A stretch of 64,000 bases of DNA from Pontibacter roseus DSM 17521. Lineage in GTDB: Bacteria; Bacteroidota; Bacteroidia; Cytophagales; Hymenobacteraceae. The stretch lies in assembly GCF_000373265.1 (NCBI RefSeq), contig NZ_KB890762.1, forward strand, positions 367,705 to 431,704, in the 5' to 3' direction. The position numbers and the translations under genes are program-made. Positions 1-64,000 of the stretch are shown here, in pieces. Below the pieces are notes generated by a model, which was not told the DNA's origin, did not search any database, and was given only the letters and a program-made list of their open reading frames with translations. Every line of letters starts with the position of its first letter. Positions within the stretch are counted from its first letter, which is position 1.

Positions 1-306
1 GGAGAGCAGGTCCACGTGCGCGAAATCCTGGAACACGCGCACGGGGTCATCGGAACTCAGCACCGTCACCGCGCTAGAGAGCTTGATGTTTTTGGTTTTG
101 ACGGCCGCCGCAGCCAGCACAACCGCAGGCGAGGAGACGAGGTAATCGGGCCGGTGGTGCTCGCCTATGGCAAACACATCCAAACCCACCTGATCGGCCA
201 GTTCCACTTCCTCCATCAGGTTAGCTATGCGCTCGTAGGCGGGCAATAGATTGCCGGTGGTAGGGTCTGGCGTATTCTCTACAAAGCTGGTGATTCCGAT
301 TTCCAT
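1..306 (-). CDS. LLM-class flavin-dependent oxidoreductase (N-terminal part, runs off the left edge)
   Basis: Only the first 102 codons lie in the window. The protein begins MEIGITSF and continues with [20 protein letters not shown] and an [11 protein letters not shown] stretch, the N-terminal beta-alpha units of the bacterial luciferase-like (LLM) fold. Family members are FMN-dependent monooxygenases or reductases; the GEHH motif near residue 48 is characteristic. The ATG at 304-306 is the first in frame and follows an AT-rich leader. It is transcribed divergently from the pirin gene. Substrate cannot be inferred from this fragment. Confidence 0.85.
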
Positions 307-417
307 AAGTAGATTCTTGTTTATGTATAGGTATAGAAATAAATCAGTAAAAAGGTTTTAGGGCCGCTGCCTTCGTTCCCGTATCTGCGTTTATAGATAC
401 AACCAAAGTGATTCCTT

Positions 418-1332
418 ATGCTGGACATCGTAATCGAAGCACGTAAAGCAGCCATCGCCCCGGGGATGGACGTGCGCCGCATCCTGCCTTTCCGCCTGCG
501 CCGGATGGTGGGACCTTTTATTTTCATGGACCACGCCGGTCCGGTGGAGGTACAGCCTCAATTCAGCCACAATATGGACGTGCTGCCTCACCCGCACATT
601 GGGCTTTCTACGGTGAGCTATCTGTTTGGCGGACAGGTAACGCACCGCGACAGCCTGGGCGTGGAGCAGGTGATACGTCCGGGGGAGGTGAACTGGATGA
701 CGGCCGGCAGCGGCATTGCGCATTCGGAGCGTTTCGAGGACCCGGCTGCCCTGGCAGGCGGCGAACTGGAGATGATACAGACCTGGGTCGCCTTACCGGA
801 GAAGGACGAGGAAGCTTCGCCCGCCTTTGACAACTACAAACCTGAGCACCTTCCCGTCTATACCGATACCGGCATTTGGATGCGGCTCATAGCAGGCAAT
901 GCCTTTGGTTTGCGAAATGACGTCAAAACGCACTCGCCCTTGTTCTACCTGCACCTTGTGCTGGACCAAGGCGCCCGTTTCACGCTGCCGCTGGGGCACA
1001 CGGAGCGTGGGGTTTATGTGGCAAAAGGGAGTGTGGAAGTGGCAGGCAGACGGTATAGTGTAGGGCAGATGCTCGTGTTTAACAAGACGGCCGAGCCCGT
1101 ATTGATTGCCACCGAAAAAAGCACACTCATGCTGCTGGGGGGGGAGCCGCTGGGCGAACGCTTCATCTGGTGGAACTTCGTTTCTTCCCGCAAAGAGCGC
1201 ATTGAGCAGGCCAAGGCGGACTGGAAGGAGGGAAGGATACAGCTACCCACAACCGATAATGAGGAATTCGTGCCTTTGCCGGAGGACCGCTCCAAACCGG
1301 CCGGCGGACCCGCCCCACAGGCGCTCTCCTGA
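418..1332 (+). CDS. Pirin family protein (cupin, quercetinase-like)
   Basis: A 304-residue bicupin. The four metal ligands of pirins are visible as His58 and His60 (HPHIG) and His102 and Glu104 (AHSE), spaced as in human pirin and E. coli YhhW. The C-terminal cupin has GVYVAKGSVEVAG followed by an LLGGEPLGE loop. Known members bind Fe or Ni, and some cleave quercetin-type flavonols with O2; here the substrate is unknown. The ATG at 418 has no Shine-Dalgarno sequence, as is usual in this phylum. It is monocistronic and divergent from the flavin oxidoreductase, in a neighbourhood of redox and electrophile-defence genes. Confidence 0.93.
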   Translation: MLDIVIEARKAAIAPGMDVRRILPFRLRRMVGPFIFMDHAGPVEVQPQFSHNMDVLPHPHIGLSTVSYLFGGQVTHRDSLGVEQVIRPGEVNWMTAGSGIAHSERFEDPAALAGGELEMIQTWVALPEKDEEASPAFDNYKPEHLPVYTDTGIWMRLIAGNAFGLRNDVKTHSPLFYLHLVLDQGARFTLPLGHTERGVYVAKGSVEVAGRRYSVGQMLVFNKTAEPVLIATEKSTLMLLGGEPLGERFIWWNFVSSRKERIEQAKADWKEGRIQLPTTDNEEFVPLPEDRSKPAGGPAPQALS

Positions 1333-1494
1333 AAAACCAGAAAGGCCATACCTGTCCTGTTATATCTGAAGGGCACATTTTCCCAGATTATTGACACAAA
1401 CGAGATCATAGACAGCTATTCCTGCAGGTGCCTATTTTCTATTGTTTTATTTGATGCAGGAATAGCATATATTCGTGCCCATAGCCTTTACACT

Positions 1495-2298
1495 ATGGAA
1501 AAGAAAATGCCTATGGCACTGTGGGTGATGGGTTTCATCCTGCTGAGCCTTTACGTGAACCTCGTGCCCCGTCTGTTTGATGCAGGCAATGTGCCGCTCT
1601 GGTTTGCCTACTGGACGGGTTTCTTTCTGCTGGCCTTCCTGGTGAGCAGGTTCATGCTGAAACTGCCCGGGCTGAAGTCATTTGGTATGGCACTGCACCA
1701 GGGCTGGCTGAAGAACCTCGGGCTCGGTTTTATGCTCGCCTTCACAGTCTATGCCCTCAAGTACTTGGTTTTCTATCAGATGGGTAAGTTTGACGTGGCC
1801 GGCGTGCGGGATGTTTCCTTCCTGCTGCCCATGCTGGGGCAGGCACTGCTGGCCATGTTCTTTTCTTCCATCCTCAACGACATCACCATACGCGGCTATT
1901 GGTATACCTTCTTCAGGCGGCGCCAACTCCTGGTGTGGTACGTGCTTACCGCCACACTCCTCTATACCCTGGACGACTTCTGGAATGAAGGCATAGACCC
2001 GCTCAACCTGGTTTTCTCTGCCGTTCTGGGCCTTGCTTTCGCCTACACGGTACTCAAAACGGGCTCCATTTGGATGTCGCTGGGCCTGCACTGGGGAGGC
2101 AACACCATGTACAGGGTGATGTACGGCTTTGACGGGCAAGGCGTGTGGGTGCTGGAGCAGGTGCGGGAGGCGCCCCTCTACGATTACATGGGACTGCTGG
2201 TGACGGCCCTGCTGCTGCCAGCCGTTTACTTCCTGCTGAAGAAAAAAAGCCCTATCGCGCAGGAAGATTTTGTGAGGGATGGACAGGTTGTAGCTTAA
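1495..2298 (+). CDS. CPBP-family membrane protein with degenerate catalytic glutamates
   Basis: A 267-residue integral membrane protein with about seven or eight hydrophobic segments. The arrangement SSILNDITIRGYWYTFF (about residues 124-140), then a central LDDFWNEG, then GLHWGGN (His199, Asn203) follows the three conserved motifs of CPBP/Abi intramembrane endopeptidases. The motif-1 EExxxR, which supplies the catalytic glutamates, reads Asn128-Asp129-x3-Arg133. A pseudoenzyme or altered chemistry is therefore possible. The start at 1495 is the first ATG. It converges on the pcm gene with a 20-bp gap. Confidence 0.75.
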   Translation: MEKKMPMALWVMGFILLSLYVNLVPRLFDAGNVPLWFAYWTGFFLLAFLVSRFMLKLPGLKSFGMALHQGWLKNLGLGFMLAFTVYALKYLVFYQMGKFDVAGVRDVSFLLPMLGQALLAMFFSSILNDITIRGYWYTFFRRRQLLVWYVLTATLLYTLDDFWNEGIDPLNLVFSAVLGLAFAYTVLKTGSIWMSLGLHWGGNTMYRVMYGFDGQGVWVLEQVREAPLYDYMGLLVTALLLPAVYFLLKKKSPIAQEDFVRDGQVVA

Positions 2299-2318
2299 TC
2301 GTGTGCGACAGGTATAGC

Positions 2319-3035
2319 TCAGTTTTTCTCGCTCCTCGTGAACGGCACAAACACCACGGGCATCAGGTCTCTAGTAATGGCCTTGCCTTTTTTCTTTTGG
2401 ATTAGCAACAGCGACTGGACCATGTTGGGTGGGCCGACAGGTATGACCATCCGGCCACCTTCCTTTAGTTGCTGTAGCAAGGGAGGAGGCACTTGCTCTG
2501 CTCCGGCCGTAACCACAATGGCATCGTAGGGAGCATGTTCTTCCCAACCCTGATATCCGTCTCCTATCTTCACGTGCACGTTGTCGTAGCCTAATTGCTC
2601 CAAGCGCTTGGCCGCGGCTTTGCCATGTTCAGGCACAATCTCAATGGTGTATACCTCCCGAACGATTTCGGCGAGTACGGCGGCCTGGTAGCCAGAGCCG
2701 GTGCCGATTTCGAGTACCTTCATCTTATCATTCGGTTTGATAACCTCTGTCATGTAGGCCACAATGTAAGGCTGCGAGATGGTCTGTTCGTGGCCAATGG
2801 GCAAGGGGTTGTCGGCATAGGCCTGGGCCGCGAGTTTAGGAGGAACGAACAGGTGCCGCCTGACGGTGCGCATAGCCTCCAGCACGGCCTCTTCGCGCAC
2901 GCCTCTGCTTTCAATCGTGCGCTGCACCATGGTTTCGCGCCGCTCTTTGTACACATCCTCCTGAACGGACTGCCTCGGGGTATGAGGTGTGAATAGCAGC
3001 AGGAACAAAGTCAGGATAAAGACAGGTGATAACAT
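2319..3035 (-). CDS. pcm: Protein-L-isoaspartate O-methyltransferase, secreted form
   Basis: A 238-residue SAM-dependent methyltransferase that repairs isoaspartyl residues. QTISQP (84-89) and the SAM motif I LEIGTGSGYQAA (108-119) are characteristic of PCMT, followed by the post-motif IVVTAGAEQVPPPLL. The N-terminus is a strongly hydrophobic stretch (about residues 4-16) before PHTPRQS, which reads as a signal peptide or membrane anchor, so the enzyme may act in the periplasm. Without that extension the length matches cytosolic PCMT. No operon partners on the same strand. Confidence 0.92.
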   Translation of the reverse strand: MLSPVFILTLFLLLFTPHTPRQSVQEDVYKERRETMVQRTIESRGVREEAVLEAMRTVRRHLFVPPKLAAQAYADNPLPIGHEQTISQPYIVAYMTEVIKPNDKMKVLEIGTGSGYQAAVLAEIVREVYTIEIVPEHGKAAAKRLEQLGYDNVHVKIGDGYQGWEEHAPYDAIVVTAGAEQVPPPLLQQLKEGGRMVIPVGPPNMVQSLLLIQKKKGKAITRDLMPVVFVPFTRSEKN

Positions 3036-3266
3036 AGCCTGTAGGTGTTCAGCTAGATGGCAGCATGTTTTTGCAGTTGTACCCGCTGTAAGCGTACCGG
3101 GTGTATTATAGATATACTTAGCAGCTCCGATTAGGTTCTTTGGCTGACCGAGGCAAATGCCGGACTACTGCTTTTGTGCAAAAAAATTATCGGAGGTTTA
3201 GTTTTGGAGTGAAAATTCCAGGAAGTTCTCCTATATTTAAAATCCATTTCGTGTAGTTGTAAAGGT

Positions 3267-4496
3267 ATGGCTTTTCCAAGAGTGCAAAGTTTGCTGTTTA
3301 GGTGCTTTTCGGCATCTGTTTTATCTATATCCCTGTTCTCCTGTTCAGGCTCCGAATCCAGGGAAAACAAACTGGTGGTAGAAGAGGACTGCCAGGAGCA
3401 CGTGGAGGTGCCTGATTCCTTTACGCCAGCTGCTGCCAGTCAACTAGGGTCGCAGGTCGATTCCATTTTCAACATACTGCACAAGAGGCGCGGCTTTAAT
3501 GGAACGGTGTTGGTGACCAAATACGACCAGGTGGTATACAAAGGCGCGTTCGGCTATGGCGATTTCATCTGCAAAGAGCCCCTCACCCCAAACACCGTTT
3601 TCCAGCTCGCCTCAGTGTCCAAGCAGTTCACGGCCATGGCCATTATGATGCTGCAGGAGCAGGGCAAACTCAGCTACGAGGACACCGTGCAGCAGTTCAT
3701 CCCTGATTTTCCTTACAATGGCATCACCGTTCGGCACTTGCTCAACCACCGCTCCGGTCTGCCGAACTATACCTATTTCAGTGACCAACTTTGGCCCAGC
3801 CGCAAGGTGCCGCTGACCAACGACGATGTGCTGAGCCTTATGACGGAGCACAAGCCTGCTATGTACTTCAAACCTGGAAAGCGCTTCAATTACAGCAATA
3901 CGGGGTACGCCGTGCTGGCTTCCATTGTCGAGAAAGTGGCCGAGGTGCCTTTTGCCACCTACCTGCAGGAGCAGATATTCGACCCGCTCAAAATGACGCG
4001 CACCTATACCTTCGACCCACATCTTTTCATACAGAAGGAGAAAGTGGCCACCGGCTACATCAGTGGCAGAAGAAGGAGAAGCCCCGACCACCTCGACACC
4101 GTGCTGGGCGATAAAGGCGTGTTCTCAACGGTGGAGGATTTGTATAAGTGGGATCAGGCGCTGTATACGCAAAGCCTGGTGAAGCGGGAAACCCTGGAAG
4201 AAGCGTTTGCCGGACCAGGCAAAATAGACAAGAAATCAGAGGACTATGGTTTCGGGTTCCGCCTGCGCCAGGTGGAGAACGGCGATACAGTAATATACCA
4301 TGGGGGATTGTGGCATGGCTTCAATACCTACATGCTGCGCAATCCCAAAGACCACAGCGCCATCATCGTGCTGAGCAACCATACTAACGGCAGTTTGACC
4401 CATATCAAAGACGTCCGGAATTTCCTGTACCCGCCGCAACCAAGGATGTTGGCTAATGGCCAAAAGCCGTCTAAACAAAGAAGTGCCAATATGTAG
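3267..4496 (+). CDS. Serine hydrolase / class C beta-lactamase-like lipoprotein
   Basis: A 409-residue penicillin-binding-protein-like serine hydrolase. The SxxK motif is Ser116-Val-Ser-Lys119, the second motif is Tyr209-Ser-Asn211 (FNYSNTGY), and the third is the YHGG stretch near residue 350. A hydrophobic N-terminus ends in a lipobox LFSC (Cys26), predicting an outer-membrane or periplasmic lipoprotein. Family members are esterases, D-peptidases or amidases; resistance to beta-lactams should not be assumed. The gene is followed by a clear intrinsic terminator at 4535-4568. Confidence 0.9.
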   Translation: MAFPRVQSLLFRCFSASVLSISLFSCSGSESRENKLVVEEDCQEHVEVPDSFTPAAASQLGSQVDSIFNILHKRRGFNGTVLVTKYDQVVYKGAFGYGDFICKEPLTPNTVFQLASVSKQFTAMAIMMLQEQGKLSYEDTVQQFIPDFPYNGITVRHLLNHRSGLPNYTYFSDQLWPSRKVPLTNDDVLSLMTEHKPAMYFKPGKRFNYSNTGYAVLASIVEKVAEVPFATYLQEQIFDPLKMTRTYTFDPHLFIQKEKVATGYISGRRRRSPDHLDTVLGDKGVFSTVEDLYKWDQALYTQSLVKRETLEEAFAGPGKIDKKSEDYGFGFRLRQVENGDTVIYHGGLWHGFNTYMLRNPKDHSAIIVLSNHTNGSLTHIKDVRNFLYPPQPRMLANGQKPSKQRSANM

Positions 4497-4520
4497 AGTC
4501 CGTGTGAACTTCAGGTATAG

Positions 4521-4865
4521 CTACGATTTTTTAGAGCGGCTGCAGTAACCGGCAGCCGCTGTTTTTTTGCGGTGGTAGTATCCTTTTATCTTTCTGAAGC
4601 CACGCTGCACCTGTTGTCGGCTCTGAGGGTGGCTCTCGTTGTGGTGTGGCAAGTGGCAAACGGGACATTCTGGCGCGTCCAGCTTCTCCAGCAGGTTGGG
4701 CATCTCGTCTTCCACCTGTCGCAGGTAGGCCACGATGGTGAGGGTGCCAAAAACACCAATCAAGGCGAGGATAAACGTAATCAACATGGTACTCAATTTA
4801 AGGGTAAAAACAACACGCAGCAAAAGGGTCTTCAGCAGGCGCAATAGCACGGCGCGGTTAATCAA
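4521..4865 (-). CDS. Small membrane protein with CPVCHLPHH motif (start uncertain)
   Basis: An ORF of 114 residues, or 88 if it starts at the internal Met at 4787 (MLITFILALIGVFG). It has one strong transmembrane segment, then an acidic linker, then a CPxCHxxHH cluster that could bind zinc or a heme-like cofactor, then a basic tail. The last codons run through the terminator hairpin of the convergent serine hydrolase gene, which is unusual and lowers confidence. I do not recognise a family. The Cys/His cluster and codon use favour a real gene over a shadow ORF. Confidence 0.45.
   Translation of the reverse strand: MINRAVLLRLLKTLLLRVVFTLKLSTMLITFILALIGVFGTLTIVAYLRQVEDEMPNLLEKLDAPECPVCHLPHHNESHPQSRQQVQRGFRKIKGYYHRKKTAAAGYCSRSKKS
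4535..4568 (+). terminator. Intrinsic terminator of the serine hydrolase gene
   Basis: A perfect 9-bp stem AGCGGCTGC / GCAGCCGCT (4535-4543 with 4552-4560) and an 8-nt loop, followed directly by a run of seven T on the plus strand. It lies 38 bp after the stop codon at 4496. Confidence 0.9.
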
Positions 4866-5180
4866 TAAAACCTTTATCTTGTTTTTATTATTGTCTGCCG
4901 GTTAACTTTTTTAGTTAATGCACGTATGGCAGCCGACCTTTAGAAACAAGTACAGCAGCTATGTATAAATTGAGTAATTGTGTATGGGGCTGAAGTTCAG
5001 AAAGATGAAGTATACCGATATACCTATCAGCAAGGCATAGGACATACAGAGTTCATCCTAGCATACATGCCGTTAGAAAACCATTCATTTAAAAGTGCTA
5101 CTAATAAGGGTAGTCGCAATAGTATTTATCCGATAGGGGAGTCCGGTGCGGTGAAGATTTCCTATGATAGGGTTTAGCCG

Positions 5181-5213
5181 CAAAAAAGCCCTTCTATACC
5201 TACAGAAGGGCTT
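5181..5213 (-). terminator. Intrinsic terminator of the outer-membrane protein gene
   Basis: A 10-bp perfect stem AAGCCCTTCT / AGAAGGGCTT (5186-5195 with 5204-5213). On the minus strand it is followed by six T. It lies about 84 bp after the stop of the gene ending at 5297. The loop itself contains the over-represented word TATACC. Confidence 0.85.
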
Positions 5214-5296
5214 AAGTGTATAGTTTGTTATACCTCCCAGATTCTTCTAATAACCTGACGGTATTCCGTATGAAACTAATTGCGTGGTGCGAGAAT

Positions 5297-6139
5297 CTAG
5301 AAAGCAACCCCTAGACTAAAGCCCAGACCGCGAAGCCCATAGAAAGGAGCCTTTCCTTTTACATCTACTCCCTCGTCTGTAACGGTAGCTTTCAGGCTTA
5401 CACCAGGGATTTCTTCATTCAGCGATTCGATGTCATCTTTCAGACCCATACGTTCCTCGGAAGTCATAGAACGCAGGTTGGTCAGGGCAGGCGCTTCCAC
5501 ATTCAGTCTGCCATAGTGTCCGCCGAGGATGTACCAGTCCAGTGTCACCCGTTTGGCAATCAGCCATTGGTAACCCACCATCGCGCCGCCGCCAAAACCT
5601 TTCATCTCCAGGTTGAATGGCAGGATGTAGGTTCTGACATCAGAGCTGTATTCATACTCATGGTAAGCTCCTTTCATGTGCAGGTACCGGCCATAGAGCG
5701 AGAGGTATAGACCACGAGCCCCAGGTTTGTCGCCCGCATAGAATCGGATTTCGCCGGTATAGGCATTGTTGCCCAAGAACACAGCATCCAGGTCTTCGCT
5801 GTCTTCCTCTTCCCAGAATTTCTCCAGCGCCTTTTTCACCAATGGGGCAGAGACCACCGATTTGACCGGCATGTGCCGGTAATCAACCACTACACTCATT
5901 TTAGGTCGGATGGAGCGCTCGTAGCTGAGGCTGGTGTTGTTCAGCGCCAGAGACGAGAGGTTGATTTTCACGATGTTTTTACGGAACACCTCCGGTTGAA
6001 CCGGGTTAGCAGCTGGCTGTATCACTGCAGCTGGATTAGCAGAGAGTGTGTCTGTAACGGTACCTGACTCAGTGCTTTGTACCTGTGCCATAGCGGGGCA
6101 CGCAGCCAGCATACCCAGGAGTAGTAGAATTTTCTTCAT
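5297..6139 (-). CDS. Outer-membrane beta-barrel protein, unknown function
   Basis: The likely start is the Met at 6139 (MKKILLLLGML...AMAQ), which gives a textbook signal peptide and a 280-residue precursor; the longer reading from 6193 adds a non-hydrophobic extension. The mature part has NIVKINLSSLALNNTSLSYE near its N-terminus, alternating amphipathic strands, and ends in GLGFSLGVAF with a terminal aromatic residue as in outer-membrane barrels. This architecture is common among DUF3575-type Bacteroidota proteins. Monocistronic, with its own terminator downstream. No specific function can be assigned. Confidence 0.8.
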   Translation of the reverse strand: MKKILLLLGMLAACPAMAQVQSTESGTVTDTLSANPAAVIQPAANPVQPEVFRKNIVKINLSSLALNNTSLSYERSIRPKMSVVVDYRHMPVKSVVSAPLVKKALEKFWEEEDSEDLDAVFLGNNAYTGEIRFYAGDKPGARGLYLSLYGRYLHMKGAYHEYEYSSDVRTYILPFNLEMKGFGGGAMVGYQWLIAKRVTLDWYILGGHYGRLNVEAPALTNLRSMTSEERMGLKDDIESLNEEIPGVSLKATVTDEGVDVKGKAPFYGLRGLGFSLGVAF

Positions 6140-6375
6140 AAAATGGATTAGGGACGCAAAATTAGCATTGTTCTGCCTAATTAAAATACCCATTTCTAAG
6201 TATTTAATGCAATGTATCGCATGGGTTCCGCAATCTGTTCATAGAGGTTGTGATGATTTATTTTGTGTTAAAGCAGCCACACTCAAGCACATCCGCATGT
6301 GAGCTGACATTGCCGCTCATCTAATGGTGTGCTGTTTCTTGATTCTAATCAATGAAGGAAGGCATCTTAGTGTTG

Positions 6376-6383
6376 TACCTTTG
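6376..6383 (+). promoter_or_regulatory. -7 promoter box TACCTTTG
   Basis: TACCTTTG followed by TAT matches the Bacteroidota TAnnTTTG -7 consensus, 75 bp before the ygiD-like start. The same extended word GTACCTTTGTAT recurs at 9285-9296. No convincing -33 TTG at ideal spacing is visible. Confidence 0.6.
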
Positions 6384-6457
6384 TATAGACAAGAATCATA
6401 TTGGTTAGGTCCTAGAGGCCCAGCCAATCCAACAAAGTATAGCCCAATCGCCTGTAC

Positions 6458-7339
6458 ATGAATCGCAAGCATTTTATCAGGACGTTAGCACTAGGAGCAG
6501 TAGGTATGACAAGTTTATCAGCATTCAGCAAATTCACCAGTACCCTTCAGGAAGATGGCGCCCTGATGCCGGTACTGTTCATCGGTCATGGAACGCCCAT
6601 GAACGGCATTGAGGACAATGAATTCAGTCAGAAATGGAAGTCTTTAGCCAAAGAAATTCCAACCCCCAAGGCTGTGCTGGTGGTATCGGCACACTGGCTC
6701 AGCAAAGGCACCCGCATCACGGCCATGGATTTCCCGAAGACCATCCACGACTTTGGCGGCTTCCCGCAGGAGCTGTTCGATGTACAATACAAAGCACCCG
6801 GCGACCCTGCCCTTGCCAAGGAGACAGCCTCCCTTTTCACATCAACCGATGTGGAACTGGACCACGACTGGGGACTGGACCATGGTGCTTGGACCGTTGT
6901 GCGCCATATGTATCCCGAGGCCTCTATACCTGTGCTTCAACTCAGCATTGACTACACCAAGGGCCCGCAGTACCACTATGACCTGGCAAAGGAACTGACT
7001 CAACTCAGGCGGAAGGGGGTGCTGATTATGGGAAGCGGCAACATGGTGCACAACCTCCGGATGGTGGCCTGGGACCGGCTCGACGACAAAGAGTATGGCT
7101 ACGACTGGGCCATTCAGATGAACGACACCTTCAAGGACCTCATCAGCAAGGGGCATCACGATAAACTCATCCATTACGAGAAGCTTGGAAAAGAGGCACT
7201 GCTGTCTATACCTACGCCTGAGCACTACTGGCCCTTGCTGTATACCCTCGGCCTGAAAGGCAACCAAGACGATGTCTCGTTCTTCAACGACAAAATAGTG
7301 GGCGGGTCGCTTACCATGACCTCCGTGAAAATAGGCTAA
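6458..7339 (+). CDS. ygiD: 4,5-DOPA-extradiol-dioxygenase-like protein (YgiD/LigB family)
   Basis: A 293-residue class III extradiol dioxygenase. The metal-binding histidines of the YgiD family occur in LFIGHGTPMN, VVSAHWLSKG and MGSGNMVHNLR, with TPEHYWPLLY near the C-terminus. Homologues cleave catecholic rings such as L-DOPA; the natural bacterial substrate is uncertain. Unlike E. coli YgiD it carries an N-terminal leader (NRKHFIRTLALGAVGMTSLS) that resembles a weak Tat or Sec signal, so export is possible. It is followed 134 bp later by an aldo/keto reductase on the same strand. Confidence 0.9.
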   Translation: MNRKHFIRTLALGAVGMTSLSAFSKFTSTLQEDGALMPVLFIGHGTPMNGIEDNEFSQKWKSLAKEIPTPKAVLVVSAHWLSKGTRITAMDFPKTIHDFGGFPQELFDVQYKAPGDPALAKETASLFTSTDVELDHDWGLDHGAWTVVRHMYPEASIPVLQLSIDYTKGPQYHYDLAKELTQLRRKGVLIMGSGNMVHNLRMVAWDRLDDKEYGYDWAIQMNDTFKDLISKGHHDKLIHYEKLGKEALLSIPTPEHYWPLLYTLGLKGNQDDVSFFNDKIVGGSLTMTSVKIG

Positions 7340-7472
7340 TACCCCATACCTTCATTTTCCAAAGCGAGTGATTTCTGCAGCCATCTGACTAAGGTGTGCG
7401 TATGCCTTGAAGGTAAATAACGCAGGAAGGAGAAGGAGTTTTCCTTCCGTTTACGCTAAAAGATTCAAGCAT

Positions 7473-8444
7473 ATGGAATACAGAAGATTTGGCCGCACAG
7501 GCTGGCAAGTAAGCGAGATAGGGTATGGCATGTGGGGGATGGCCGGATGGACGAACTCAGACGACGCTCAGTCGGAACGCTCGTTGGACATCGCCGTGGA
7601 AGGCGGTTGCAATTTCTTCGACACGGCCTGGGGCTATGGCAAGGGAAAGAGCGAGCAAATCCTGGGTCGCCTGATCAAACGCCACCCTAACCAGCGGCTG
7701 TATGTGGCGACCAAGATTCCGCCTAAGAACATGAAGTGGCCCTCCAAGCGGGAGTATAAGTTAGAGGACTGCTTTCCTGCCGACCATATCATTTCCTATA
7801 CCGAGAAGAGCCTGAAAAACCTGGGGCTTGAGACCATTGATTTGCAGCAGTTCCATGTCTGGGAAGATAACTGGGCGGAGCAGGAGGAGTGGCAGCGGGC
7901 CGTGGAGAAGCTGAAAACCGAAGGCAAAATCCAGCACATGGGAGTGAGCGTGAACCGCTGGGAACCAGAAAACGTGTTGAACACGCTGCGTACCGGCCAT
8001 ATCAGCAGCGTGCAGGTCATCTACAACATCTTCGACCAGGCCCCTGAAGATGCGCTTTTCCCGCTGTGCCGCGAACTGGACATTGCGACTATCGCCCGAG
8101 TGCCTTTTGATGAAGGCACGTTAACAGGCACTTTCACCTTAGAGACCACTTTCCCAAAAGAGGACTGGCGCAGCACCTATTTCGTGCCCGAGAACCTGCA
8201 GGCCAGCGTGGCCCATGCCGACCGTCTGAAGCCCCTTATCCCGGAGGGCATGACGATGCCCGAAATGGCGCTGCGGTTCATCCTCAGTAATCCCGATGTG
8301 AGCACCACCATACCAGGCATGCGCAAGCCCCAGCATGTGCAATCCAACCTGGGCACCAGCGATGGCGAAGGGCTGCCGCAGGACTTACTGGTAGAACTGA
8401 AACAGCACCGCTGGGACCGTGAACCTACGGCGTGGTCGCAATAG
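7473..8444 (+). CDS. Aldo/keto reductase
   Basis: A 323-residue (beta/alpha)8 NADPH-dependent oxidoreductase. The start is set at the ATG at 7473 (MEYRRFGRTGWQVSEIGYG), where family homology begins; the upstream in-frame 22 codons are Arg-rich and look like leader. The catalytic tetrad is visible as Asp and Tyr in FFDTAWGYG, Lys in VATKIPP and His in LQQFHVW. It resembles the IolS/YhdN (AKR11-like) group. It may share a transcript with the ygiD-like gene upstream; substrate unknown. Confidence 0.92.
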   Translation: MEYRRFGRTGWQVSEIGYGMWGMAGWTNSDDAQSERSLDIAVEGGCNFFDTAWGYGKGKSEQILGRLIKRHPNQRLYVATKIPPKNMKWPSKREYKLEDCFPADHIISYTEKSLKNLGLETIDLQQFHVWEDNWAEQEEWQRAVEKLKTEGKIQHMGVSVNRWEPENVLNTLRTGHISSVQVIYNIFDQAPEDALFPLCRELDIATIARVPFDEGTLTGTFTLETTFPKEDWRSTYFVPENLQASVAHADRLKPLIPEGMTMPEMALRFILSNPDVSTTIPGMRKPQHVQSNLGTSDGEGLPQDLLVELKQHRWDREPTAWSQ

Positions 8445-8622
8445 TTAATCAATCTTCTGTATTCCCTGCACAGCTATACTTGATTTCAACACTTACAACT
8501 TGAAGTTTTATTCGGACTAAGATTGAGGGAATCCCTGCCGTTCGGTTTTTCTACTTTATATTGGCAGGTAGGGCGGCCATAGCGTCAGGAGTCATAATCA
8601 AGGAACACAGCAGACACGGTTC

Positions 8623-9201
8623 ATGTACGATTTATTCTTTCAGAAATTCAACGAGAAAGTGCAGTTGACGGGGGAGGAGCAGGTCCAGATTCTGGACCAC
8701 CTCACCTTCAAGAAGCTCCGCAAAAAGCAGTACCTTTTGCAGGAGGGCGATGTCTGCAAAGCAATTGCCTTTGTTGAGAAAGGGGCTCTGCGGGCTTACT
8801 CGGTGGACGAGAACAGCGCCGAGCACATCATCCAGTTTGGGCTGGAAGGGTGGACCATCGCGGACCTGTACAGTTTCCTGACCGGGGAACCGGCCACTTA
8901 TAACATCGATGCCTTGGAAGACTCCGAGCTGGTGCTCATCAGCAAAACCGCGCACGAGGAACTGCTGCAGACCATGCCCAAATACGAGACCTATACCCGC
9001 CTGAACATTACCGGCGCCTACCTGGCCATGCAGAGGAGACTCACCTCCATCATTGGCTCCTCCTTAGATGAACGGTACCAGGATTTCATCGCGCTATATC
9101 CGCACATTGCCCAACGCGTGCCACAGCACATGATCGCCTCTTACATGGGTCTCACCCCCGAAACGCTTAGCCGCATCAGAAGGCGCATCTCCAAAAAATA
9201 G
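8623..9201 (+). CDS. Crp/Fnr family transcriptional regulator (first copy)
   Basis: A 192-residue protein with a cyclic-nucleotide-binding-like beta barrel (QYLLQEGDVCKAIAFVEKGALRAYS) and a C-terminal winged helix (IASYMGLTPETLSRIRRRISKK). It lacks the conserved arginine of cAMP-binding CRP and has only one Cys, so the effector is unknown. The recognition helix has T-P-E-T-L-S-R, a form common in Bacteroidota Crp proteins, and differs from the sulfur-island regulator at 44909-45556. It is followed by a terminator and then by a redox operon that it may control. Confidence 0.9.
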   Translation: MYDLFFQKFNEKVQLTGEEQVQILDHLTFKKLRKKQYLLQEGDVCKAIAFVEKGALRAYSVDENSAEHIIQFGLEGWTIADLYSFLTGEPATYNIDALEDSELVLISKTAHEELLQTMPKYETYTRLNITGAYLAMQRRLTSIIGSSLDERYQDFIALYPHIAQRVPQHMIASYMGLTPETLSRIRRRISKK

Positions 9202-9221
9202 ATATACAGTTCCATACCCTG

Positions 9222-9248
9222 AAGCCTTGATTTGAGTCAAGGCTTTTT
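9222..9248 (+). terminator. Intrinsic terminator after the Crp/Fnr gene
   Basis: A 9-bp perfect stem AAGCCTTGA / TCAAGGCTT with a 6-nt loop, followed by TTTCTT on the plus strand, 20 bp after the stop codon. Confidence 0.88.
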
Positions 9249-9285
9249 CTTGATTCCGCGCAATGTGCTGGGCTTTTCGTGTCCG

Positions 9286-9293
9286 TACCTTTG
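9286..9293 (+). promoter_or_regulatory. -7 promoter box TACCTTTG
   Basis: A TAnnTTTG match followed by TAT, 27 bp before the ATG at 9320 and downstream of a terminator, so this is the likely promoter of the following gene. Confidence 0.65.
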
Positions 9294-9319
9294 TATTGTT
9301 ACAAATAGAAAGGAATCAG

Positions 9320-9976
9320 ATGACACAAACTATAGCCATAATAGGAGCTTCCGGAAACATGGGCTCCGCCCTAGCCAAGAGCCTCTCGAAAGGCGATTAC
9401 CGGCTACTGCTGTGCGCCAACAACCTAGACAAGGTGCAGGCAGTGGCGGACGAAATCAAACGCGATAACCCTGCCGCCAATGTCGAGGCGCTGGATTGCA
9501 CAGTGGACGCTTCCTGGGAAGCCGACATCATTATTGCAGCGGTTCCCTACGCTGCCGAGAAAGAGGTAGCAGAGAGAATCAGACAGGTCGCCAACCAGAA
9601 AATCGTCATCAGCATCGCCAATCTGGTGAATGAGAGCTTTGATGGCGCGGTGACGGCACCCAATACCAGCGCGGCCGAAGAATTACAGAGATTACTGCCT
9701 AATTCAAAGGTCATCAAGGCTTTCAACACAACATTCGCAGCCGACTTTGCCACGCCCGTTATAGATGGGAAGCAGGTGGATGCCTTTGTGGCGGGTCAGG
9801 ATGAAGAGGCGCTGCAGACAGTTTCGGAACTCGTACGCGTAGCCGGCTTTAACCCCATAGTGGCGGGTGACTTATCCGTTAGCCGAACTCTGGAGCACAT
9901 GCAAATCCTGCTAATGCAACTGACCCTGAAGTATAACTACAACTGGCTGGCCGGTTGGAAAATACTGCACCAATAA
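9320..9976 (+). CDS. NADPH-binding F420-reductase-like oxidoreductase
   Basis: The start is placed at 9320 because the dinucleotide-binding motif IAIIGASGNMGSALA begins there and the promoter box lies just upstream; an upstream frame extension would precede the probable transcription start. The 218-residue protein has the domain of NADPH:F420 oxidoreductases, including VIKAFNTTFA. Such proteins in F420-free bacteria act as NADP-dependent reductases of unknown substrate. It is followed by YceI and DoxX genes with short gaps, a probable redox operon. Confidence 0.85.
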   Translation: MTQTIAIIGASGNMGSALAKSLSKGDYRLLLCANNLDKVQAVADEIKRDNPAANVEALDCTVDASWEADIIIAAVPYAAEKEVAERIRQVANQKIVISIANLVNESFDGAVTAPNTSAAEELQRLLPNSKVIKAFNTTFAADFATPVIDGKQVDAFVAGQDEEALQTVSELVRVAGFNPIVAGDLSVSRTLEHMQILLMQLTLKYNYNWLAGWKILHQ

Positions 9977-10024
9977 GCTTATAATTTATATTTCAATTCA
10001 TCAAAAAAACCAAAATTCACACAC

Positions 10025-10597
10025 ATGAAAAGAATATTCGTAATCATTTTCGCTTTCTTATCCCTTTCGGCCTTTACCACATTGAATGGCACCTGGACGA
10101 ATGATGACGCACACTCCCAGCTGACCTTCACTGTTTCTCACCTGGGTATAGCCGATGTGACGGGTACGTTCAATGATTTTGATGCCACCATCACCTCCAC
10201 CAAGCCGGACTTCAGCGATGCATCCATTGAATTGAAAGCCAAGACAGCCTCCATTGACACACGCGTGGAAGACAGAGACAAGCACCTCAAGAGCCCTGAC
10301 TTCTTCAACGCTGAGAAATTCCCGGAGCTGACCTTCAAGAGCACCGCCGTGAAGAAGACAGGCAAAGACAACTACAAACTGACCGGCAACCTGACTATGA
10401 ACGGCGTGACCAAGCCCGTGACGTTGGATATGGTATACAAAGGAACCGTGGAGAACCCAATGAGCAAGAAGCAGACAGCAGGATTCCAGGTGACTGGCAC
10501 CATCAAGCGCTCTGACTTTAACCTCGGCAGCGGTTTTCCGGCTCCTATGATTAGCGACGAAGTGCGCATCAAAGCAGACGGTGAGTTTGTGCAATAA
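10025..10597 (+). CDS. YceI family lipid-binding periplasmic protein
   Basis: A 190-residue protein with a signal peptide (MKRIFVIIFAFLSLSAFTTL) and the YceI lipocalin-like fold. Diagnostic segments are WTNDDAHSQLTFTVSHLGI, the FNAEKFPELTFKS strand pair and GNLTMNGVTKPVTLD. YceI proteins bind polyisoprenoids or amide lipids in the periplasm and are often stress-induced. It lies 48 bp after the NADPH-binding gene and 20 bp before the DoxX gene, consistent with one operon. Confidence 0.95.
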   Translation: MKRIFVIIFAFLSLSAFTTLNGTWTNDDAHSQLTFTVSHLGIADVTGTFNDFDATITSTKPDFSDASIELKAKTASIDTRVEDRDKHLKSPDFFNAEKFPELTFKSTAVKKTGKDNYKLTGNLTMNGVTKPVTLDMVYKGTVENPMSKKQTAGFQVTGTIKRSDFNLGSGFPAPMISDEVRIKADGEFVQ

Positions 10598-10617
10598 TCT
10601 AAACAAAAGTGCAGAAA

Positions 10618-11070
10618 ATGAACAAGTTGATAAGCGTAAATCAAAGTCCATCCAGCATAGATGCAGCCCTACTAATCAGTAGGGTTGCCGTTGCTACCTT
10701 GATGCTGACGCACGGTATACCTAAGCTGGTCATGCTACTATCGGGAGAGCCGGTACAGTTCCCAGCGGTGCTGGGTCTAAGTGCGGAAAGCTCCCTAGCC
10801 TTGGCAGTGTTCTCCGAGGTGATTTGCTCTCTGCTGATACTCGTTGGCTTAGGCACGAGGTTAGCCACTTTGCCGCTGATTGCAACCATGTTGGTAGCCG
10901 TGTTTTATGTTCATGGTGCCGACCCTTTCGCCAAGCAGGAATTAGGTCTGCTATACCTGCTGCCTTACGTCGTGCTCTTGCTTGCGGGCAGCGGCAAATA
11001 CTCCCTCGATTACCTGTTACAACAGAAGTCTGGGCAGCTTGCCACCAGGCAGTTGGCAGTAGCCGAATAG
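10618..11070 (+). CDS. DoxX family membrane protein
   Basis: A 150-residue protein with four transmembrane helices. The start is the ATG at 10618; a GTG nine bases upstream is in frame but less likely. LLISRVAVATLMLTHGIPKL and the later FYVHGADPFAKQE stretch match DoxX (DoxD-like) proteins. Family members occur with oxidoreductases and peroxide or thiosulfate metabolism, but this one has no DoxA partner. It is translated just downstream of YceI. Confidence 0.9.
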   Translation: MNKLISVNQSPSSIDAALLISRVAVATLMLTHGIPKLVMLLSGEPVQFPAVLGLSAESSLALAVFSEVICSLLILVGLGTRLATLPLIATMLVAVFYVHGADPFAKQELGLLYLLPYVVLLLAGSGKYSLDYLLQQKSGQLATRQLAVAE

Positions 11071-11201
11071 GCGCTGTTGACTTCCCGGCAGAGGCAGCAG
11101 GGCGTCAGGTATAGCCTGCGCATGCACATCTCATAAGGTTTTCATATATAAACCAACCGCTTCCTCAAGAATAGGAGTATAATCTTCTAAAGGAAATAAC
11201 C

Positions 11202-12137
11202 ATGGAAAACAAGATACTGGGCCTGCACCACATCACGGCGATTGCCGGTATGGCCAAGAAAAACCTCGACTTCTATACCAAAGTACTGGGCCTGCGCCTG
11301 CTCAAGAAGACCGTGAATTTCGACGACCCGGGCACCTATCACTTCTACTTCGGTGATGAAAAAGGAAGCGCTGGCACTATTCTTACCTTCTTCCCCTACG
11401 AAGGAGCCCGCCGCGGGAGTGCCGGCACCGGCATGGCCACCAACATCGCCTACGCCGTGCCAGATGGCAGCTTCGATTTTTGGTTAGACAGGTTTGAGAA
11501 ACACAATGTCATCTATAACAAGCCCTCAGAGAAGTTTGGGGAGAAGTACCTGACTTTCTTGGACCCCGATGGGCTGAAACTGGAATTGGTTATACCTAAA
11601 TACCAGGATAATAGGAAGCCGTGGGAGACCGACGGGGTGAAAGCGGCGGTAGCCACCAAAGGCTTCCATGGGGTGACGCTGACGGTGCAAAACAAGGAAA
11701 AGACTGCGCAGGTACTGACGGATATTTTCGGCTACGAACTGCAGGAAAAAAGTGGCAACCGTTACCGTTACACCACCGACGCAGTGGACACGGCCAACAT
11801 CATCGACCTGACGGAACTGCCGAATGAGGCGCGCGGCGTTGGCGGGGCGGGCACGAACCACCACATCGCCTTCCGTGTGAAGGACGAAGAGGTGCTGATG
11901 GGTTTCCATGGCAAAATCGCTGTTCTAGGTTACAACATCACCAACAAGATCGACCGCAATTATTTCTATTCGCTCTACTTCCGCGAGCCGGGCGGTGTGC
12001 TTTTCGAAATTGCCACCGACAACCCGGGCTTCGGTATCGATGAGCCATGGGATAAACTGGGCTCGAGCCTGCTGTTGCCGCCACAGTACGAGCCACGCAG
12101 AGCCGAGATAGAAGCTGTGCTGCCCAAAGTAGATTGA
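11202..12137 (+). CDS. Ring-cleaving dioxygenase (MhqO-type, glyoxalase/VOC fold)
   Basis: A 311-residue protein with two vicinal-oxygen-chelate domains. The N-terminus GLHHITAIAG...LDFYTKVLGLRL and the KKTVNFDDPGTYHFYFGD segment are diagnostic of the MhqO/MhqE family, which in Bacillus degrades hydroquinones. Metal ligands are His in LHHITA, His in TNHHIAFRV and Glu in GVLFEIATD. It heads a four-gene run (dioxygenase, cupin, esterase, GNAT) with short gaps. The esterase matches the MhqD type, so a quinone or electrophile detoxification operon is inferred. Confidence 0.93.
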   Translation: MENKILGLHHITAIAGMAKKNLDFYTKVLGLRLLKKTVNFDDPGTYHFYFGDEKGSAGTILTFFPYEGARRGSAGTGMATNIAYAVPDGSFDFWLDRFEKHNVIYNKPSEKFGEKYLTFLDPDGLKLELVIPKYQDNRKPWETDGVKAAVATKGFHGVTLTVQNKEKTAQVLTDIFGYELQEKSGNRYRYTTDAVDTANIIDLTELPNEARGVGGAGTNHHIAFRVKDEEVLMGFHGKIAVLGYNITNKIDRNYFYSLYFREPGGVLFEIATDNPGFGIDEPWDKLGSSLLLPPQYEPRRAEIEAVLPKVD

Positions 12138-12188
12138 GTCCGAGCAAGGCGAGATTTTACAATACAAATAGGTAGAAGGAGAATACGT

Positions 12189-12557
12189 ATGGAAGCATTT
12201 GCCATCACCCGCCTGTACGCCGACGAGAACGGCGACAGCCGCTTTGAGGATTTTTTGCAGCCCTTGGACCCGGAAGGAGAGATAGGATTTCTGTCTGAGC
12301 CAGAGGTGGCCGATAGCGTCATCTTCCGTAAAGTGGTCCCTTCCTACGACTACGACTTTCACAACGCTCCCGCCCGCCAATACATCTTTCTGCTGGACGG
12401 CGGAATCGAGATAGAGACATCGCTGGGCGAAAAGCGGCGTTTTGAAACGGGGCAGGTGCTACTGCTAGAAGACACCACGGGCAAGGGCCACAAGACGCGC
12501 AACCTGCAACAGGCTGTTCGCAGCTCCGTTTTCGTGACGCTGAAGGAAAAGCCCTAA
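12189..12557 (+). CDS. Small cupin-domain protein
   Basis: A 122-residue single-domain protein. RQYIFLLDGGIEIETSLGEK followed by RFETGQVLLLEDTTGKGHKT has the two-motif cupin pattern, with a late His that could bind metal, but the first His-x-His motif is not clearly present. It lies 51 bp after the MhqO-like gene and 37 bp before the esterase, so it is probably co-transcribed. Function unknown; an isomerase or dioxygenase accessory is possible. Confidence 0.75.
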   Translation: MEAFAITRLYADENGDSRFEDFLQPLDPEGEIGFLSEPEVADSVIFRKVVPSYDYDFHNAPARQYIFLLDGGIEIETSLGEKRRFETGQVLLLEDTTGKGHKTRNLQQAVRSSVFVTLKEKP

Positions 12558-12594
12558 AGCAGAAGCGCTATACCTAAGACAAACAGAGAAGACC

Positions 12595-13230
12595 ATGTAC
12601 ACACATCAGAAAGACGTAAAGACGAAGGGAAAGCCGCTGTCAGAGACCGGTAAAGCACTGATTTTGATACACGGCCGTGGCGCCACCGCTGAGAGCATAC
12701 TGGACCTGGCCTCGCACCTGCCGGTTCAGGATTTTAGTTTATTTGCTCCGCAAGCTACCAACCACAGCTGGTACCCTTATAGTTTTTTAGCTCCGCAGGA
12801 GCAGAACCAACCAGCGCTGGACTCCGCCCTGGATAGGCTCGATGAACTGGTGAAGAGCATACTGGAACAGAATATAAAAACGGAACACCTATACCTGGCT
12901 GGTTTTTCCCAAGGCGCCTGCCTTACCTCAGAATATTCCTCCCGTAATGCGCAAAGGTATGGCGGATTGCTTATTTTCACAGGAGGACTCATTGGCCAGC
13001 ACTTGGACACTGGCAACTACAAAGGCGACTTTGCCGGAACACCCGTTCTCATCACTACTGGTGACCCAGACCCGCACGTGCCCGTGAGTAGGGTAGAGGA
13101 GACAGTAAAGGTGATGGAGAAGCTGGGCGCCAACGTGACCAAGAAGGTATACCCAGGACGCCCGCACACGATTCTGCAGGAAGAGCTTAACTTAGCTAAG
13201 CAGGTACTGACGGCACCACAAAAAGATTAG
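12595..13230 (+). CDS. Alpha/beta hydrolase (MhqD-like carboxylesterase)
   Basis: A 211-residue phospholipase/carboxylesterase family member. It has the oxyanion segment LILIHGRGATAES, the nucleophile elbow AGFSQGAC, the acid TGDPDPHVP and the catalytic His in YPGRPHTIL. These match MhqD/YodD-type esterases that accompany MhqO dioxygenases in quinone-stress operons. The gene is four bases upstream of the GNAT gene and belongs to the 11.2-13.5 kb operon. Confidence 0.92.
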   Translation: MYTHQKDVKTKGKPLSETGKALILIHGRGATAESILDLASHLPVQDFSLFAPQATNHSWYPYSFLAPQEQNQPALDSALDRLDELVKSILEQNIKTEHLYLAGFSQGACLTSEYSSRNAQRYGGLLIFTGGLIGQHLDTGNYKGDFAGTPVLITTGDPDPHVPVSRVEETVKVMEKLGANVTKKVYPGRPHTILQEELNLAKQVLTAPQKD

Positions 13231-13234
13231 TACC

Positions 13235-13513
13235 ATGGAGATAGAAGTGAAAAATAATACCGACCAACATCGCTTTGAGGCAGAAGTAGCAGGCAAAACA
13301 GCCTTCATCGAATATGAAGCTTCCCCAGGCCAGATTAAGTTACTGCACACCGAGGTGCCGAAGGAGCTTGGAGGCCAAGGTATAGCTGGAACCATGACCA
13401 AGCAGGCCCTGGAGCAGATAGCTGCTCAAAACCTGAAGGTAACCCCACTGTGCCCTTACGTGAAGGCATACCTGAAAAAGCATCCGGAATACGATTTTCT
13501 GGTGAAAAAGTAA
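13235..13513 (+). CDS. GNAT-family N-acetyltransferase (YjdJ/NATD1-like, small)
   Basis: A 92-residue compact acetyltransferase of the Gcn5-related type. It has the acceptor strand AFIEYEASPGQIKLLHTEVP, the acetyl-CoA loop LGGQGIAGTM (Q/RxxGxG/A), and the CPYVKAYLKKHPEY motif typical of this short subfamily. It begins four bases after the esterase stop, implying coupled translation. Substrate unknown. Confidence 0.92.
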   Translation: MEIEVKNNTDQHRFEAEVAGKTAFIEYEASPGQIKLLHTEVPKELGGQGIAGTMTKQALEQIAAQNLKVTPLCPYVKAYLKKHPEYDFLVKK

Positions 13514-13600
13514 GCAGGGAAGGTTAACGTTGACTGCTTTGCAGGTTCATCGCTATACCTGAACCAAAACGCTTCTTTCAATGCGTCAGTAAGTTTTGAG

Positions 13601-14431
13601 ATGATGGCTTACGAAGAACTCTTCCATTTGCGCACCTTGGATGGCCATGCCAGTACACGTCCGTTGGAATTGAAGTACTACAACATTTTCCTGTTGGAAG
13701 GCAGCGGCACCATCAGCGTCGATTTCGTAGAGTATGCATTTCAAGGGAGAGTCGCTTTGTTCACATCGCCCTACCAGCATATACTTTTAAACGGTACTCC
13801 TGATTTGAGAATTGAGCAGCTCTCGTTCCATGGAGATTTCTACTGCATTGAGTATCACAAGCAGGAGGTTGCCTGCAACGGCTTGCTGTTCAACAACATC
13901 TACAAGCAGCCCTTCATCCCCCTGCACGACGGCGAACTGCACACCATCTTTAACCGGATACGCAGCGAAATAAAGCAGAACCAGCCCTTCTCGGAGCCCA
14001 TCCTGCGCACTTACCTGCAGCTTATTTTAGCCTTTTCAAGTCGTACCAAGCTGCAGATGCAATCCCTGAAAGTCGCCGAGGCCCCATCAGGTATAGAACA
14101 ATTCAAAGAGCTGCTGGAAAAACACTTCCTGAACAACCGCACGATAGACTTTTATGCAACTGAGTTGGCGCTGTCACCAACCACGTTTGCCAAAAGGTGC
14201 AAAAGTTACTTTGGCAAATCGCCCTCGCAGCTCATACAGGAACGAGTGGTGCTGGAAGCCAAGAAAGAACTCCACCTGACCCGCAAAAGCGTCAAAGAAG
14301 TGGCTGCGGCCTTACGTTTCGAAGATGAGCACTACTTCAGTCGTTTCTTCAAAAAGCACACCGGCGTCTCGCCTACCGTCTTCCGAGAGAAGGTGGGCAT
14401 CTCCATTGTGGCGGATTCGTCCATGAGATAG
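13601..14431 (+). CDS. AraC family transcriptional regulator
   Basis: A 276-residue regulator with an N-terminal cupin-like sensor (about 1-120) and a C-terminal double helix-turn-helix (about 180-270). The DNA-binding part includes LALSPTTFAKRCKSYFGKSP, VKEVAAALRFEDEHYFSRFF and KKHTGVSPTVFR. ATG codons at 13601 and 13604 are both possible. It is immediately upstream of a DUF417 gene whose promoter carries two direct repeats (14411-14446), so local control of that gene is likely. E. coli RclR regulating rclC (also DUF417) is a precedent. Confidence 0.93.
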   Translation: MMAYEELFHLRTLDGHASTRPLELKYYNIFLLEGSGTISVDFVEYAFQGRVALFTSPYQHILLNGTPDLRIEQLSFHGDFYCIEYHKQEVACNGLLFNNIYKQPFIPLHDGELHTIFNRIRSEIKQNQPFSEPILRTYLQLILAFSSRTKLQMQSLKVAEAPSGIEQFKELLEKHFLNNRTIDFYATELALSPTTFAKRCKSYFGKSPSQLIQERVVLEAKKELHLTRKSVKEVAAALRFEDEHYFSRFFKKHTGVSPTVFREKVGISIVADSSMR

Positions 14432-14475
14432 CGGAATCTGTCCATGGCGACTGGAGAAGGTAAAAAGTAGCTTTG
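14411..14475 (+). promoter_or_regulatory. Probable AraC-type operator (two direct repeats) and TAGCTTTG promoter
   Basis: Two imperfect direct repeats, GCGGATTCGTCCATG (14411-14425) and GCGGAATCTGTCCATG (14431-14446), start 20 bp apart, about two helical turns, as in AraC-family half-sites. Twenty-one bases later is a -7 box TAGCTTTG (14468-14475). The ATG of the next gene begins at 14480, so its mRNA should be leaderless or nearly so. The repeats overlap the last codons and stop of the AraC gene itself. Confidence 0.6.
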
Positions 14476-14479
14476 TGCT

Positions 14480-15091
14480 ATGAAAGATACATTCCAACGA
14501 CTGCTCCATACCCTGGCACACGCACAACGACTCTTCATTCACCTGCTACGGATTTCGATTTTCATTGTGATGGCCTGGATAGGGGTATTGAAGGCTTTTC
14601 AGTATGAGGCGGACGGCATTGTTGCCTTTGTGGCAAACAGCCCGGTCATGAGTTTTTTCTATACGAAAGACGCACCTGAATACGCCCAGTACAAGAATAA
14701 GGAAGGGGAGGTGGTTCCGCGGAACATAGCCTGGCACCAGGAGAACGGCACCTATGTTTTTTCTTATGCCCTAGGCACTGTCATCGTCATAATCGGCTTG
14801 CTCACGCTGGGCGGTTTGTTCCATGCTGGCATAGGCTTGATAGGAGGCCTGCTGACGGCAGGCATGTCACTGGTCACGCTGTCATTCCTGATGACTACAC
14901 CCGAGGTATATGTGCCTGATTTAGATGGCCCTGACCATGGCTTCCCGTTTCTTTCCGGAGCCGGAAGGCTGGTGCTCAAGGATGTCATCATGTTGGCTGC
15001 CGGCCTGGTTGTAGCCTCTGATGCAGCAAACAGGTTGTTGCATCAAAAGAAGACAATACCAGCGGCAAAGGAGACAGCCATACCCGCATAG
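14480..15091 (+). CDS. DUF417 family membrane protein (RclC/YkgB-like)
   Basis: A 203-residue protein with four predicted transmembrane helices and the DUF417 signatures ISIFIVMAWIGVLKAFQYEA, EADGIVAFVANSPVMSF, VTLSFLMTTPEVYVPD and LSGAGRLVLKDVIMLAAG. E. coli RclC, a member, takes part in reactive-chlorine resistance under an AraC-type regulator. The same gene pairing is seen here, which supports but does not prove that role. The promoter box ends five bases before the start codon. Confidence 0.88.
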   Translation: MKDTFQRLLHTLAHAQRLFIHLLRISIFIVMAWIGVLKAFQYEADGIVAFVANSPVMSFFYTKDAPEYAQYKNKEGEVVPRNIAWHQENGTYVFSYALGTVIVIIGLLTLGGLFHAGIGLIGGLLTAGMSLVTLSFLMTTPEVYVPDLDGPDHGFPFLSGAGRLVLKDVIMLAAGLVVASDAANRLLHQKKTIPAAKETAIPA

Positions 15092-15162
15092 CATGGGTGC
15101 AGAAAGCCTAGCCTTTCTCTATGTCATTTCTGACAGCTGCACAGTCTGTATCAGCGGCTGCA

Positions 15163-16185
15163 CTACCGCATCAGGAATTTGAAATTATCCAGGTTCTTCA
15201 GGGCTATACCTGTTCCGTTCACAACTGAGCGAAGCGGCGTGTCCACCACATGGATGGGGAGCTTGGTTTTGCGGGATAGGCGCTTGTCCAGGCCGCGCAG
15301 CAGCGCGCCGCCGCCAGTCAGGTAAATGCCAGACTGATGGATATCAGAGGACAATTCAGGTGGCGTCATCTCCAGGGTGAGCAGCACAGCCTCTTCTATC
15401 TTGGTCAACGAACGGTCCAGGCAGGAGGCAATGTCGTGGTGCGTAATAGAAACCTGTTTAGGCAGTCCGTTCATCAGGTTGCGGCCTTTCACCGCATACG
15501 GCGCTGGCGGCTCTGACAAATCATCCAAGGCAGCGCCTACTTCCAATTTAATTCTTTCGGCGGTGCGACGGCCAATGAGCATGCTGTGCTCACGGCGTAT
15601 GTACTCCAGGATGTCCTCGTCAAAGTTATTACCGGCAATCCGAACAGATTGTGCACAGACAATACCACTCAGGGCAATCACGGCTATCTCGGTCGTGCCA
15701 CCCCCAATGTCAATAATCATGTGGCCGGTCGGTTCCTGCACGTCCAGGCCCATACCAATGGCGGCGGCAACAGGCTCGTGAATCAGGTATACCTCTTTGG
15801 CTCCGGCAATGACGGTAGAGTCCCTTATGGCGCGTTTTTCCACCTCCGTTATACCTGCTGGCACGCAGACCACCATCTTGTAGGAGGGAGAAAGCCCGAA
15901 TTTGCCGCGCTCGCTCAGCTTCAGCATACCTTTTATCATGTGCTCAGCCGCATGGAAATCAGCAATCACCCCATTCTTGAGCGGCCTTACAATGCGGATG
16001 TTCTCGTGTTCTTTCCCCACCATCTGCTCTGCCTGTCTTCCTATCGCCACTACTTCACCGGTTGTGTAGTTGAAGGCAATGATGGATGGTTCATCCACTA
16101 TCACCTTGTCCTGGTGCAGCACCAGAAAATTGGCCGTACCGATGTCAATGGCAATGTCCTGTTGAAGAAAATTAAAAAAACGCAT
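15163..16185 (-). CDS. mreB: MreB-like rod-shape-determining actin homologue (stand-alone)
   Basis: A 340-residue actin-fold ATPase. The phosphate-1 loop is IAIDIGTANFLV, the phosphate-2 loop is GHMIIDIGGGTTEIAVIA, and IHEPVAAAIGMGLD and IYLTGGGALLRGLDKRL are standard MreB segments. It lacks adjacent mreC, mreD, pbp2 and rodA, which accompany the housekeeping copy in most genomes, and its termini (MRFFNFLQQ and FKFLMR) are compact. It is therefore probably a second, paralogous MreB. Monocistronic. Confidence 0.92.
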   Translation of the reverse strand: MRFFNFLQQDIAIDIGTANFLVLHQDKVIVDEPSIIAFNYTTGEVVAIGRQAEQMVGKEHENIRIVRPLKNGVIADFHAAEHMIKGMLKLSERGKFGLSPSYKMVVCVPAGITEVEKRAIRDSTVIAGAKEVYLIHEPVAAAIGMGLDVQEPTGHMIIDIGGGTTEIAVIALSGIVCAQSVRIAGNNFDEDILEYIRREHSMLIGRRTAERIKLEVGAALDDLSEPPAPYAVKGRNLMNGLPKQVSITHHDIASCLDRSLTKIEEAVLLTLEMTPPELSSDIHQSGIYLTGGGALLRGLDKRLSRKTKLPIHVVDTPLRSVVNGTGIALKNLDNFKFLMR

Positions 16186-16650
16186 ATGCTGGATTAAAAA
16201 GGTATGGAAGCAACTCCATCGGTTATAGGCCTATAAGCCTGTGTATGAATTCGTGCCAAGGCATGTTGGTACAGGCCACGGCACTTTGGTATGGGGTGAT
16301 TTGAAGCCGGGAGTCCGGCTTACCTGTTGAAGTCCTTGGGAGAGGTCAGAAAGCAAAGGCAATACCCATTCAACTCATCCGATAACGAAACATGATGAGA
16401 TGCTGCTACAAAACCCGTAAGCGGCTTTAGGAAATGGAAAAGTATGGAGCAGAATGGTAACAAAAACAACCTTCGTTTATACCTCAAAGTACGCCATTGC
16501 TAGGTTAAAATGCAAGAGATAAGATGCCAGCTTTGAAGGAATGTAATCTTTGCTCAGTATATTAAAATTGTACTAGGCTATCTTTTTCATGACAGCCGTT
16601 TCCTGGCTCAACGCAGGCGTAAGGAAATGCCTGGTGCGTCGCCATCAACC
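16186..16650. other. Intergenic region between mreB and pterin dehydratase genes
   Basis: No supported ORF. It holds the mreB promoter side and a 14-bp perfect palindrome TTATAGGCCTATAA at 16223-16236, whose role is unknown. I see no hairpin with a T-run, tRNA or repeat. Confidence 0.5.
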
Positions 16651-16986
16651 CTATATCTTGTCGGCCAGCTCGTCAATCTTGGCTGCTACAATGAAGTCGT
16701 TTTCCGACAAGCCTCCAATGGCGTGGGTATAGAGTTCCACTACGACTTTGCCCCAGGCAATGTGCAGGTCAGGATGGTGCCCCTCGTCCTCGGCGATGGC
16801 GGCCACCTTATTGGCGAAATCCATCGCTCCTTTGAAATCAGGAAAGGAGAACGCTTGGCGCAGTTTCTTGCCCTCCACCACTTCCCACTTGCTTTTAAGT
16901 TGGCAGGTGTAGCTCCCGATTGACTCCCCTTCAATAGCAGGTATACCGCCCTCGCATGGTACGCATTTTTTATCTGTAAGTGCCAT
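16651..16986 (-). CDS. 4a-hydroxytetrahydrobiopterin dehydratase (PCD/DCoH)
   Basis: A 111-residue protein with the family signature in EDEGHHPDLHIAWGKVVVEL followed by YTHAIGGLSENDF, giving the catalytic histidines (GHHP and THAIGG). It recycles the pterin cofactor of aromatic amino-acid hydroxylases; no such hydroxylase is in the window. The N-terminal CVPCEGG is common in bacterial PCDs. Monocistronic, with no terminator evident. Confidence 0.95.
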   Translation of the reverse strand: MALTDKKCVPCEGGIPAIEGESIGSYTCQLKSKWEVVEGKKLRQAFSFPDFKGAMDFANKVAAIAEDEGHHPDLHIAWGKVVVELYTHAIGGLSENDFIVAAKIDELADKI

Positions 16987-17356
16987 GGTGTATTTTCTTA
17001 AATGATGAATGCCTTCGATAGTGTACAGTTAACGGACACCCATACGTAAAGAGCTGGTATGAATGAAGTCATATTTTGGTTTTCATATCGCTTGAACCGA
17101 GCCCGGGGTATGCTGAGAGCGAAAAGTAGCTTATGTATACGTTCCCTATCTAGTAAATTTTAAATCATGAAAATGCACTCAGTTTGTTAATGAGGATAAG
17201 AGCACAGAATCAGTGTTTTAACTTTGTATTTAACGCTCCCTCAACCACTCTGATTAGCCTCACCCCAAGGTTGGTGCATTGGGTTATGTCCAACAAGCTG
17301 TTATATTGCGTACTAGACTCCGAGAGGAACTTTACCCATAAGTTTATATAACTGCC
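16987..17356. other. Intergenic region with promoter box for the first kinase
   Basis: A divergent intergenic region of 370 bp. A TAACTTTG box followed by TAT lies at 17219-17226, 130 bp before the kinase start. This would leave a long 5' leader in which I see no defined structure. Confidence 0.5.
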
Positions 17357-19327
17357 ATGAGCCTAGTGCCAGAAGTTGTTTCACCCAAGTACGACAATAG
17401 GTTACCAGATGATTATTACAGGCTGCTAGTCGATAATATAGCCGACTACGCCGTATTCATGTTAGACCCTACGGGGCACATCATCTCCTGGAATATCGGT
17501 GCTGAACTGATAAAGCAGTACAAAGCGGAGGAGATAATCGGGCAGCACTTCTCGGTTTTCTATACGGCGGCGGATATCAATCGGGATTATCCAGCCACTG
17601 AACTCAAAGAGGCTCTAAAGCACGGCAGGTATGAAGACTTGGGGTGGCGCGTCAGAAAAGACGGAACCGTTTTCTGGGCAAATGTCATCATCACCCCGAT
17701 GTATGACAAAGACAAAACACTGCTTGGCTTCTCAAAGGTCACCCGCAACCTCTCGGAAAAAAAGAAAGCCGAGGAAGACTTGCAACATGCCTATCAGGAA
17801 CTGAAGGAGAGTGAGGAGAAGTTCCGCCTGCTTATTGAGGGGGTGCGCGACTATGCTATCATCATGCTCGATTCGGCTGGTAACATCGCCAGTTGGAACG
17901 AAGGCGCCAGGAGGATGAAAGGGTATGAGGCGAATGAGATTATCGGAAAGTATTTCTCGAAGTTCTACAGCCGTGAGGATATAGAAAGGGGTTTCCCGGA
18001 GTACGAGCTAGGACAGGCAAAAGCGAATGGCAGGTTTGAGGATGAAGGGTGGAGATACAGAAAGGACGGCTCCGCCTACTGGGCCAACACCGTGCTCACC
18101 GCTGTGCGAGACGCGCAAGGGCAGCTGTTGGGCTTCTCTAAAATCACGCGTGACTTAACAGATAAGAAGAAACTGGAGCAGCAACTGTACCGGTCAAATG
18201 AGGAACTCAAGGAAAGCGAAGAGAAAAGCCGCCTGCTGATAAACAGCGTCAGGGACTACTCCATTTTGATGCTGAGCCCCGACGGCATCATTATGAGTTG
18301 GAACGAGGGAGCAGAGCGCATCAAAGGGTATGAGGCGAAAGAGGTTATCGGGAAACATTTCTCGGTTTTCTACCCGCGGGAGGCTGTTGCGCAAGGCTTT
18401 CCTCAGTTTGAGCTGAAAACGGCGTTGGCCAACGGTCAATTCGAGGACGAAGGCTGGCGTATCCGGAAAGACGGCACCGCCTTCTGGGCGAATGTTGTGC
18501 TTTCGCCTATTTACAACCAGAACAAACGCCTGCTTGGCTTTGCTAAAATCACGCGCGACCTGACCGAACGCCGCCGCAACGAGGAACTGATGCGGCGCAA
18601 CCTGGAGCTGGTGAGAATCAACAATGAGCTGGACAGCTTCGTGTATACCGCTTCACACGATTTGAAATCACCTGTCATCAATTTGGAAGGGCTGTTGATT
18701 GCACTGAAGGAGGACTTGGGCGCTGATGTTGGGAAGCACGAAGCACTGTTCCGAATGATGGGAGGCGCCGTTGAGAAGCTTAAGAAAACGATAGACGATT
18801 TGTCCGACGTGACAAAGCTGCAGCAGGACAAGACAGCGCCTGAAGAGGTAGATATTCCTGCCATGATAGAGGAGGTAAAAGAAACCCTGAGCAGCAATAT
18901 CCTTTCGAAGTCAGTGAAGATTACTACAGCCACAACAGGGTTTGAGTCGTTGCGGTATTCCCGCAAGAATGTGCGTAGCATTCTGTTCAACCTGGTGTCG
19001 AACGCCATCAAATATGCCAATCCAGCCAAAACACCAGAAGTGACCATCAGCACCTCCGTGGCTGACACAGGTGAGTTTGTATTGTCAGTAGCTGATAATG
19101 GTTTAGGTATATCAGAAGGACAGAAAAGCAAAATCTTTGGCATGTTCAAACGCGCCCACGACCATGTGGAAGGCTCAGGCGTTGGGCTATACCTGGTGAA
19201 AAAGATACTGGATAATACCGGTGACAGGATAGAAGTGGAGAGCGTCCAAAGCGAAGGTTCTGTGTTCAGGGTATACTTCAAGCAAGGACCAGCACTACCT
19301 ATTGCTGCTGCCAATAACCAAGATTAA
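17357..19327 (+). CDS. Orphan sensor histidine kinase with three PAS domains
   Basis: A 656-residue soluble kinase without transmembrane segments. Three closely related PAS/PAC repeats lie at about 15-135, 150-270 and 285-405, each with DYA or DYS, then SWN or GAE, and GWRxRKDGTxFWAN followed by LLGFSKxTRDL. After a coiled coil comes the HisKA box FVYTASHDLKSPVINLEGLL (phosphorylated His) and an HATPase_c with VSNAIKYA, VADNGLGI and GSGVGLYLVKKIL. No response regulator is adjacent. The near-identical PAS units suggest internal duplication. Confidence 0.93.
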   Translation: MSLVPEVVSPKYDNRLPDDYYRLLVDNIADYAVFMLDPTGHIISWNIGAELIKQYKAEEIIGQHFSVFYTAADINRDYPATELKEALKHGRYEDLGWRVRKDGTVFWANVIITPMYDKDKTLLGFSKVTRNLSEKKKAEEDLQHAYQELKESEEKFRLLIEGVRDYAIIMLDSAGNIASWNEGARRMKGYEANEIIGKYFSKFYSREDIERGFPEYELGQAKANGRFEDEGWRYRKDGSAYWANTVLTAVRDAQGQLLGFSKITRDLTDKKKLEQQLYRSNEELKESEEKSRLLINSVRDYSILMLSPDGIIMSWNEGAERIKGYEAKEVIGKHFSVFYPREAVAQGFPQFELKTALANGQFEDEGWRIRKDGTAFWANVVLSPIYNQNKRLLGFAKITRDLTERRRNEELMRRNLELVRINNELDSFVYTASHDLKSPVINLEGLLIALKEDLGADVGKHEALFRMMGGAVEKLKKTIDDLSDVTKLQQDKTAPEEVDIPAMIEEVKETLSSNILSKSVKITTATTGFESLRYSRKNVRSILFNLVSNAIKYANPAKTPEVTISTSVADTGEFVLSVADNGLGISEGQKSKIFGMFKRAHDHVEGSGVGLYLVKKILDNTGDRIEVESVQSEGSVFRVYFKQGPALPIAAANNQD

Positions 19328-19800
19328 AAGAAGACTTACCATCGGGAGCATAATTTATATTGTGGCCAGGTATAGGATGGCTATAACTGTATATTTACTA
19401 TATACTTCACCATAGTATCAATGCACCTCACTCCATACGATTAGGTACTTACTACAATCCATAGTTCTGGAACAACCAAACCAAAAGTATAACTCGCTTG
19501 CTTCCGAATAGGAGTGTGATTCACAAATTGAGCAGCGAGAACAGCAGCCAGTGGGTAGAAGCTAACAGCCATGGGGCTTCGTAAGGAAGCATCTTTAATT
19601 TGAAAATATTCGAAAATCAGCTTAAATTTTAGCTGTATTTGCTTCCAGCTATACCTTATATGTGCGTATACTTCAACCAAGGTATACCTAAATTGCTGGA
19701 GTTCAAGCCATAGTCAGGATTCTATTGTTTGCACAAAGATACAGCACGATTAAAGAGCATAAATGCTCCCGTGTAACCAAATAAGAATAAATGCTTCCGT
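19328..19800. other. Intergenic region between the two kinase genes
   Basis: Contains a 79-codon minus-strand ORF (19441-19680) of atypical composition that I could not match to any family and do not call. GGTATA words occur near 19369, 19649 and 19681. No clear terminator was seen for the upstream kinase. Confidence 0.4.
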
Positions 19801-22347
19801 ATGGCCTATAGCCCTTCTTCGCAAGAGGAGAAACAAAATCAGCAATTTAGCTTCCAATCCGTTTTTGAGTCTCAAGCGGGTCTTGTTCTTGTGGTTTCGC
19901 CACAACTCATCATACTGGGGGCTACAGACGCCTACCTGCGTGAAACATTGACTCATCGGGAACAGGTTATCGGAAAATATCTTTTTAATGTATTTCCAGA
20001 TAATCCAGAAGTGCCGGAAGGCGAATCAAAGAGTATCAAGGCATCCATTGAAAAGGTACTTTCAACTGGAAAGCAGCATCAAGCAGGAACACTCCAATAC
20101 GATATCCCCGACCCCGATAATCCTGGACAATTCTTACAGCGCTTCTGGAGCACAACCAACACTCCTGTGCTAGACCAGGATGGGAAAGTGACGTGTGTAG
20201 TACATGAAACGGTCAATATTACGGACAGCGTAAAGGCCCAAGCGCTGTTAGAGGAAAGTAGGAGAAGGGAACAGGAAGCCCTGGCGGACGCACAACAGCA
20301 ACGCCTGCGCCTGGAGCGCCTGTTCGAACAGGCACCCGCTGCCTGTGCCATACTGGAAGGGCCAGACTTTGTTTACAAAGTGCTTAACAGTGCCTACCAG
20401 CAACTCTTCCCAGGGCGCCAGATGATGGGCCTCTCGCTGTTCGAGGCATTGCCGGAGCTAAGAAATCAGATTGTGTATGATATCATCCAGAATGTCTACC
20501 AAACAGGCGAAACCTTCGAGGGGAAAGAAATCCTGATTCCAGTGGCTCGTTATGAAGGGAAACCAGTAGAAGATATCTACTGGAACTTCATTTACCAGGC
20601 CTTATTTGATGCACAGGGCAAGGTGAACGGCATATTGATTTTTGCATTGGATGTGACGGACTTTGTTGAGGCGCGCAGACAGGTCGAAAATACTGCTGAA
20701 GCCTTACAAAACTTAAACCAGGAACTGGAGCAACGGGTTGAGCGCAGGACTAAGGAGTTACAACTGGCCGAAGCCGAAGCAGAATGGCAGAGTAAAAGGC
20801 TCACCGACTTGTTTATGAGGGCACCAGCAGCAATCTGCATTCTGGATGGTCCTGAGTTAGTCTATGAACTGGTCAATCCAGGCTATGCAATGCTTTTCCC
20901 GGGCCGCGTTTTGCTGGGTAAACCTATTTTAGAGGCCTTGCCTGAAATAAAAAACAATCCTGTTTACAAGACATTCAGGCAGGTATACGAAACGGGGCAA
21001 ACGCACGAAGAAACCGAAATGTTTATACCTATCGCTCGCCCTGGAGATGGCGTGCTTGAAGACAGGTATTTTCGCTACATCCAACAAGCTCGCCACAATG
21101 AAGAAGGTATAGTAGATGGCGTAATCGTTTTTGCGCTGGAAGTTACTGAGCAGGTTGAGGCTCGAAAAGCAGTAGAAGCGAGTGCAAACCAATTGCGGCT
21201 TGTCACCGACTCGTTGCCGGTGCTCATTGGCTACCTTGATAAAGAACGAAAATACCGTTTTACCAATAAAGCTTACGAAAAGTGGTTCCCAATAAAGGCT
21301 AGTGACCTAATCGGGCGGTACGTAAAAGACGTGGTGGGCCAGCAAGCCTATGATAATACAAGCGCGTACATGGACCGGGCGCTCTCCGGTGAGCGGGTCG
21401 ACTTTGAGGCCTCTATGCCATACCGTGAGGACTTTAAAAAACATATTCAGACCACCTATGTACCTGATGTACAGAACGGTGAGGTAAAAGGCTTTTATAC
21501 ACTGGTAACCGACATTACAGACCAGGTAGAAGCACGCAAGGCGGTAGAAAAAAGTGAGCAGAAAGCTCTGGCATTGGCTGAAGAACTAGCGGCCATAAAC
21601 CTGGAACTACAAACCGCGAACAAAGAATTGGGCGCAACCAACCAACGCCTGACGTACACCAACATTGACCTGGACAACTTCATCTACACCGCGTCACACG
21701 ATTTGCGGGCACCGATTTACAATATCGAGAGGCTTCTGGAAGAACTGTTATTGGAGCTTTCTGCAGAAGACTATCAGCAGAGTGAAGTGAAATACATCAC
21801 AAGTATGATGCAAGAGGCCGTAAACCGCTTCAAGAGAACCATCTCCAGCCTTACAGAAATCACTAAACTACAGAAAGATGAAAATCAGGAAACAACATCT
21901 GTAAACCTGTCAGAATTAGTAAGGGAAGTGGTGCTTGATTTAGAGAACAATATAAGAGAATCAGGAGCACAATTGAAAGTGAGTATGGACGAAGCTACTT
22001 CGGTCTCATTTTCAAGAAAGAACCTGAGGAGCATCATTTACAACCTTTTGGCCAACGCTATAAAGTACCATCATCCAGAACGAACTCCAATTGTTAAACT
22101 TGCCAGCCACCAGGAAGAAGAGTACCTGGTGCTGACTATTGAGGACAATGGCCTAGGAATGAGCGTCAAGAACCAAGGTAAACTGTATACCATGTTCAGG
22201 CGCTTCCATGACCATGTCGATGGTTCTGGTATTGGTTTGTACATGGTGAAAAGAATCGTTGACAACGTAGGCGGCAGGATTGAGGTAGAAAGTGAAGAAG
22301 GTATAGGAACTATTTTCAGAGTTTACCTGAAGGCAAATAGCCTATAG
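19801..22347 (+). CDS. Orphan sensor histidine kinase with four PAS domains
   Basis: An 848-residue cytosolic kinase. PAS-like domains lie at about 20-145, 165-290, 325-445 and 455-580; domains 2 and 3 share FEQAPAACAILEGP and FMRAPAAICILDGP, so they are duplicates. Coiled coils separate them. The HisKA box is FIYTASHDLRAPIYNIERLL, and the HATPase_c has LLANAIKYHHPE, IEDNGLGM and GSGIGLYMVKRIV. The catalytic region is clearly paralogous to the kinase at 17357-19327. No partner regulator nearby; the signal is presumably intracellular. Confidence 0.93.
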   Translation: MAYSPSSQEEKQNQQFSFQSVFESQAGLVLVVSPQLIILGATDAYLRETLTHREQVIGKYLFNVFPDNPEVPEGESKSIKASIEKVLSTGKQHQAGTLQYDIPDPDNPGQFLQRFWSTTNTPVLDQDGKVTCVVHETVNITDSVKAQALLEESRRREQEALADAQQQRLRLERLFEQAPAACAILEGPDFVYKVLNSAYQQLFPGRQMMGLSLFEALPELRNQIVYDIIQNVYQTGETFEGKEILIPVARYEGKPVEDIYWNFIYQALFDAQGKVNGILIFALDVTDFVEARRQVENTAEALQNLNQELEQRVERRTKELQLAEAEAEWQSKRLTDLFMRAPAAICILDGPELVYELVNPGYAMLFPGRVLLGKPILEALPEIKNNPVYKTFRQVYETGQTHEETEMFIPIARPGDGVLEDRYFRYIQQARHNEEGIVDGVIVFALEVTEQVEARKAVEASANQLRLVTDSLPVLIGYLDKERKYRFTNKAYEKWFPIKASDLIGRYVKDVVGQQAYDNTSAYMDRALSGERVDFEASMPYREDFKKHIQTTYVPDVQNGEVKGFYTLVTDITDQVEARKAVEKSEQKALALAEELAAINLELQTANKELGATNQRLTYTNIDLDNFIYTASHDLRAPIYNIERLLEELLLELSAEDYQQSEVKYITSMMQEAVNRFKRTISSLTEITKLQKDENQETTSVNLSELVREVVLDLENNIRESGAQLKVSMDEATSVSFSRKNLRSIIYNLLANAIKYHHPERTPIVKLASHQEEEYLVLTIEDNGLGMSVKNQGKLYTMFRRFHDHVDGSGIGLYMVKRIVDNVGGRIEVESEEGIGTIFRVYLKANSL

Positions 22348-22724
22348 GTTTGACTTCATTACCTAGAATCCAGAGAAACGCCTGTGATTCAGAAAAAAGC
22401 ATTTGTAGCAATGCTTATCCTTCTTGTGGCTAACGCATGAATACATTTCTTCATTACAATACAGAGTGGATACTCTATGTTGTGGTGACGGTACGCAAAA
22501 TATGTTGGCGGTCTGTTCAACTTCAGGAAATCAATTTATCCCAAGGATGTTTTTACCTGAGAGAAGGAGAAACCAGGTAGAAACTTTCTAAAACTTCGGC
22601 ATATTCTGCTGTCGCTATCCGTTAGGGGAAGCTATACCCCTTCTTCTCTAACCTTTCCCTTTCCATGCAGTATGAGATAAGAAGAATTAACCAGCTGTAA
22701 ATTAACAGCTAAAAAACTATCTAA
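22348..22724. other. Intergenic region upstream of the GlcG-like gene
   Basis: No supported gene. A small inverted repeat AGCTGT-N6-ACAGCT (22693-22710) lies 15 bp before the start at 22725 and could be an operator or leader hairpin. Confidence 0.4.
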
Positions 22725-23126
22725 ATGGGAATAACATTGGAACAGGCTGAAAAGGCCTTACAAGCAGCTAAGGAGAAAGCAAGGGAGTTGAACCTGAAAA
22801 TGAACATCGCTTTGGTAGATGCAGGGGCTAACCTGGTGGTATTTGCCCGAATGGATGGTGCTTGGCTCGGCTCGATAGATATTGCCATCCGAAAGGCCAG
22901 AACAGCCCGCTATTTCGATATGCCTACCGGCGATTTGGGACAGGCCTCCCAACCGGGCGAATCCCTTTACAACATAGAGCATTCCAACGGCGGTTTGATT
23001 ACCTTCCCAGGTGGCCTTCCTATACAAGACAGTTCTGGGCAAATTATAGGTGCCATTGGGGTATCTGGCAGTACAGTCGAGAATGACCACACAGTAGCTG
23101 AAGCGGGAATCAAAGCTGTGCTATAG
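22725..23126 (+). CDS. GlcG/HbpS family heme-binding-like protein
   Basis: A 133-residue protein of the GlcG/HbpS (DUF336) family. It has the opening [20 protein letters not shown], the core [20 protein letters not shown]-like stretch, the GGLPIQ segment and a C-terminal [20 protein letters not shown]. Members bind heme or act as accessories in glycolate or propanediol metabolism. No partner genes are adjacent, so its role here is open. There is no signal peptide. Confidence 0.93.
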
Positions 23127-23420
23127 TTCCTAGGAACAGGGTGGATTATACTTGTCAGACTAGTCGAATAGAAAATATGCCTGACTTTCTCTTCTCCGAA
23201 GGCAGTGTTTAGATTGCAATGAAATCGGCAGCCTTCGTATCCTTTTATACTGGACGCCACGGTAGCAAATTATATCCGCATTACGTAGGGAAAGCCGAAA
23301 GACGGACCTTCTGTAATGAGGCAGTATAGAAACGAATTTCCTAGTTTGATTGAAGCTTGGTGACAACCCATCATTAATTGCACGCATGAGAAAAGCATTT
23401 GATGGGGAAAAGAAACGATT

Positions 23421-23939
23421 ATGTCAGTAACGAACAATACTATTTGGACCTTTGGTCATTCAACCAGAAGCCCGGAGGAATTCGTGGCGGCGCTAAAGTC
23501 GTTTCAGATTGAGGTGCTGGTGGATGTGCGTCGGTATCCTGGCTCTAAAAAGTATCCTCATTTCAACGTTTCCGCCTTAGAGACCTATCTACCCGAATCC
23601 GGTATCAGCTACATACCTGAGCAAGGGTTAGGCGGCCGTCGAAAACCCAGGCCCGATTCACCTAATACTGTCTGGAGAAGCGACTCCTTCCGTGGCTATG
23701 CTGATTACACTGAAACTAAGGACTTCGAAGAAGGAATAGCCAAGCTGACGGGAATAGCTTCCCAAAAGCGAACCGCCTATATGTGCTCTGAAGCCGTGTG
23801 GTGGCGGTGCCATCGGGCCATCATCTCAGACTACCTTAAAGAAAGAGGCTGGATTGTCATGCACATCATGGGAGAGGGAGTAGCCAAAGAACACCCTTTC
23901 ACTGCGGCCTACCTGCAGACACATCCGGTAAAGGTATAG
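23421..23939 (+). CDS. DUF488 family protein
   Basis: A 172-residue protein with the full DUF488 signature: TFGHSTRSPEEFVAALK, VLVDVRRYPGSKKYPHFN, the GGRRKPRPDS loop, and MCSEAVWWRCHRAIISDYL with a conserved Cys and an Arg-Cys-His cluster. Function is unknown; the Cys/His cluster suggests a nuclease- or metal-related activity. It appears to be monocistronic. Confidence 0.93.
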   Translation: MSVTNNTIWTFGHSTRSPEEFVAALKSFQIEVLVDVRRYPGSKKYPHFNVSALETYLPESGISYIPEQGLGGRRKPRPDSPNTVWRSDSFRGYADYTETKDFEEGIAKLTGIASQKRTAYMCSEAVWWRCHRAIISDYLKERGWIVMHIMGEGVAKEHPFTAAYLQTHPVKV

Positions 23940-24286
23940 CACTGGAAGGTTTATTCTCTCAATGTGTTTCAAAGCCAAAGGTACCTCTCATGGTGCTAAA
24001 TGATGGAAATTTGACGTATTCCAATCTAGCAGGAGGGAGGGATGTATGAAGTGTGTCCCTTTCATGTTAATAGTGATAGAGCTGAAACCGGATATTTTTT
24101 CTAATCAAGTATTTCACATAGCACAAAAATCCACTGGCCAATTCATTCTGATTTAGAGGATTCCAATTACCCTATCACCCTTTGCAGATAATATGTTAAT
24201 CTTATTTGAGCGTATAAATAGGACTACCATGGAAATAATTGCTTAGGTAGAATCTAAAAGTAGTTACAATCAAATCACAATAGAAG
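23940..24286. other. Intergenic region, AT-rich
   Basis: I see no ORF, hairpin terminator or RNA gene. Part of it must hold the promoter of the small gene at 24287-24448, but no good TAnnTTTG match was found. Confidence 0.4.
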
Positions 24287-24448
24287 ATGAGTACCAGAGC
24301 AAGAGACCAACAAAAGAAACAGCGCCAAAAAGAATTTAAAGAAAGGAAAGAGCATCAGGAAGCTCTTAAGGTTGCTGCAAAAAAAGCCAAACGCGATTCA
24401 ACAGGAAAAGAGGATGAAGTTAATCAAAAGCCAATAACCGAAGACTAA
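24287..24448 (+). CDS. Small highly charged protein (53 aa)
   Basis: A 53-codon ORF starting MSTRARDQQKKQRQKEFKER and ending in KPITED. It is almost entirely Lys, Arg, Glu and Gln in its first 40 residues and predicted to be helical. The codon pattern is consistent and it has its own ATG and stop in an otherwise ORF-free region, so it is likely real. Small basic proteins of this type often bind nucleic acids or ribosomes, but I do not recognise the family. Confidence 0.5.
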   Translation: MSTRARDQQKKQRQKEFKERKEHQEALKVAAKKAKRDSTGKEDEVNQKPITED

Positions 24449-24585
24449 ACCAGCTCTATGATGCTGTATACTTTATACTTCCACGGTGACAGAGCAAGTA
24501 GTTATTGTACAGCTGTAGGAAATGATTGGGGAATTTTTTGAACATTGCTTAAGGTCGTACTTCAAAACAGGAGGCGTGTATTATT

Positions 24586-24593
24586 TAACTTTG
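24586..24593 (+). promoter_or_regulatory. -7 promoter box TAACTTTG
   Basis: TAACTTTGTA matches the extended TAnnTTTG consensus, 21 bp before the start codon of the acetyltransferase at 24614. Confidence 0.65.
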
Positions 24594-24613
24594 TAGTATA
24601 AGTATGCTACGGT

Positions 24614-25183
24614 ATGAAGGCAACACACAAAGATATTTTTGAACGATTGAGGGAAGGCGAGATAATCAGACCAGATGATTCGCAGAGCAGCAGGCTGCTT
24701 GAAGCATCCTACGCTGCGATAAAGCTGGTTCAACAAATGAATAATTCCAGCAATCCCGAGGAGATTCGAACTATGTTGAGTCAGATTACTGAAAGTGAAA
24801 TCGATGCATCAACGGCTGTATTTCCACCTTTATACATCAATTACGGGAAGAATACGAGAATCGGGAAAAATGTGTTTGTCAACTTTGGATGCACTTTCCT
24901 GGACCTAGGCGGCATTACCATTGAAGATAATGTGATGTTGGCGCCTGGTGTAAAATTGCTTTCAGAAGGTCATCCGATAACTCCCGAAAACAGGCAAGCG
25001 CTTGTTCCAAAACCCATTCACATCAAGAGAAACGCCTGGATTGGGGCGAATGCAACGATTCTGCAAGGGGTTACGGTTGGCGAAAATTCCGTGGTAGCGG
25101 CAGGTGCAGTGGTTTCCAACGATGTGACGGATAATACCGTGGTAGGAGGTATACCTGCCAAACTTATAAAGACAATTGACTAG
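24614..25183 (+). CDS. Sugar O-acetyltransferase (left-handed beta-helix, LacA/Maa-like)
   Basis: A 189-residue protein with an N-terminal helical domain and hexapeptide repeats (about 80-180). PLYINYGKNTRIGKNVFVNF, VMLAPGVKLLSEGHPI (catalytic His), the IGANATILQGVTVGENSVVA repeats and a VGGIPAKLIK ending match maltose/galactoside acetyltransferases. The usual acceptor is a sugar or a similar hydroxyl. The GGIPA motif is encoded with GGTATACCT, an instance of the over-represented word. Confidence 0.92.
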   Translation: MKATHKDIFERLREGEIIRPDDSQSSRLLEASYAAIKLVQQMNNSSNPEEIRTMLSQITESEIDASTAVFPPLYINYGKNTRIGKNVFVNFGCTFLDLGGITIEDNVMLAPGVKLLSEGHPITPENRQALVPKPIHIKRNAWIGANATILQGVTVGENSVVAAGAVVSNDVTDNTVVGGIPAKLIKTID

Positions 25184-25230
25184 TAATATTTAGATTGGCT
25201 CCGCACTCAAATCATATTATTTATTGGAGC

Positions 25231-25380
25231 ATGAAAAGAATCATATTTTGGTAGTTGCCTCCCTTATGGTTTTGGGATAGGCTTATGATGAAGCAAGCGT
25301 AAAAGCCGAAAGAGACTGATAGAGCCAATCGATATCTTTTCCGCTAAGCGATTATAAGTGCAGAAGCGATTTAAGTACAA
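25231..25380 (+). pseudogene. Probable remnant of a small secreted protein gene
   Basis: An ATG at 25231 opens MKRIIF. A one-base frame shift at the TTTT run then gives LVVASLMVLG, a stop, AYDEASVKAERD and further stops. Read across the shift this is a typical signal peptide and mature start, so the stretch looks like a decayed secreted-protein gene rather than random sequence. No homologue identified. It adjoins another broken gene (25640-26631). Confidence 0.35.
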
Positions 25381-25500
25381 CTTGTATGGCTGCTTTCTTT
25401 CAAATCACAAAACTATTATCCATAGAGTAGTCATGTGAAATCGGGTACTGTATTCATACAAGTCCGTTATCGTGAATATTTTCAATGGTGTCTTAAGTGC

Positions 25501-25533
25501 AAAAAAAGCCCCTCAGCGTTAACTGAGAGGCTT
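25501..25533 (-). terminator. Intrinsic terminator of the broken MBL gene
   Basis: An imperfect stem AAGCCCCTCAG / CTGAGAGGCTT with a short loop. On the minus strand it is followed by seven T, about 107 bp after the stop at 25640. Confidence 0.75.
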
Positions 25534-25639
25534 ACTAGTAGACCGAAGGATGGAATTATCGAACCTTATCCACATGGACTTAGCGGCTTTAGCTGAGTAT
25601 TTGAAAACAAGTTAGCGTCGAGATTTTTATTGTGTTTTA

Positions 25640-26631
25640 CTACCTGATTGCTTCAGGAACCTTCTTCTTAGAAGAGGAAGCAAACTTTGTGACGGCTACT
25701 TTGTCTCCAATTGTGATAGTCAACAAGTCTTCCCCCATTTCCAAGGCTCCATCATACACTTTCTGTGTTCGGCTTATCAACTCTGCTACGGTAGGAGGTG
25801 GTATAGTGGCATCCGTAGTCAGGAGAACAATGTGGGAATAAACGGCCAGCTTTGGCTTTACCTGCTTGAATACCCTGCCTGCCTCTTCGGGTGAGGTATG
25901 GAACCCCAGTATCTGCCTGACAAGTGCAGATGACTTGCCTGGCTTGTCAGGAGCTGCCGCCACTTCTTGGATTATCACATCTGCGCCCTTTGCGAATCGT
26001 ACCAGGTTCGCACTGTAGCGGGTATCGCCTGAAAGGATAACGGAACGTCCTGCATAATCAATCCGGTACCCTAAGGCAGAGTCGATGAATGTGGCATGAT
26101 TCACCTGGAACGCAATGACTTTAATGCCATCCTGTTCATAGATGAACCCCTCCTCAATGTCTTGGGCATTGACCTTGGCGCCGTCTTCCGCTTTGTTTTT
26201 CTCCTTGCTGCGTGTCTGGATATCCCAAGCGAATGCCTTCTCCAGGTGAGCCATCATGTCTTTTGTGCCGGCAGGCCCCCACACTTCCAGCGGCGTGGCC
26301 CTTCTCCCATACGCGGCCGGTATCCAACCGGTGAGCCACACATCCGGGATACCCACCACATGGTCTGAATGCAGATGCGTCAAAAACAGTTTAGTTATTT
26401 GCCCTACTGGTATACCTGACTGCCAGAGCCTTTGGCTTGTGCCCCTTCCACAGTCGAACTACAGCTTGTAGCGCTGGGCTTCTACCAGAATGCTAGGTCC
26501 AAATCGCTCCATAGACGGAAGGGGTGCCCCTGTGCCTAACAAAGTGACTTTTATCTCCTGTGCCTTTGCTAGGGTAGAAGTGAAACAGAAGCCCAGCGCT
26601 ACAAAAAAAGAATAATAGATTTCCCATTCAT
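25640..26631 (-). pseudogene. Broken MBL-fold hydrolase (RNase Z/arylsulfatase-like) with frameshift and amber stop
   Basis: The open part (25640-26383) has THLHSDHVVG (HxHxDH), SGDTRYSANL and an AVYSHIVL segment of metallo-beta-lactamases. The same frame continues upstream as EIKVTLLGTGAPLPSMERFG, then SILVEAQRYKL, a TAG at 26459-26461, and FDCGRGTSQRLW. One base changed turns the TAG into Leu. Further up, the signal peptide from the ATG at 26629-26631 (MNGKSIILF) is out of frame with VALGFCFTSTLAKAQ by one base at a run of seven T (26603-26609). Two independent lesions indicate a recent pseudogene unless they are sequencing errors. Confidence 0.8.
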
Positions 26632-26709
26632 AATCCCGGATTAAACGAGTTCTAATAAAAAGGCATGAACGAGGTGTCTTTCTATATGAATTATTACTTA
26701 CTGCTAGCC

Positions 26710-27681
26710 TTAAAACTGAAGCGATTCACCAAGACCAAAGAACATGTACTGGTCTCCGAAAACCTGCTTAAAAACAGAAAAGCCTAGGTGCCCTGTACAG
26801 TGAGCAGGAGCCACGCTTTTAACGGCATAATCTTTCTGCATACGCTTGGCCAGCTCTTCTATGTAGGCACGGTCGTAGGGAATCAGGTGGAAGCCTCCGG
26901 TCACCAAGTAAATGTTTTCTTTGCGTGATTTCAGAGTTTCTTGGATGATGGTTTCAATGGTGGAGTGTGAGCATCCAGCGATGATGATTTGCCCTTTGGG
27001 CGAAGAAAAAGAGGCAGACAACTCAGGCAAGCCAATGAACTGCGGATTGTCTGCATGTGGCGGGTATTTGATGAAGGTGCCCATCAGTTGAGATGTGGTC
27101 GGAACGATGGTCAGGCCAGGCAGCACCTCTTCGGCTTTGGTCAGATACACTGCATTTCCTCTCCAGAACCTTCCGGTCGGGACAGTCACCATGCCTTCCA
27201 CTACCTGCTGCCCCCGGAAATACTGCTCGTCTTTTGGAAGTGTCTTGGCGACTGCCGTTTCAGCCTCACGAAAAGGGAACACGACCGGTGCGCCCAGGGA
27301 GAAGAAGTCGTTGGGTAGATAGATTCTTACGGCTGGATTTACACCGACCAGATAGTCCAGACCTCCCATATGGTCGTAGTGACCGTGTGATAGGATAGCA
27401 ATGTCTATTGTTTTGGGGTCGATGTTCAGGGCTTCGAGATTTTGCCGGAAGGTTTCAGCATTAGTGCCTGCGTCAAATAATATCGTCTTTCCCTTATACT
27501 CGATGAGGCAGGAGAAGCCGAAGTCCTGCTTCAGCCCTGCTTTATCTGCACCGAATGCATCATATAGATTGATAAGTTTTATAGTAGTTGAATTGGGGTT
27601 TGGCTGGGCAATAGCTGTGAACCTAATCGTGTTGGCTACAAACATCATAAAGGCAAGCAGTATGTTTTTGTATCTCCCCAT
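26710..27681 (-). CDS. Secreted MBL-fold metallo-hydrolase
   Basis: A 323-residue protein with a signal peptide (about 1-25, ending FTAIAQ). The metal site is AILSHGHYDHMGGLDYL, with later IIAGCSHSTIETII, TGGFHLIPYD and VAPAHCTGHLGF. The arrangement resembles the dihydropterin-synthase-like (Cys-His) MBL group. Substrate unknown. It lies upstream of the broken MBL gene on the same strand and may have formed a two-gene unit with it. Confidence 0.9.
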   Translation of the reverse strand: MGRYKNILLAFMMFVANTIRFTAIAQPNPNSTTIKLINLYDAFGADKAGLKQDFGFSCLIEYKGKTILFDAGTNAETFRQNLEALNIDPKTIDIAILSHGHYDHMGGLDYLVGVNPAVRIYLPNDFFSLGAPVVFPFREAETAVAKTLPKDEQYFRGQQVVEGMVTVPTGRFWRGNAVYLTKAEEVLPGLTIVPTTSQLMGTFIKYPPHADNPQFIGLPELSASFSSPKGQIIIAGCSHSTIETIIQETLKSRKENIYLVTGGFHLIPYDRAYIEELAKRMQKDYAVKSVAPAHCTGHLGFSVFKQVFGDQYMFFGLGESLQF

Positions 27682-28405
27682 CTTTCGTTATTGTTCTAGT
27701 AGGCTTCTCCCTTCTAAAGGATTGATAGGTGTACGTAAATAGTTGTGAATAAATAAGTTTAAGTAGTTTTATTTACTGACTAGTTTAACAGTCTGCGGAA
27801 GCATCTAGAATTATATAGGTTGCAATATTGGCCTAGGTAGTAACCCAAGAGGGTATATATCGAACCAAAAAAGCCGCTTTTTAATAAATGAAGCGGTTTT
27901 TTTTGTTGTAGTAGACAAAAGTATTGATTTATCAAACTTTATTCACAGTGACTTAATAGCATTTCAGGATTACTTTTTAGCAGAAGACCAAAACTCGCTT
28001 TACAGTTAGCCCCTTTTGAATAGTCCCTAGTTTGTTCCTGTCTTCCTTGATATGATACTGCGTAGGCATACCTGCTACAAATTTAAGATATAGAATGGAT
28101 ACAGATGGCCTTCGAGAACTTCTGGACCAGAAAACAAATGACCGTTTTTCATTAGATGAGCAAACAAGAACAAGTTGCCACGGTGAAGCTGCAAGCTTTA
28201 TTACGCAACTACCTTTACATTGAGTATAAGACACTGCATGATGAGTTGCTGGACAAGCTGACGGTCAAGTCGAAATTGCTTGAGCGTAAGCCGATGGTGA
28301 TGCAGTTAACGACCAAGGTGCTGGGGTTTAGGGAGGCGTTTGTTAGTGGATTAAATCTTGGAGGTTAGCTTCTGTCTGCTTTCTTACTATGCATTTTTAC
28401 CTGCT
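27682..28405. other. Intergenic region with bidirectional terminator; left edge of the sulfur island
   Basis: A stem AAGCCGCTT / AAGCGGTTT (27871-27879 with 27891-27899, one G-U pair) is flanked by six A and a run of eight T, so it can terminate transcription in both directions. A 70-codon plus-strand ORF (28156-28368, MSKQEQVATVKLQALLRNYL) has no recognised family and I leave it uncalled. It could be a small gene or fragment. The stretch is AT-rich. Confidence 0.5.
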
Positions 28406-29458
28406 TTACTCTTCTTGTGATATAATAATTAGCTGAAAAGGGCCATATTTATGCTGTTCTTCACTAAAGCTATCTGTATAAGGACCAAAAGGATAATCAA
28501 ATGGCTTTTTTGAAATATCAGGCCAGTCTTTGCTGATGTCTTTCTTCGGTCGAGGTAGCGAATTCACAAAAGCAGCCACGTCCCAGGCTTCTTCATCTGT
28601 AAGTTGAGGGCTGCCATACGTTGCTCCTAATGGCATATTAGCTTTCACATACTTGGCAAAGTTTGAAATACGGTATAAGCCAGCTCCGTCGTTGTAACTG
28701 TTTTCACCCCAAAGCGGAGGGTAAACATACACGGTACTACCTTCAGGTTTCATGCCTTCGCCCTCTTCGCCGTGGCATACCTGGCATTTCTGTACATATA
28801 TGGCCTTGCCCAATTCCGGACTGGCCGCACGATTCAGCAGCTCTATATCCATCAAGCCAGATCCCTTTACTTTTTCTCCTTTCTTTACATCATTCCCAAC
28901 CCATTGGATATAAGCGACCATTGCCTGCATTTCTTTAGAGTCTTTAGCAGGTGCAGTTCCGTTTAAACTGCGTTCAAAGCAGTCAGCTACACGTTTCGTT
29001 ACATCCTCTTCCACCCCTGACCGCGCCCGAACCTTAGGATAGGTAGATGCAACTAGTGAATAGTTATTTCCAAAAGGTTTAGTGCCTGCATCCAGGTAGC
29101 AGTTCTGACAATTCATTCCGTTTGATATATGTAATACACTTCCTTCAGGGCCGAGGTATTGAGCAGTGTTCTTTACCAATTCATGGCCGTAGCGGATTAA
29201 ATCACCCTCAGGTGTCGCAGGTAGCGATGCCAAATCGGGGGCTTTCCACATCTCATCGTCTGCTGTAGGTTCAGGAACTTTATCCGAAGCACTATTCTGA
29301 AATACCTGGCTCAAGTCCGGTAAGTACGTATGAGCCGGGGTGATTCGGAAGATTACAACTATAAATAACAGTAGTAACGTAGTAAGAGCACTTAAGCCTA
29401 TCAAATTAGATAACTTCACTAATTGGCTTCCAAAATCTTGTCCCTGACTGATTTTCAT
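28406..29458 (-). CDS. TsdA-like c-type cytochrome with one degenerate heme motif
   Basis: A 350-residue protein with one N-terminal transmembrane anchor. Two cytochrome c domains are present, arranged as in thiosulfate dehydrogenase/tetrathionate reductase TsdA: NGMNCQNCYLDAGTKPFGNN and VQKCQVCHGEEGEGM followed by NMPLGATYGSPQLTDEEAWD. The second has CxxCH; the first reads CxxCY because its codon is TAC where CAC would give His. The first heme may be missing or bound differently. It is preceded by a regulon operator (29516-29531), placing it under the sulfur-island control circuit. Confidence 0.85.
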   Translation of the reverse strand: MKISQGQDFGSQLVKLSNLIGLSALTTLLLLFIVVIFRITPAHTYLPDLSQVFQNSASDKVPEPTADDEMWKAPDLASLPATPEGDLIRYGHELVKNTAQYLGPEGSVLHISNGMNCQNCYLDAGTKPFGNNYSLVASTYPKVRARSGVEEDVTKRVADCFERSLNGTAPAKDSKEMQAMVAYIQWVGNDVKKGEKVKGSGLMDIELLNRAASPELGKAIYVQKCQVCHGEEGEGMKPEGSTVYVYPPLWGENSYNDGAGLYRISNFAKYVKANMPLGATYGSPQLTDEEAWDVAAFVNSLPRPKKDISKDWPDISKKPFDYPFGPYTDSFSEEQHKYGPFQLIIISQEE

Positions 29459-29486
29459 AGTCTAATCACTTATATTGAATATAAGT

Positions 29487-29531
29487 ACAAGCTATTGTAT
29501 TGCCATTTCATAATATGTGATAAAAGTCACA
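29487..29531 (-). promoter_or_regulatory. Crp/Fnr operator and -7 box of the TsdA-like gene
   Basis: Palindrome TGTGATAAAAGTCACA at 29516-29531. On the minus strand exactly 21 bases separate it from TAGCTTGT (29494-29487), a near match to TAnnTTTG; the start codon follows 28 bases later. Confidence 0.75.
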
Positions 29532-29632
29532 CGAGCCTTATTCAAATAAAAAAACTCAATATTTCAACTCCCGAAACAAAAAGAGCAGGAAGTTTATACT
29601 CCCTGCTCTAACAAACACACTAATCTAAATTC

Positions 29633-31285
29633 CTATCTGAAAACATAATCCACGTTTGGCAACTGCGAAAGTACCGGCGACTCCAGGTCCAGCACTTTGG
29701 CTCTTCCGTCTATCTTTGGAGATACTGTACCATTCTTTTTCAGGTATTCTTCCATTACATCGTGAACAGTATAATCCAGCACTTTCGGGTCTTTGGCGTT
29801 CGGCATGCGGCACAGCACATGGTCTGGCTCACCTGTTCTACGGCAGGCAGCCATGGTGTATTCCTTCTTCAGGTCGAGCGGCTTTCCACCAACCGTAATA
29901 GACTGTACTCGTTCACCTTTCGGGGCATTCGCATTGAAGGTCAGTTTCATTCCTGAGAACCGGATTACCCAACCACCAAAGCGCTCCAGCGGCTTTTCTG
30001 CAAATACATTATGCAGTTCCTGTTCCATCCAGTCTTTTATCTGCTGACCAGTAGCTTTGCCTGTTTTCACGTTCTCGTTCACAGGCAGCATGTTCCAGAT
30101 GTCGCTGTAGGTGATAGGCGCCCTGCCTGAGGCATCCGGTACGATTGGAGTACCAAAACGGAAACCATTTGAAATGGCTATGTCAGCGCCCGTCTTTAAG
30201 CGAACCGCATCGGTGATCATGTTATCCAGCGCATTCTCCACCACCAGGTAACGGTATAGAGGCTCCGTAGTATAGCCTAGCACCCTTTCCATTTGCGCTT
30301 TGTAGGGTGCCGTCTGCTCGTCCACTATTTTCTGTACGATAGGGTCAGCCGGATATTTCTTTGGGTCTACATCCATCAGCTCATAGCTCTGGTCTACTAT
30401 TTTACCATTTTTCACCTGCAGGTCCAGGCGACCAACGAAGGAACCGAACCCGCCCGGCTCTACTACCTGCGCATACTTGCGCTTCAGCGGCTTTCTGATT
30501 CTCTCATGGGTATCGTTGCCCAGTACAAAGTCCACGCCTTCAATTTCAGGTTGATCAGCAAGATAGATTTGTTTTGAAATGCCCAGGTGCGTTACCAGGA
30601 ACAGGATGTCTACGCCTTTTTCTTCTTTTAGCTCTTTGATGAGTGGTTGCAAGTTGTCTTCCAGTCCTTTAAAAATAAGCCCTTTGCTGAACACCGGATT
30701 TTGGCGAACAGGCACTTCCGGGTCGTTGTAGGAGATAAATCCCAGCTTAACACCTTTCATTTCTTTGATGATGTACGGCGGGTACAGCATCTCAGAACTG
30801 GCTTCATCATAAATGTTGGCACATACTACAGGCTTGCCATACGAGGCCAGTATACTGCGCATTTTCTGGCTGCCGAAAATCACTTCCCAGTTACCGGGAA
30901 TCAGGAAATCATAATCCATTGCTTTGATGACCGGGGCTATGGCATCTCCTTCCGACATGGCGGCCACGGCGCTTCCCTGTATCAGGTCGCCACCATCCAC
31001 AATCACAGTGCCTTCGGGATTTTCTGCCTTTACCTGTTTGAAGAGGGTTTGGATGTTGGCCATACCGCCACGCTCTTTAAACACAAACTCACCGTTTTCT
31101 ACAAACATCTCCTGGTGGGGCATCAGCTGCCCATGGATGTCTGCTGTCTGTAAGATGGTTATGATTTCGATGCCATCGTTGTTGGCTATGGTTTCACTGT
31201 TTCCTGTTGTTTGGCAACTGCTAAAAGCTGCCAAGCCAATAACAGATAGGGTTGAGAGTATGATTTTATTGAAGTTTAGCTTCAT
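29633..31285 (-). CDS. SoxB-like metallophosphatase lipoprotein (first copy)
   Basis: A 550-residue 5'-nucleotidase-superfamily protein with a lipobox FSSC at about Cys24. Metal motifs are LQTADIHGQL (DxH), VDGGDLIQGS, IPGNWEVIFG, VTHLGISKQ and GNDTHERI, and the C-terminal nucleotidase domain carries ISNGFRFGTPI. Trp replaces the catalytic His of GNHE, as in SoxB thiosulfohydrolases (GHWEF), so a sulfur substrate is more likely than a nucleotide. It is alone on its strand between the TsdA-like gene and a small gene, with no operator in its leader. Confidence 0.85.
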   Translation of the reverse strand: MKLNFNKIILSTLSVIGLAAFSSCQTTGNSETIANNDGIEIITILQTADIHGQLMPHQEMFVENGEFVFKERGGMANIQTLFKQVKAENPEGTVIVDGGDLIQGSAVAAMSEGDAIAPVIKAMDYDFLIPGNWEVIFGSQKMRSILASYGKPVVCANIYDEASSEMLYPPYIIKEMKGVKLGFISYNDPEVPVRQNPVFSKGLIFKGLEDNLQPLIKELKEEKGVDILFLVTHLGISKQIYLADQPEIEGVDFVLGNDTHERIRKPLKRKYAQVVEPGGFGSFVGRLDLQVKNGKIVDQSYELMDVDPKKYPADPIVQKIVDEQTAPYKAQMERVLGYTTEPLYRYLVVENALDNMITDAVRLKTGADIAISNGFRFGTPIVPDASGRAPITYSDIWNMLPVNENVKTGKATGQQIKDWMEQELHNVFAEKPLERFGGWVIRFSGMKLTFNANAPKGERVQSITVGGKPLDLKKEYTMAACRRTGEPDHVLCRMPNAKDPKVLDYTVHDVMEEYLKKNGTVSPKIDGRAKVLDLESPVLSQLPNVDYVFR

Positions 31286-31486
31286 GGTCTGTAGATAAAT
31301 AGGTAATGGGGATAAGCCTCATCAGTATAGGTATATCTGATTCGATTAATTGATTTTAAAGAGATGCACCGAGTCTTCAGGCTCTACACCTGAAGGAATA
31401 GCTACAAAGGAGCAGGAAGGGTGCTGATAGTAGAAGGAAACCACAGGTTTGATTATACCTGTTGCTGCCAATGAATAGGAAAATGA

Positions 31487-31873
31487 TTAGACAAGCCGGG
31501 GCGGGTCAGGCTCTAGTAATTTGCTAAAAGAGAGGTATGTTGCCTGTTTGTATCCAGACGTGTGAAAGCCCAGGTACAGAGGCACAAACACGAATTCACT
31601 GGTAGGCGCCGTACTTATGAGTTTTACAGAACAGTGGATTTCCACAGTACCATCCTTCTTCCCTTTTTCTGTAACTGGTGCTTTAGTTAGAAGCTGCTTT
31701 ACAGACTGGGTATTTTCACCCGTTGCTATGAACTGCTTTTTGGCTTCTTTTCTGAGGCAAACTTTCTTGATAGATACACCCGCACGTTCTCCAGGCACGA
31801 AGCTGATTACGGTCAGCACCGCAAGATGTAACATTAACATCAAAATAGCCCATATGTGCAGGTAGTGCTTCAA
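31487..31873 (-). CDS. Small exported protein ending in PDPPRLV, unknown function
   Basis: A 128-residue protein with a hydrophobic N-terminal signal or anchor (about 5-27), a central region rich in Lys and Val, and a C-terminal LEPDPPR. The protein at 38935-39297 has the same plan and ends LEYDPKPPRIS. Such PPR-ending small secreted proteins are frequent in Bacteroidota metal or sulfur loci, but I know of no assigned function. The gene is divergent from the rhodanese lipoprotein, sharing an operator at 31948-31963. Confidence 0.7.
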   Translation of the reverse strand: MKHYLHIWAILMLMLHLAVLTVISFVPGERAGVSIKKVCLRKEAKKQFIATGENTQSVKQLLTKAPVTEKGKKDGTVEIHCSVKLISTAPTSEFVFVPLYLGFHTSGYKQATYLSFSKLLEPDPPRLV

Positions 31874-31918
31874 GTAAAAGTTTTATAGTTTATGACTGAG
31901 TTCTACTGTGATATTTTA

Positions 31919-31963
31919 CAAAACAAGCGAAAGACCATGAGCTTAACTGTGACATTTGTCACA
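31919..31963. promoter_or_regulatory. Crp/Fnr operator between divergent genes
   Basis: Perfect palindrome TGTGACATTTGTCACA at 31948-31963. On the minus strand 21 bases separate it from TTGTTTTG (31926-31919), a -7-like box of the PPR-ending gene. On the plus side the equivalent position has a poor box, but the rhodanese start is 64 bp away, so it may serve both genes. Confidence 0.75.
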
Positions 31964-32027
31964 TTGGTTCAGGCAACAATGTGTGTAATTGCAAACTATA
32001 GACTTATTAAAAGCTTATAATTAAACT

Positions 32028-32426
32028 ATGCCTATGAACTATGTAGTAAAACTAATTGCTTTCGTGCTGTTTTTTGGATTTAGCAGTTGTCAGCAGGAAA
32101 CAGGTAGTACAAAAGTAAACTTAAATGCAACCGAAGTAAAGCAACTCATTGCATCTGATCAGGATATTATAGTGCTGGATGTGCGGACACCTTATGAATT
32201 TCAGGACGGCCACCTGGAAGGCGCTGTTAATATAGACTATACTTCACCGGATTTTGAACAGAAAATAGCCAAACTGGACACAGCCGCTACCTACCTGCTA
32301 TACTGTAAATCCGGTAACAGAAGTAGCCGTGCTACAGCTGTCATGAAGAGCCATAATTTCAATAACATTTACAACGCAACCGTAGGGTTTGATGCACTCA
32401 AATCAGCAGGGATGCAAACAAAATAA
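32028..32426 (+). CDS. Rhodanese-like lipoprotein
   Basis: A 132-residue single rhodanese domain behind a lipoprotein signal (FSSCQQ; ATG at 32028, alternative at 32034). The core has LDVRTPYEFQDGHLEGAVNI and the active-site loop LLYCKSGNRSSRA with its catalytic Cys. It transfers sulfane sulfur in the periplasm. The stop is three bases before the GTG of a YeiH-type exporter, so the two are probably an operon that handles sulfur and exports the product. Confidence 0.92.
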   Translation: MPMNYVVKLIAFVLFFGFSSCQQETGSTKVNLNATEVKQLIASDQDIIVLDVRTPYEFQDGHLEGAVNIDYTSPDFEQKIAKLDTAATYLLYCKSGNRSSRATAVMKSHNFNNIYNATVGFDALKSAGMQTK

Positions 32427-32429
32427 ACC

Positions 32430-33368
32430 GTGGAGATTTCAAGCAAAAGATATATTCAACTGGGCATTTTTTGGCTGATACTGTTACTGATTGTAATAAC
32501 AGACTTTATTGGTGCGCCGCTCGCTTTATTCTCAGGTATCGTATTAGGCCTGATTTTCGGTAATCCGTATCCGGCAAAGCTGAGCAAATTTACCAAGTAT
32601 TCTTTGCAAGCTTCGGTAGTAGGCTTGGGTTTCGGCATTAACCTGTACCAGGTAGCTGAAACCGGCTTAACAGGCTTCTTCTATACAGCCATCTCCCTTA
32701 TTGCCACCATGGTGGTCGGTTTGCTTTTGGCGAAACTGTTAGGCGTTGAGAAAAAGCTGAATCACCTTATTACTGCCGGTACAGCTATTTGCGGGGGAAG
32801 TGCCATTGCTGCCGTTGCCCCGGCTATAAAAGCATCAGAAAAGGAAATTTCTGTAGCGCTGGGTGTGGTATTCATTTTGAATGCGGTAGCCTTGTTTATT
32901 TTCCCATTTATCGGTAATCAGTTGCAGTTAACGCAGGAACAGTTCGGGGTTTGGGCCGCTATTGCCATACACGATACCAGTTCCGTCGTGGGGGCTGCCA
33001 CGGAGTTTGGTGAAAAAGCTCTCGAAATTGCCACTACGCTTAAACTAACGCGTGCGCTGTGGATACTCCCAATGGTACTGATTACAGGCTTTCTGTTTAA
33101 GTCGGAAGGCAAGGCAAGCTTCCCGAAGTTCATACTTTTCTTCCTGGTAGCATCCCTGTTCAGCACTTTTCTGAGTGGCCTGAGCGAAGTGTATGGCTGG
33201 CTGACCTTGCTGGCCCGAAAAGGCTTGGTTATCAGTTTATTTTTAACTGGTGCAGGCATTAGCATGTCGTTGCTCAGAACCATAAGTATCAGGCCTTTTT
33301 TGCAAGGAGTGGTGCTTTGGTTGGTAGTAGCCACCGGTTCTCTGCTGGCAGTTTATTATGTAGTCTAA
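32430..33368 (+). CDS. YeiH family putative sulfite/sulfate exporter
   Basis: A 312-residue UPF0324 membrane protein of about ten helices, starting with GTG three bases after the rhodanese stop. Characteristic segments are SLQASVVGLGFGINL, ITAGTAICGGSAIAAVAP, AIAIHDTSSVVGAATEFG and LFLTGAGISMSLLR. Homologues are induced by sulfite or cysteine and are thought to export sulfite or sulfate. It forms an operon with the rhodanese. Confidence 0.9.
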   Translation: MEISSKRYIQLGIFWLILLLIVITDFIGAPLALFSGIVLGLIFGNPYPAKLSKFTKYSLQASVVGLGFGINLYQVAETGLTGFFYTAISLIATMVVGLLLAKLLGVEKKLNHLITAGTAICGGSAIAAVAPAIKASEKEISVALGVVFILNAVALFIFPFIGNQLQLTQEQFGVWAAIAIHDTSSVVGAATEFGEKALEIATTLKLTRALWILPMVLITGFLFKSEGKASFPKFILFFLVASLFSTFLSGLSEVYGWLTLLARKGLVISLFLTGAGISMSLLRTISIRPFLQGVVLWLVVATGSLLAVYYVV

Positions 33369-33537
33369 CAGAGCAGGATTGCCTATAAAAGGTATGATGT
33401 AACATATTTAACTCAATGGCTACACGACTAACTAAACTTAGTGGTGTAGCCTTATCTACTTAACTATGTAAAGACAAACGAACTTAACTATTCTTCAACT
33501 CAACGATACCCATGCCTACCTGGAGCCCCACCAGGAA

Positions 33538-34914
33538 ATGTTTTGGGAGAATGGTACAACGAAATACCGTAAAGCAGGCGGCTTTGCTAAAATAGCAGGG
33601 TACTTAAAGCAACTCCGCCATGAGAAGCTGGATGCGGTGCTGGCACTAGATTGCGGCGACACATTTCATGGCACCTTTCCGGCTGTTGCATCGAAAGGTG
33701 AAGTAATGATACCTGTGCTGAACGAACTTGGCCTGGCAGCCATGACGGCACATTGGGAATTTGCCTATGGCCCGGAGCAGTTCAGGAAACTGACTGCCAT
33801 GCTCAATTATCCCATCCTGGCTATCAATGTGTATGATAAAACTACGGATAAGCTGGTGTTTGAGCCTTACACGCTGAAAGAAGTAAATGGCGTTAAAATA
33901 GGTATAGTGGGCATTGCCTGTAACATCGTTGATAAGACCATGCCACCCCATTTCAGTGAAGGCATTTACTTTACACTGGGTAACGAAGAACTTCCCGGCT
34001 ACATTCAAAAGCTAAGGCAGGAAGAAAAGGTTGATTTAATTGTACTGATTTCTCACCTCGGCTTCCCGCAAAACATGAAGCTGCTTTCCGAAGTGGAAGG
34101 TATAGATGTCTGTCTGAGTAGCCACACCCATTACCGAACCTCTAAAGCCATAAAACAAGGGCAGACGATTGTGATGGAGTCTGGTTGCCATGGTTCCTTC
34201 TTGGGGCGGCTGGATCTGATTATTGAGAAAGGCAGAATCTCCAACTATAAACATGAGCTGGTAGTAGTCTCTGATAAATTACCCGACGATGCCCACATGC
34301 AGGAGCTGGTTCAGCAAGCTGTTCAGCCTTACCATAAAGAGCTAAGCCAGACAGTGGGGGAGACGGCTACGGTGCTGGACCGGAACAACATCCTGGAATC
34401 TACCATGGATAATTTCCTGCTGCAAAGTATGCTACACGCAACAGGAGCAGAGCTAGCTTTTTCGAATGGCTGGCGTTACGGAGCGCCTATCGTTCCCGGG
34501 TCTGTTACCCTGAACGACCTTTACAACATCATTCCCATGAATCCGCCTATACAAACGGTGGAACTGACAGGGCAGGAACTGCAATACATGCTGGAAGAGA
34601 ATCTGGAGAAAACGTTTTCGCCGGACCCCTACGCACAGCAAGGTGGCTTTGTAAAACGGTGTATGGGATTAAGGGCCTTTATAAAAATAGAAGCACCCAA
34701 AGGCACCCGTATCCAGAAGCTCTTTGTGAACGACGAAGAACTGGACTTACAGCGAACGTATAAGGCTTCTTTCGTGACGGAGCAGGGCGTGCCTTCAGCG
34801 TATGGTACCAACCGCGCCGATGCAGGTATAAAGGCTATCGAAGCCATGAAGCAATACCTGAATAACCATTCACCAGTCCATGCAGACCTGCTGGGCACGT
34901 TCACGGCTGTATAA
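33538..34914 (+). CDS. SoxB-like metallophosphatase (second copy) with a lesioned 5' end
   Basis: The body has LALDCGDTFHGT, MTAHWEFAYGPEQF (matching SoxB HWE), ISHLGFPQN, LSSHTHYRTS and a C-terminal nucleotidase domain with FSNGWRYGAPI. The first in-frame ATG is 33538. The reading continues upstream without a usual start codon as NLTILQLNDTHAYLEPHQ, which holds the essential DxH at 33505-33513. It ends at an ATG-TAA pair (33466-33471). ATG AAA would restore it, so codon 2 appears to be a nonsense mutation. A product starting at 33538 lacks the first metal motif and should be inactive. No signal peptide is seen. Confidence 0.7.
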   Translation: MFWENGTTKYRKAGGFAKIAGYLKQLRHEKLDAVLALDCGDTFHGTFPAVASKGEVMIPVLNELGLAAMTAHWEFAYGPEQFRKLTAMLNYPILAINVYDKTTDKLVFEPYTLKEVNGVKIGIVGIACNIVDKTMPPHFSEGIYFTLGNEELPGYIQKLRQEEKVDLIVLISHLGFPQNMKLLSEVEGIDVCLSSHTHYRTSKAIKQGQTIVMESGCHGSFLGRLDLIIEKGRISNYKHELVVVSDKLPDDAHMQELVQQAVQPYHKELSQTVGETATVLDRNNILESTMDNFLLQSMLHATGAELAFSNGWRYGAPIVPGSVTLNDLYNIIPMNPPIQTVELTGQELQYMLEENLEKTFSPDPYAQQGGFVKRCMGLRAFIKIEAPKGTRIQKLFVNDEELDLQRTYKASFVTEQGVPSAYGTNRADAGIKAIEAMKQYLNNHSPVHADLLGTFTAV

Positions 34915-34939
34915 ATCTCACCAATTAAACACTAATACG

Positions 34940-36562
34940 ATGAGGATAAGTATGCATTTAGGAATACGCTTTATGATGGCGCCACTTATACTTGCCGGCG
35001 CCTGTACAAACTCAAACCCAGCAGCAACGGCTGCAAGTGAAATGACAGGAAAAGAACAGAAATCAATCAGCATTTTGCATACAAATGACATGCATGGAAC
35101 CTACAAGCCTTTCCTGACGACAACTGATAACGCTACTGCTCAAACCGGCGATGCAGGCCGTGACACGCTTATTACGTTCAATAAAGCCGCAAGAATTGGG
35201 GGCTTCGCGTACCTGGCCAGCGCTGTGAAAAAAGTGCGAACAGAGAAAGGTGCAGATAAGGTGTTGCTGGTTGATGGGGGCGATACCTTTAGTGACGACC
35301 AACTTGGCAACCTGACCAAAGGAGAAGCCATGATCCGGTTCATGAATGCGGTGAATTATGACCTGATGGCGCTTGGAAACCATGATTTTGATTATGGGTT
35401 ACAGCGCACACGCGAACTGCAGCAAATGGCAACCTTCCCGATGCGGGCAGCCAACATTACAGATGACAACACGCAGCAACCTGTTTTCGGAGAGCCTTAT
35501 ATTATAAAGGAAAAGAACGGGGTAAAGGTGGCGATTCTGGCACTTGGCTACCGTAATACTCCTAAAACGGGCAATCCAGACAACGTAAAAGGACTTAGCT
35601 TTAAGGTGGGCCAGGAAGTAGCACAAGCCTATGTGCCGGAGCTCCGAAAGAAAGCCGATATAGTGGTCGTGCTTTCGCATGAAGGGACGGCGGTGGATTA
35701 CAAAATGGCCCGCGAAGTAGCAGGTATAGACCTAATCATAGGTGCTCATAGCCACGACATCCTGGAGCCAAGAAAGAAGATAGGGCAGACCTATGTGGTG
35801 CAGGCGATGTCAGATGCGGCAGTATTGGGCGAAACAGAACTGGTAGTCAGGGACCAACAACTGGTTGATGTGAAAACGCATCATCATTGGCTCTGGAACG
35901 AGCAGGTGCAGCCTGATGCAGCCATGCAGGCGCTGATAAACGAGCAGCGGAAACCACACCTGGATAGGCTGCAAGAACATGTGGTGGATAGCAAGGCAAC
36001 TATCGGCCGTCAGTATAAATCTGAAAGTCCATTTGATAAGCTGGTAGGTAATCTTCTGCTCAAAGAATTCAAAGGAGATGTGGCCATCATGCCGGGAGTG
36101 GGTTATGGTATCTCTTTAAAACCAGGCCCTGTGACAAGTGAAGAAGTATACAAGCTGTTGCCACACCCATCTAAGATAGTAACTTTGACCATGACGGGTA
36201 GGCAGTTAACGATGACTCTTGAGCAGGCGGCCAAAAACCTGAAGCCGGCTAACAAACTGGATGCGGTAGGTGGTCTTATCCAGACAGCTGGTATTCGCTA
36301 CCAAATGGACCTTACCAAGCCATTGGGAAAACGAATCAGCAAGGTTCAAATCAAAAATCAGCCTATAAATGATAATCAAGACTATAGGATTGTCACCCAC
36401 AACGGTTTACTAACCGGATTGCACAACTTCGATGAGTTAGGGAAGGGGCAGAACATCAACAGAACAGCGCAACCATTAACTGAATTTATCATTCAGAAGT
36501 TAAAGGAGATGAAGACAATAGACATGCCATCTAATATGGGAGAAGTAACCATCAAACGCTAA
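34940..36562 (+). CDS. 5'-nucleotidase/UshA-like metallophosphatase lipoprotein
   Basis: A 540-residue protein. The start is set at the ATG at 34940, which gives a signal peptide with lipobox LAGAC. It has the canonical set LHTNDMHGTYKP, VDGGDTFSDDQ, ALGNHDFDYG (Asn-His intact), VLSHEGTAVDY and GAHSHDIL, with a C-terminal 5-nucleotidase domain. Unlike its two SoxB-like neighbours it keeps the catalytic His, so nucleotide or sugar-phosphate hydrolysis in the periplasm is likely. It follows the SoxB-like gene by 25 bp, probably as a duplication-derived pair. Confidence 0.9.
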   Translation: MRISMHLGIRFMMAPLILAGACTNSNPAATAASEMTGKEQKSISILHTNDMHGTYKPFLTTTDNATAQTGDAGRDTLITFNKAARIGGFAYLASAVKKVRTEKGADKVLLVDGGDTFSDDQLGNLTKGEAMIRFMNAVNYDLMALGNHDFDYGLQRTRELQQMATFPMRAANITDDNTQQPVFGEPYIIKEKNGVKVAILALGYRNTPKTGNPDNVKGLSFKVGQEVAQAYVPELRKKADIVVVLSHEGTAVDYKMAREVAGIDLIIGAHSHDILEPRKKIGQTYVVQAMSDAAVLGETELVVRDQQLVDVKTHHHWLWNEQVQPDAAMQALINEQRKPHLDRLQEHVVDSKATIGRQYKSESPFDKLVGNLLLKEFKGDVAIMPGVGYGISLKPGPVTSEEVYKLLPHPSKIVTLTMTGRQLTMTLEQAAKNLKPANKLDAVGGLIQTAGIRYQMDLTKPLGKRISKVQIKNQPINDNQDYRIVTHNGLLTGLHNFDELGKGQNINRTAQPLTEFIIQKLKEMKTIDMPSNMGEVTIKR

Positions 36563-36585
36563 GTATAAACTACACCCCCAACCAA

Positions 36586-36617
36586 AAGCCCCGTGGTAAA
36601 GATTTACTACGGGGCTT
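36586..36617 (+). terminator. Intrinsic terminator after the nucleotidase gene
   Basis: A 9-bp stem AAGCCCCGT / ACGGGGCTT with an inner GTAAA/TTTAC pairing, followed by CAATTTTTA, 23 bp after the stop codon. Confidence 0.8.
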
Positions 36618-36642
36618 CAATTTTTATTATAGCTTTATAAGT

Positions 36643-37089
36643 TTAAAACTTAATGTAGCTCCAGCCTTCTTCCTGTTTGGAAACGATTTCGCCTATGCCC
36701 ATTGGCACGGTAGGTATGTTCGGCAGCAGTTGGCTCTTTTCTACTTTAGCTCTTTTCATCGTATTCTCGCAAGCGGCAAAAACTACTCCTTTGGCCTGTA
36801 GTTCTTTTATGGCGTTGGCTTGGGTCGATTTTCCTGTAACAAGCAGGTTGAGTGCTTTGCCGTGCACCACCACTTCAATCTGTGCATCCGGCCAGCCACG
36901 CTTGATGTTGTTGAGTTGTCTCATCAGGCCGGCATGCATGGTGGTGTCAGCTACCGACAGATCGTATACAATCTTGCGCTGCGATGTTTGCTCAGTTTTT
37001 TTAGCTTTTGAAGTTGTCTGTGCATGGGCTATGGAAATGGGCGCTATCAGCGAAGCCAACAGCACCATTATGATTAGTTTCAATTTCAT
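36643..37089 (-). CDS. Secreted DsrE-like sulfur-carrier protein
   Basis: A 148-residue protein with a signal peptide (about 1-24, ending IAHAQ) and a DsrE/DsrF fold: KIVYDLSVADTTMHAGLMRQ, IEVVVHGKALNLLV, and a Cys in VVFAACENTMKRAKV. DsrE-type proteins carry persulfide sulfur. It lies downstream of tlpA on the same strand; a long inverted repeat at 37161-37213 separates them. Function in a periplasmic sulfur relay is inferred. Confidence 0.88.
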   Translation of the reverse strand: MKLKLIIMVLLASLIAPISIAHAQTTSKAKKTEQTSQRKIVYDLSVADTTMHAGLMRQLNNIKRGWPDAQIEVVVHGKALNLLVTGKSTQANAIKELQAKGVVFAACENTMKRAKVEKSQLLPNIPTVPMGIGEIVSKQEEGWSYIKF

Positions 37090-37160
37090 AATTTGCTTGT
37101 TTTGGTATGTGGTTAGTTAAATTCTTGAACTGGGAAGTAAAGTTTCTATAATTCAATTGG

Positions 37161-37213
37161 TTGTACTCCATACGCATAATCCACTTCTCGCAAACTATGC
37201 GTATGGAGTACAA
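37161..37213 (-). repeat. Perfect 18-bp inverted repeat between tlpA-like and dsrE-like genes
   Basis: TTGTACTCCATACGCATA (37161-37178) and its exact complement at 37196-37213 enclose a 17-nt loop. It begins three bases after the TlpA stop codon and is not followed by a T-run on the minus strand. It is likely an RNA stem that ends or stabilises the tlpA transcript. Confidence 0.85.
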
Positions 37214-37216
37214 ACA

Positions 37217-37852
37217 TTATTTTTTTACCATTCCCTGCAGAAACTCCACCACTTCCGGCGTATTGTAATCGGCCATACCTTCCTGCTTGGCTACAATCTT
37301 ACCTTGCGGCGAAATGATGAACGTGGTAGGTATAGCATTTGAGTAAAACTCCTGCGGGAACTGGCTTGCCGGCATGTACACCGGGAATGTATAGTCTTTC
37401 TTGTCAATAAACTTCTTTACCTTCTCCATGCCACCTTCATCTACAGACAGCATCACGAAGGCAATTTTATCAGAGCCTACCTTGTCGTATAGTTTCTGGA
37501 TGTTAGGCATCTCGGCGATACAGGGCGGGCACCAGGTAGCCCAAATGTTCAGGAACACCACCTTCCCCCTCAAGCTTTCAAAGGCTACTTGCTTGCCCTG
37601 CAGGTCTACCATCTGAAAACCGGCTCCCGCCATTTCAGTATTCGCCACGGCAGCTGCATCTACTACGGCTGTAGCATCCGGGTTCTGTAATGTTTCCGGT
37701 ACATCTGCATTTTTGATGCCCGTAGCCAGCAGTATACGCTGCACCTGCCCGATGGCTTCGGTATGAAGACCAGTCAGGTATAAAATCCCAAAAATGCCAA
37801 GCATCACAGCCCAGCCAGGTATATCCTTTATCGAAAATTTCTTCTTATCCAT
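37217..37852 (-). CDS. TlpA-like membrane-anchored thioredoxin
   Basis: A 211-residue protein with an N-terminal transmembrane helix (about 12-33) and a periplasmic TlpA/ResA-type domain. The active site is NIWATWCPPCIAEMPNI, and the cis-Pro loop is NAIPTTFIISPQGKIV. It reduces periplasmic disulfides or serves cytochrome maturation, here probably supporting sulfur-carrier proteins and cytochrome c. A regulon operator lies 51-66 bp upstream. Confidence 0.93.
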   Translation of the reverse strand: MDKKKFSIKDIPGWAVMLGIFGILYLTGLHTEAIGQVQRILLATGIKNADVPETLQNPDATAVVDAAAVANTEMAGAGFQMVDLQGKQVAFESLRGKVVFLNIWATWCPPCIAEMPNIQKLYDKVGSDKIAFVMLSVDEGGMEKVKKFIDKKDYTFPVYMPASQFPQEFYSNAIPTTFIISPQGKIVAKQEGMADYNTPEVVEFLQGMVKK

Positions 37853-37873
37853 GATGTGAATTTGTTAATGAAG

Positions 37874-37918
37874 CTAAGTTAGCTGAATCTTTTAAGATGC
37901 TCTGTGACTAAAGTTCCA
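37874..37918 (-). promoter_or_regulatory. Crp/Fnr operator (degenerate) and -7 box of the tlpA-like gene
   Basis: TGTGACTAAAGTTCCA at 37903-37918 has one perfect and one degraded half-site. On the minus strand exactly 21 bases follow before TAACTTAG (37881-37874), a near TAnnTTTG box. The operator overlaps the stop codon of the upstream gene. Confidence 0.65.
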
Positions 37919-38792
37919 CAGTCGTATAGCCTTTTTGCTTAAGGTCAAACATGTAGGTCAGGCCATTCGGCGTGATTTCCACTCCATCTACCAAATCGGC
38001 AGCAATAATGTTGAACTGCTTCAGCGACATGCCGCACAGCATGTACGTAACCCCGGCAGCCCTGCCTTTGGCTATCTCTGCAGCCATCGCACCGTCTTTT
38101 TTGAAGGCTTCTACCGACTTTCCGCAGGCCATCACTACAAACGATTCACGGTTATACTTGCTGTCTTTGGTAATTGTCTCGGCGGTATTTACGGCCGCCT
38201 TCAGGTGGTTGGGTTGGCTAATGAGCACGGCATATTTCGTGGTTGTAGCAGGTAAAGATGTAACCTGTTGCGTGGCATTTTGAGCACTTGTCGTGGCGCA
38301 GGAACCAAGCAATACCATTAGCCCAATAGCTACTATCGTTACATAACTCTTGTTTTGTGCAGGTATAGGAATGATTCTCTTTTTCTGTTCCAGGAACGAA
38401 TCTATACTATAGTACACAGCGCCGTTTATGATAAAGAAGATAAGCAAACCTATCAGCGCCACGTTCTTGAACAAAGGCCCGTAATCTCCGCTGCCTACCT
38501 GCACGGTTAGCGTAATCGGTATTAGGATAGCGAGCAAACCAGCAGAAGCCAGTTTGGTTTTAAAGCCAAGCAGCAGCATAAAACCACCTATCAATAGGCC
38601 AACACCTGATAGCAGTATTAGCGTTTCGGCAGGAGCCATCCAGGTGGCCAGATGCGCGAATGGCGCCTTTTCTAATCGGGCAGCTGCACCGGCAGTTTTC
38701 ACAAAGTGGCTTACACCAGCCATGATAAAAATCAGGCTGCCCAAGCTACGCAGCACCAGGAATGATATTCTTTGTTTTGGAGTAGTTTCCAT
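37908..38792 (-). CDS. DoxX-like membrane domain fused to a DsrE-like domain
   Basis: A 294-residue two-part protein. Residues about 10-135 form four membrane helices of the DoxX/DoxD type (FIMAGVSHFVKTAGAAARLE, LLLGFKTKLASAGLLAIL). After a further helix and linker with ATTSAQNATQQ, residues about 185-294 form a DsrE-like domain with VVMACGKSVEAF and VTYMLCGMSLKQFN, each with a conserved Cys. DoxD belongs to thiosulfate:quinone oxidoreductase, so a membrane sulfur-transfer role is plausible. No cytosolic partner is obvious. Confidence 0.85.
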   Translation of the reverse strand: METTPKQRISFLVLRSLGSLIFIMAGVSHFVKTAGAAARLEKAPFAHLATWMAPAETLILLSGVGLLIGGFMLLLGFKTKLASAGLLAILIPITLTVQVGSGDYGPLFKNVALIGLLIFFIINGAVYYSIDSFLEQKKRIIPIPAQNKSYVTIVAIGLMVLLGSCATTSAQNATQQVTSLPATTTKYAVLISQPNHLKAAVNTAETITKDSKYNRESFVVMACGKSVEAFKKDGAMAAEIAKGRAAGVTYMLCGMSLKQFNIIAADLVDGVEITPNGLTYMFDLKQKGYTTVEL

Positions 38793-38934
38793 GCGTTTTA
38801 ATTTTCTTAAAATAACTTGTTAGATAAGGTATGAGCATACCTATAGCAACTTACCTTTTGGCAAGTACAGCTATGGCAGCACCAACAGTAACTGTAATCA
38901 GTTGAGCTGTTGCTTCAATGGATAAAAGTGTATT

Positions 38935-39297
38935 TTAAGAAATCCGGGGCGGCTTAGGGTCGTACTCGAGCACAGGAGATAGGTGCTTCCGGATGTGTGG
39001 GAGAGTAAAATCCTGTTTAGCTGATAAAAGATTAATTAGCTCTGAATGCAGTTCGTTTACGACAGCATATACCTGCTGACTGCAATCTGCAGCTATACCC
39101 GTGGCATTGTTTTGCTGGTTGGAGTGCGTCTGGTGTTTCAGGCATTTTTTGGCGCAAGGCTTTTTGCCAAAACGTTTGCTGTATGTACAGTCTTTTTTCA
39201 GCGCTGCCTGCTGTGCAAAGCTGCGCAAACTATCGTTCTTCGGCGTTGCGAAGAGCAGGAGCGTCAGGCTTACAAATAACAGCAGGTAGTTTTTCAT
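38935..39297 (-). CDS. Small secreted Cys-containing protein ending in PPRIS
   Basis: A 120-residue protein with a signal peptide (about 1-17), several Cys in KDCTYSKRF, PCAKKCLKH and ADCSQQ, a helical middle and the C-terminal LEYDPKPPRIS. It resembles the plan of 31487-31873. The Cys/His content suggests metal or thiol binding. No family recognised. Confidence 0.7.
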   Translation of the reverse strand: MKNYLLLFVSLTLLLFATPKNDSLRSFAQQAALKKDCTYSKRFGKKPCAKKCLKHQTHSNQQNNATGIAADCSQQVYAVVNELHSELINLLSAKQDFTLPHIRKHLSPVLEYDPKPPRIS

Positions 39298-39388
39298 GTA
39301 TGTTTTTTATGCGCTCTACAGTATCTGTTTAAAAAGAAACTAAACAGAAGCTATGGTAGCTTAATCTTTCCTTCAGAGTGTTATATAG

Positions 39389-40654
39389 TTAGGTAGCTTT
39401 AACAAAGTTAGTGCTGCATTCCTTACTATGCCACAGCAGTTTTTTGGTACAGCACATCCTGAATTCTGATAATAATCCAGCGCCGACTGTAAGTATAGCA
39501 GTGCCAAGTATAACAGCTTCCAGTCCGAACAAGTCACCAAATATACCGGCAGCAACCGCACCAGCAACGTAACCAAAATCACGCCAGAACCGGAAAATGC
39601 CCAAGCTCTGTGGCCGTTGGCTCGGATGCGTGTTCTCGGCTACTACCGAAAGGAAATTCGGGTAAACTAAGGCCGTCCCAGCTCCCAGTATAATGAGTGA
39701 AGCCACCAAAATAGGGTAGGAGCTGGCAAATAAAAGCAGGCCTATCGCCACACCCTGTATCATCATGCCCATGCTCAGCAACTGCTTTTTGCAAAGCACG
39801 TCGCCCAGTTTACCAGTTACCAGCTGGCCCAGTCCCCATACCACCGGATATATGCCAGCAAGTAAACCTGTTTCGGTCAGGGAATATCCTTTGGTACTTA
39901 ACAGCACAGGCAGCAAACCCCACAAAATGCCATCGTTCAGGTTGTTGACAAAACCGTTCAGTGTAACAGAACCCAGGTTACTATGTCGCCAAGTAGTGTC
40001 TCTCCAGAGGTTGTGCAGCAGCGGGATGTTGGTCTGCTTTGTTTCTGTCTGCACATGGCTGTGCGTATCACGCACCAGGAACACCGTCAGTAGCAAGCCA
40101 ATTATGGAGAATGCAATACCCGGAATAAAAGCATAGGTTACTTCGCCGGTAGTAGAAGCGATATAGCCAGCCAAGAAAGCTACCAAACCAACAGCCAGGT
40201 AACCGGCAAATTCGTTGATGCCCATGGCCAGGCCACGGTTTTTTTCACCTACCAGGTCAATCTTCATCACTACAGTGGCTGACCATGCCAATCCCTGGTT
40301 AATACCCAGCAGCAGGTTCGCAAAGATTACCCACCACCAAGCATCGGCATACAGCAGCAGCCAGGGCACAGGCAATGCAAACAACCATCCAATAAGTAAC
40401 AGTTGCCGGCGGGTGTATCTAGTAGCCAAACGGCCCATCGCCAGGTTAGCGCCCGACTTGGCCAGACCAAAAGCAACTATAAACGACAAAAGCGCTGTAT
40501 GCCCGTTAATACCAAACACCGTTTCGGCAAACTCTGGTATCACCGAGCGCTCCAAGCCTACCATTGCGCCCACAAAGCCATTTACGAGCACCAGCAGCCA
40601 GAACTGCCTTGCATTCTCCCGTAAGCCGAGCTTTGTTTCTGAAGGTTGTGCCAT
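39389..40654 (-). CDS. MFS transporter
   Basis: A 421-residue protein with 12 predicted membrane helices. Typical MFS features are the loop-2 segment NLAMGRLATRYTRRQLLLIG and the symmetric GLGQLVTGKLGDVLCKKQLL in the second half. Its substrate is not evident; the position inside the sulfur island hints at export or uptake of a sulfur compound. It is the last gene of a probable operon starting with the rhodanese at 42183. Confidence 0.88.
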   Translation of the reverse strand: MAQPSETKLGLRENARQFWLLVLVNGFVGAMVGLERSVIPEFAETVFGINGHTALLSFIVAFGLAKSGANLAMGRLATRYTRRQLLLIGWLFALPVPWLLLYADAWWWVIFANLLLGINQGLAWSATVVMKIDLVGEKNRGLAMGINEFAGYLAVGLVAFLAGYIASTTGEVTYAFIPGIAFSIIGLLLTVFLVRDTHSHVQTETKQTNIPLLHNLWRDTTWRHSNLGSVTLNGFVNNLNDGILWGLLPVLLSTKGYSLTETGLLAGIYPVVWGLGQLVTGKLGDVLCKKQLLSMGMMIQGVAIGLLLFASSYPILVASLIILGAGTALVYPNFLSVVAENTHPSQRPQSLGIFRFWRDFGYVAGAVAAGIFGDLFGLEAVILGTAILTVGAGLLSEFRMCCTKKLLWHSKECSTNFVKAT

Positions 40655-40754
40655 CTTACTTGTATAGTTTCTTTACCTGTTCAGATTATGCAGGAAAGCC
40701 ACCAGTTACAACACCGGTGACTCTCACAACACAAAACACTCTTAGCCAAATTTC

Positions 40755-41168
40755 TTAATGCGGTAATCTGTCTTTTATAGCGCCGTACAGGTACGTACCG
40801 GCAATAGCACCAACTACTGCTATCAGGATAGACCAGTACTGGAAGCCGATGTTCACGAACATAGGTCCCGGACAAGCCCCTGTCAATGCCCAGCCTAATC
40901 CGAAGATGATACCACCTATCAGGTAGCGCGGAACAGACATTTCCTTCGGTGTAAAGGTGATTGGGTTGTCCTGAAAATCACGTAGTTTGTATTTTTTGAT
41001 AACGTAGGTGATGATGATACCCAGTACGACAGCCGTACCAATGATGCCATACATATGGAACGATTGGAAGCGGAACATCTCCTGGATACGGAACCACGAT
41101 ATGGCTTCCGATTTACTCATCACGATACCGAACAGAATGCCGGCAATTATAAATTTTAATCCTCTCAC
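40755..41168 (-). CDS. YeeE/YedE-type (DUF6691) transport protein, half B
   Basis: A 137-residue protein with four helices and the ALTGACPGPMFVNIG motif, whose Cys is conserved in YeeE/YedE thiosulfate or sulfur-transport proteins. Together with the next gene upstream it forms a split pair like PmpA/PmpB. The gap to the upstream partner is 49 bp on the same strand. It is inferred to import sulfur or thiosulfate. Confidence 0.92.
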   Translation of the reverse strand: MRGLKFIIAGILFGIVMSKSEAISWFRIQEMFRFQSFHMYGIIGTAVVLGIIITYVIKKYKLRDFQDNPITFTPKEMSVPRYLIGGIIFGLGWALTGACPGPMFVNIGFQYWSILIAVVGAIAGTYLYGAIKDRLPH

Positions 41169-41217
41169 GGTATAAATCTCTTTGTTTAGTTAATGATTTA
41201 GCTTCGTATTGCTTTCT

Positions 41218-41775
41218 TTAGAATATCAAGGGCATCAGTACCCATGTGGTGAACAAACCACCAATAAAGAAGCCGATAACAGCAATAAGTGAGGGCAACT
41301 GCAGATTAGATATTCCGCTGATGGCATGGCCCGAGGTACAGCCACCTGCATAACGTGCACCGAAACCCACAGCAAACCCGCCCAGCAGCAGAATCAGGAA
41401 GCCTTTAAGCGAAAAGGCATTCTCCATGCTAAAGATTTCTTCTGGCTGCATACCATCCGGTGCTGAAATACCAAGTGCACTCAAATCTTGTATAGTTGCC
41501 TGTGAGATTTGCACCGCTTCGCCATTTGACAAAAATTCTGAAGCGATGAAACCACCAACGATTGCACCTACCAGGAACAACAGGTTCCAGGTCTGGGAGC
41601 GCCAGTCAAAATCAAAGAACTTGACAGTTTTACCAGCACCACAAGCGGAGCAAATGGTGCGCAAGTTGGATGAGAAACCAAATGACTTACCAAAGAACAG
41701 CAGGATCAACATAACTAAGGCTATGACAATACCTGATGTATACCAAGGCCAAGGCTGACTCAAAAATTCTAACAT
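41218..41775 (-). CDS. YeeE/YedE-type transport protein, half A
   Basis: A 185-residue protein with four to five helices. It has RTICSACGAG near residue 40 and the conserved GARYAGGCTSGHAISGIS, each with Cys residues used in sulfur handling by the YeeE/YedE family. It is paired with the half at 40755-41168 and follows a rhodanese, forming a sulfur uptake and transfer module. Confidence 0.93.
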   Translation of the reverse strand: MLEFLSQPWPWYTSGIVIALVMLILLFFGKSFGFSSNLRTICSACGAGKTVKFFDFDWRSQTWNLLFLVGAIVGGFIASEFLSNGEAVQISQATIQDLSALGISAPDGMQPEEIFSMENAFSLKGFLILLLGGFAVGFGARYAGGCTSGHAISGISNLQLPSLIAVIGFFIGGLFTTWVLMPLIF

Positions 41776-41856
41776 TTCTTACTCGTTTAGTTTAGGTTTA
41801 GTAGATAGGGCAGGAGCCTGTTTCCAAACTCCCCACCTTTTCATTTTTATACTTTT

Positions 41857-42183
41857 TTATTTTGGCCAGGCACCGATACCGCCGGCCAGGTTATAGGCTT
41901 TAAAACCTTCTTTGCTCATGATGTCGCAAGCGGAACCGCTGCGGTTGCCGCTGCGGCAGAACACGAAATACTCTTTGTTCTTATCCATCGTTTTAAGTGC
42001 CTGCTGAAACTGCGATGATGACACATCCAGGTTCTTAGCACCTTTGATAGAACCACCGGCAAATTCACCGGCTGTTCTCACATCCAGCAGCTCCGCTTTC
42101 GCAGCACTCTGATACCTGGTTCTGAATGTAGTGCCGTCCAGGTTCTCGTAGTTTTTTGGTTTTGTTCCGAATATATTAAACAT
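41857..42183 (-). CDS. Single-domain rhodanese sulfurtransferase
   Basis: A 108-residue protein; the start at 42183 (MFNIFGTKPKNYENLD) is chosen because the promoter box predicts transcription from about 42218, which leaves little room for the longer reading. The core has LLDVRTAGEFAGGSIKGAKN and the active site FVFCRSGNRSGSA. Cytosolic, with no signal. It heads an operon with the YeeE/YedE pair and possibly the MFS gene, and carries its own operator. Confidence 0.92.
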   Translation of the reverse strand: MFNIFGTKPKNYENLDGTTFRTRYQSAAKAELLDVRTAGEFAGGSIKGAKNLDVSSSQFQQALKTMDKNKEYFVFCRSGNRSGSACDIMSKEGFKAYNLAGGIGAWPK

Positions 42184-42224
42184 AGCTTTTCTTCTTAAAT
42201 TCTTGTTGTGTTTCAATTACAATA

Positions 42225-42269
42225 CAAAGGTCGGCATAATAGGAGCCATTGTCTGTGACTTTGGTCACG
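42225..42269 (-). promoter_or_regulatory. Crp/Fnr operator and -7 box of the rhodanese-YeeE operon
   Basis: TGTGACTTTGGTCACG at 42254-42269. On the minus strand 21 bases then GACCTTTG (42232-42225), a TAnnTTTG-like box. The flanks closely resemble those of the operator at 43869-43884. Confidence 0.8.
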
Positions 42270-42299
42270 CAGGAAAGAGAAGTTCTATTAAACTCAAAG

Positions 42300-42326
42300 G
42301 CTGGCGCAGCATCACACTACGCCAGC
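42300..42326 (-). terminator. Hairpin after the first MBL-rhodanese fusion gene
   Basis: A 7-bp stem GCTGGCG / CGCCAGC with a 13-nt loop, 28 bp after the stop at 42354. The minus-strand tail has only three T, so it is a weak or processing terminator. Confidence 0.5.
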
Positions 42327-42353
42327 TCATCAAGCGTCTTTAACTATAAGAAA

Positions 42354-43766
42354 TTACTTCAGCGTGCTCGGGCAAACAAAAGCTGTTTTCGGTACGCTGG
42401 TTTCAGCAATAGCCTTAAAACCACCAGCCACATTCACCACATTTTCAAAGCCCCTGACTTTCAGGATAGATGCCGCAATCATAGAGCGATAACCACCGGC
42501 GCAATGCAGGTACATGGTGTCTTCTTTCGGCAGTTCAGCCAGGTGCTCGTTCAGGTAGTCTAGCGGGGCGCTTTGTGCTGTTTCCACGTGTTCTGCCTGG
42601 AACTCACCCGGCTTGCGCACGTCTACTACTTTGATAGAGTTGTTTTGCTCAAAACGCTGTGCAAATGTCTCTGCAGAGATAGAATTGATAGCATCTGCTT
42701 CTTTGTCAGCCTGCTTCCAGGCATCCATGCCGCCTTTTAGGTAACCAATGGTATAGTCGTATCCTACACGTGCTAAACGGGTCACTACTTCCTCTTCACG
42801 TCCTTCGTCTGTTACCAGCAATATCTGCTGTTTGATGTCCGGAATCAACGTTCCTACCCATGGGGCGAAGCTGCCATCTATGCCGATGTTGATAGCGTTT
42901 GGTATAAAACCAGTTGCAAATGTCTCCGGGCTGCGGGTATCCAATACCAGGGCGCCCGTTTCGTTGGCTGCCGCTTCAAAGGCGTCCGGCGACAGGGCCT
43001 GCAAGCCTTGCTCCAGCACGCTTTCAATGTTATCGTAGCCTTCCTTATTCATCTGCACGTTCAGCGGGAAATAACTTGGCGGCGGTGTTAAGCCATCTGT
43101 CACTTCTTTGATGAACTCTTCCTTGGTCATGTCGGCACGAAGGGCGTAGTTCGTTTCTTTCTGGTTGCCTAGCGTATCGCTTGTCTCTTTGCTCATGTTC
43201 TTACCGCAGGCAGAGCCAGCACCGTGCGCCGGGTACACAATCACGTCGTCCGCCAAGGTCATGATTTTGTTGCGCAACGAGTCGTAGAGGTGACCTGCCA
43301 ATTGGTCCTGTGTTAAGTCAGATTTTGCTGCCAAGTCTGGACGTCCCACATCCCCGATGAACAGAGTATCGCCAGAGAAAAGCGCGTAATCTTTCCCGTT
43401 CTCGTCTATCAGCAGGTATGTGGTAGACTCCATCGTGTGGCCCGGGGTATGAAGCACTTTTATGCTTATATCACCCACTTTCAATTCTTCACCGTCTTTT
43501 GCGATGTAAGCATCATAAGTAGTCTTGGCATTTGGTCCGAAAACAATTGTTGCACCTGATGCTTTGGCCAGGTCCACGTGACCTGAAACGAAGTCGGCAT
43601 GGAAGTGTGTCTCCAGCACATACTTAATAGTAGCATTATCCTTCTCTGCTTTTTCCAGGTATGGCTTTACTTCACGAAGCGGGTCGATGATAGCAGCTTC
43701 GCCCTTGCTTTCGATGTAATAAGCTCCTTGTGCCAGGCAACCGGTATAGATTTGTTCTACTTTCAT
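42354..43766 (-). CDS. Persulfide dioxygenase-rhodanese fusion (CstB/BlhR-like), first copy
   Basis: A 470-residue protein. An MBL domain (about 1-240) has LETHFHADFVSGHVDL, HTPGHTMEST, SGDTLFIGDVGRPDL and YPAHGAGSACGK, matching ETHE1/CstB persulfide dioxygenases with one Fe. A rhodanese domain at about 265-360 lacks the catalytic Cys (ILLVTDEGREEE), and a second at about 375-460 has HCAGGYRSM. The protein would oxidise thiol persulfide to sulfite or transfer its sulfur. An operator lies 103 bp upstream. It is 47623-48966's paralogue. Confidence 0.93.
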   Translation of the reverse strand: MKVEQIYTGCLAQGAYYIESKGEAAIIDPLREVKPYLEKAEKDNATIKYVLETHFHADFVSGHVDLAKASGATIVFGPNAKTTYDAYIAKDGEELKVGDISIKVLHTPGHTMESTTYLLIDENGKDYALFSGDTLFIGDVGRPDLAAKSDLTQDQLAGHLYDSLRNKIMTLADDVIVYPAHGAGSACGKNMSKETSDTLGNQKETNYALRADMTKEEFIKEVTDGLTPPPSYFPLNVQMNKEGYDNIESVLEQGLQALSPDAFEAAANETGALVLDTRSPETFATGFIPNAINIGIDGSFAPWVGTLIPDIKQQILLVTDEGREEEVVTRLARVGYDYTIGYLKGGMDAWKQADKEADAINSISAETFAQRFEQNNSIKVVDVRKPGEFQAEHVETAQSAPLDYLNEHLAELPKEDTMYLHCAGGYRSMIAASILKVRGFENVVNVAGGFKAIAETSVPKTAFVCPSTLK

Positions 43767-43839
43767 GGTAGTTGATTTTATGGTTTTTGAGTTTCTAGTC
43801 TCTAAGCTTTATTATCACCCTTTCACCTGGATGACACTA

Positions 43840-43884
43840 CAAATTTCGGAATAAGAATAGCCGAAGTCTGTGACTTATATCACG
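43840..43884 (-). promoter_or_regulatory. Crp/Fnr operator and -7 box of the first MBL-rhodanese gene
   Basis: TGTGACTTATATCACG at 43869-43884. On the minus strand 21 bases then GAAATTTG (43847-43840), a TAnnTTTG-like box, about 73 bp before the start codon. Confidence 0.78.
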
Positions 43885-43893
43885 CTGTCAGGC

Positions 43894-44757
43894 CTATGCA
43901 AAAAATATTTCTTTGATGATGATGTAAATGCCCATCACGAGCACAAACCAGCCGAAAGAAGTCTTCAGTTTGTCGGCGTGGATTTTAGTAGATAGGTAGG
44001 TGCCAATGAAGATGCCGGCGATAGAAATGGCTGAGAAAATGCCCAGGAACAACCAGTCAATCTCATAGTTGAACACGTCGCCTATAAAACCGAACAGCGA
44101 TTTAACAGCTATGATAAGGAGTGACGTACCCACCGCCATTTTCATGTCCAATTTACTGAAGAGCACGAGCGCCGGGATAATCAAGAAACCACCGCCTGCG
44201 CCAACCAGGCCGGTAAGCGTACCTACCACCAGCCCTTCAGCCAGAATGCCTCCATAGTTGAACTTTGGTTTCGGGTGCGTCTCAGCAGGATCTGTGTGCT
44301 CCACATCGAGTTCCGTGTCGATGTTCTCATCAACCACATCAGCTGGCTCTGCCGGTACTTCCTTTTTCTTTCTAATCATGGATATAGAGGCAAACACCAT
44401 CAGACCTGCGAACAGGAGCATCAACAGCACGCCTTTGGTTACTGCCAAGTCACCTACTGTAAACAGGTTTTCAGGTATAGCGGGTACCAAGTAGCGCCGC
44501 GTCAGGTATACTGCGACAATAGAAGGTAAACCAAACACGACAGCCGTTTTCATGCTGACCAGTCCCTTTTGATAAAATTTGTACGAGCCTACTAAACTGG
44601 TTAGGCCAACTATAAACAAAGAGTAAGCGGTAGATATAACCGGGCTAAGGCCAAGCAAATAAACCAGTACCGGTACGGTGAGTATAGAACCGCCGCCACC
44701 AATCAGGCCAAGAGATAAACCAATGAGTAAAGCAGCGATGTATCCGAGTATTTCCAT
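43894..44757 (-). CDS. TauE/SafE family sulfite exporter
   Basis: A 287-residue protein with eight predicted membrane helices in two halves, each with the family signature: IGLSLGLIGGGGSILTVPVL near the start and GTLTGLVGAGGGFLIIPALV at about 185-205. The acidic loop about residues 130-160 is rich in Asp and Glu. TauE/SafE proteins export sulfite, sulfoacetate or related anions. Here it would remove sulfite made by the persulfide dioxygenases. It has its own operator. Confidence 0.93.
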   Translation of the reverse strand: MEILGYIAALLIGLSLGLIGGGGSILTVPVLVYLLGLSPVISTAYSLFIVGLTSLVGSYKFYQKGLVSMKTAVVFGLPSIVAVYLTRRYLVPAIPENLFTVGDLAVTKGVLLMLLFAGLMVFASISMIRKKKEVPAEPADVVDENIDTELDVEHTDPAETHPKPKFNYGGILAEGLVVGTLTGLVGAGGGFLIIPALVLFSKLDMKMAVGTSLLIIAVKSLFGFIGDVFNYEIDWLFLGIFSAISIAGIFIGTYLSTKIHADKLKTSFGWFVLVMGIYIIIKEIFFA

Positions 44758-44786
44758 TTCTTAAAGTCTTATCTTGATTTCTAGTA

Positions 44787-44831
44787 CAAAGGTAGGGTGG
44801 TGCAGGAGGGAGTACAGTGACTGTTGTCACA
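44787..44831 (-). promoter_or_regulatory. Crp/Fnr operator and -7 box of the tauE gene
   Basis: AGTGACTGTTGTCACA at 44816-44831. On the minus strand exactly 21 bases then TACCTTTG (44794-44787), a perfect TAnnTTTG box, 30 bp before the start codon. Confidence 0.85.
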
Positions 44832-44852
44832 TAGGAAATTTGCTCAAAATTT

Positions 44853-44898
44853 AAAGCAAAAGGCGACCTAATAAAATATCAGGCCGCCTTTTGCTTTT
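44853..44898 (-). terminator. Terminator after the Crp/Fnr gene
   Basis: A 13-bp stem AAAGCAAAAGGCG / CGCCTTTTGCTTT (44853-44865 with 44885-44897) with further pairing CCT/AGG inside, 11 bp after the stop at 44909. The A-rich left arm gives a T-rich tail on the minus strand. Confidence 0.8.
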
Positions 44899-44908
44899 GT
44901 CTTTCTGT

Positions 44909-45556
44909 TTAGACTATATCTAAGTCGTGTACTTCTATGTAATTTCGGTGAAGTGTGATAGCGCCGGTTTGCTCTAGTTTTTTGAGTAGCCTGGAAATCA
45001 CTTCACGGGAACTGCTGAGCTCATTGGCAATCTGCTGGTGAGATAATTTAACTTCGTTTCCGCTTACTTTTACATGGCGACGCAGGTAGAAGATAAGTCG
45101 CTCGTCTAAGGCTTTGAATGCTACACTATCCAAGGTTTGCAGGAGCTCTTCAAAACGTTGGCGGTACGAAGCAATCACGAAGTTGTGCCAGGTTTTATAC
45201 TTGGCTAGCCACAGCTCTGATAGGTGCGATGGAATCAGGATAATCTCAGATTCATCCACTGCTTTTGCCATAATCTGGCTCTGTTCATCACGTGCGGTAC
45301 ACATCATGGAAAGGGCGCAGGCGTTTCCTGGTTCCAGGTAATACATCAAAAACTCATTGTCTTCTTCGTCTTCGCGATATACTTTCAGCAGACCTTTAGA
45401 AAGCAGCACAGTCGATTTAATGTACTGGCCGGTGCGCAGCGCTTCTTCACCTTCCTCCAGGTGCTTAAAGGTGCTTTGGGCCAGTATCTCGTCCAGCAGG
45501 GGCTGCTCTAACTGTGAGAACTTCTGCAGTAACTCTTCTTTATGTATACTTTCCAT
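44909..45556 (-). CDS. Crp/Fnr family regulator of the sulfur island (candidate persulfide or redox sensor)
   Basis: A 215-residue regulator starting at the ATG at 45556; a TTG upstream (45583) is less likely. It has an N-terminal cNMP-like domain (about 20-130), a dimer helix and a winged helix with LSHQQIANELSSSREVISRL. The recognition helix R-E-x3-R resembles CRP (which reads TGTGA), not FNR, and suits the WGTGA half-sites found at nine promoters nearby. Cys80 and Cys86 (NACALSMMCTA) could form a thiol switch. It is the last gene of the trxB operon, which has its own operator, so it probably controls itself. Confidence 0.92.
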   Translation of the reverse strand: MESIHKEELLQKFSQLEQPLLDEILAQSTFKHLEEGEEALRTGQYIKSTVLLSKGLLKVYREDEEDNEFLMYYLEPGNACALSMMCTARDEQSQIMAKAVDESEIILIPSHLSELWLAKYKTWHNFVIASYRQRFEELLQTLDSVAFKALDERLIFYLRRHVKVSGNEVKLSHQQIANELSSSREVISRLLKKLEQTGAITLHRNYIEVHDLDIV

Positions 45557-45575
45557 ATTATCCTGTACGTTTTCC

Positions 45576-45815
45576 CTATTCAATAGGTCCGGTAGTATCT
45601 TTTGTGTGTTGTTTGGTCTGGGGCACGCTGCAGCCTGTTGGTCCGCAACAGCCTGTATTCAAAATAGCCTGTCCGAAAAGCAAAATGGCAAATGCACCAA
45701 CCAGCACATCGCTTGTCGCTATAGCCTGTACCAGCAGTGCTATACCTAGCGCCAAACGAATCCACCTGGCCGGGTGCCAGCCAGTCAGCAGTTGATATTT
45801 TAAAGTCTTTATCAT
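45576..45815 (-). CDS. DUF2892 small membrane protein
   Basis: A 79-residue protein with one or two transmembrane helices, LALGIALLVQAIATSDVLVG and LLFGQAILNTGCCGPTGCSV, matching DUF2892 (the YgaP transmembrane domain), which normally accompanies rhodaneses. A Cys-Cys and a further Cys follow. The start overlaps the trxB stop by 4 bp (ATGA), so translation is coupled. Confidence 0.85.
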   Translation of the reverse strand: MIKTLKYQLLTGWHPARWIRLALGIALLVQAIATSDVLVGAFAILLFGQAILNTGCCGPTGCSVPQTKQHTKDTTGPIE

Positions 45816-46801
45816 GCCTTCTCAGATAAACTAAGCGTTGCATTCTGACCCTGTTCTATTGCTTGTTCTGATTCCAGAGAGGCCAGGTAACGCTCGGCAT
45901 CCAGGGCAGCCATACAGCCTGAACCAGCCGCTGTAACTGCCTGGCGGTACGTAAAATCCTGCACATCGCCACAGGCAAATACACCGTCAATATTGGTCTT
46001 GCTCGTTCCGGGTATCGTGCGGATATAACCATTTTCGTCCAAATTCAGGTAATCGGCAAATATGTCTGAGTTCGGTTTATGCCCGATAGCCACAAAGAAG
46101 CCCTGTACCGGGATTTCCCTCAACTCATCAGTCAACACATTGCGCACACGCATCCCCTGTACCGTCTGCTCGCCTAGGATTTCGTCAGTCACTGTATTCC
46201 ATAGAATCTCAATGTTGCGTGTCTTCTTTACACGTTCCTGCATAATGGTAGAAGCACGCATTTCATCACGGCGTACAATCATATATACCTTGTTTGCAAG
46301 GTTGGCCAAATAGGTGGCCTCTTCAGCTGCCGTATCGCCTGCGCCTACTATGGCCACATCCTGCCCACGGTAGAAGAAACCATCGCACACGGCACATGCC
46401 GATACGCCACTGCCATTTAGGCGTGCCTCAGATTCCAGGCCTAGCCACTTGGCGGATGCTCCGGTGGAGATAATAACTGCTTCGGCTTCTATTACCTTTT
46501 GGTCGTCTATCGTTACCTGATGGGGTTTAGAAGAGAAATCGACAGCAGTAGCGATGCCATAGCGCACGTCGGTACCAAAGCGCTCTGCCTGCCGCTTAAA
46601 ATCCTCCATCATCTGAGGACCATTGATGCCGTCTGGGTAGCCGGGGTAATTTTCCACGTCGTTTGTGATGGTAAGCTGACCACCGGGCTGCAAGCCCTGA
46701 TACAATACAGGGTTCAGGCCGGCTCTGGAAGCATAGATTGCAGCAGTATACCCGGCAGGGCCAGAACCAATTATCAAAACTTTAACCTTTTCTTTTTCCA
46801 T
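45812..46801 (-). CDS. trxB: Thioredoxin-disulfide reductase
   Basis: A 329-residue flavoprotein. FAD motif LIIGSGPAGYTAAIYASRAG at the N-terminus, redox-active CAVC in SACAVCDGFF, an NADPH motif VAIVGAGDTAAEEATYL and the C-terminal FACGDVQDFTYRQAVTAAGSG. It uses NADPH to reduce thioredoxin, here probably feeding persulfide and disulfide reduction. It is the first gene of an operon with DUF2892 and Crp/Fnr genes and has an operator upstream. Confidence 0.96.
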   Translation of the reverse strand: MEKEKVKVLIIGSGPAGYTAAIYASRAGLNPVLYQGLQPGGQLTITNDVENYPGYPDGINGPQMMEDFKRQAERFGTDVRYGIATAVDFSSKPHQVTIDDQKVIEAEAVIISTGASAKWLGLESEARLNGSGVSACAVCDGFFYRGQDVAIVGAGDTAAEEATYLANLANKVYMIVRRDEMRASTIMQERVKKTRNIEILWNTVTDEILGEQTVQGMRVRNVLTDELREIPVQGFFVAIGHKPNSDIFADYLNLDENGYIRTIPGTSKTNIDGVFACGDVQDFTYRQAVTAAGSGCMAALDAERYLASLESEQAIEQGQNATLSLSEKA

Positions 46802-46914
46802 TGTAAATAGGTTTCTCTTAGCTAAAGACGGAATGTTTTCCCGTCTTATTGTCTGTTCAAGTTAATCATGCGAAGCCTCCTTTCCCTAAGGGGACAGGGA
46901 GCTGTCTTGCTTTA

Positions 46915-46959
46915 CAAAGGAAGCGTTTTACTTAGCATTGGTCAGTGATTTTAGTCACA
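46915..46959 (-). promoter_or_regulatory. Crp/Fnr operator and -7 box of the trxB operon
   Basis: AGTGATTTTAGTCACA at 46944-46959. On the minus strand exactly 21 bases then TTCCTTTG (46922-46915), close to TAnnTTTG. The leader to trxB is about 110 bp, longer than for the other promoters. Confidence 0.78.
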
Positions 46960-47007
46960 TAGTATAGCAGTGAAGCCCGTAATGCTCTAGAGGCAGGACT
47001 TACTTAC

Positions 47008-47052
47008 ATACACCTACTGCCTGCACTTCTTAAGCACAGGCAGTAGGTGTAT
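47008..47052 (-). repeat. Perfect 16-bp inverted repeat after the DUF6132 gene
   Basis: ATACACCTACTGCCTG (47008-47023) and its exact complement at 47037-47052, with a 13-nt loop, begin eight bases after the stop at 47060. No T-run follows on the minus strand, so it is either a stem that ends transcripts without one or a stabilising 3' structure. Confidence 0.8.
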
Positions 47053-47059
47053 GGTCTTA

Positions 47060-47266
47060 TTATTTTCTGTCAGCCGATGTAAACCTCCTGGAAACCAAAG
47101 CTCCCACGACAGTGCCGTATAGGGTGCTATTAAAAGGGCTGGAGCTGATGGCACAACTACCGTCACACCCATAGAAGGCATAGAAAAGATAGCCCAGTAT
47201 GCTGCCGGCCAACATGCCTAACATCAGCCTGGAGCTTGCATTAGTTTTTAACTTATTCAGTTTCAT
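47060..47266 (-). CDS. DUF6132-like small membrane protein
   Basis: A 68-residue protein with two transmembrane helices flanking GCDGSCAISSSPFNSTLYG, matching the Bacteroidota DUF6132 pattern (Cys-x3-Cys-x-I/T-x-P). The start overlaps the upstream rhodanese by 14 bp. It is often found with rhodaneses; function unknown. Confidence 0.8.
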   Translation of the reverse strand: MKLNKLKTNASSRLMLGMLAGSILGYLFYAFYGCDGSCAISSSPFNSTLYGTVVGALVSRRFTSADRK

Positions 47267-47564
47267 AAGGCCAGTTACCTATGCCGCCACTCAGGTTATA
47301 CAATTTTGTAAATCCTTGTCCTGCCATATAGTTGCAGGCCTGGGCACTTCTATTGCCTGATCTGCAGTATAGTACATACGGTTTGTCTTTATCCAGTGCA
47401 TCTACTTTTTGTGGAAACTGGGCATCCATCAGGTCTATTACCTGCGCGCCCGGTATTTTGCCTTGGCTTACTTCCATGGGAGTGCGAACATCTACCACAA
47501 CGGCATCAGGCTGCTCTTCACGAAGCTTTTTAAGCTCTTCTCCAGATATATCTTTATAGCTCAT
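47253..47564 (-). CDS. Single-domain rhodanese sulfurtransferase
   Basis: A 103-residue protein. The ATG at 47564 (MSYKDISGEELKKL) is preferred over a longer in-frame reading, which would begin within the neighbouring gene's end. It has VVDVRTPMEVSQGKIPGAQV and active site LYCRSGNRSAQA. It follows the second MBL-rhodanese fusion across a hairpin and overlaps the DUF6132 gene, so the three are one sulfur-transfer operon. Confidence 0.92.
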   Translation of the reverse strand: MSYKDISGEELKKLREEQPDAVVVDVRTPMEVSQGKIPGAQVIDLMDAQFPQKVDALDKDKPYVLYCRSGNRSAQACNYMAGQGFTKLYNLSGGIGNWPYETE

Positions 47565-47586
47565 GATTGTTGTTATAGTTAAGGTA

Positions 47587-47617
47587 AACAGGAGACCCTT
47601 ATTTTGGGTCTCCTGTT
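47587..47617 (-). terminator. Hairpin between the second fusion gene and the rhodanese
   Basis: A perfect 12-bp stem AACAGGAGACCC / GGGTCTCCTGTT with a 7-nt loop, six bases after the stop at 47623. No T-run follows; it may reduce or process downstream transcription. Confidence 0.65.
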
Positions 47618-47622
47618 CTAGG

Positions 47623-48966
47623 TTAATTATTCTTAAGCTCTGTGACAGCTTCACTCATATCCAGCACCTTCACATCTGGTAGGGCAGACTCCACGATGCT
47701 GCTACCCGCTGCCGAGCGATAACCACCAGCGCAATGCACTACCACCGGTTTGTCAGTAGGAATCTCCTTCACTCTTTCGCGTAGCTCCGGCAATGGAATG
47801 CTGATAGCATTATCAAAGAACTTACCACTTTTCACTTCTGATGTGTTGCGGATGTCCACAATGGTATAGTCATCTTTGTTCTCTTCAAACGTTTTTCTGT
47901 CAAAATTGTCGCTCGTTTCGCCGTCCTGCTGATCGTATACAAATGCGCCCTTAATCAGGAGTTCGTAGCCGATTTTAGCAGCCTTGGAAATCAATTCCTT
48001 CAACTCCTGCTCACTTTCAGCCACCAAGTAATAACTTTCCTCTGGGCCAACGATGCTGCCCAACCAAGTTTCAAATTTGCCACCGTTCTGTATGTTGATG
48101 GCTCCTTTGTAGTGTCCTTGCTTAAATATTTTTTCGCTGCGGGCATCTACTATCACAGCACCGTCTTCCGGCTTGTAGTTCTTCTCCAGTTTAGCGACAC
48201 CTTCCACGCTTGGATTATAGTCAGGCGCGCCCTGCTTGTTCAGGCTCACATCGTAGCCAAAATATTTTGGGATAAAGGGCTGGTCTTCTGTCAATACTTT
48301 TACAAACTCGTCTTCGCTCATAGGCTTCAGGGCATAGTTTCCCAGCTTCTCATCACCGATGGTACTGCTGTTGGCATCGCTCAGGCCTTTACCGCAAAGC
48401 GAGCCTGCCCCGTGTGCTGGATACACAACCACATCATCGGCCAGCTTCATCAGCTTTTCACGGGTGCTCTTATACATCTGGCGGGCCAGTTCCTCACGCT
48501 TGGCCGTTACGTTACCGGCACTCTCGCGCAGATCCGGGCGGCCCACATCGCCAATAAACAAGGTATCACCCGTAAACACGGCTTTATCCTTGCCCTCGTG
48601 CTCCAGCACTATGCTGATTGAGTCGGGGGAGTGCCCCGGGGTGTGCAGCGACTTCAGTTTTACTTCACCTAGCTGCAATTCTGCGCCTTCGTCAAACGCT
48701 TTGTGCGGATAGTCGGCACCTACCAGGCTGTGTGTGTAAATGGTAGCGCCGGTTTTCTGGTGTATCTCCAGGTGCGAGCTTACGAAGTCAGCATGGGGGT
48801 GCGTTTCAATCACCCCTACAATTTTGGCGTCGTGCTCTTTGGCGTAATCATAGTAGGGCTGCGGGTCGCGGGCCGGGTCAATCAATATTATTTCCTTTTC
48901 GCTTTCGCTTAGGATAGCGTATGCATAATGGGCTAAGCCTTTGTCTTCAAATTGTTTGATTTTCAT
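47623..48966 (-). CDS. Persulfide dioxygenase-rhodanese fusion (CstB/BlhR-like), second copy
   Basis: A 447-residue paralogue of 42354-43766. The MBL domain has IETHPHADFVSSHLEIH, HTPGHSPDSI, TGDTLFIGDVGRPDL and YPAHGAGSLCGK. A central rhodanese is degenerate (YLVAESEQELKEL, no Cys). The C-terminal rhodanese has VVHCAGGYRSAAG with catalytic Cys. It is expected to oxidise persulfides or transfer their sulfur in the cytosol. Its operator is at 49035-49050. It is the first gene of an operon with the rhodanese and DUF6132 genes. Confidence 0.93.
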   Translation of the reverse strand: MKIKQFEDKGLAHYAYAILSESEKEIILIDPARDPQPYYDYAKEHDAKIVGVIETHPHADFVSSHLEIHQKTGATIYTHSLVGADYPHKAFDEGAELQLGEVKLKSLHTPGHSPDSISIVLEHEGKDKAVFTGDTLFIGDVGRPDLRESAGNVTAKREELARQMYKSTREKLMKLADDVVVYPAHGAGSLCGKGLSDANSSTIGDEKLGNYALKPMSEDEFVKVLTEDQPFIPKYFGYDVSLNKQGAPDYNPSVEGVAKLEKNYKPEDGAVIVDARSEKIFKQGHYKGAINIQNGGKFETWLGSIVGPEESYYLVAESEQELKELISKAAKIGYELLIKGAFVYDQQDGETSDNFDRKTFEENKDDYTIVDIRNTSEVKSGKFFDNAISIPLPELRERVKEIPTDKPVVVHCAGGYRSAAGSSIVESALPDVKVLDMSEAVTELKNN

Positions 48967-49005
48967 AGATTTTCTTATTTTTTGATATTGATTTAATTTC
49001 TAATG

Positions 49006-49050
49006 CAAAGTTAAAGCGTACGCTAACTAAGTTCAGTGATGTTTGTCACA
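49006..49050 (-). promoter_or_regulatory. Crp/Fnr operator and -7 box of the second MBL-rhodanese operon
   Basis: AGTGATGTTTGTCACA at 49035-49050. On the minus strand exactly 21 bases then TAACTTTG (49013-49006), a perfect TAnnTTTG box, 40 bp before the start codon. Confidence 0.85.
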
Positions 49051-49144
49051 CAACTAATTGTACTGTACATGCTTCAAATTTGATGTGTTTATAGTCATTG
49101 TGCATCACTCATAACATAAAGCTGATAGCTAAGCTAGGTGTAGC

Positions 49145-50542
49145 CTAGAAGTTAAGCTGCGTTACAAAGTTTACATTGTGAAAGTTGGTGTTGTAGTACA
49201 TGGCTTCGAGCGGCACATCTGATCCTGGTGATGCTCTTCCTACATAAAGCAACCGAAAGTTCAACCCTTTCAGCACAGGTTTTGCAGGGCTATAACTTAT
49301 GTCAGCTAACCAGCCAATATAAGGGACAGCTCTATACTTGTTGTGAATATAGTTCTCACTGCCAGGCAACCAGGTCTTGGAAGCAGCTGCTTCTATAGAG
49401 AGCCTATCTGACCAGCGTTTTTTTACTTTTGCCACCAGCAGGTCTGATTTACCTGTGCCTTCCATTCTGCCTCTGGAGAGGGTGGCGAAGAACTGCTCAC
49501 GGCCCCATTCACGCGGAAACAGGAAGCGCCCATCTCCATCTATGTGCAGGTAATTAAGTGATGTGTTCCAGCTTCCGGGCTCGTATGCTAACTGACCACC
49601 TACCAGCCATTGTTGCTGATCCGGGAAATAGGTATGTGCTTCTTCCGGACTGCCCCCATTGCCTACTTGCATTTGGTAAAGCCCTTCTATACCTGCTTTC
49701 ACCTGCGGTATTATTTCTATAGTTGTCCGACCATAGCTGGTGTTCGATACATTCTCGATCCAGTAGTTCCATACTTCTGCGTTAAAGCCGTGATGGGATT
49801 GATCTGAGTTAAGCTGTAGACCAGTTACGGCAACACCTTTGGTTTTAGTATGGTGGGCATAACCGGATTGATTGCCTTGTATATCAAATCCTGCAGGAAA
49901 AGTACCGATGGATTCACCCGCTTTAAACCATTCTACTGTACTTCTGGGGGAGAAATGATCAAACCAGGCGAGTGTCAGCAGCGCTTTTTCCTGTACTGGA
50001 AACCGAAAACTGATACCCTGAAAGGAGTATGGCTTCATGCGGGTATCTTGCGGGTTCATCAGGGGAGAAGTGAAACTAAAACGGCCAGCTTTTGCGTGCA
50101 GCCAATCTGTTTTGTACTCCAGGTATAGTTCGTCCAGCCGGTCCAGGTCGGCTTTGTTTTCCGGGTCTTCTACATCAAAAAGCTCCAGCTCCAGCTTAGG
50201 GTGTTTGCCTGTTACAGGGTCCTGGTGTGCCATGCCCGATGAGAACAGGTTATAGGTAAACAACCCGGCAAACCCTAGTCTGAAACCATGGAAGGGAGCT
50301 GTCTTATAGGCTATTTCTGCACCAATGGCATTGGCATAGTTATCAGAGAGTTCGCGGTGGTTCCAGGTAGCCATAAAGTAATTCCGTACATGCCCGTGCA
50401 CTGTGCCTTTTGTAAAAAGCTCCTGTACATTATTTACCAGTACAGTATCTGGTTGATGTGCTTCGTGGTGTTTTTGGGCAGAGGCCGTACTCCAGGCCAT
50501 ACTGGCAGCAAATATAGCCGCCAGTTTAAATGTATTACGCAT
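49145..50542 (-). CDS. OprD-like outer-membrane porin
   Basis: The start at 50542 (MRNTFKLAAIFAASMAWSTA) gives a 465-residue precursor with a signal peptide ending ASAQ. It has a barrel of many amphipathic strands with VRNYFMATWNHRELSDNYAN, IGAEIAYKTAPFHGFRLGFA and AGRFSFTSPLMNPQDTRM, the OprD pattern, and ends NVNFVTQLNF. It probably admits a small anion or organic acid. It may belong with the universal-stress gene upstream, though a terminator lies between. Confidence 0.82.
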   Translation of the reverse strand: MRNTFKLAAIFAASMAWSTASAQKHHEAHQPDTVLVNNVQELFTKGTVHGHVRNYFMATWNHRELSDNYANAIGAEIAYKTAPFHGFRLGFAGLFTYNLFSSGMAHQDPVTGKHPKLELELFDVEDPENKADLDRLDELYLEYKTDWLHAKAGRFSFTSPLMNPQDTRMKPYSFQGISFRFPVQEKALLTLAWFDHFSPRSTVEWFKAGESIGTFPAGFDIQGNQSGYAHHTKTKGVAVTGLQLNSDQSHHGFNAEVWNYWIENVSNTSYGRTTIEIIPQVKAGIEGLYQMQVGNGGSPEEAHTYFPDQQQWLVGGQLAYEPGSWNTSLNYLHIDGDGRFLFPREWGREQFFATLSRGRMEGTGKSDLLVAKVKKRWSDRLSIEAAASKTWLPGSENYIHNKYRAVPYIGWLADISYSPAKPVLKGLNFRLLYVGRASPGSDVPLEAMYYNTNFHNVNFVTQLNF

Positions 50543-50552
50543 CGTATTTAGT

Positions 50553-50583
50553 GTAAAAAAGATGTGCAGCCGGAGCTGCACAT
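50553..50583 (-). terminator. Intrinsic terminator of the universal stress gene
   Basis: A 9-bp perfect stem ATGTGCAGC / GCTGCACAT with a 4-nt loop, followed on the minus strand by six T, 16 bp after the stop at 50599. Confidence 0.82.
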
Positions 50584-50598
50584 TGAAGAGAAAGGATA

Positions 50599-51441
50599 TT
50601 AGTTAAGATGATAGGTCATCAGAGGACGGATGCAGTGGTTTACAAGCGTTTCCGCAACGCTGCCATAGAACAGGTGGCTGATGCCTTTTCTGCCATGCGT
50701 ACCGATCAGCACCAGGTCCATTTCAGATACTTCGTTAAAGCTGCGCACTCCCGCCGGAACCTTATAGTTGTGGTGCAGGTGCAGTTCGTAGTTTTGCAAG
50801 TTCAACTGCTCCGCGAAATCCTGCATTTTACCTTTCAGTTGGTTTAACCTGTTTTCATCTTCCTTGTTTACAATCTGCAACAGGTGCAGCCTGGCATCAA
50901 AAAGTTGCTGCAGCATTTTAATAGTTGCCACACTTTGCTCTGGTTGCTTTTCTGCTTCAAAGTCAGCTACCCACAACAAGTTCTGGATAGGGGTGATGGC
51001 TGCATTCTTGTGAACGGTGATAACTGGAATGTTGGTATACCTGACCACGTGCTGCGCTTCTGAGCCTGATACTTTCTCCAGCCAGCCATCAGCTCCATCT
51101 GTGCCCATAATCACCAGGTCAATGCTTTTATTGTTGGCATAGTCAGCGAGCACTGTGGTTAATCCACCAAATAGTACTTCGCTGGTAAAGCTAAAATCAA
51201 CGTGCTGTTTCAGTTCTGCAAATTTCTGTTCTGCCAATTGCTGCTTTTGCTTTAGCTCACCTTTGTTTACTGTTTCTGATGCATCTACAGAACCGGCCCA
51301 TTCAGCGGAGTTTACCTCTATGACATGCACCAAGTGCGTGTTAATGGGCGTCTTGTCCATCAGGAAAGCCAGAAATTCGATTGCTCTGTAAGACACCGGC
51401 GTGAAATCAACCGGTACCATGATGTCTAATTTATCTTTCAT
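50599..51441 (-). CDS. Universal stress protein with two UspA domains
   Basis: A 280-residue tandem UspA protein. The first domain has IMVPVDFTPVSYRAIEFLAF and VIMGTDGADGWLE; the second ends with MDLVLIGTHGRKGISHLFYG followed by SVAETLVNH, the ATP-binding G-x2-G-x9-G(S/T) pattern. It is 52 bp downstream of the methyltransferase and may be co-transcribed under the operator at 52154. Cytosolic stress or energy sensor. Confidence 0.92.
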   Translation of the reverse strand: MKDKLDIMVPVDFTPVSYRAIEFLAFLMDKTPINTHLVHVIEVNSAEWAGSVDASETVNKGELKQKQQLAEQKFAELKQHVDFSFTSEVLFGGLTTVLADYANNKSIDLVIMGTDGADGWLEKVSGSEAQHVVRYTNIPVITVHKNAAITPIQNLLWVADFEAEKQPEQSVATIKMLQQLFDARLHLLQIVNKEDENRLNQLKGKMQDFAEQLNLQNYELHLHHNYKVPAGVRSFNEVSEMDLVLIGTHGRKGISHLFYGSVAETLVNHCIRPLMTYHLN

Positions 51442-51492
51442 TTGAGTAGTGGCTGTCAGCCTTTATTTTAGTTTTTTGCTTTTTATGTTCTC

Positions 51493-52104
51493 TTATTTAT
51501 TCATCTTCTTTTGAGCAACCATTCTGGTTACAAAGCCAGCACCGCTGTGATAGGCGCCTTCATGCAGTTGTATGTCTATCTCCTGTAGCAATTTTATATC
51601 AAGCAGTCTGTAGTCATCCTGTAGCATTTCGGCGGTATAGAGCATACTTTCATCTTTTGGTCCGCCGGAGCTATAGCTCAACTGATTTGGGTGGAAAGCT
51701 TCCAGTATCACAGTGCCTCCGGGTTTCAACCATTCAATTACCTTCTGATGCAGTTGCTGGCGCAGTGCGGGTGGGAAATGGGCATGAATCAGTGCCACTG
51801 CATCCTGGCTCTCAGGCTCACAGGAGAATTGCGCTGCATCAGTTACCTGGTAGTTGATGGTTACGCCACGCTGTTCTGCCAACGCCATGGCCTTTTTGTG
51901 ACCTGCTTCACTGAAATCAAATGCTGTTACCTGCCAGCCTTTCAGAGCCGCATAGACTGCATTCCTGCCTTCTCCTTCGGCAGGTAATAACAACTTTCCG
52001 GGACGCAGGTGCTGTAGTTGCTCCCTGAAAAATTCGTTCGGCTCAGCGCCGTATACCATTTGATTCTGGCTGTAGCGTTCGTTCCAGAAGTCTTTCATAG
52101 TCAT
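51493..52104 (-). CDS. Class I SAM-dependent methyltransferase (TehB-like)
   Basis: Start at 52104 (MTMKDFWNERYSQ) or two codons later at 52098; the promoter box predicts transcription from about 52118, which excludes the longer upstream reading. About 203 residues. SAM motif I region is LLPAEGEGRNAVYAALKGWQ, then VTAFDFSEAGHKKA, and later AVALIHAHFPPAL. It resembles TehB-type methyltransferases of chalcogen detoxification and may methylate sulfide or selenite-type substrates, which would fit the island. Confidence 0.87.
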   Translation of the reverse strand: MTMKDFWNERYSQNQMVYGAEPNEFFREQLQHLRPGKLLLPAEGEGRNAVYAALKGWQVTAFDFSEAGHKKAMALAEQRGVTINYQVTDAAQFSCEPESQDAVALIHAHFPPALRQQLHQKVIEWLKPGGTVILEAFHPNQLSYSSGGPKDESMLYTAEMLQDDYRLLDIKLLQEIDIQLHEGAYHSGAGFVTRMVAQKKMNK

Positions 52105-52124
52105 GCTTTTTAAGTTATGTGATA

Positions 52125-52169
52125 CAAAGATGGGGTATAGCCTGCCTTGGTTCAGTGACATTGGTTACA
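52125..52169 (-). promoter_or_regulatory. Crp/Fnr operator and -7 box of the methyltransferase gene
   Basis: AGTGACATTGGTTACA at 52154-52169 (one mismatch in the right arm). On the minus strand exactly 21 bases then CATCTTTG (52132-52125), close to TAnnTTTG. Confidence 0.75.
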
Positions 52170-52206
52170 CAAGCCTTTTCTTTTTGAATAACAAGCAGAC
52201 AGGCAA

Positions 52207-52237
52207 TAAAAAAGGCTGTACTTTTCAGCACAGCCTT
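52207..52237 (-). terminator. Intrinsic terminator of the DUF302 gene
   Basis: An 8-bp stem AAGGCTGT / ACAGCCTT with a loop of 10 nt, followed on the minus strand by TTTTTATT, 29 bp after the stop at 52266. Confidence 0.85.
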
Positions 52238-52265
52238 CTGATAATAATCTTTGGTCGAGTATTCG

Positions 52266-52652
52266 CTAGAGCTTGTTGATAGCAGTTTTTAGCTTCTGGC
52301 TTACTTCTTCTGCTAAAGAAGAAAGGTTTGGGTTGTCTACGGCAGCCATTGTCTCCATCGGGTTGACTGCGGTTACTTCCACTTCTCCATTTTCATGTTC
52401 CTGCAGCAGCACATTGCAAGGCAGCATGACGCCAATGTTGGGCTCCTGCTGTATGGCCTGATGTGCCAGCTTGGGGTTACAGGCCCCTAGTATCTTGTAG
52501 TTTCTGAAATCTACCTGCAGCTTCTCTTTGAACTTCTCTTTCAGGTCTATTTCACTGATTACGCCGAAGCCTTCCTGTTGCAGCGCTTCCTTTACTTTGG
52601 TGGTGGCATCTTCAAAAGAGCCGTTTATTTTCTTACTTAAGTGGTAACTCAT
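52266..52652 (-). CDS. DUF302 family protein
   Basis: A 128-residue cytosolic DUF302 protein with KVKEALQQEGFGVISEIDLK, YKILGACNPKLAHQAIQ and IGVMLPCNVLLQEHENGEV. The two Cys (GACNP and LPCNV) are conserved in the family. Role unknown; these genes are frequent next to rhodaneses and sulfide-oxidation genes in Bacteroidota. It belongs with the DUF2892 gene upstream. Confidence 0.92.
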   Translation of the reverse strand: MSYHLSKKINGSFEDATTKVKEALQQEGFGVISEIDLKEKFKEKLQVDFRNYKILGACNPKLAHQAIQQEPNIGVMLPCNVLLQEHENGEVEVTAVNPMETMAAVDNPNLSSLAEEVSQKLKTAINKL

Positions 52653-52691
52653 AGCTTATTGTTTCTTGTAGTGTTTAACCGCTTACGTGTG

Positions 52692-52886
52692 TCATAGGGT
52701 GTTGATGTCGGCCACATCATAAGCAGGGCAATGTCCGACTGAACTTGTAAGCGCAAAGATGGTGGCTAGGCCACCTAATGCAATAGCAGCTGGTCCTTTC
52801 ACTGTTTTAGTTGCAATGAGAGCTGCCGCGCCCGCTGCCAGTGTAGACCGGACAATCCGGTCTGCTGTGCCCATGTTCTTTGTCAT
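52692..52886 (-). CDS. DUF2892 small membrane protein
   Basis: A 64-residue protein with MGTADRIVRSTLAAGAAALI and a GLATIFALTSSVGHCPAYD motif, matching DUF2892/YgaP-type membrane domains, including the CPAY Cys. It starts 40 bp upstream of the DUF302 gene on the same strand. It is the outermost intact island gene beside the decayed integrase. Confidence 0.88.
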   Translation of the reverse strand: MTKNMGTADRIVRSTLAAGAAALIATKTVKGPAAIALGGLATIFALTSSVGHCPAYDVADINTL

Positions 52887-53040
52887 AGCTTTCTATTTAA
52901 GTGGTTCTGATAATCAACGCTAATTAATTAGTTAACGCAGGGATTCTAGGAGTGTTCCAGGCCAATAAAATCATTGCCACACAGGTAAGCGCCGGTACTT
53001 TATGCTTTGTAGGAGAAAATGTGAGCTGAACAACACATCT

Positions 53041-53415
53041 TAACCCGCTTAGTAAATTAGGGTAAGTGGCCTCTCCACTAAGGTTCTGGCAGTGGTACTC
53101 CTTGAAGTCAATGCAAATCTGCTCTGTCAGATCAGCAGGCTTGATAGAATCTTTGCCGACGAACGCCTTGAAGTACTGCAGGGAGGGAGGCTGTAGCCAG
53201 ACGCTTATCCTTCATGGGATAGCTCGCCACGAAATGCTCCTAGTAGGAGTGGAGATTGATGCTCTTCTGCAGTACGGTCCCGAAGTCATGCTCGGAGCTG
53301 TTAATCTGCAGCTCCCGCTTGGAACGGATACTCTCTGCCAGCCTGGTGGTGTCCTTGTTGTGCTGCTTCTCAGTTTCGTCCTTGGGTAGCTTGTAGGTGT
53401 AGAGTCTACAAAGGA
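53041..53415 (-). pseudogene. Decayed tyrosine recombinase (site-specific integrase)
   Basis: On the minus strand from about 53415 one frame reads YTYKLPKDETEKQHNKDT then TRLAESIRSKRELQINSSEH, an in-frame TAG, and EHFVASYPMKDKRLA. A frame change follows, then LQYFKAFVGKDSIKPADLTE and later FKEYHCQNLSGEATY. This is the core-binding (SAM-like) N-terminal domain of Bacteroidota phage-type integrases. The arm domain is missing, a stop (TAA) lies before it, and the catalytic domain is not found. It sits just past the 3' end of tRNA-Glu, the usual place for such integrases. Confidence 0.75.
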
Positions 53416-53492
53416 ACAGGTAACAATCGGATAACGGAAATTACGCAAACAAGTGCAAACAATGCAAAGGAAATAGTCGGGAAAGGGCTTAA

Positions 53493-53525
53493 AAATAAGA
53501 AAGGAAGGCGTTTCTGCCTTCCTTT
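53493..53525 (-). terminator. Terminator of tRNA-Glu
   Basis: A 10-bp perfect stem AAAGGAAGGC / GCCTTCCTTT with a 6-nt loop, followed on the minus strand by CTTATTTTTA, 25 bp after the tRNA end. Confidence 0.88.
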
Positions 53526-53549
53526 GGTTTCTCATGTTTGCGGGCTTTG

Positions 53550-53621
53550 TAGTCCGTAGGGGAATCGAACCCCTGTTGCCAGAATGAAAATCTGGAGTCC
53601 TAACCCCTAGACGAACGGACC
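53550..53621 (-). tRNA. tRNA-Glu (anticodon TTC)
   Basis: The minus strand gives GGTCCGT and ACGGACT as a 7-bp acceptor stem (G-U first pair). The anticodon arm CCAGA-TTTTCAT-TCTGG holds TTC, and the T-arm is CAGGGGTTCGATTCCCCT. The cloverleaf is complete; CCA is not encoded. It reads GAA/GAG codons. Confidence 0.95.
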
Positions 53622-53692
53622 ATTCTGTCGTATTGTGGTGCAAATATAGAGAGCCGGATTTATTTTGCAAAACCCTAAGATGGCTTTTTAGA

Positions 53693-53725
53693 TAAAAAAT
53701 GAGCCAGTTAATGTAACTGGCTCAT
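53693..53725 (-). terminator. Terminator of the ABC-transporter permease gene
   Basis: A 12-bp perfect stem ATGAGCCAGTTA / TAACTGGCTCAT with a 3-nt loop, followed on the minus strand by ATTTTTTATC. It lies between the permease stop (53774) and the tRNA. Confidence 0.88.
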
Positions 53726-53773
53726 TCTGAAGAGCAAAAATTTTATCTATAAACACTGTGTCAACACATAGTT

Positions 53774-56179
53774 TTATTCTGCTTTCAGCGAGTAGACCGG
53801 GTTGGCCATGGCAGCCCGAATAGCTTGGGAACTCATTGTTACGAGGGCAATGAGCAAGGTAACCGCTCCAGCCAATACAAAAGGCCAATAGCCAATGCTG
53901 ATGCGGTACAGAAAACTCTGCAACCACTCGTCCATCAGGTAGTAGGCCACAGGGGCAGCTATCACAAAAGCAATCAGCACCAGTTTCACAAAATCCTTCG
54001 AAAAAAGCAGTGTGATGTCAAAAATGGAGGCCCCCATCACTTTGCGTATACCTACTTCCTTGGTGCGTTGTGCCGCCATAAAAGCCACCAGACCATAGAG
54101 CCCAATGCAGCCGATGAGTATGGCTATGAAGGCAAATGTACGGAAGAGTACCTTTTGCCTGGTTTCCTCCTTGTAAAAATTTGCTATCGTTTCGTCTAAA
54201 AAAGTATAGTTAAACACATCATCCGGGTAAGCTTTGTTCCATACACTCTCCAGGTGCTTAGTAGCTTGTTCGATGTTGTTCAAGTCTATTTTAGCCGTGG
54301 CGTAAAAGTACTGTTTGTGGTAACTCGTAAGCAGGGCAGGGTCTACGGGGTCACGAAGAGAATTTTGATGAAAATCCTCTATTACGCCCACAATGGGATA
54401 GTACTCTCTGCTGTTAAAGGATATCTTTTTACCGATTGCATCTTGTGGGCTTTCTATACCAAGTTTGCGGCGCATCGTCTCATTGATGACAAATTCAATA
54501 GTGGTATCGCTCTTAGACAATGTCCTACCTGCAATGAGCTTTAAATCAAAAGTCTCGAAATAATACTCATCCACAAATTTGGCATTCGCATTGACATCCA
54601 CTCTTTCGCTTGAGTGATTGTAATAGAAGCCGGTGCCCATGGTCAGGTCAGAAGAGGGCGGGGCAGTGGCGAAACTGACATTGATAACTGCGGGATTTTG
54701 AAGCATTTCATGGCGATAAGGCATCAGTTTATTAGCTTCCTCGCGAGGCAGGCCCATTTGGATTATACCGTTTTTGTCGAATCCTAAGGGTTTGTTAAAC
54801 ACATACTGCATCTGCTCTGTAACAATCAGAGTGCAGATGATGAGCACCTGGCAAATAGCGAATTGCAACACTACTAGTACACTACGCAACGAAAAGCCTG
54901 CCACCTGCTGCACCGCCGCTCTGCTTTTAAGCGCCGCAATAGGCTCAAATCGAGCGAGCACCAATGCTGGGTATAAGCCTGAGAAAATAGTCACCACCAA
55001 CACCTCCAGCACCAGGAACAGCAGTATCTGCGGGTTCTGGAAAATGTCGAATGTTAACTTCAGTTCTAGCAGGTCGTTGAGGTAAGGCAGTGCCAACTCA
55101 GCCAGAATTATGGACAACAAAGTGGCCAGGATAGTAATGCAAAGCGTTTCGCCAAAGAATTGCAGCATGATTTGCCATTGATTGCTGCCCATTACTTTGC
55201 GTACACCTACTTCTTTTGCCCTTTTTATGGCCTGTGCAGTAGCTAAGTTTATAAAGTTGATACAAGCCGTCAGCAACAGGAAAATGCCCACCAGTGCCAT
55301 GCCAAAAATATATTGCATGGTTACGTTGCGACCTGCCAGGTTGAAAAGCTCATCGTTATAGTGGAGGTCGCCCAGGGGCTGCAGCACAAAGTCTGTGTCT
55401 TTGGCTTTTCGTTCTGGCATGTGTTGTTTTACAGTGGCGTTCAGCTGTTTTTCCAACTCAGCAGGATTGGCGTTCTCCGGCATCGTAATGTACAGGTTCT
55501 GGTAACTGAACGAGTAATTCCAGGAGGTGACGTCGAAGGTGCTGTATTTTTCCAGAGAGGCATAGGAAAAGAAAGCGCTGAACGGAAAATCTGTATTAGG
55601 TGGCATATCAGGTATAACTGAAATCACCCTGGCCGTAAGCCTGTTGTTAAGCTTTAGAAACTTGCCTACTGCATCTTCACCCGGAAAGTATTTGGATGCG
55701 ATTCCCTGCGTCAGTACCACCGTATTAGGCTCTGCCAATCCTTTCAGCAGGTTTTTATCTGCCGGCACAAAATCAAAAATGGTAAAGTAGGCAGGCTCTA
55801 CAAAGGCAATCCGAACATCCTCCAGATAATATTTAGCAATTTCACCGTTGGAGCGCACGATGGTGAATTGCGGGTCTTCCTCGACGAAAACTTCTGCATG
55901 CGCTTCTATACCTGGGTTGTTCTGCTTCAGCACATCACCTACCGGGAAGTATACAGAGGGTTCAATAAATCCTTTCTCACTGTTTGGGTACGACATGGTT
56001 ACGCGATAAATGCGGTCTGCTTTGGTATGAAAGGTATCATAGCTCAACTCAAATTCTATCACCAGGAAGAGCAGAATGCTGCACGTGATGCCTAAGGCAA
56101 GTCCTGCAATGTTGAGTACGCTGTAGCTCCTGTTGCGGAGCAGTGACCGGATTGCAGTCAGGAAATATAGCTTGAGCAT
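53774..56179 (-). CDS. ABC transporter permease, MacB/FtsX-like (two FtsX domains)
   Basis: An 801-residue protein with the Bacteroidota double-FtsX plan. An N-terminal helix (VLNIAGLALGITCSILLFLV) is followed by a large MacB-type periplasmic domain (about 45-270). Three-helix FtsX blocks follow at about 285-420 and 680-800, each with a coupling motif RAKEVGVRKVMG and RTKEVGIRKVMG. No ATPase gene is adjacent. Such permeases export lipids, peptides or drugs. It diverges from the NtrC-type system at 56472. Confidence 0.93.
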   Translation of the reverse strand: MLKLYFLTAIRSLLRNRSYSVLNIAGLALGITCSILLFLVIEFELSYDTFHTKADRIYRVTMSYPNSEKGFIEPSVYFPVGDVLKQNNPGIEAHAEVFVEEDPQFTIVRSNGEIAKYYLEDVRIAFVEPAYFTIFDFVPADKNLLKGLAEPNTVVLTQGIASKYFPGEDAVGKFLKLNNRLTARVISVIPDMPPNTDFPFSAFFSYASLEKYSTFDVTSWNYSFSYQNLYITMPENANPAELEKQLNATVKQHMPERKAKDTDFVLQPLGDLHYNDELFNLAGRNVTMQYIFGMALVGIFLLLTACINFINLATAQAIKRAKEVGVRKVMGSNQWQIMLQFFGETLCITILATLLSIILAELALPYLNDLLELKLTFDIFQNPQILLFLVLEVLVVTIFSGLYPALVLARFEPIAALKSRAAVQQVAGFSLRSVLVVLQFAICQVLIICTLIVTEQMQYVFNKPLGFDKNGIIQMGLPREEANKLMPYRHEMLQNPAVINVSFATAPPSSDLTMGTGFYYNHSSERVDVNANAKFVDEYYFETFDLKLIAGRTLSKSDTTIEFVINETMRRKLGIESPQDAIGKKISFNSREYYPIVGVIEDFHQNSLRDPVDPALLTSYHKQYFYATAKIDLNNIEQATKHLESVWNKAYPDDVFNYTFLDETIANFYKEETRQKVLFRTFAFIAILIGCIGLYGLVAFMAAQRTKEVGIRKVMGASIFDITLLFSKDFVKLVLIAFVIAAPVAYYLMDEWLQSFLYRISIGYWPFVLAGAVTLLIALVTMSSQAIRAAMANPVYSLKAE

Positions 56180-56471
56180 AGGAAAGCAGGTTTAGTGATT
56201 GTAGTGGTATTTTCCATAGTCTTTGTTTACCAGGGGCATGAAAGGTGGCTGGCCTTCAGGTATAGCCTATGCCATTGCTGTGCCAGTCGCCAGAAAGGGT
56301 TATTCTGATACAATATAGGTATAGCTACAAGCTACGCTGTCCATGTGCGGACAAAAAGTGTCCGGGATTGGACATAGAAATGAGGTAAGAGTTCTGAAAA
56401 TATCTTAAATTAACCTTAGAATTGTCTGGCATCATTTTTCTATACTGCTGTACTTAAATATAACGTCTGCC

Positions 56472-57857
56472 ATGGAACAGAACCTGGGAAAGATACTTGT
56501 AATCGACGACAACGAAGATGTGTTGTTCTCGGCCAAAATGCTGCTTCGCAAGTATGCCAAAGAAGTGGTGATGGAAAAGAACCCGAAAAAGATTCCGTTC
56601 CTGGTCTCTAACGAAGAGTTTGACATCATCCTGCTGGACATGAACTTCAGTCAAGACATCACAAGCGGGCAAGAGGGCTTCTTCTGGTTGAAGGAAGTCC
56701 TCAAGTACGACCCATCGGCGGTGGTGATTATGATTACAGCTTTTGGGGATGTGGAAATGGCGGTGCGCGCCTTGAAAGAGGGGGCCACCGACTTCGTACT
56801 TAAGCCTTGGCAGAACGAAAAACTGGTTGCCACGCTGACGGCGGCATCTAAACTGCGCAACTCCTACAAAGAGGTTAATCAGTTGAAGGTGGCCAACCGC
56901 ACACTGTCTGCCGAGCTGCAAACGCAGCAGCCCATCATCACAGGGCAGAGCGGAGCCATGCGCAGCCTGTTCTCCATCATTGACAAAGTAGCCAAAACCG
57001 ATGCCGATATCCTGCTGCTCGGCGAGAATGGCACGGGCAAGGAAGTCATTGCCCGCACCATACACCAGCGTTCCTCCAGAGCCGACAAGGTGTTCGTGAC
57101 CGTGGACATGGGTGCCGTGACGGAGTCGCTGTTTGAGAGTGAGCTATTCGGGCATAAGAAAGGCGCCTTCACGGATGCCAAGGAAGACCGTATCGGTCGG
57201 TTTGAGGCGGCCAACGGAGGAACCCTTTTTTTGGACGAGATTGGCAATCTATCGCCTTCCCTGCAGAGCAAGCTGCTGACGGTGCTGCAGCGCCGGGAAG
57301 TGATACGCGTGGGAACGAATAAACCTATACCCATTGACGTACGCCTGATTTGTGCAACCAACATGCCTTTGATGGAAATGGTGCAGCGGCACGAGTTCCG
57401 GCAGGACCTGCTATACCGAATCAACACGGTGGAGTTGAACCTGCCCCCTTTGCGTGACCGATTGGAGGATATTCCTTTATTTGCGGAGCACTTTCTGCAG
57501 ACCTACTCCCAGAAATACAAGCAGCCACTGAAGCGGCTGTCGGAGGAGGCACTGGCCAAGCTGCGACGCTATACCTGGCCTGGAAACGTGCGGGAACTGC
57601 AGCATGTTCTGGAGCGCGCCTCCATCATGAGTGATAACCGGGAACTGCAGCCGGAGGACTTCTTCTTCCTGCCAGAGGAGAAAGCGCAAACCATCACGGT
57701 TGCCCAGGTAGCGGAAACGCAGAACCTCGAAGATTTGGAGCGGCAGGCGGTGCAACGGGCCATGCAGCTGCATGAAGGCAATATATCGAAGGCTGCCAAA
57801 GAGCTTGGCCTGTCGCGGGGAGCCCTTTACCGTAGACTGGAGAAATATGCGCTTTAA
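56472..57857 (+). CDS. NtrC-family sigma-54-dependent response regulator
   Basis: A 461-residue regulator with a receiver domain (about 8-125, LVIDDNEDVLF and the phospho-Asp in IILLDMNFS), a sigma-54 AAA+ domain (about 145-375) and a Fis-type HTH (GNISKAAKELGLSRGALYRR). The AAA+ part has Walker A GENGTGKEV, the sigma-54 contact loop KKGAFTDAKEDR and Walker B GTLFLDEIGN. It overlaps the kinase gene by 11 bp, so they form a two-component pair. The adjacent permease gene, divergent from it, is a possible target. Confidence 0.95.
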   Translation: MEQNLGKILVIDDNEDVLFSAKMLLRKYAKEVVMEKNPKKIPFLVSNEEFDIILLDMNFSQDITSGQEGFFWLKEVLKYDPSAVVIMITAFGDVEMAVRALKEGATDFVLKPWQNEKLVATLTAASKLRNSYKEVNQLKVANRTLSAELQTQQPIITGQSGAMRSLFSIIDKVAKTDADILLLGENGTGKEVIARTIHQRSSRADKVFVTVDMGAVTESLFESELFGHKKGAFTDAKEDRIGRFEAANGGTLFLDEIGNLSPSLQSKLLTVLQRREVIRVGTNKPIPIDVRLICATNMPLMEMVQRHEFRQDLLYRINTVELNLPPLRDRLEDIPLFAEHFLQTYSQKYKQPLKRLSEEALAKLRRYTWPGNVRELQHVLERASIMSDNRELQPEDFFFLPEEKAQTITVAQVAETQNLEDLERQAVQRAMQLHEGNISKAAKELGLSRGALYRRLEKYAL

Positions 57858-59205
57858 CCATTATAGGCTGCAGGTGGTGCTGCGGCTGGCTTTGCTAGCG
57901 CTGAGCATTTTCCTGTTGAGTCGCGTTGGCTTTCAGCCGGAGTACAGGGGCACGTTTGTAGGTATAGCCCTCCTGATTCTGTTGCAGGTGCTGCTCCTGA
58001 TACGCTTCCACGAACGCACCAACAAACAGTTCATCCGATTTCTGCATTCCATCAAACACGACGATTTCACAGAGCTCATACCGGCGCATACAGGAGGCAG
58101 GCTGCAGCAGGAACTGGCAGCGGGTATGAACGAAGTGATGGCCAAGTTCCGGGATGTGCGCGCGGAGAAGGAGGCGCACCTGCACTATTATGAGGTGATT
58201 GTGCAGCACGTAGGCACCGGCATCATCACCTACAAAACCGATGGCACTATTCTACTGATGAACAATGCCGCCCGGAGATTGCTGCAGGTAGGGCAGCTGC
58301 ATCAGGTACAGGACCTTGAGTCGGTGAGTACGGACCTGGTGCATCGGCTGCAGGAACTGGCGCATACCGAGAAAGCGCTGGTACCCCTGCGACAAGGCGG
58401 GGGTGTGGCTAACCTGTCGGTGCAGGTGATTGAACTGGCTATGCTGGGAGACAAAGTCAAGCTGGCATCTATTCAAAACATACAGCGTGAGCTGGAGGAC
58501 AAGGAGATGGAGGCCTGGCAGAACCTGATAAAGGTGCTGACGCATGAAATCATGAACTCAGTCACTCCCATCGCTTCGCTCTCGGCGAGTGCCTCAGACG
58601 AAATCAGTGGCTACGTGGAAGATACCACAGCCGAAGAGATTACGGTGCTGAAAGACGAGCTCCTCGATATACGGCAGTGCCTGCAGACCATCAGCCGCCG
58701 CAGCGATGGGCTCATCCATTTCGTGAACGATTTCCGGAACCTCACACGCCTCAAAACGCCGGAACTTAGTCTGATAAACGTAGGGGAACTGCTGCGGGAA
58801 ATAAACACTTTAATGCGGGAGCAGCTCGCCCAGCAACGCATTGACTTTCACTTGGAGCTACCCTCAAGCAACCTTCTCCTGACAGCCGACCGTGGCATGC
58901 TGGAGCAAGTGCTCATCAACCTGATTAAGAATGCCATAGAAGCCGTGCAGGAGAAAGAGCAGCGGCAGATTGTGGTGAGGGCGAATCTGGACGAACGCAG
59001 CCGTGTATGTATTGAGATACAAGACAATGGAGAAGGTATGACGCCGGAGGCTACCACTAAAATCTTCATCCCCTTCTTCACTACCAAGCAATCCGGATCA
59101 GGTATAGGGTTGAGTCTGTCCCGGCAAATCATGCGCCTGCACAAGGGCTCCATCTCGGTGCAGTCTGAACTCCACAAGGGAACCACCTTCATTCTCCGCT
59201 TCTGA
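57847..59205 (+). CDS. Membrane sensor histidine kinase, partner of the NtrC-type regulator
   Basis: Start at the ATG at 57847 (MRFNHYRLQVVLRLALLALS), overlapping the regulator end by 11 bp; the earlier in-frame ATG at 57772 lies deep in the regulator. About 452 residues with two transmembrane helices near the N-terminus, a PAS-like domain (about 130-215) and the phosphorylation site VLTHEIMNSVTPIASLSAS. An HATPase follows with LINLIKNAIEAVQEK, IQDNGEGM and GSGIGLSLSRQIM, the NtrB/AtoS type. Confidence 0.94.
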   Translation: MRFNHYRLQVVLRLALLALSIFLLSRVGFQPEYRGTFVGIALLILLQVLLLIRFHERTNKQFIRFLHSIKHDDFTELIPAHTGGRLQQELAAGMNEVMAKFRDVRAEKEAHLHYYEVIVQHVGTGIITYKTDGTILLMNNAARRLLQVGQLHQVQDLESVSTDLVHRLQELAHTEKALVPLRQGGGVANLSVQVIELAMLGDKVKLASIQNIQRELEDKEMEAWQNLIKVLTHEIMNSVTPIASLSASASDEISGYVEDTTAEEITVLKDELLDIRQCLQTISRRSDGLIHFVNDFRNLTRLKTPELSLINVGELLREINTLMREQLAQQRIDFHLELPSSNLLLTADRGMLEQVLINLIKNAIEAVQEKEQRQIVVRANLDERSRVCIEIQDNGEGMTPEATTKIFIPFFTTKQSGSGIGLSLSRQIMRLHKGSISVQSELHKGTTFILRF

Positions 59206-59293
59206 CCAGCCTCTTTTCTGAATATTTTGGGACGGACGGTCTGCTTGGCAAGCATTGAACGTATAGGGTAGCAGGAGCAGCATTATTCTAAAT

Positions 59294-59728
59294 ATGAGCA
59301 GTGTGTTTGTAAGTGCGGATTGTTCGGCAGGCTATGTCGCGAACATCCGGATGGAAGAGGAGTCGTTTGTGATAGACGAATCAGGTATAGAGGAAGGCGT
59401 GAAGACAGGCCCAGACCCGAATGATTACCTGATGAGCGCATTGGGTGCCTGCACCGTCATCACGCTGCACATGTATGCCAAGCGCAAGAACTGGCCCCTA
59501 GATAGGGCAGAGGTGCTGCTCCGAATGGAGCCGCTTGATTCAGGCACATTGCCAGAGCCGGAGGCGTTTGCCGGCAAGCGATTGCTCGTCGTGAAGAGGC
59601 TTCGGTTGTTTGGAGACCTGAGTCCGGAGCAGCACAAGCGCCTGGAGGACATTTCTTCACGCTGCCCGGTACAGAAAACCCTGGAAGCAGGAGTGGCCGT
59701 CCACACGATTCTGGAAGTGCAGGTATAG
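59294..59728 (+). CDS. OsmC family protein
   Basis: A 144-residue OsmC/Ohr-type protein. The usual signatures are DPNDYLMSALGACTVITLHM (first catalytic Cys near residue 55) and SSRCPVQKTLEAGV (second Cys), the redox pair that reduces organic hydroperoxides. It is monocistronic and close to other stress genes, but no OhrR is adjacent. Confidence 0.93.
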   Translation: MSSVFVSADCSAGYVANIRMEEESFVIDESGIEEGVKTGPDPNDYLMSALGACTVITLHMYAKRKNWPLDRAEVLLRMEPLDSGTLPEPEAFAGKRLLVVKRLRLFGDLSPEQHKRLEDISSRCPVQKTLEAGVAVHTILEVQV

Positions 59729-59742
59729 GTATAAGTATAGCC

Positions 59743-60606
59743 TCAGTTGCTCAGCTGCGGCTCCAACTCAAAGTACTCTTCCAGCGTCAATTCACCGAAG
59801 GCAGGCGCGATGCAATCCTCCTTGGTCACTGCTAGCATAAAGGCCAGCTTGTCATACAGGCTGCGGCTCACCACCTTGACCATGGGGAGCAGGGGCTCCA
59901 CGAAGTGGAAAGGGAGCTTAGGGATTCTACCAACATAACGGGCCGCCTCGCAAGCTATCTGCACCAACTCCAGTCGCGTATACGTTCTTTTACCACCTAG
60001 CGGGATGACCTGATTTGGCTGTCCTATGCTGGAAACGACTGCCTTGGCCACATCTCCTTCAAAGATTGGGTTCGTCCGTTTGTCCCCGGCTCCCAAGGCG
60101 GCCACCCTGCCTCTGCGCGCAAACGCCATTATCTCCTCGAAGATTGAAAAGAGAGCCGTGGGCTGCAGTATGGAATAGGTGATACCACTTGCCTTCAGGG
60201 CGTCTGAAAAATCGGCGTGTGCTTTGAAATAAGCCAGGTGCCTGTGCTCTTCTGCTCCAAAGGCTGAAATGTAGATGAATTGACTTGCGCCTGCCTGCTT
60301 AGCCTCCTGCAGCAGGTTCAGGTTTGCCTGGTAATCTACTTCCTGAAAAGAGACGTTGTTCTGGTTGCGAAGGCTCACACTCTTGCCGAGGGCAGAAATC
60401 ACCACATCAATGCCGGCACAACATCCATCCAATGACTCGGGCCTGGTGGCATCGGCAAGGACGAGTTCCTCAGGGTCGGGGAAAAGGGCTTGTGCCCGCT
60501 TGAGGTTTCGGGCCAAGGCGCGCACCTCGTACCCTTGCTGCTTGAGTTCCCGGAAGATGTACTTCCCCAATTGGCCTGTGGAGCCAGCGAGTAAAATCTT
60601 TTTCAT
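59743..60606 (-). CDS. NAD(P)-binding protein of the NmrA/atypical SDR type
   Basis: A 287-residue Rossmann protein with LLAGSTGQLGKYIFRELKQQ (GxxGxxG), the DVVISALGKSVSL loop, and QFIYISAFGAEEHR carrying Ser and Tyr/His variants as in atypical SDRs. Family members are NADPH-sensing regulators or reductases. It is convergent with OsmC (15-bp gap). Substrate unknown. Confidence 0.9.
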   Translation of the reverse strand: MKKILLAGSTGQLGKYIFRELKQQGYEVRALARNLKRAQALFPDPEELVLADATRPESLDGCCAGIDVVISALGKSVSLRNQNNVSFQEVDYQANLNLLQEAKQAGASQFIYISAFGAEEHRHLAYFKAHADFSDALKASGITYSILQPTALFSIFEEIMAFARRGRVAALGAGDKRTNPIFEGDVAKAVVSSIGQPNQVIPLGGKRTYTRLELVQIACEAARYVGRIPKLPFHFVEPLLPMVKVVSRSLYDKLAFMLAVTKEDCIAPAFGELTLEEYFELEPQLSN

Positions 60607-60797
60607 AGTAGGGGTTTAATTTCGCGTGTCTGAATATAATGGATAACAATGTGATTAGCAACATATTGTAGAAAAATATATGTCACTTTCTTCATCTGAG
60701 GGAGGAGCAGCTTAATTTTTCCTATCTTCGAAAATCAAGACGAACCCGTGCTGTCTGCCTTGCCAGGCTATGCCGGATTATAAAAAAACGCTTCATT

Positions 60798-62117
60798 ATG
60801 CTTCTGAGAAATACATTGGGCGGCTTGCTGGCCGCAGTGCTGACCTTGGGTATAGCAGGCTGTGTGCCTTTGGAACAGCAAGGCCAAACCAGCGCTGGCA
60901 GTACGCAACAGGCAATCCGCTACGAGGACTTTGTGTACGATACGAGTATCAAGTCTGTGCAATGCTACCGGGCTACCGGCGGTCCTGAGGCGGTGCTGGA
61001 ACCGGCGGTGATTTCGCTGGGCCAGGAGCAGCCTATCTTACTGGAGTTCGACCGGCTGAACGCGGGGCCACAGCGGCTTGTGGCGAAGCTGGTGCACTGC
61101 AACGCCGACTGGACTCCTTCTGGCCTCAACGAGACGCAGTACCTCAACGACTTCAATGAATACTTTCTAAACGATGTGCAGAACTCCATCAACACGCGGG
61201 TGCCTTACGTGCATTATCGTTTTCGGGTGCCCCGTGTGAAGCTGAGCGGCAACTATGTGCTGCAGGTGAGCGAGGAGGGAGGCAACCTGTTGCTGACGCG
61301 CCGCATCCTGGTGTACCAGAATCTGGTTGCCGTGGGCGCCAAGCTGGGAGCGCCTACAGGTCCCGATGGCAAAACCGCCAGGCAACCGGTGGAGTTCAAC
61401 GTGTTCTACAAAGACTACGCGCTGGTGAATCCTTCGCAGGAGGTGAAGGCCGTGATGCGGCAGAACCACCGCTGGGATAACATGAAGGTATACCCAAAGC
61501 CGACTTTTGTGCGCGACGACCAGCGCCGCCTGGAGTATGTTTTCTTTGAGCCGAAAGACCACTTTCTGGGTCTGAGCGAGTTCCGTCCGTTCGATACGCG
61601 CAGCATTCGCTTCAAGGGTTTGGGTATTGACAACATTAACCTTGAGACAAACCCCGTCGAAGTGATGCTACAGGCCGACAGGAGCAGAGATGGGCAAGCG
61701 TATAGCCAGGACCCGGATGTGGATGGAAAGCAGCTTTTTGGCAACCGGGAGTACGGCAACTCCATCGTGAATGCCGACTATACCTGGGTGGACTTCGAAC
61801 TGCGCACAGGGGAAGTGAGCAACGGCAGTGTGCACATCATCGGAGGCCTGACCGATTGGCAACTGACCGACGAGAGCCGGATGCGCTATGATGCTGAGAG
61901 GCAGGCCTATTCCGGGCGCTTGTTGCTGAAGCAAGGCTATTACAACTACTATTATGCGCTCAAGCCCAGCAACAGCCAGCAGCCGGATGCCAGTTACTTT
62001 GAGGGCAGCCATTTCGCTACAGGGAACACCTATGATATCCTGATATATTATCGTCCGCCGGGTTCCCGTGCCGATTTGCTCATAGGGTATGAGGAGATAT
62101 CGTTCAACAGAAGATAA
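60798..62117 (+). CDS. DUF5103 lipoprotein, type IX secretion plug-like
   Basis: A 439-residue lipoprotein (signal to IAGC at about Cys22). The N-terminal domain has IRYEDFVYDTSIKSVQCYR and VHCNADWTPSGLNETQYLND; the C-terminal immunoglobulin-like part has HIIGGLTDWQLTDESRMRY and QGYYNYYYALK. The family is DUF5103, known as the plug protein of the type IX secretion translocon SprA in Flavobacterium. This points to T9SS in the organism, though no other T9SS genes are in the window. It is followed after 14 bp by a methyltransferase. Confidence 0.92.
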   Translation: MLLRNTLGGLLAAVLTLGIAGCVPLEQQGQTSAGSTQQAIRYEDFVYDTSIKSVQCYRATGGPEAVLEPAVISLGQEQPILLEFDRLNAGPQRLVAKLVHCNADWTPSGLNETQYLNDFNEYFLNDVQNSINTRVPYVHYRFRVPRVKLSGNYVLQVSEEGGNLLLTRRILVYQNLVAVGAKLGAPTGPDGKTARQPVEFNVFYKDYALVNPSQEVKAVMRQNHRWDNMKVYPKPTFVRDDQRRLEYVFFEPKDHFLGLSEFRPFDTRSIRFKGLGIDNINLETNPVEVMLQADRSRDGQAYSQDPDVDGKQLFGNREYGNSIVNADYTWVDFELRTGEVSNGSVHIIGGLTDWQLTDESRMRYDAERQAYSGRLLLKQGYYNYYYALKPSNSQQPDASYFEGSHFATGNTYDILIYYRPPGSRADLLIGYEEISFNRR

Positions 62118-62131
62118 GGCAAGGTATAGCG

Positions 62132-62761
62132 ATGGACATACAAGAGGCCTACAACCAATGGGCAGCCCAATACGACAGCAATCAAAACAGAACCAGGGAC
62201 CTGGAGGCAGTGGCGCTGCGCGAAGCATTGGTTTCCGTGCGATTTGATAGCTGTCTGGAAATTGGCTGCGGGACGGGGAAGAACACTGTATGGCTAGCGA
62301 GCAAGGCGCAGCAGGTGACGGCCGTGGATTTTTCTGAAGAGATGCTGGCCAAGGCAAAGGAGAAAGTCAGCTCGGAGCGGGTGAGGTTTGTACAGGCTGA
62401 CATCACAGGTGGCTGGACCTTTGTGGAGCAGCAATACGATTTAGTGACTTTCAGCCTGGTACTGGAGCATATCGAGCAACTGGACCATGTTTTTGTGGAG
62501 GCTGCTAATGCACTAAAACCAGGTGGGCATGTATACCTGGGTGAACTTCACCCCTTCAAACAATACGCAGGCACCAAGGCTAGATTCGAGACAGAAGCAG
62601 GGCGGCAGGAGCTTATCTGCTATACCCACCACATCTCTGACTTTTTGCAATCGGCCAGAAAACACGGATTGACTCTGGTTGAGCTGAAGGAGTATTTTGA
62701 TGATGGCGATAGATCTCAACTGCCCCGAATCCTGACGTTCCTGCTGCGGAAGGAGGTTTAG
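62132..62761 (+). CDS. Class I SAM-dependent methyltransferase
   Basis: A 209-residue protein with the SAM motifs SCLEIGCGTGKNTVWLASKA, VTAVDFSEEMLAKAKEKV, FVQADIT, YDLVTFSLVLEHIEQLD and LKPGGHVYLGELHPF. It lies 14 bp after the DUF5103 gene. The substrate is unknown; small-molecule methylation is typical of this Methyltransf_11 group. Confidence 0.93.
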   Translation: MDIQEAYNQWAAQYDSNQNRTRDLEAVALREALVSVRFDSCLEIGCGTGKNTVWLASKAQQVTAVDFSEEMLAKAKEKVSSERVRFVQADITGGWTFVEQQYDLVTFSLVLEHIEQLDHVFVEAANALKPGGHVYLGELHPFKQYAGTKARFETEAGRQELICYTHHISDFLQSARKHGLTLVELKEYFDDGDRSQLPRILTFLLRKEV

Positions 62762-62937
62762 CTGTTCAGTATAATGAGGTATTTGACTAAAAGCTAGTGC
62801 TTTGTTATAATGCAAGAGGTTTTCAAACGACAGTTGATTCTAACAAAACCTAACATGCATGCTTATCAACTTTTTGTGCTAACACAACAGTGCAGCAACT
62901 ATAAGATTCAAATTAAGACCATACCCAATTCATAGAA

Positions 62938-63828
62938 ATGCAGAGTAATAGAAATAGTGCACAGCAGTCTAAAATGAAAAAAGTAGAACTTGCCATGAAG
63001 AAAGCTGTTGTTAGAGGGTTGCTTAGAGTAAAAGATTCGATTAGTACTAATAAGTTATACAGAATGTCGACAAGCCTTTCTGACAATCAGGTTTATCCTG
63101 ATTTTTGTGCAAAGGCAAACATTGATGCAGCTTTGTTTTCTAATTTCAGAAGAAATGAGGTTTACTGTCTAACACTGGAGCATGTATCAGAAGAATATGG
63201 TAAGCTATATCTCGATACCATACTTAAGGAGAATGTGCACTTATTAAAGAGCATTGAGCTCTTCAAAGAAAATGATGTTTGGGGCAATCCCCGTGTTTTT
63301 GAATACGAAAATGTTGGAAAGATTTCCCCCACGACACTGCGGTATATAAAGGTACTGTCTGATTTGCTAAAGTTATTCAGCGGTTTAGATGGGATGAAGA
63401 TTTGTGAGATAGGTGTAGGGTATGGAGGACAATGTAGAATCATTGATTGTGCAACTTCTCCTTCCGCGTATACTTTAGTTGACATAAAGCCTGCGCTGAT
63501 GCTTACACAGCGTTATCTAGACAATTATATCCTGGATTCTGTCTTAAGTTATAAGACAATGAATGAGCTTAAGGTTGAAACCTATGACTTAGTGATTAGC
63601 AATTATGCCTTCACTGAGCTGCCGAGGAAGTTCCAGGATGTATATTTAAAAAAGATAATACTGAATTCTAACAGTGGTTATATCACATATAATGAAATTA
63701 CTCCTGAAGCCTTTGAATCTTATAAGAGAGATGAACTGCTTCGTATCATACCTAACTCCTACATCATTGATGAAGAGCCTTTGACACATGCCAAGAACTG
63801 TATCATAGTCTGGAACAAATACAATTAG
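62938..63828 (+). CDS. Putative sugar O-methyltransferase
   Basis: A 296-residue protein of the putative sugar O-methyltransferase family. It has FCAKANIDAALFSNFRRNEV, the segment VWGNPRVFEYENVGKISPTT, SAM motif I KICEIGVGYGGQCRI, DIKPALMLTQRYLDNY, and LVISNYAFTELPRKFQ. Its sequence is clearly richer in A and T than the neighbours and has few GGTATA words, which suggests horizontal acquisition. Such enzymes decorate surface polysaccharides; no cluster is adjacent. The start is the ATG at 62938; an internal Met at codon 12 is possible. Confidence 0.82.
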   Translation: MQSNRNSAQQSKMKKVELAMKKAVVRGLLRVKDSISTNKLYRMSTSLSDNQVYPDFCAKANIDAALFSNFRRNEVYCLTLEHVSEEYGKLYLDTILKENVHLLKSIELFKENDVWGNPRVFEYENVGKISPTTLRYIKVLSDLLKLFSGLDGMKICEIGVGYGGQCRIIDCATSPSAYTLVDIKPALMLTQRYLDNYILDSVLSYKTMNELKVETYDLVISNYAFTELPRKFQDVYLKKIILNSNSGYITYNEITPEAFESYKRDELLRIIPNSYIIDEEPLTHAKNCIIVWNKYN

Positions 63829-63866
63829 GATTCTTCTGTAGCTCTATCATTCAGTATAAGCACTAA

Positions 63867-63907
63867 AAGAAGCCCCCTTGGTTACCAACCAAGGGGGCTT
63901 CTTTTTA
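63867..63907 (+). terminator. Strong intrinsic terminator
   Basis: A perfect 17-bp stem (AAGAAGCCCCCTTGGTT with its complement, 63867-63883 and 63887-63903) and a 3-nt loop, followed by TTTTATTT. It serves the methyltransferase gene and probably also the convergent ychF gene. Confidence 0.92.
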
Positions 63908-63936
63908 TTTGAAATTCTCTCTAGTGCAAATTGACT

Positions 63937-64000
63937 TTACACGTTGAAGCGGAAGTGCATGATATCGCCGTCCTGAACCACATAGTCTTTGCCCTCTACC
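63937..64000 (-). CDS. ychF: YchF-type redox-regulated ATPase (C-terminal end only)
   Basis: The last 20 codons and stop are present, reading VEGKDYVVQDGDIMHFRFNV. This is the highly conserved TGS-domain tail of YchF/OLA1 proteins. The gene continues off the right edge. Confidence 0.85.
   Translation of the reverse strand, partial: VEGKDYVVQDGDIMHFRFNV

Follow-up and report, generated by a model that had tools for sequence, protein, structure and literature searches.

The closest described counterpart of the gene cluster analysed here is that of Erythrobacter flavus 21-3, in which three SoxB-domain proteins are encoded together with a TsdA cytochrome and the MBL-fold protein Sdo (PMC7608252); one of the SoxB-domain genes, soxB, is needed for sulfur globules, while the other two could be deleted without effect. 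At the level of single proteins, known relatives are the thiosulfohydrolase SoxB (TIGR04486; Thermus thermophilus 2wdc and 4uwq) and WP_068840353.1, a bifunctional metallophosphatase/5'-nucleotidase encoded on plasmid Paks1 of Pontibacter akesuensis. The literature match for SoxB together with Pontibacter was a survey of stonework. Start-stop elements are eukaryotic in the accessible part of a review that treats them (PMC5972666), and among the papers matched on early nonsense codons and start-stop elements, mostly on eukaryotes, we recognised no bacterial AUG-stop gene, which is no proof of absence.

Here we describe a SoxB-like gene of Pontibacter roseus DSM 17521 whose start codon is followed at once by a stop codon, in a window (the whole stretch of DNA that was analysed) of 64,000 nucleotides. 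This arrangement is probably a real and very recent nonsense mutation that inactivates the gene and makes it a nascent pseudogene. Like the E. flavus 21-3 cluster (PMC7608252), the locus unites a SoxA/TsdA-like cytochrome, three matches to the SoxB model and an MBL-fold protein; unlike that cluster, it belongs to a different phylum, and the likeness is one of gene content.

A SoxB-like gene in a sulfur gene cluster

The product of the frame contains a Metallophos and a 5_nucleotid_C domain, both above their gathering scores, and these two domains place it in the 5'-nucleotidase/metallophosphoesterase superfamily. Its best NCBIfam match was SoxB (TIGR04486), with 361.7 bits against a curated cut-off of 550. 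Its AlphaFold2 model (mean pLDDT 92.6) also had SoxB as its best match in the PDB library (4uwq_J; TM 0.92 by query length, E 1.4e-45, 24% identity), and the AHWEF segment of the product aligns to SHWEW of SoxB, where a nucleotidase has GNHEF. The name SoxB-like, given in the initial annotation, therefore agrees with the fold and with the best family match, but the product differs from SoxB proper in scoring below the cut-off of that family. In the near orthologues (see below) there is no room for an export signal because few codons precede strand 1 of the fold, and the sequence suggests that the gene product is probably a cytosolic SoxB-like metallohydrolase. No match to SoxY or SoxZ (PF13501, PF08770) was found in the genome, and likewise none of the 14 control genomes matched.

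The gene is surrounded by sulfur-related genes on both sides (Table 1). Its neighbours bear the same names as in P. akesuensis and follow in the same order, including DsrE, TlpA, DoxX, DUF6691, YeeE, rhodanese, MBL-fold and TauE proteins. A second full-length close copy was not found in the genome, where only diverged paralogues (34% and 32% identity) and one relative of the N-terminal half were detected, and an intact second copy elsewhere was therefore rejected as an explanation.

Table 1. Features of the SoxB-like gene and its neighbours (positions in the window).
Feature	Position	Strand	Basis
SoxA/TsdA-like c-type cytochrome	28406-29458	-	Cytochrom_C and SoxA-TsdA_cyt-c above gathering scores
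SoxB-like paralogue, upstream, unbroken; lipoprotein-like leader (by eye)	29633-31285	-	Domain and NCBIfam matches
Rhodanese-domain protein	32028-32426	+	Domain match
Putative sulfate exporter (YeiH type, below the model's cut-off), directly upstream	32430-33368	+	Same name in P. akesuensis
Orthologous start codon of the SoxB-like gene, ATG	33466-33468	+	Aligned start in 5/5 distinct near orthologues; P. akesuensis annotation
Probable nonsense lesion at codon 2, TAA	33469-33471	+	Near orthologues: GAA (4), GAC (1)
Intact rest of the reading frame, 480 codons and stop	33472-34914 (stop 34912-34914)	+	Translation; 87-89% identity to near orthologues
NDTH motif	33502-33513	+	N11, D12 and H14 invariant in 40/40 aligned sequences
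Next in-frame ATG (residue 23)	33538-33540	+	Restart would remove seven invariant residues and the predicted strand 1
SoxB-like paralogue, downstream, unbroken; lipoprotein-like leader (by eye)	34940-36562	+	Domain and NCBIfam matches

The orthologous start codon is followed by a stop codon

The features from which the initial annotation started, namely an ATG with an immediate TAA, a frame open directly after it and the NDTH motif inside that frame, are all present in the sequence and its translation. No in-frame ATG, GTG or TTG lies between the TAA and NDTH, which leaves ATG 33466 as the sole canonical start ahead of the motif, and no further stop occurs within 33472-34911, so that the gene is otherwise intact as had been stated. 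The pattern ATG-TAA proves nothing by itself, since 3 of the 27 frames of at least 300 codons in the window have a start codon directly ahead of their bounding stop (ATG, GTG and TTG, one each).

Orthologues were found by a search of the genus (some match in 49 of 50 genomes), of the family at E 1e-120 (matches in 29 of 204 genomes) and of genome_contigs, from which 80 of 419 loci were kept. Five distinct orthologues at 87-89% identity all begin at an ATG aligned with 33466 and have a sense codon at position 2, in line with the comparison with close relatives that had been proposed as a check: P. akesuensis (G002/L005; NZ_CP014767.1), Pontibacter sp. 4-1420 (L006/L053), P. litorisediminis (L007/L054), Rufibacter sediminis (L034/L055) and L035, from the same genus group as L034. 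The AAA codon expected as the normal second codon in the initial annotation is not the one these orthologues use, which is GAA in four and GAC in one; AAA occurs at this place in more distant orthologues (L008/L056, L012/L059 and L013). The P. akesuensis protein WP_068840353.1, at 89.2% identity and with the same local gene order, has its RefSeq start at record position 96680, two codons ahead of 96686, the position of the matched frame; it differs in its sense codon at position 2 and in its location on a plasmid typed as mobilizable. Because the near orthologues align their starts there and the P. akesuensis annotation agrees, ATG 33466 is more than a chance triplet and, on the evidence of the aligned sequences, is the orthologous start of the gene. 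The same two observations led us to reject the idea that the ATG stands there by chance and that the true start of the frame lies elsewhere.

Two other arrangements near the start codon were considered and set aside. Initiation in a different frame within 33472-33501 was rejected, as no ATG, GTG or TTG was seen there by eye in any frame. An open frame of 15 codons at 33416-33463, which ends two bases before the ATG, was considered as a coupling element and dropped; it is present in G044 and absent from G002 and G023. The segment just 5' of the start codon also contains a hairpin (33418-33451). Its stem is conserved in G002 and, with a compensatory change, in G044; in G023 it is weak, and in Rufibacter it is not evident. 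With up to 3 mismatches allowed the hairpin is single-copy in the genome, and it may mark where the exporter transcript ends or be an element of a 5' UTR.

Predicted loss of the N-terminal metal motif

In the proposed mechanism, ATG 33466 would be the native start and a very recent single-base change would have turned codon 2 into TAA, so that ribosomes starting there would terminate at once. As the initial annotation had pointed out, a start at the next ATG (33538) costs the NDTH motif, which precedes residue 23, and no other canonical start would spare the active site. In an alignment of 40 sequences, made of the window and 39 sequences chosen from the 80 genome_contigs loci, Q9, N11, D12, H14, Y16, H20 and E22 are invariant in all 40. 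N11, D12 and H14 correspond in alignment to the ND-H segments of nucleotidases with solved structures, and D and H act as metal ligands in this superfamily. Both are among the seven invariant residues dropped by a restart at 33538, which confirms that the metal motif would go with the N-terminus, and the predicted strand 1 (residues 2-10 of the AlphaFold2 model) would be lost as well. The 458-residue restart product would be no enzyme, as we infer from the missing strand 1, D12 and H14. That such a protein is made from 33538, where the frame is open up to 34914, and has a function independent of the N-terminal metal motif is scarcely credible, given that it would be without strand 1 and without all seven residues from Q9 to E22 that no aligned sequence lacks. 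A gene finder limited to ATG, GTG and TTG calls precisely this 458-residue gene, with its N-terminal metal motif missing.

Constraint on the gene and quality of the assembly

The reading frame still bears the marks of selection. Among the changes unique to each sequence in a comparison of the window, G002, G023, G044 and one Rufibacter (L035 left out), the window had 22 synonymous and 5 replacement changes (N/S 0.23), and the four intact orthologues had N/S values of 0.59, 0.44, 0.29 and 0.32, against 2.4-3.2 expected under neutrality. That more than about 6-15% of the branch evolved neutrally was, depending on assumptions, rejected at the 5% level. Furthermore, at the columns conserved in 95% or more of the 39 other sequences the window never deviates, and seven near relatives do so at 0 to 4 columns. 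The excess of synonymous over replacement changes indicates that constraint held until very recently, and an older, decaying pseudogene was rejected for this reason and for the lack of any further stop in the frame. The initial claim of a recent lesion thus holds, provided that the lesion is real. These data date the lesion without proving it, because a translated gene or a base error would show the same; judged from the sequence, the lesion may be very young, an error, or bypassed, and the constraint data fit all three. Our choice among them rests on plausibility, on the losses in related genomes and on the state of the assembly.

An error of base calling or assembly would leave the gene intact in the living strain, and it is consistent with all codons but one being intact and constrained and with a basis that consists of the assembly alone; an assembly stretch (G000:C2) that matches the gene at 100% comes from the same source and is hence no independent check. 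We nevertheless regard such an error as unlikely, since the assembly is in 12 contigs, is 98.63% complete and is clean around the gene, and since the losses in sister genomes described below make a real lesion plausible. The neighbours were compared using the 22 genes that P. akesuensis has between the cytochrome and the last rhodanese, end genes included, with products of 100 residues or more. One of them, a sterol desaturase, was cut by the edge of the compared stretches and left out; in the window the downstream paralogue and the DsrE gene are 80 bases apart, which leaves no room for it at that place. Besides the SoxB-like gene itself, 20 genes were tested, and all 20 are free of in-frame stops in the window over at least 93% of their length. 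These unbroken neighbours argue against a noisy assembly, although they are still compatible with a single wrong base. A real nonsense mutation, the reading that we prefer, is further backed by the nature of the disabling change, a TAA at a codon that is a sense codon in 5/5 near orthologues.

Initiation at a non-canonical codon as an unlikely alternative

Bacteroidota often have no ribosome-binding sequence, and its absence in front of a codon is therefore weak evidence against initiation there. Ahead of NDTH the frame has two near-cognate codons, ACG 33478 and ATT 33490. Translation from either of them, or reinitiation past ATG-TAA, would yield an active enzyme of nearly full length. With ATT 33490 (residue 7) as its start, the protein would retain all seven invariant residues from Q9 to E22, and the gene shows no sign of relaxed selection. 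The ATT/ACG alternative, raised in the initial annotation, is however left without positive evidence, as no ribosome-binding-like sequence was seen by eye before 33490 or 33478. In addition, 5/5 near orthologues, which use ATG as start, encode Ile (by ATT or ATC) at the place of ATT 33490, and initiation there would remove residues 1-6 and with them about half of the predicted strand 1. In an in-vitro system with an engineered initiator (PMC10158994), very little product formed from weakly paired initiator codons; AUU with anticodon CAU was one of the ten examined. Taken together, we consider a functional non-canonical start very unlikely. More doubtful still is the idea that the frame goes on being translated, through the near-cognate ATT 33490 or by reinitiation, and that the change is a natural down-tuning of the enzyme and not its loss.

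The absence of a canonical start is rare in the family. Among 101 distinct homologues, window included (at least 45% identity, match beginning within the first 20 residues, duplicates merged), only the window and one distant homologue (L120) have no in-frame ATG, GTG or TTG before the motif; the other 99 were counted generously, since for 44 of these the start codon closest to the motif immediately precedes it. L120, from a Halanaerobiales MAG (2540-2600), has AGGAGG seven bases before ATT AAA GAT. This locus is a candidate for a natural ATT start, or else a lost or miscalled start codon, and because of its AGGAGG and its lack of a canonical start an ATT start may exist in the family.

Loss of the gene in related genomes

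Among the 12 genomes of the genus that have the downstream paralogue, an unbroken copy of the SoxB-like gene was found in 8 and none in 4, the window included; cross-matches to the paralogues below 45% identity were hidden in this comparison of loci. One genome (G030) has a frameshift near residue 212 of its copy, within the same gene cluster; another (G038) retains, behind the exporter gene, roughly the final 46 codons, consistent with a deletion; and in a third (G033) no trace of the gene was seen in the interval from the exporter to the downstream paralogue. The assemblies of G030 and G038 are drafts and may contain errors. Rufibacter has unbroken copies too. On a tree of the two paralogues (13 rows, midpoint root), the best tree required four changes and the bootstrap trees three to four; of the four losses, the well-supported branches by themselves require only two, and the exact place of the window is an open fork. 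Label shuffles were uninformative, since 500 of 500 were as low. The best reading of these sequences is that the SoxB-like gene has been repeatedly lost in Pontibacter, and the losses in sister genomes suggest that the protein is dispensable in some species, although in one genome a paralogue is broken as well.

Damaged copies were also observed elsewhere. The downstream SoxB-like paralogue of P. aydingkolensis (L057 7493-9130) is split by an in-frame TAG at 8300-8302, which shows that lesions strike the paralogue too. An in-frame TAA lies in the copy of G088 (L048), and G041 and G004 carry pieces of genes of this family (L154 6550-6714 and L155 7905-8066) that cover the N-terminal part and are about 63-64% identical to the window; G004 holds its fragment beside an unbroken copy.

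Implications

The sulfur cluster of P. akesuensis (L166) neighbours transfer genes on the 116 kb plasmid Paks1, which is typed as mobilizable, and copies of the gene from Rufibacter are about as similar as are copies within Pontibacter. Because of this plasmid location and of the similarity between the two genera, the cluster probably moves between genera. In P. roseus the gene would be a nascent pseudogene in a cluster of the thiosulfate/persulfide type that still holds two unbroken SoxB-like paralogues. The event itself was most likely an ordinary one, a single very recent mutation, and some related species have lost the gene as well. If real, it would be a gene loss caught at its first step, with one nonsense codon as the sole defect of the gene, and the three related genomes without a working copy would have got there by other routes.
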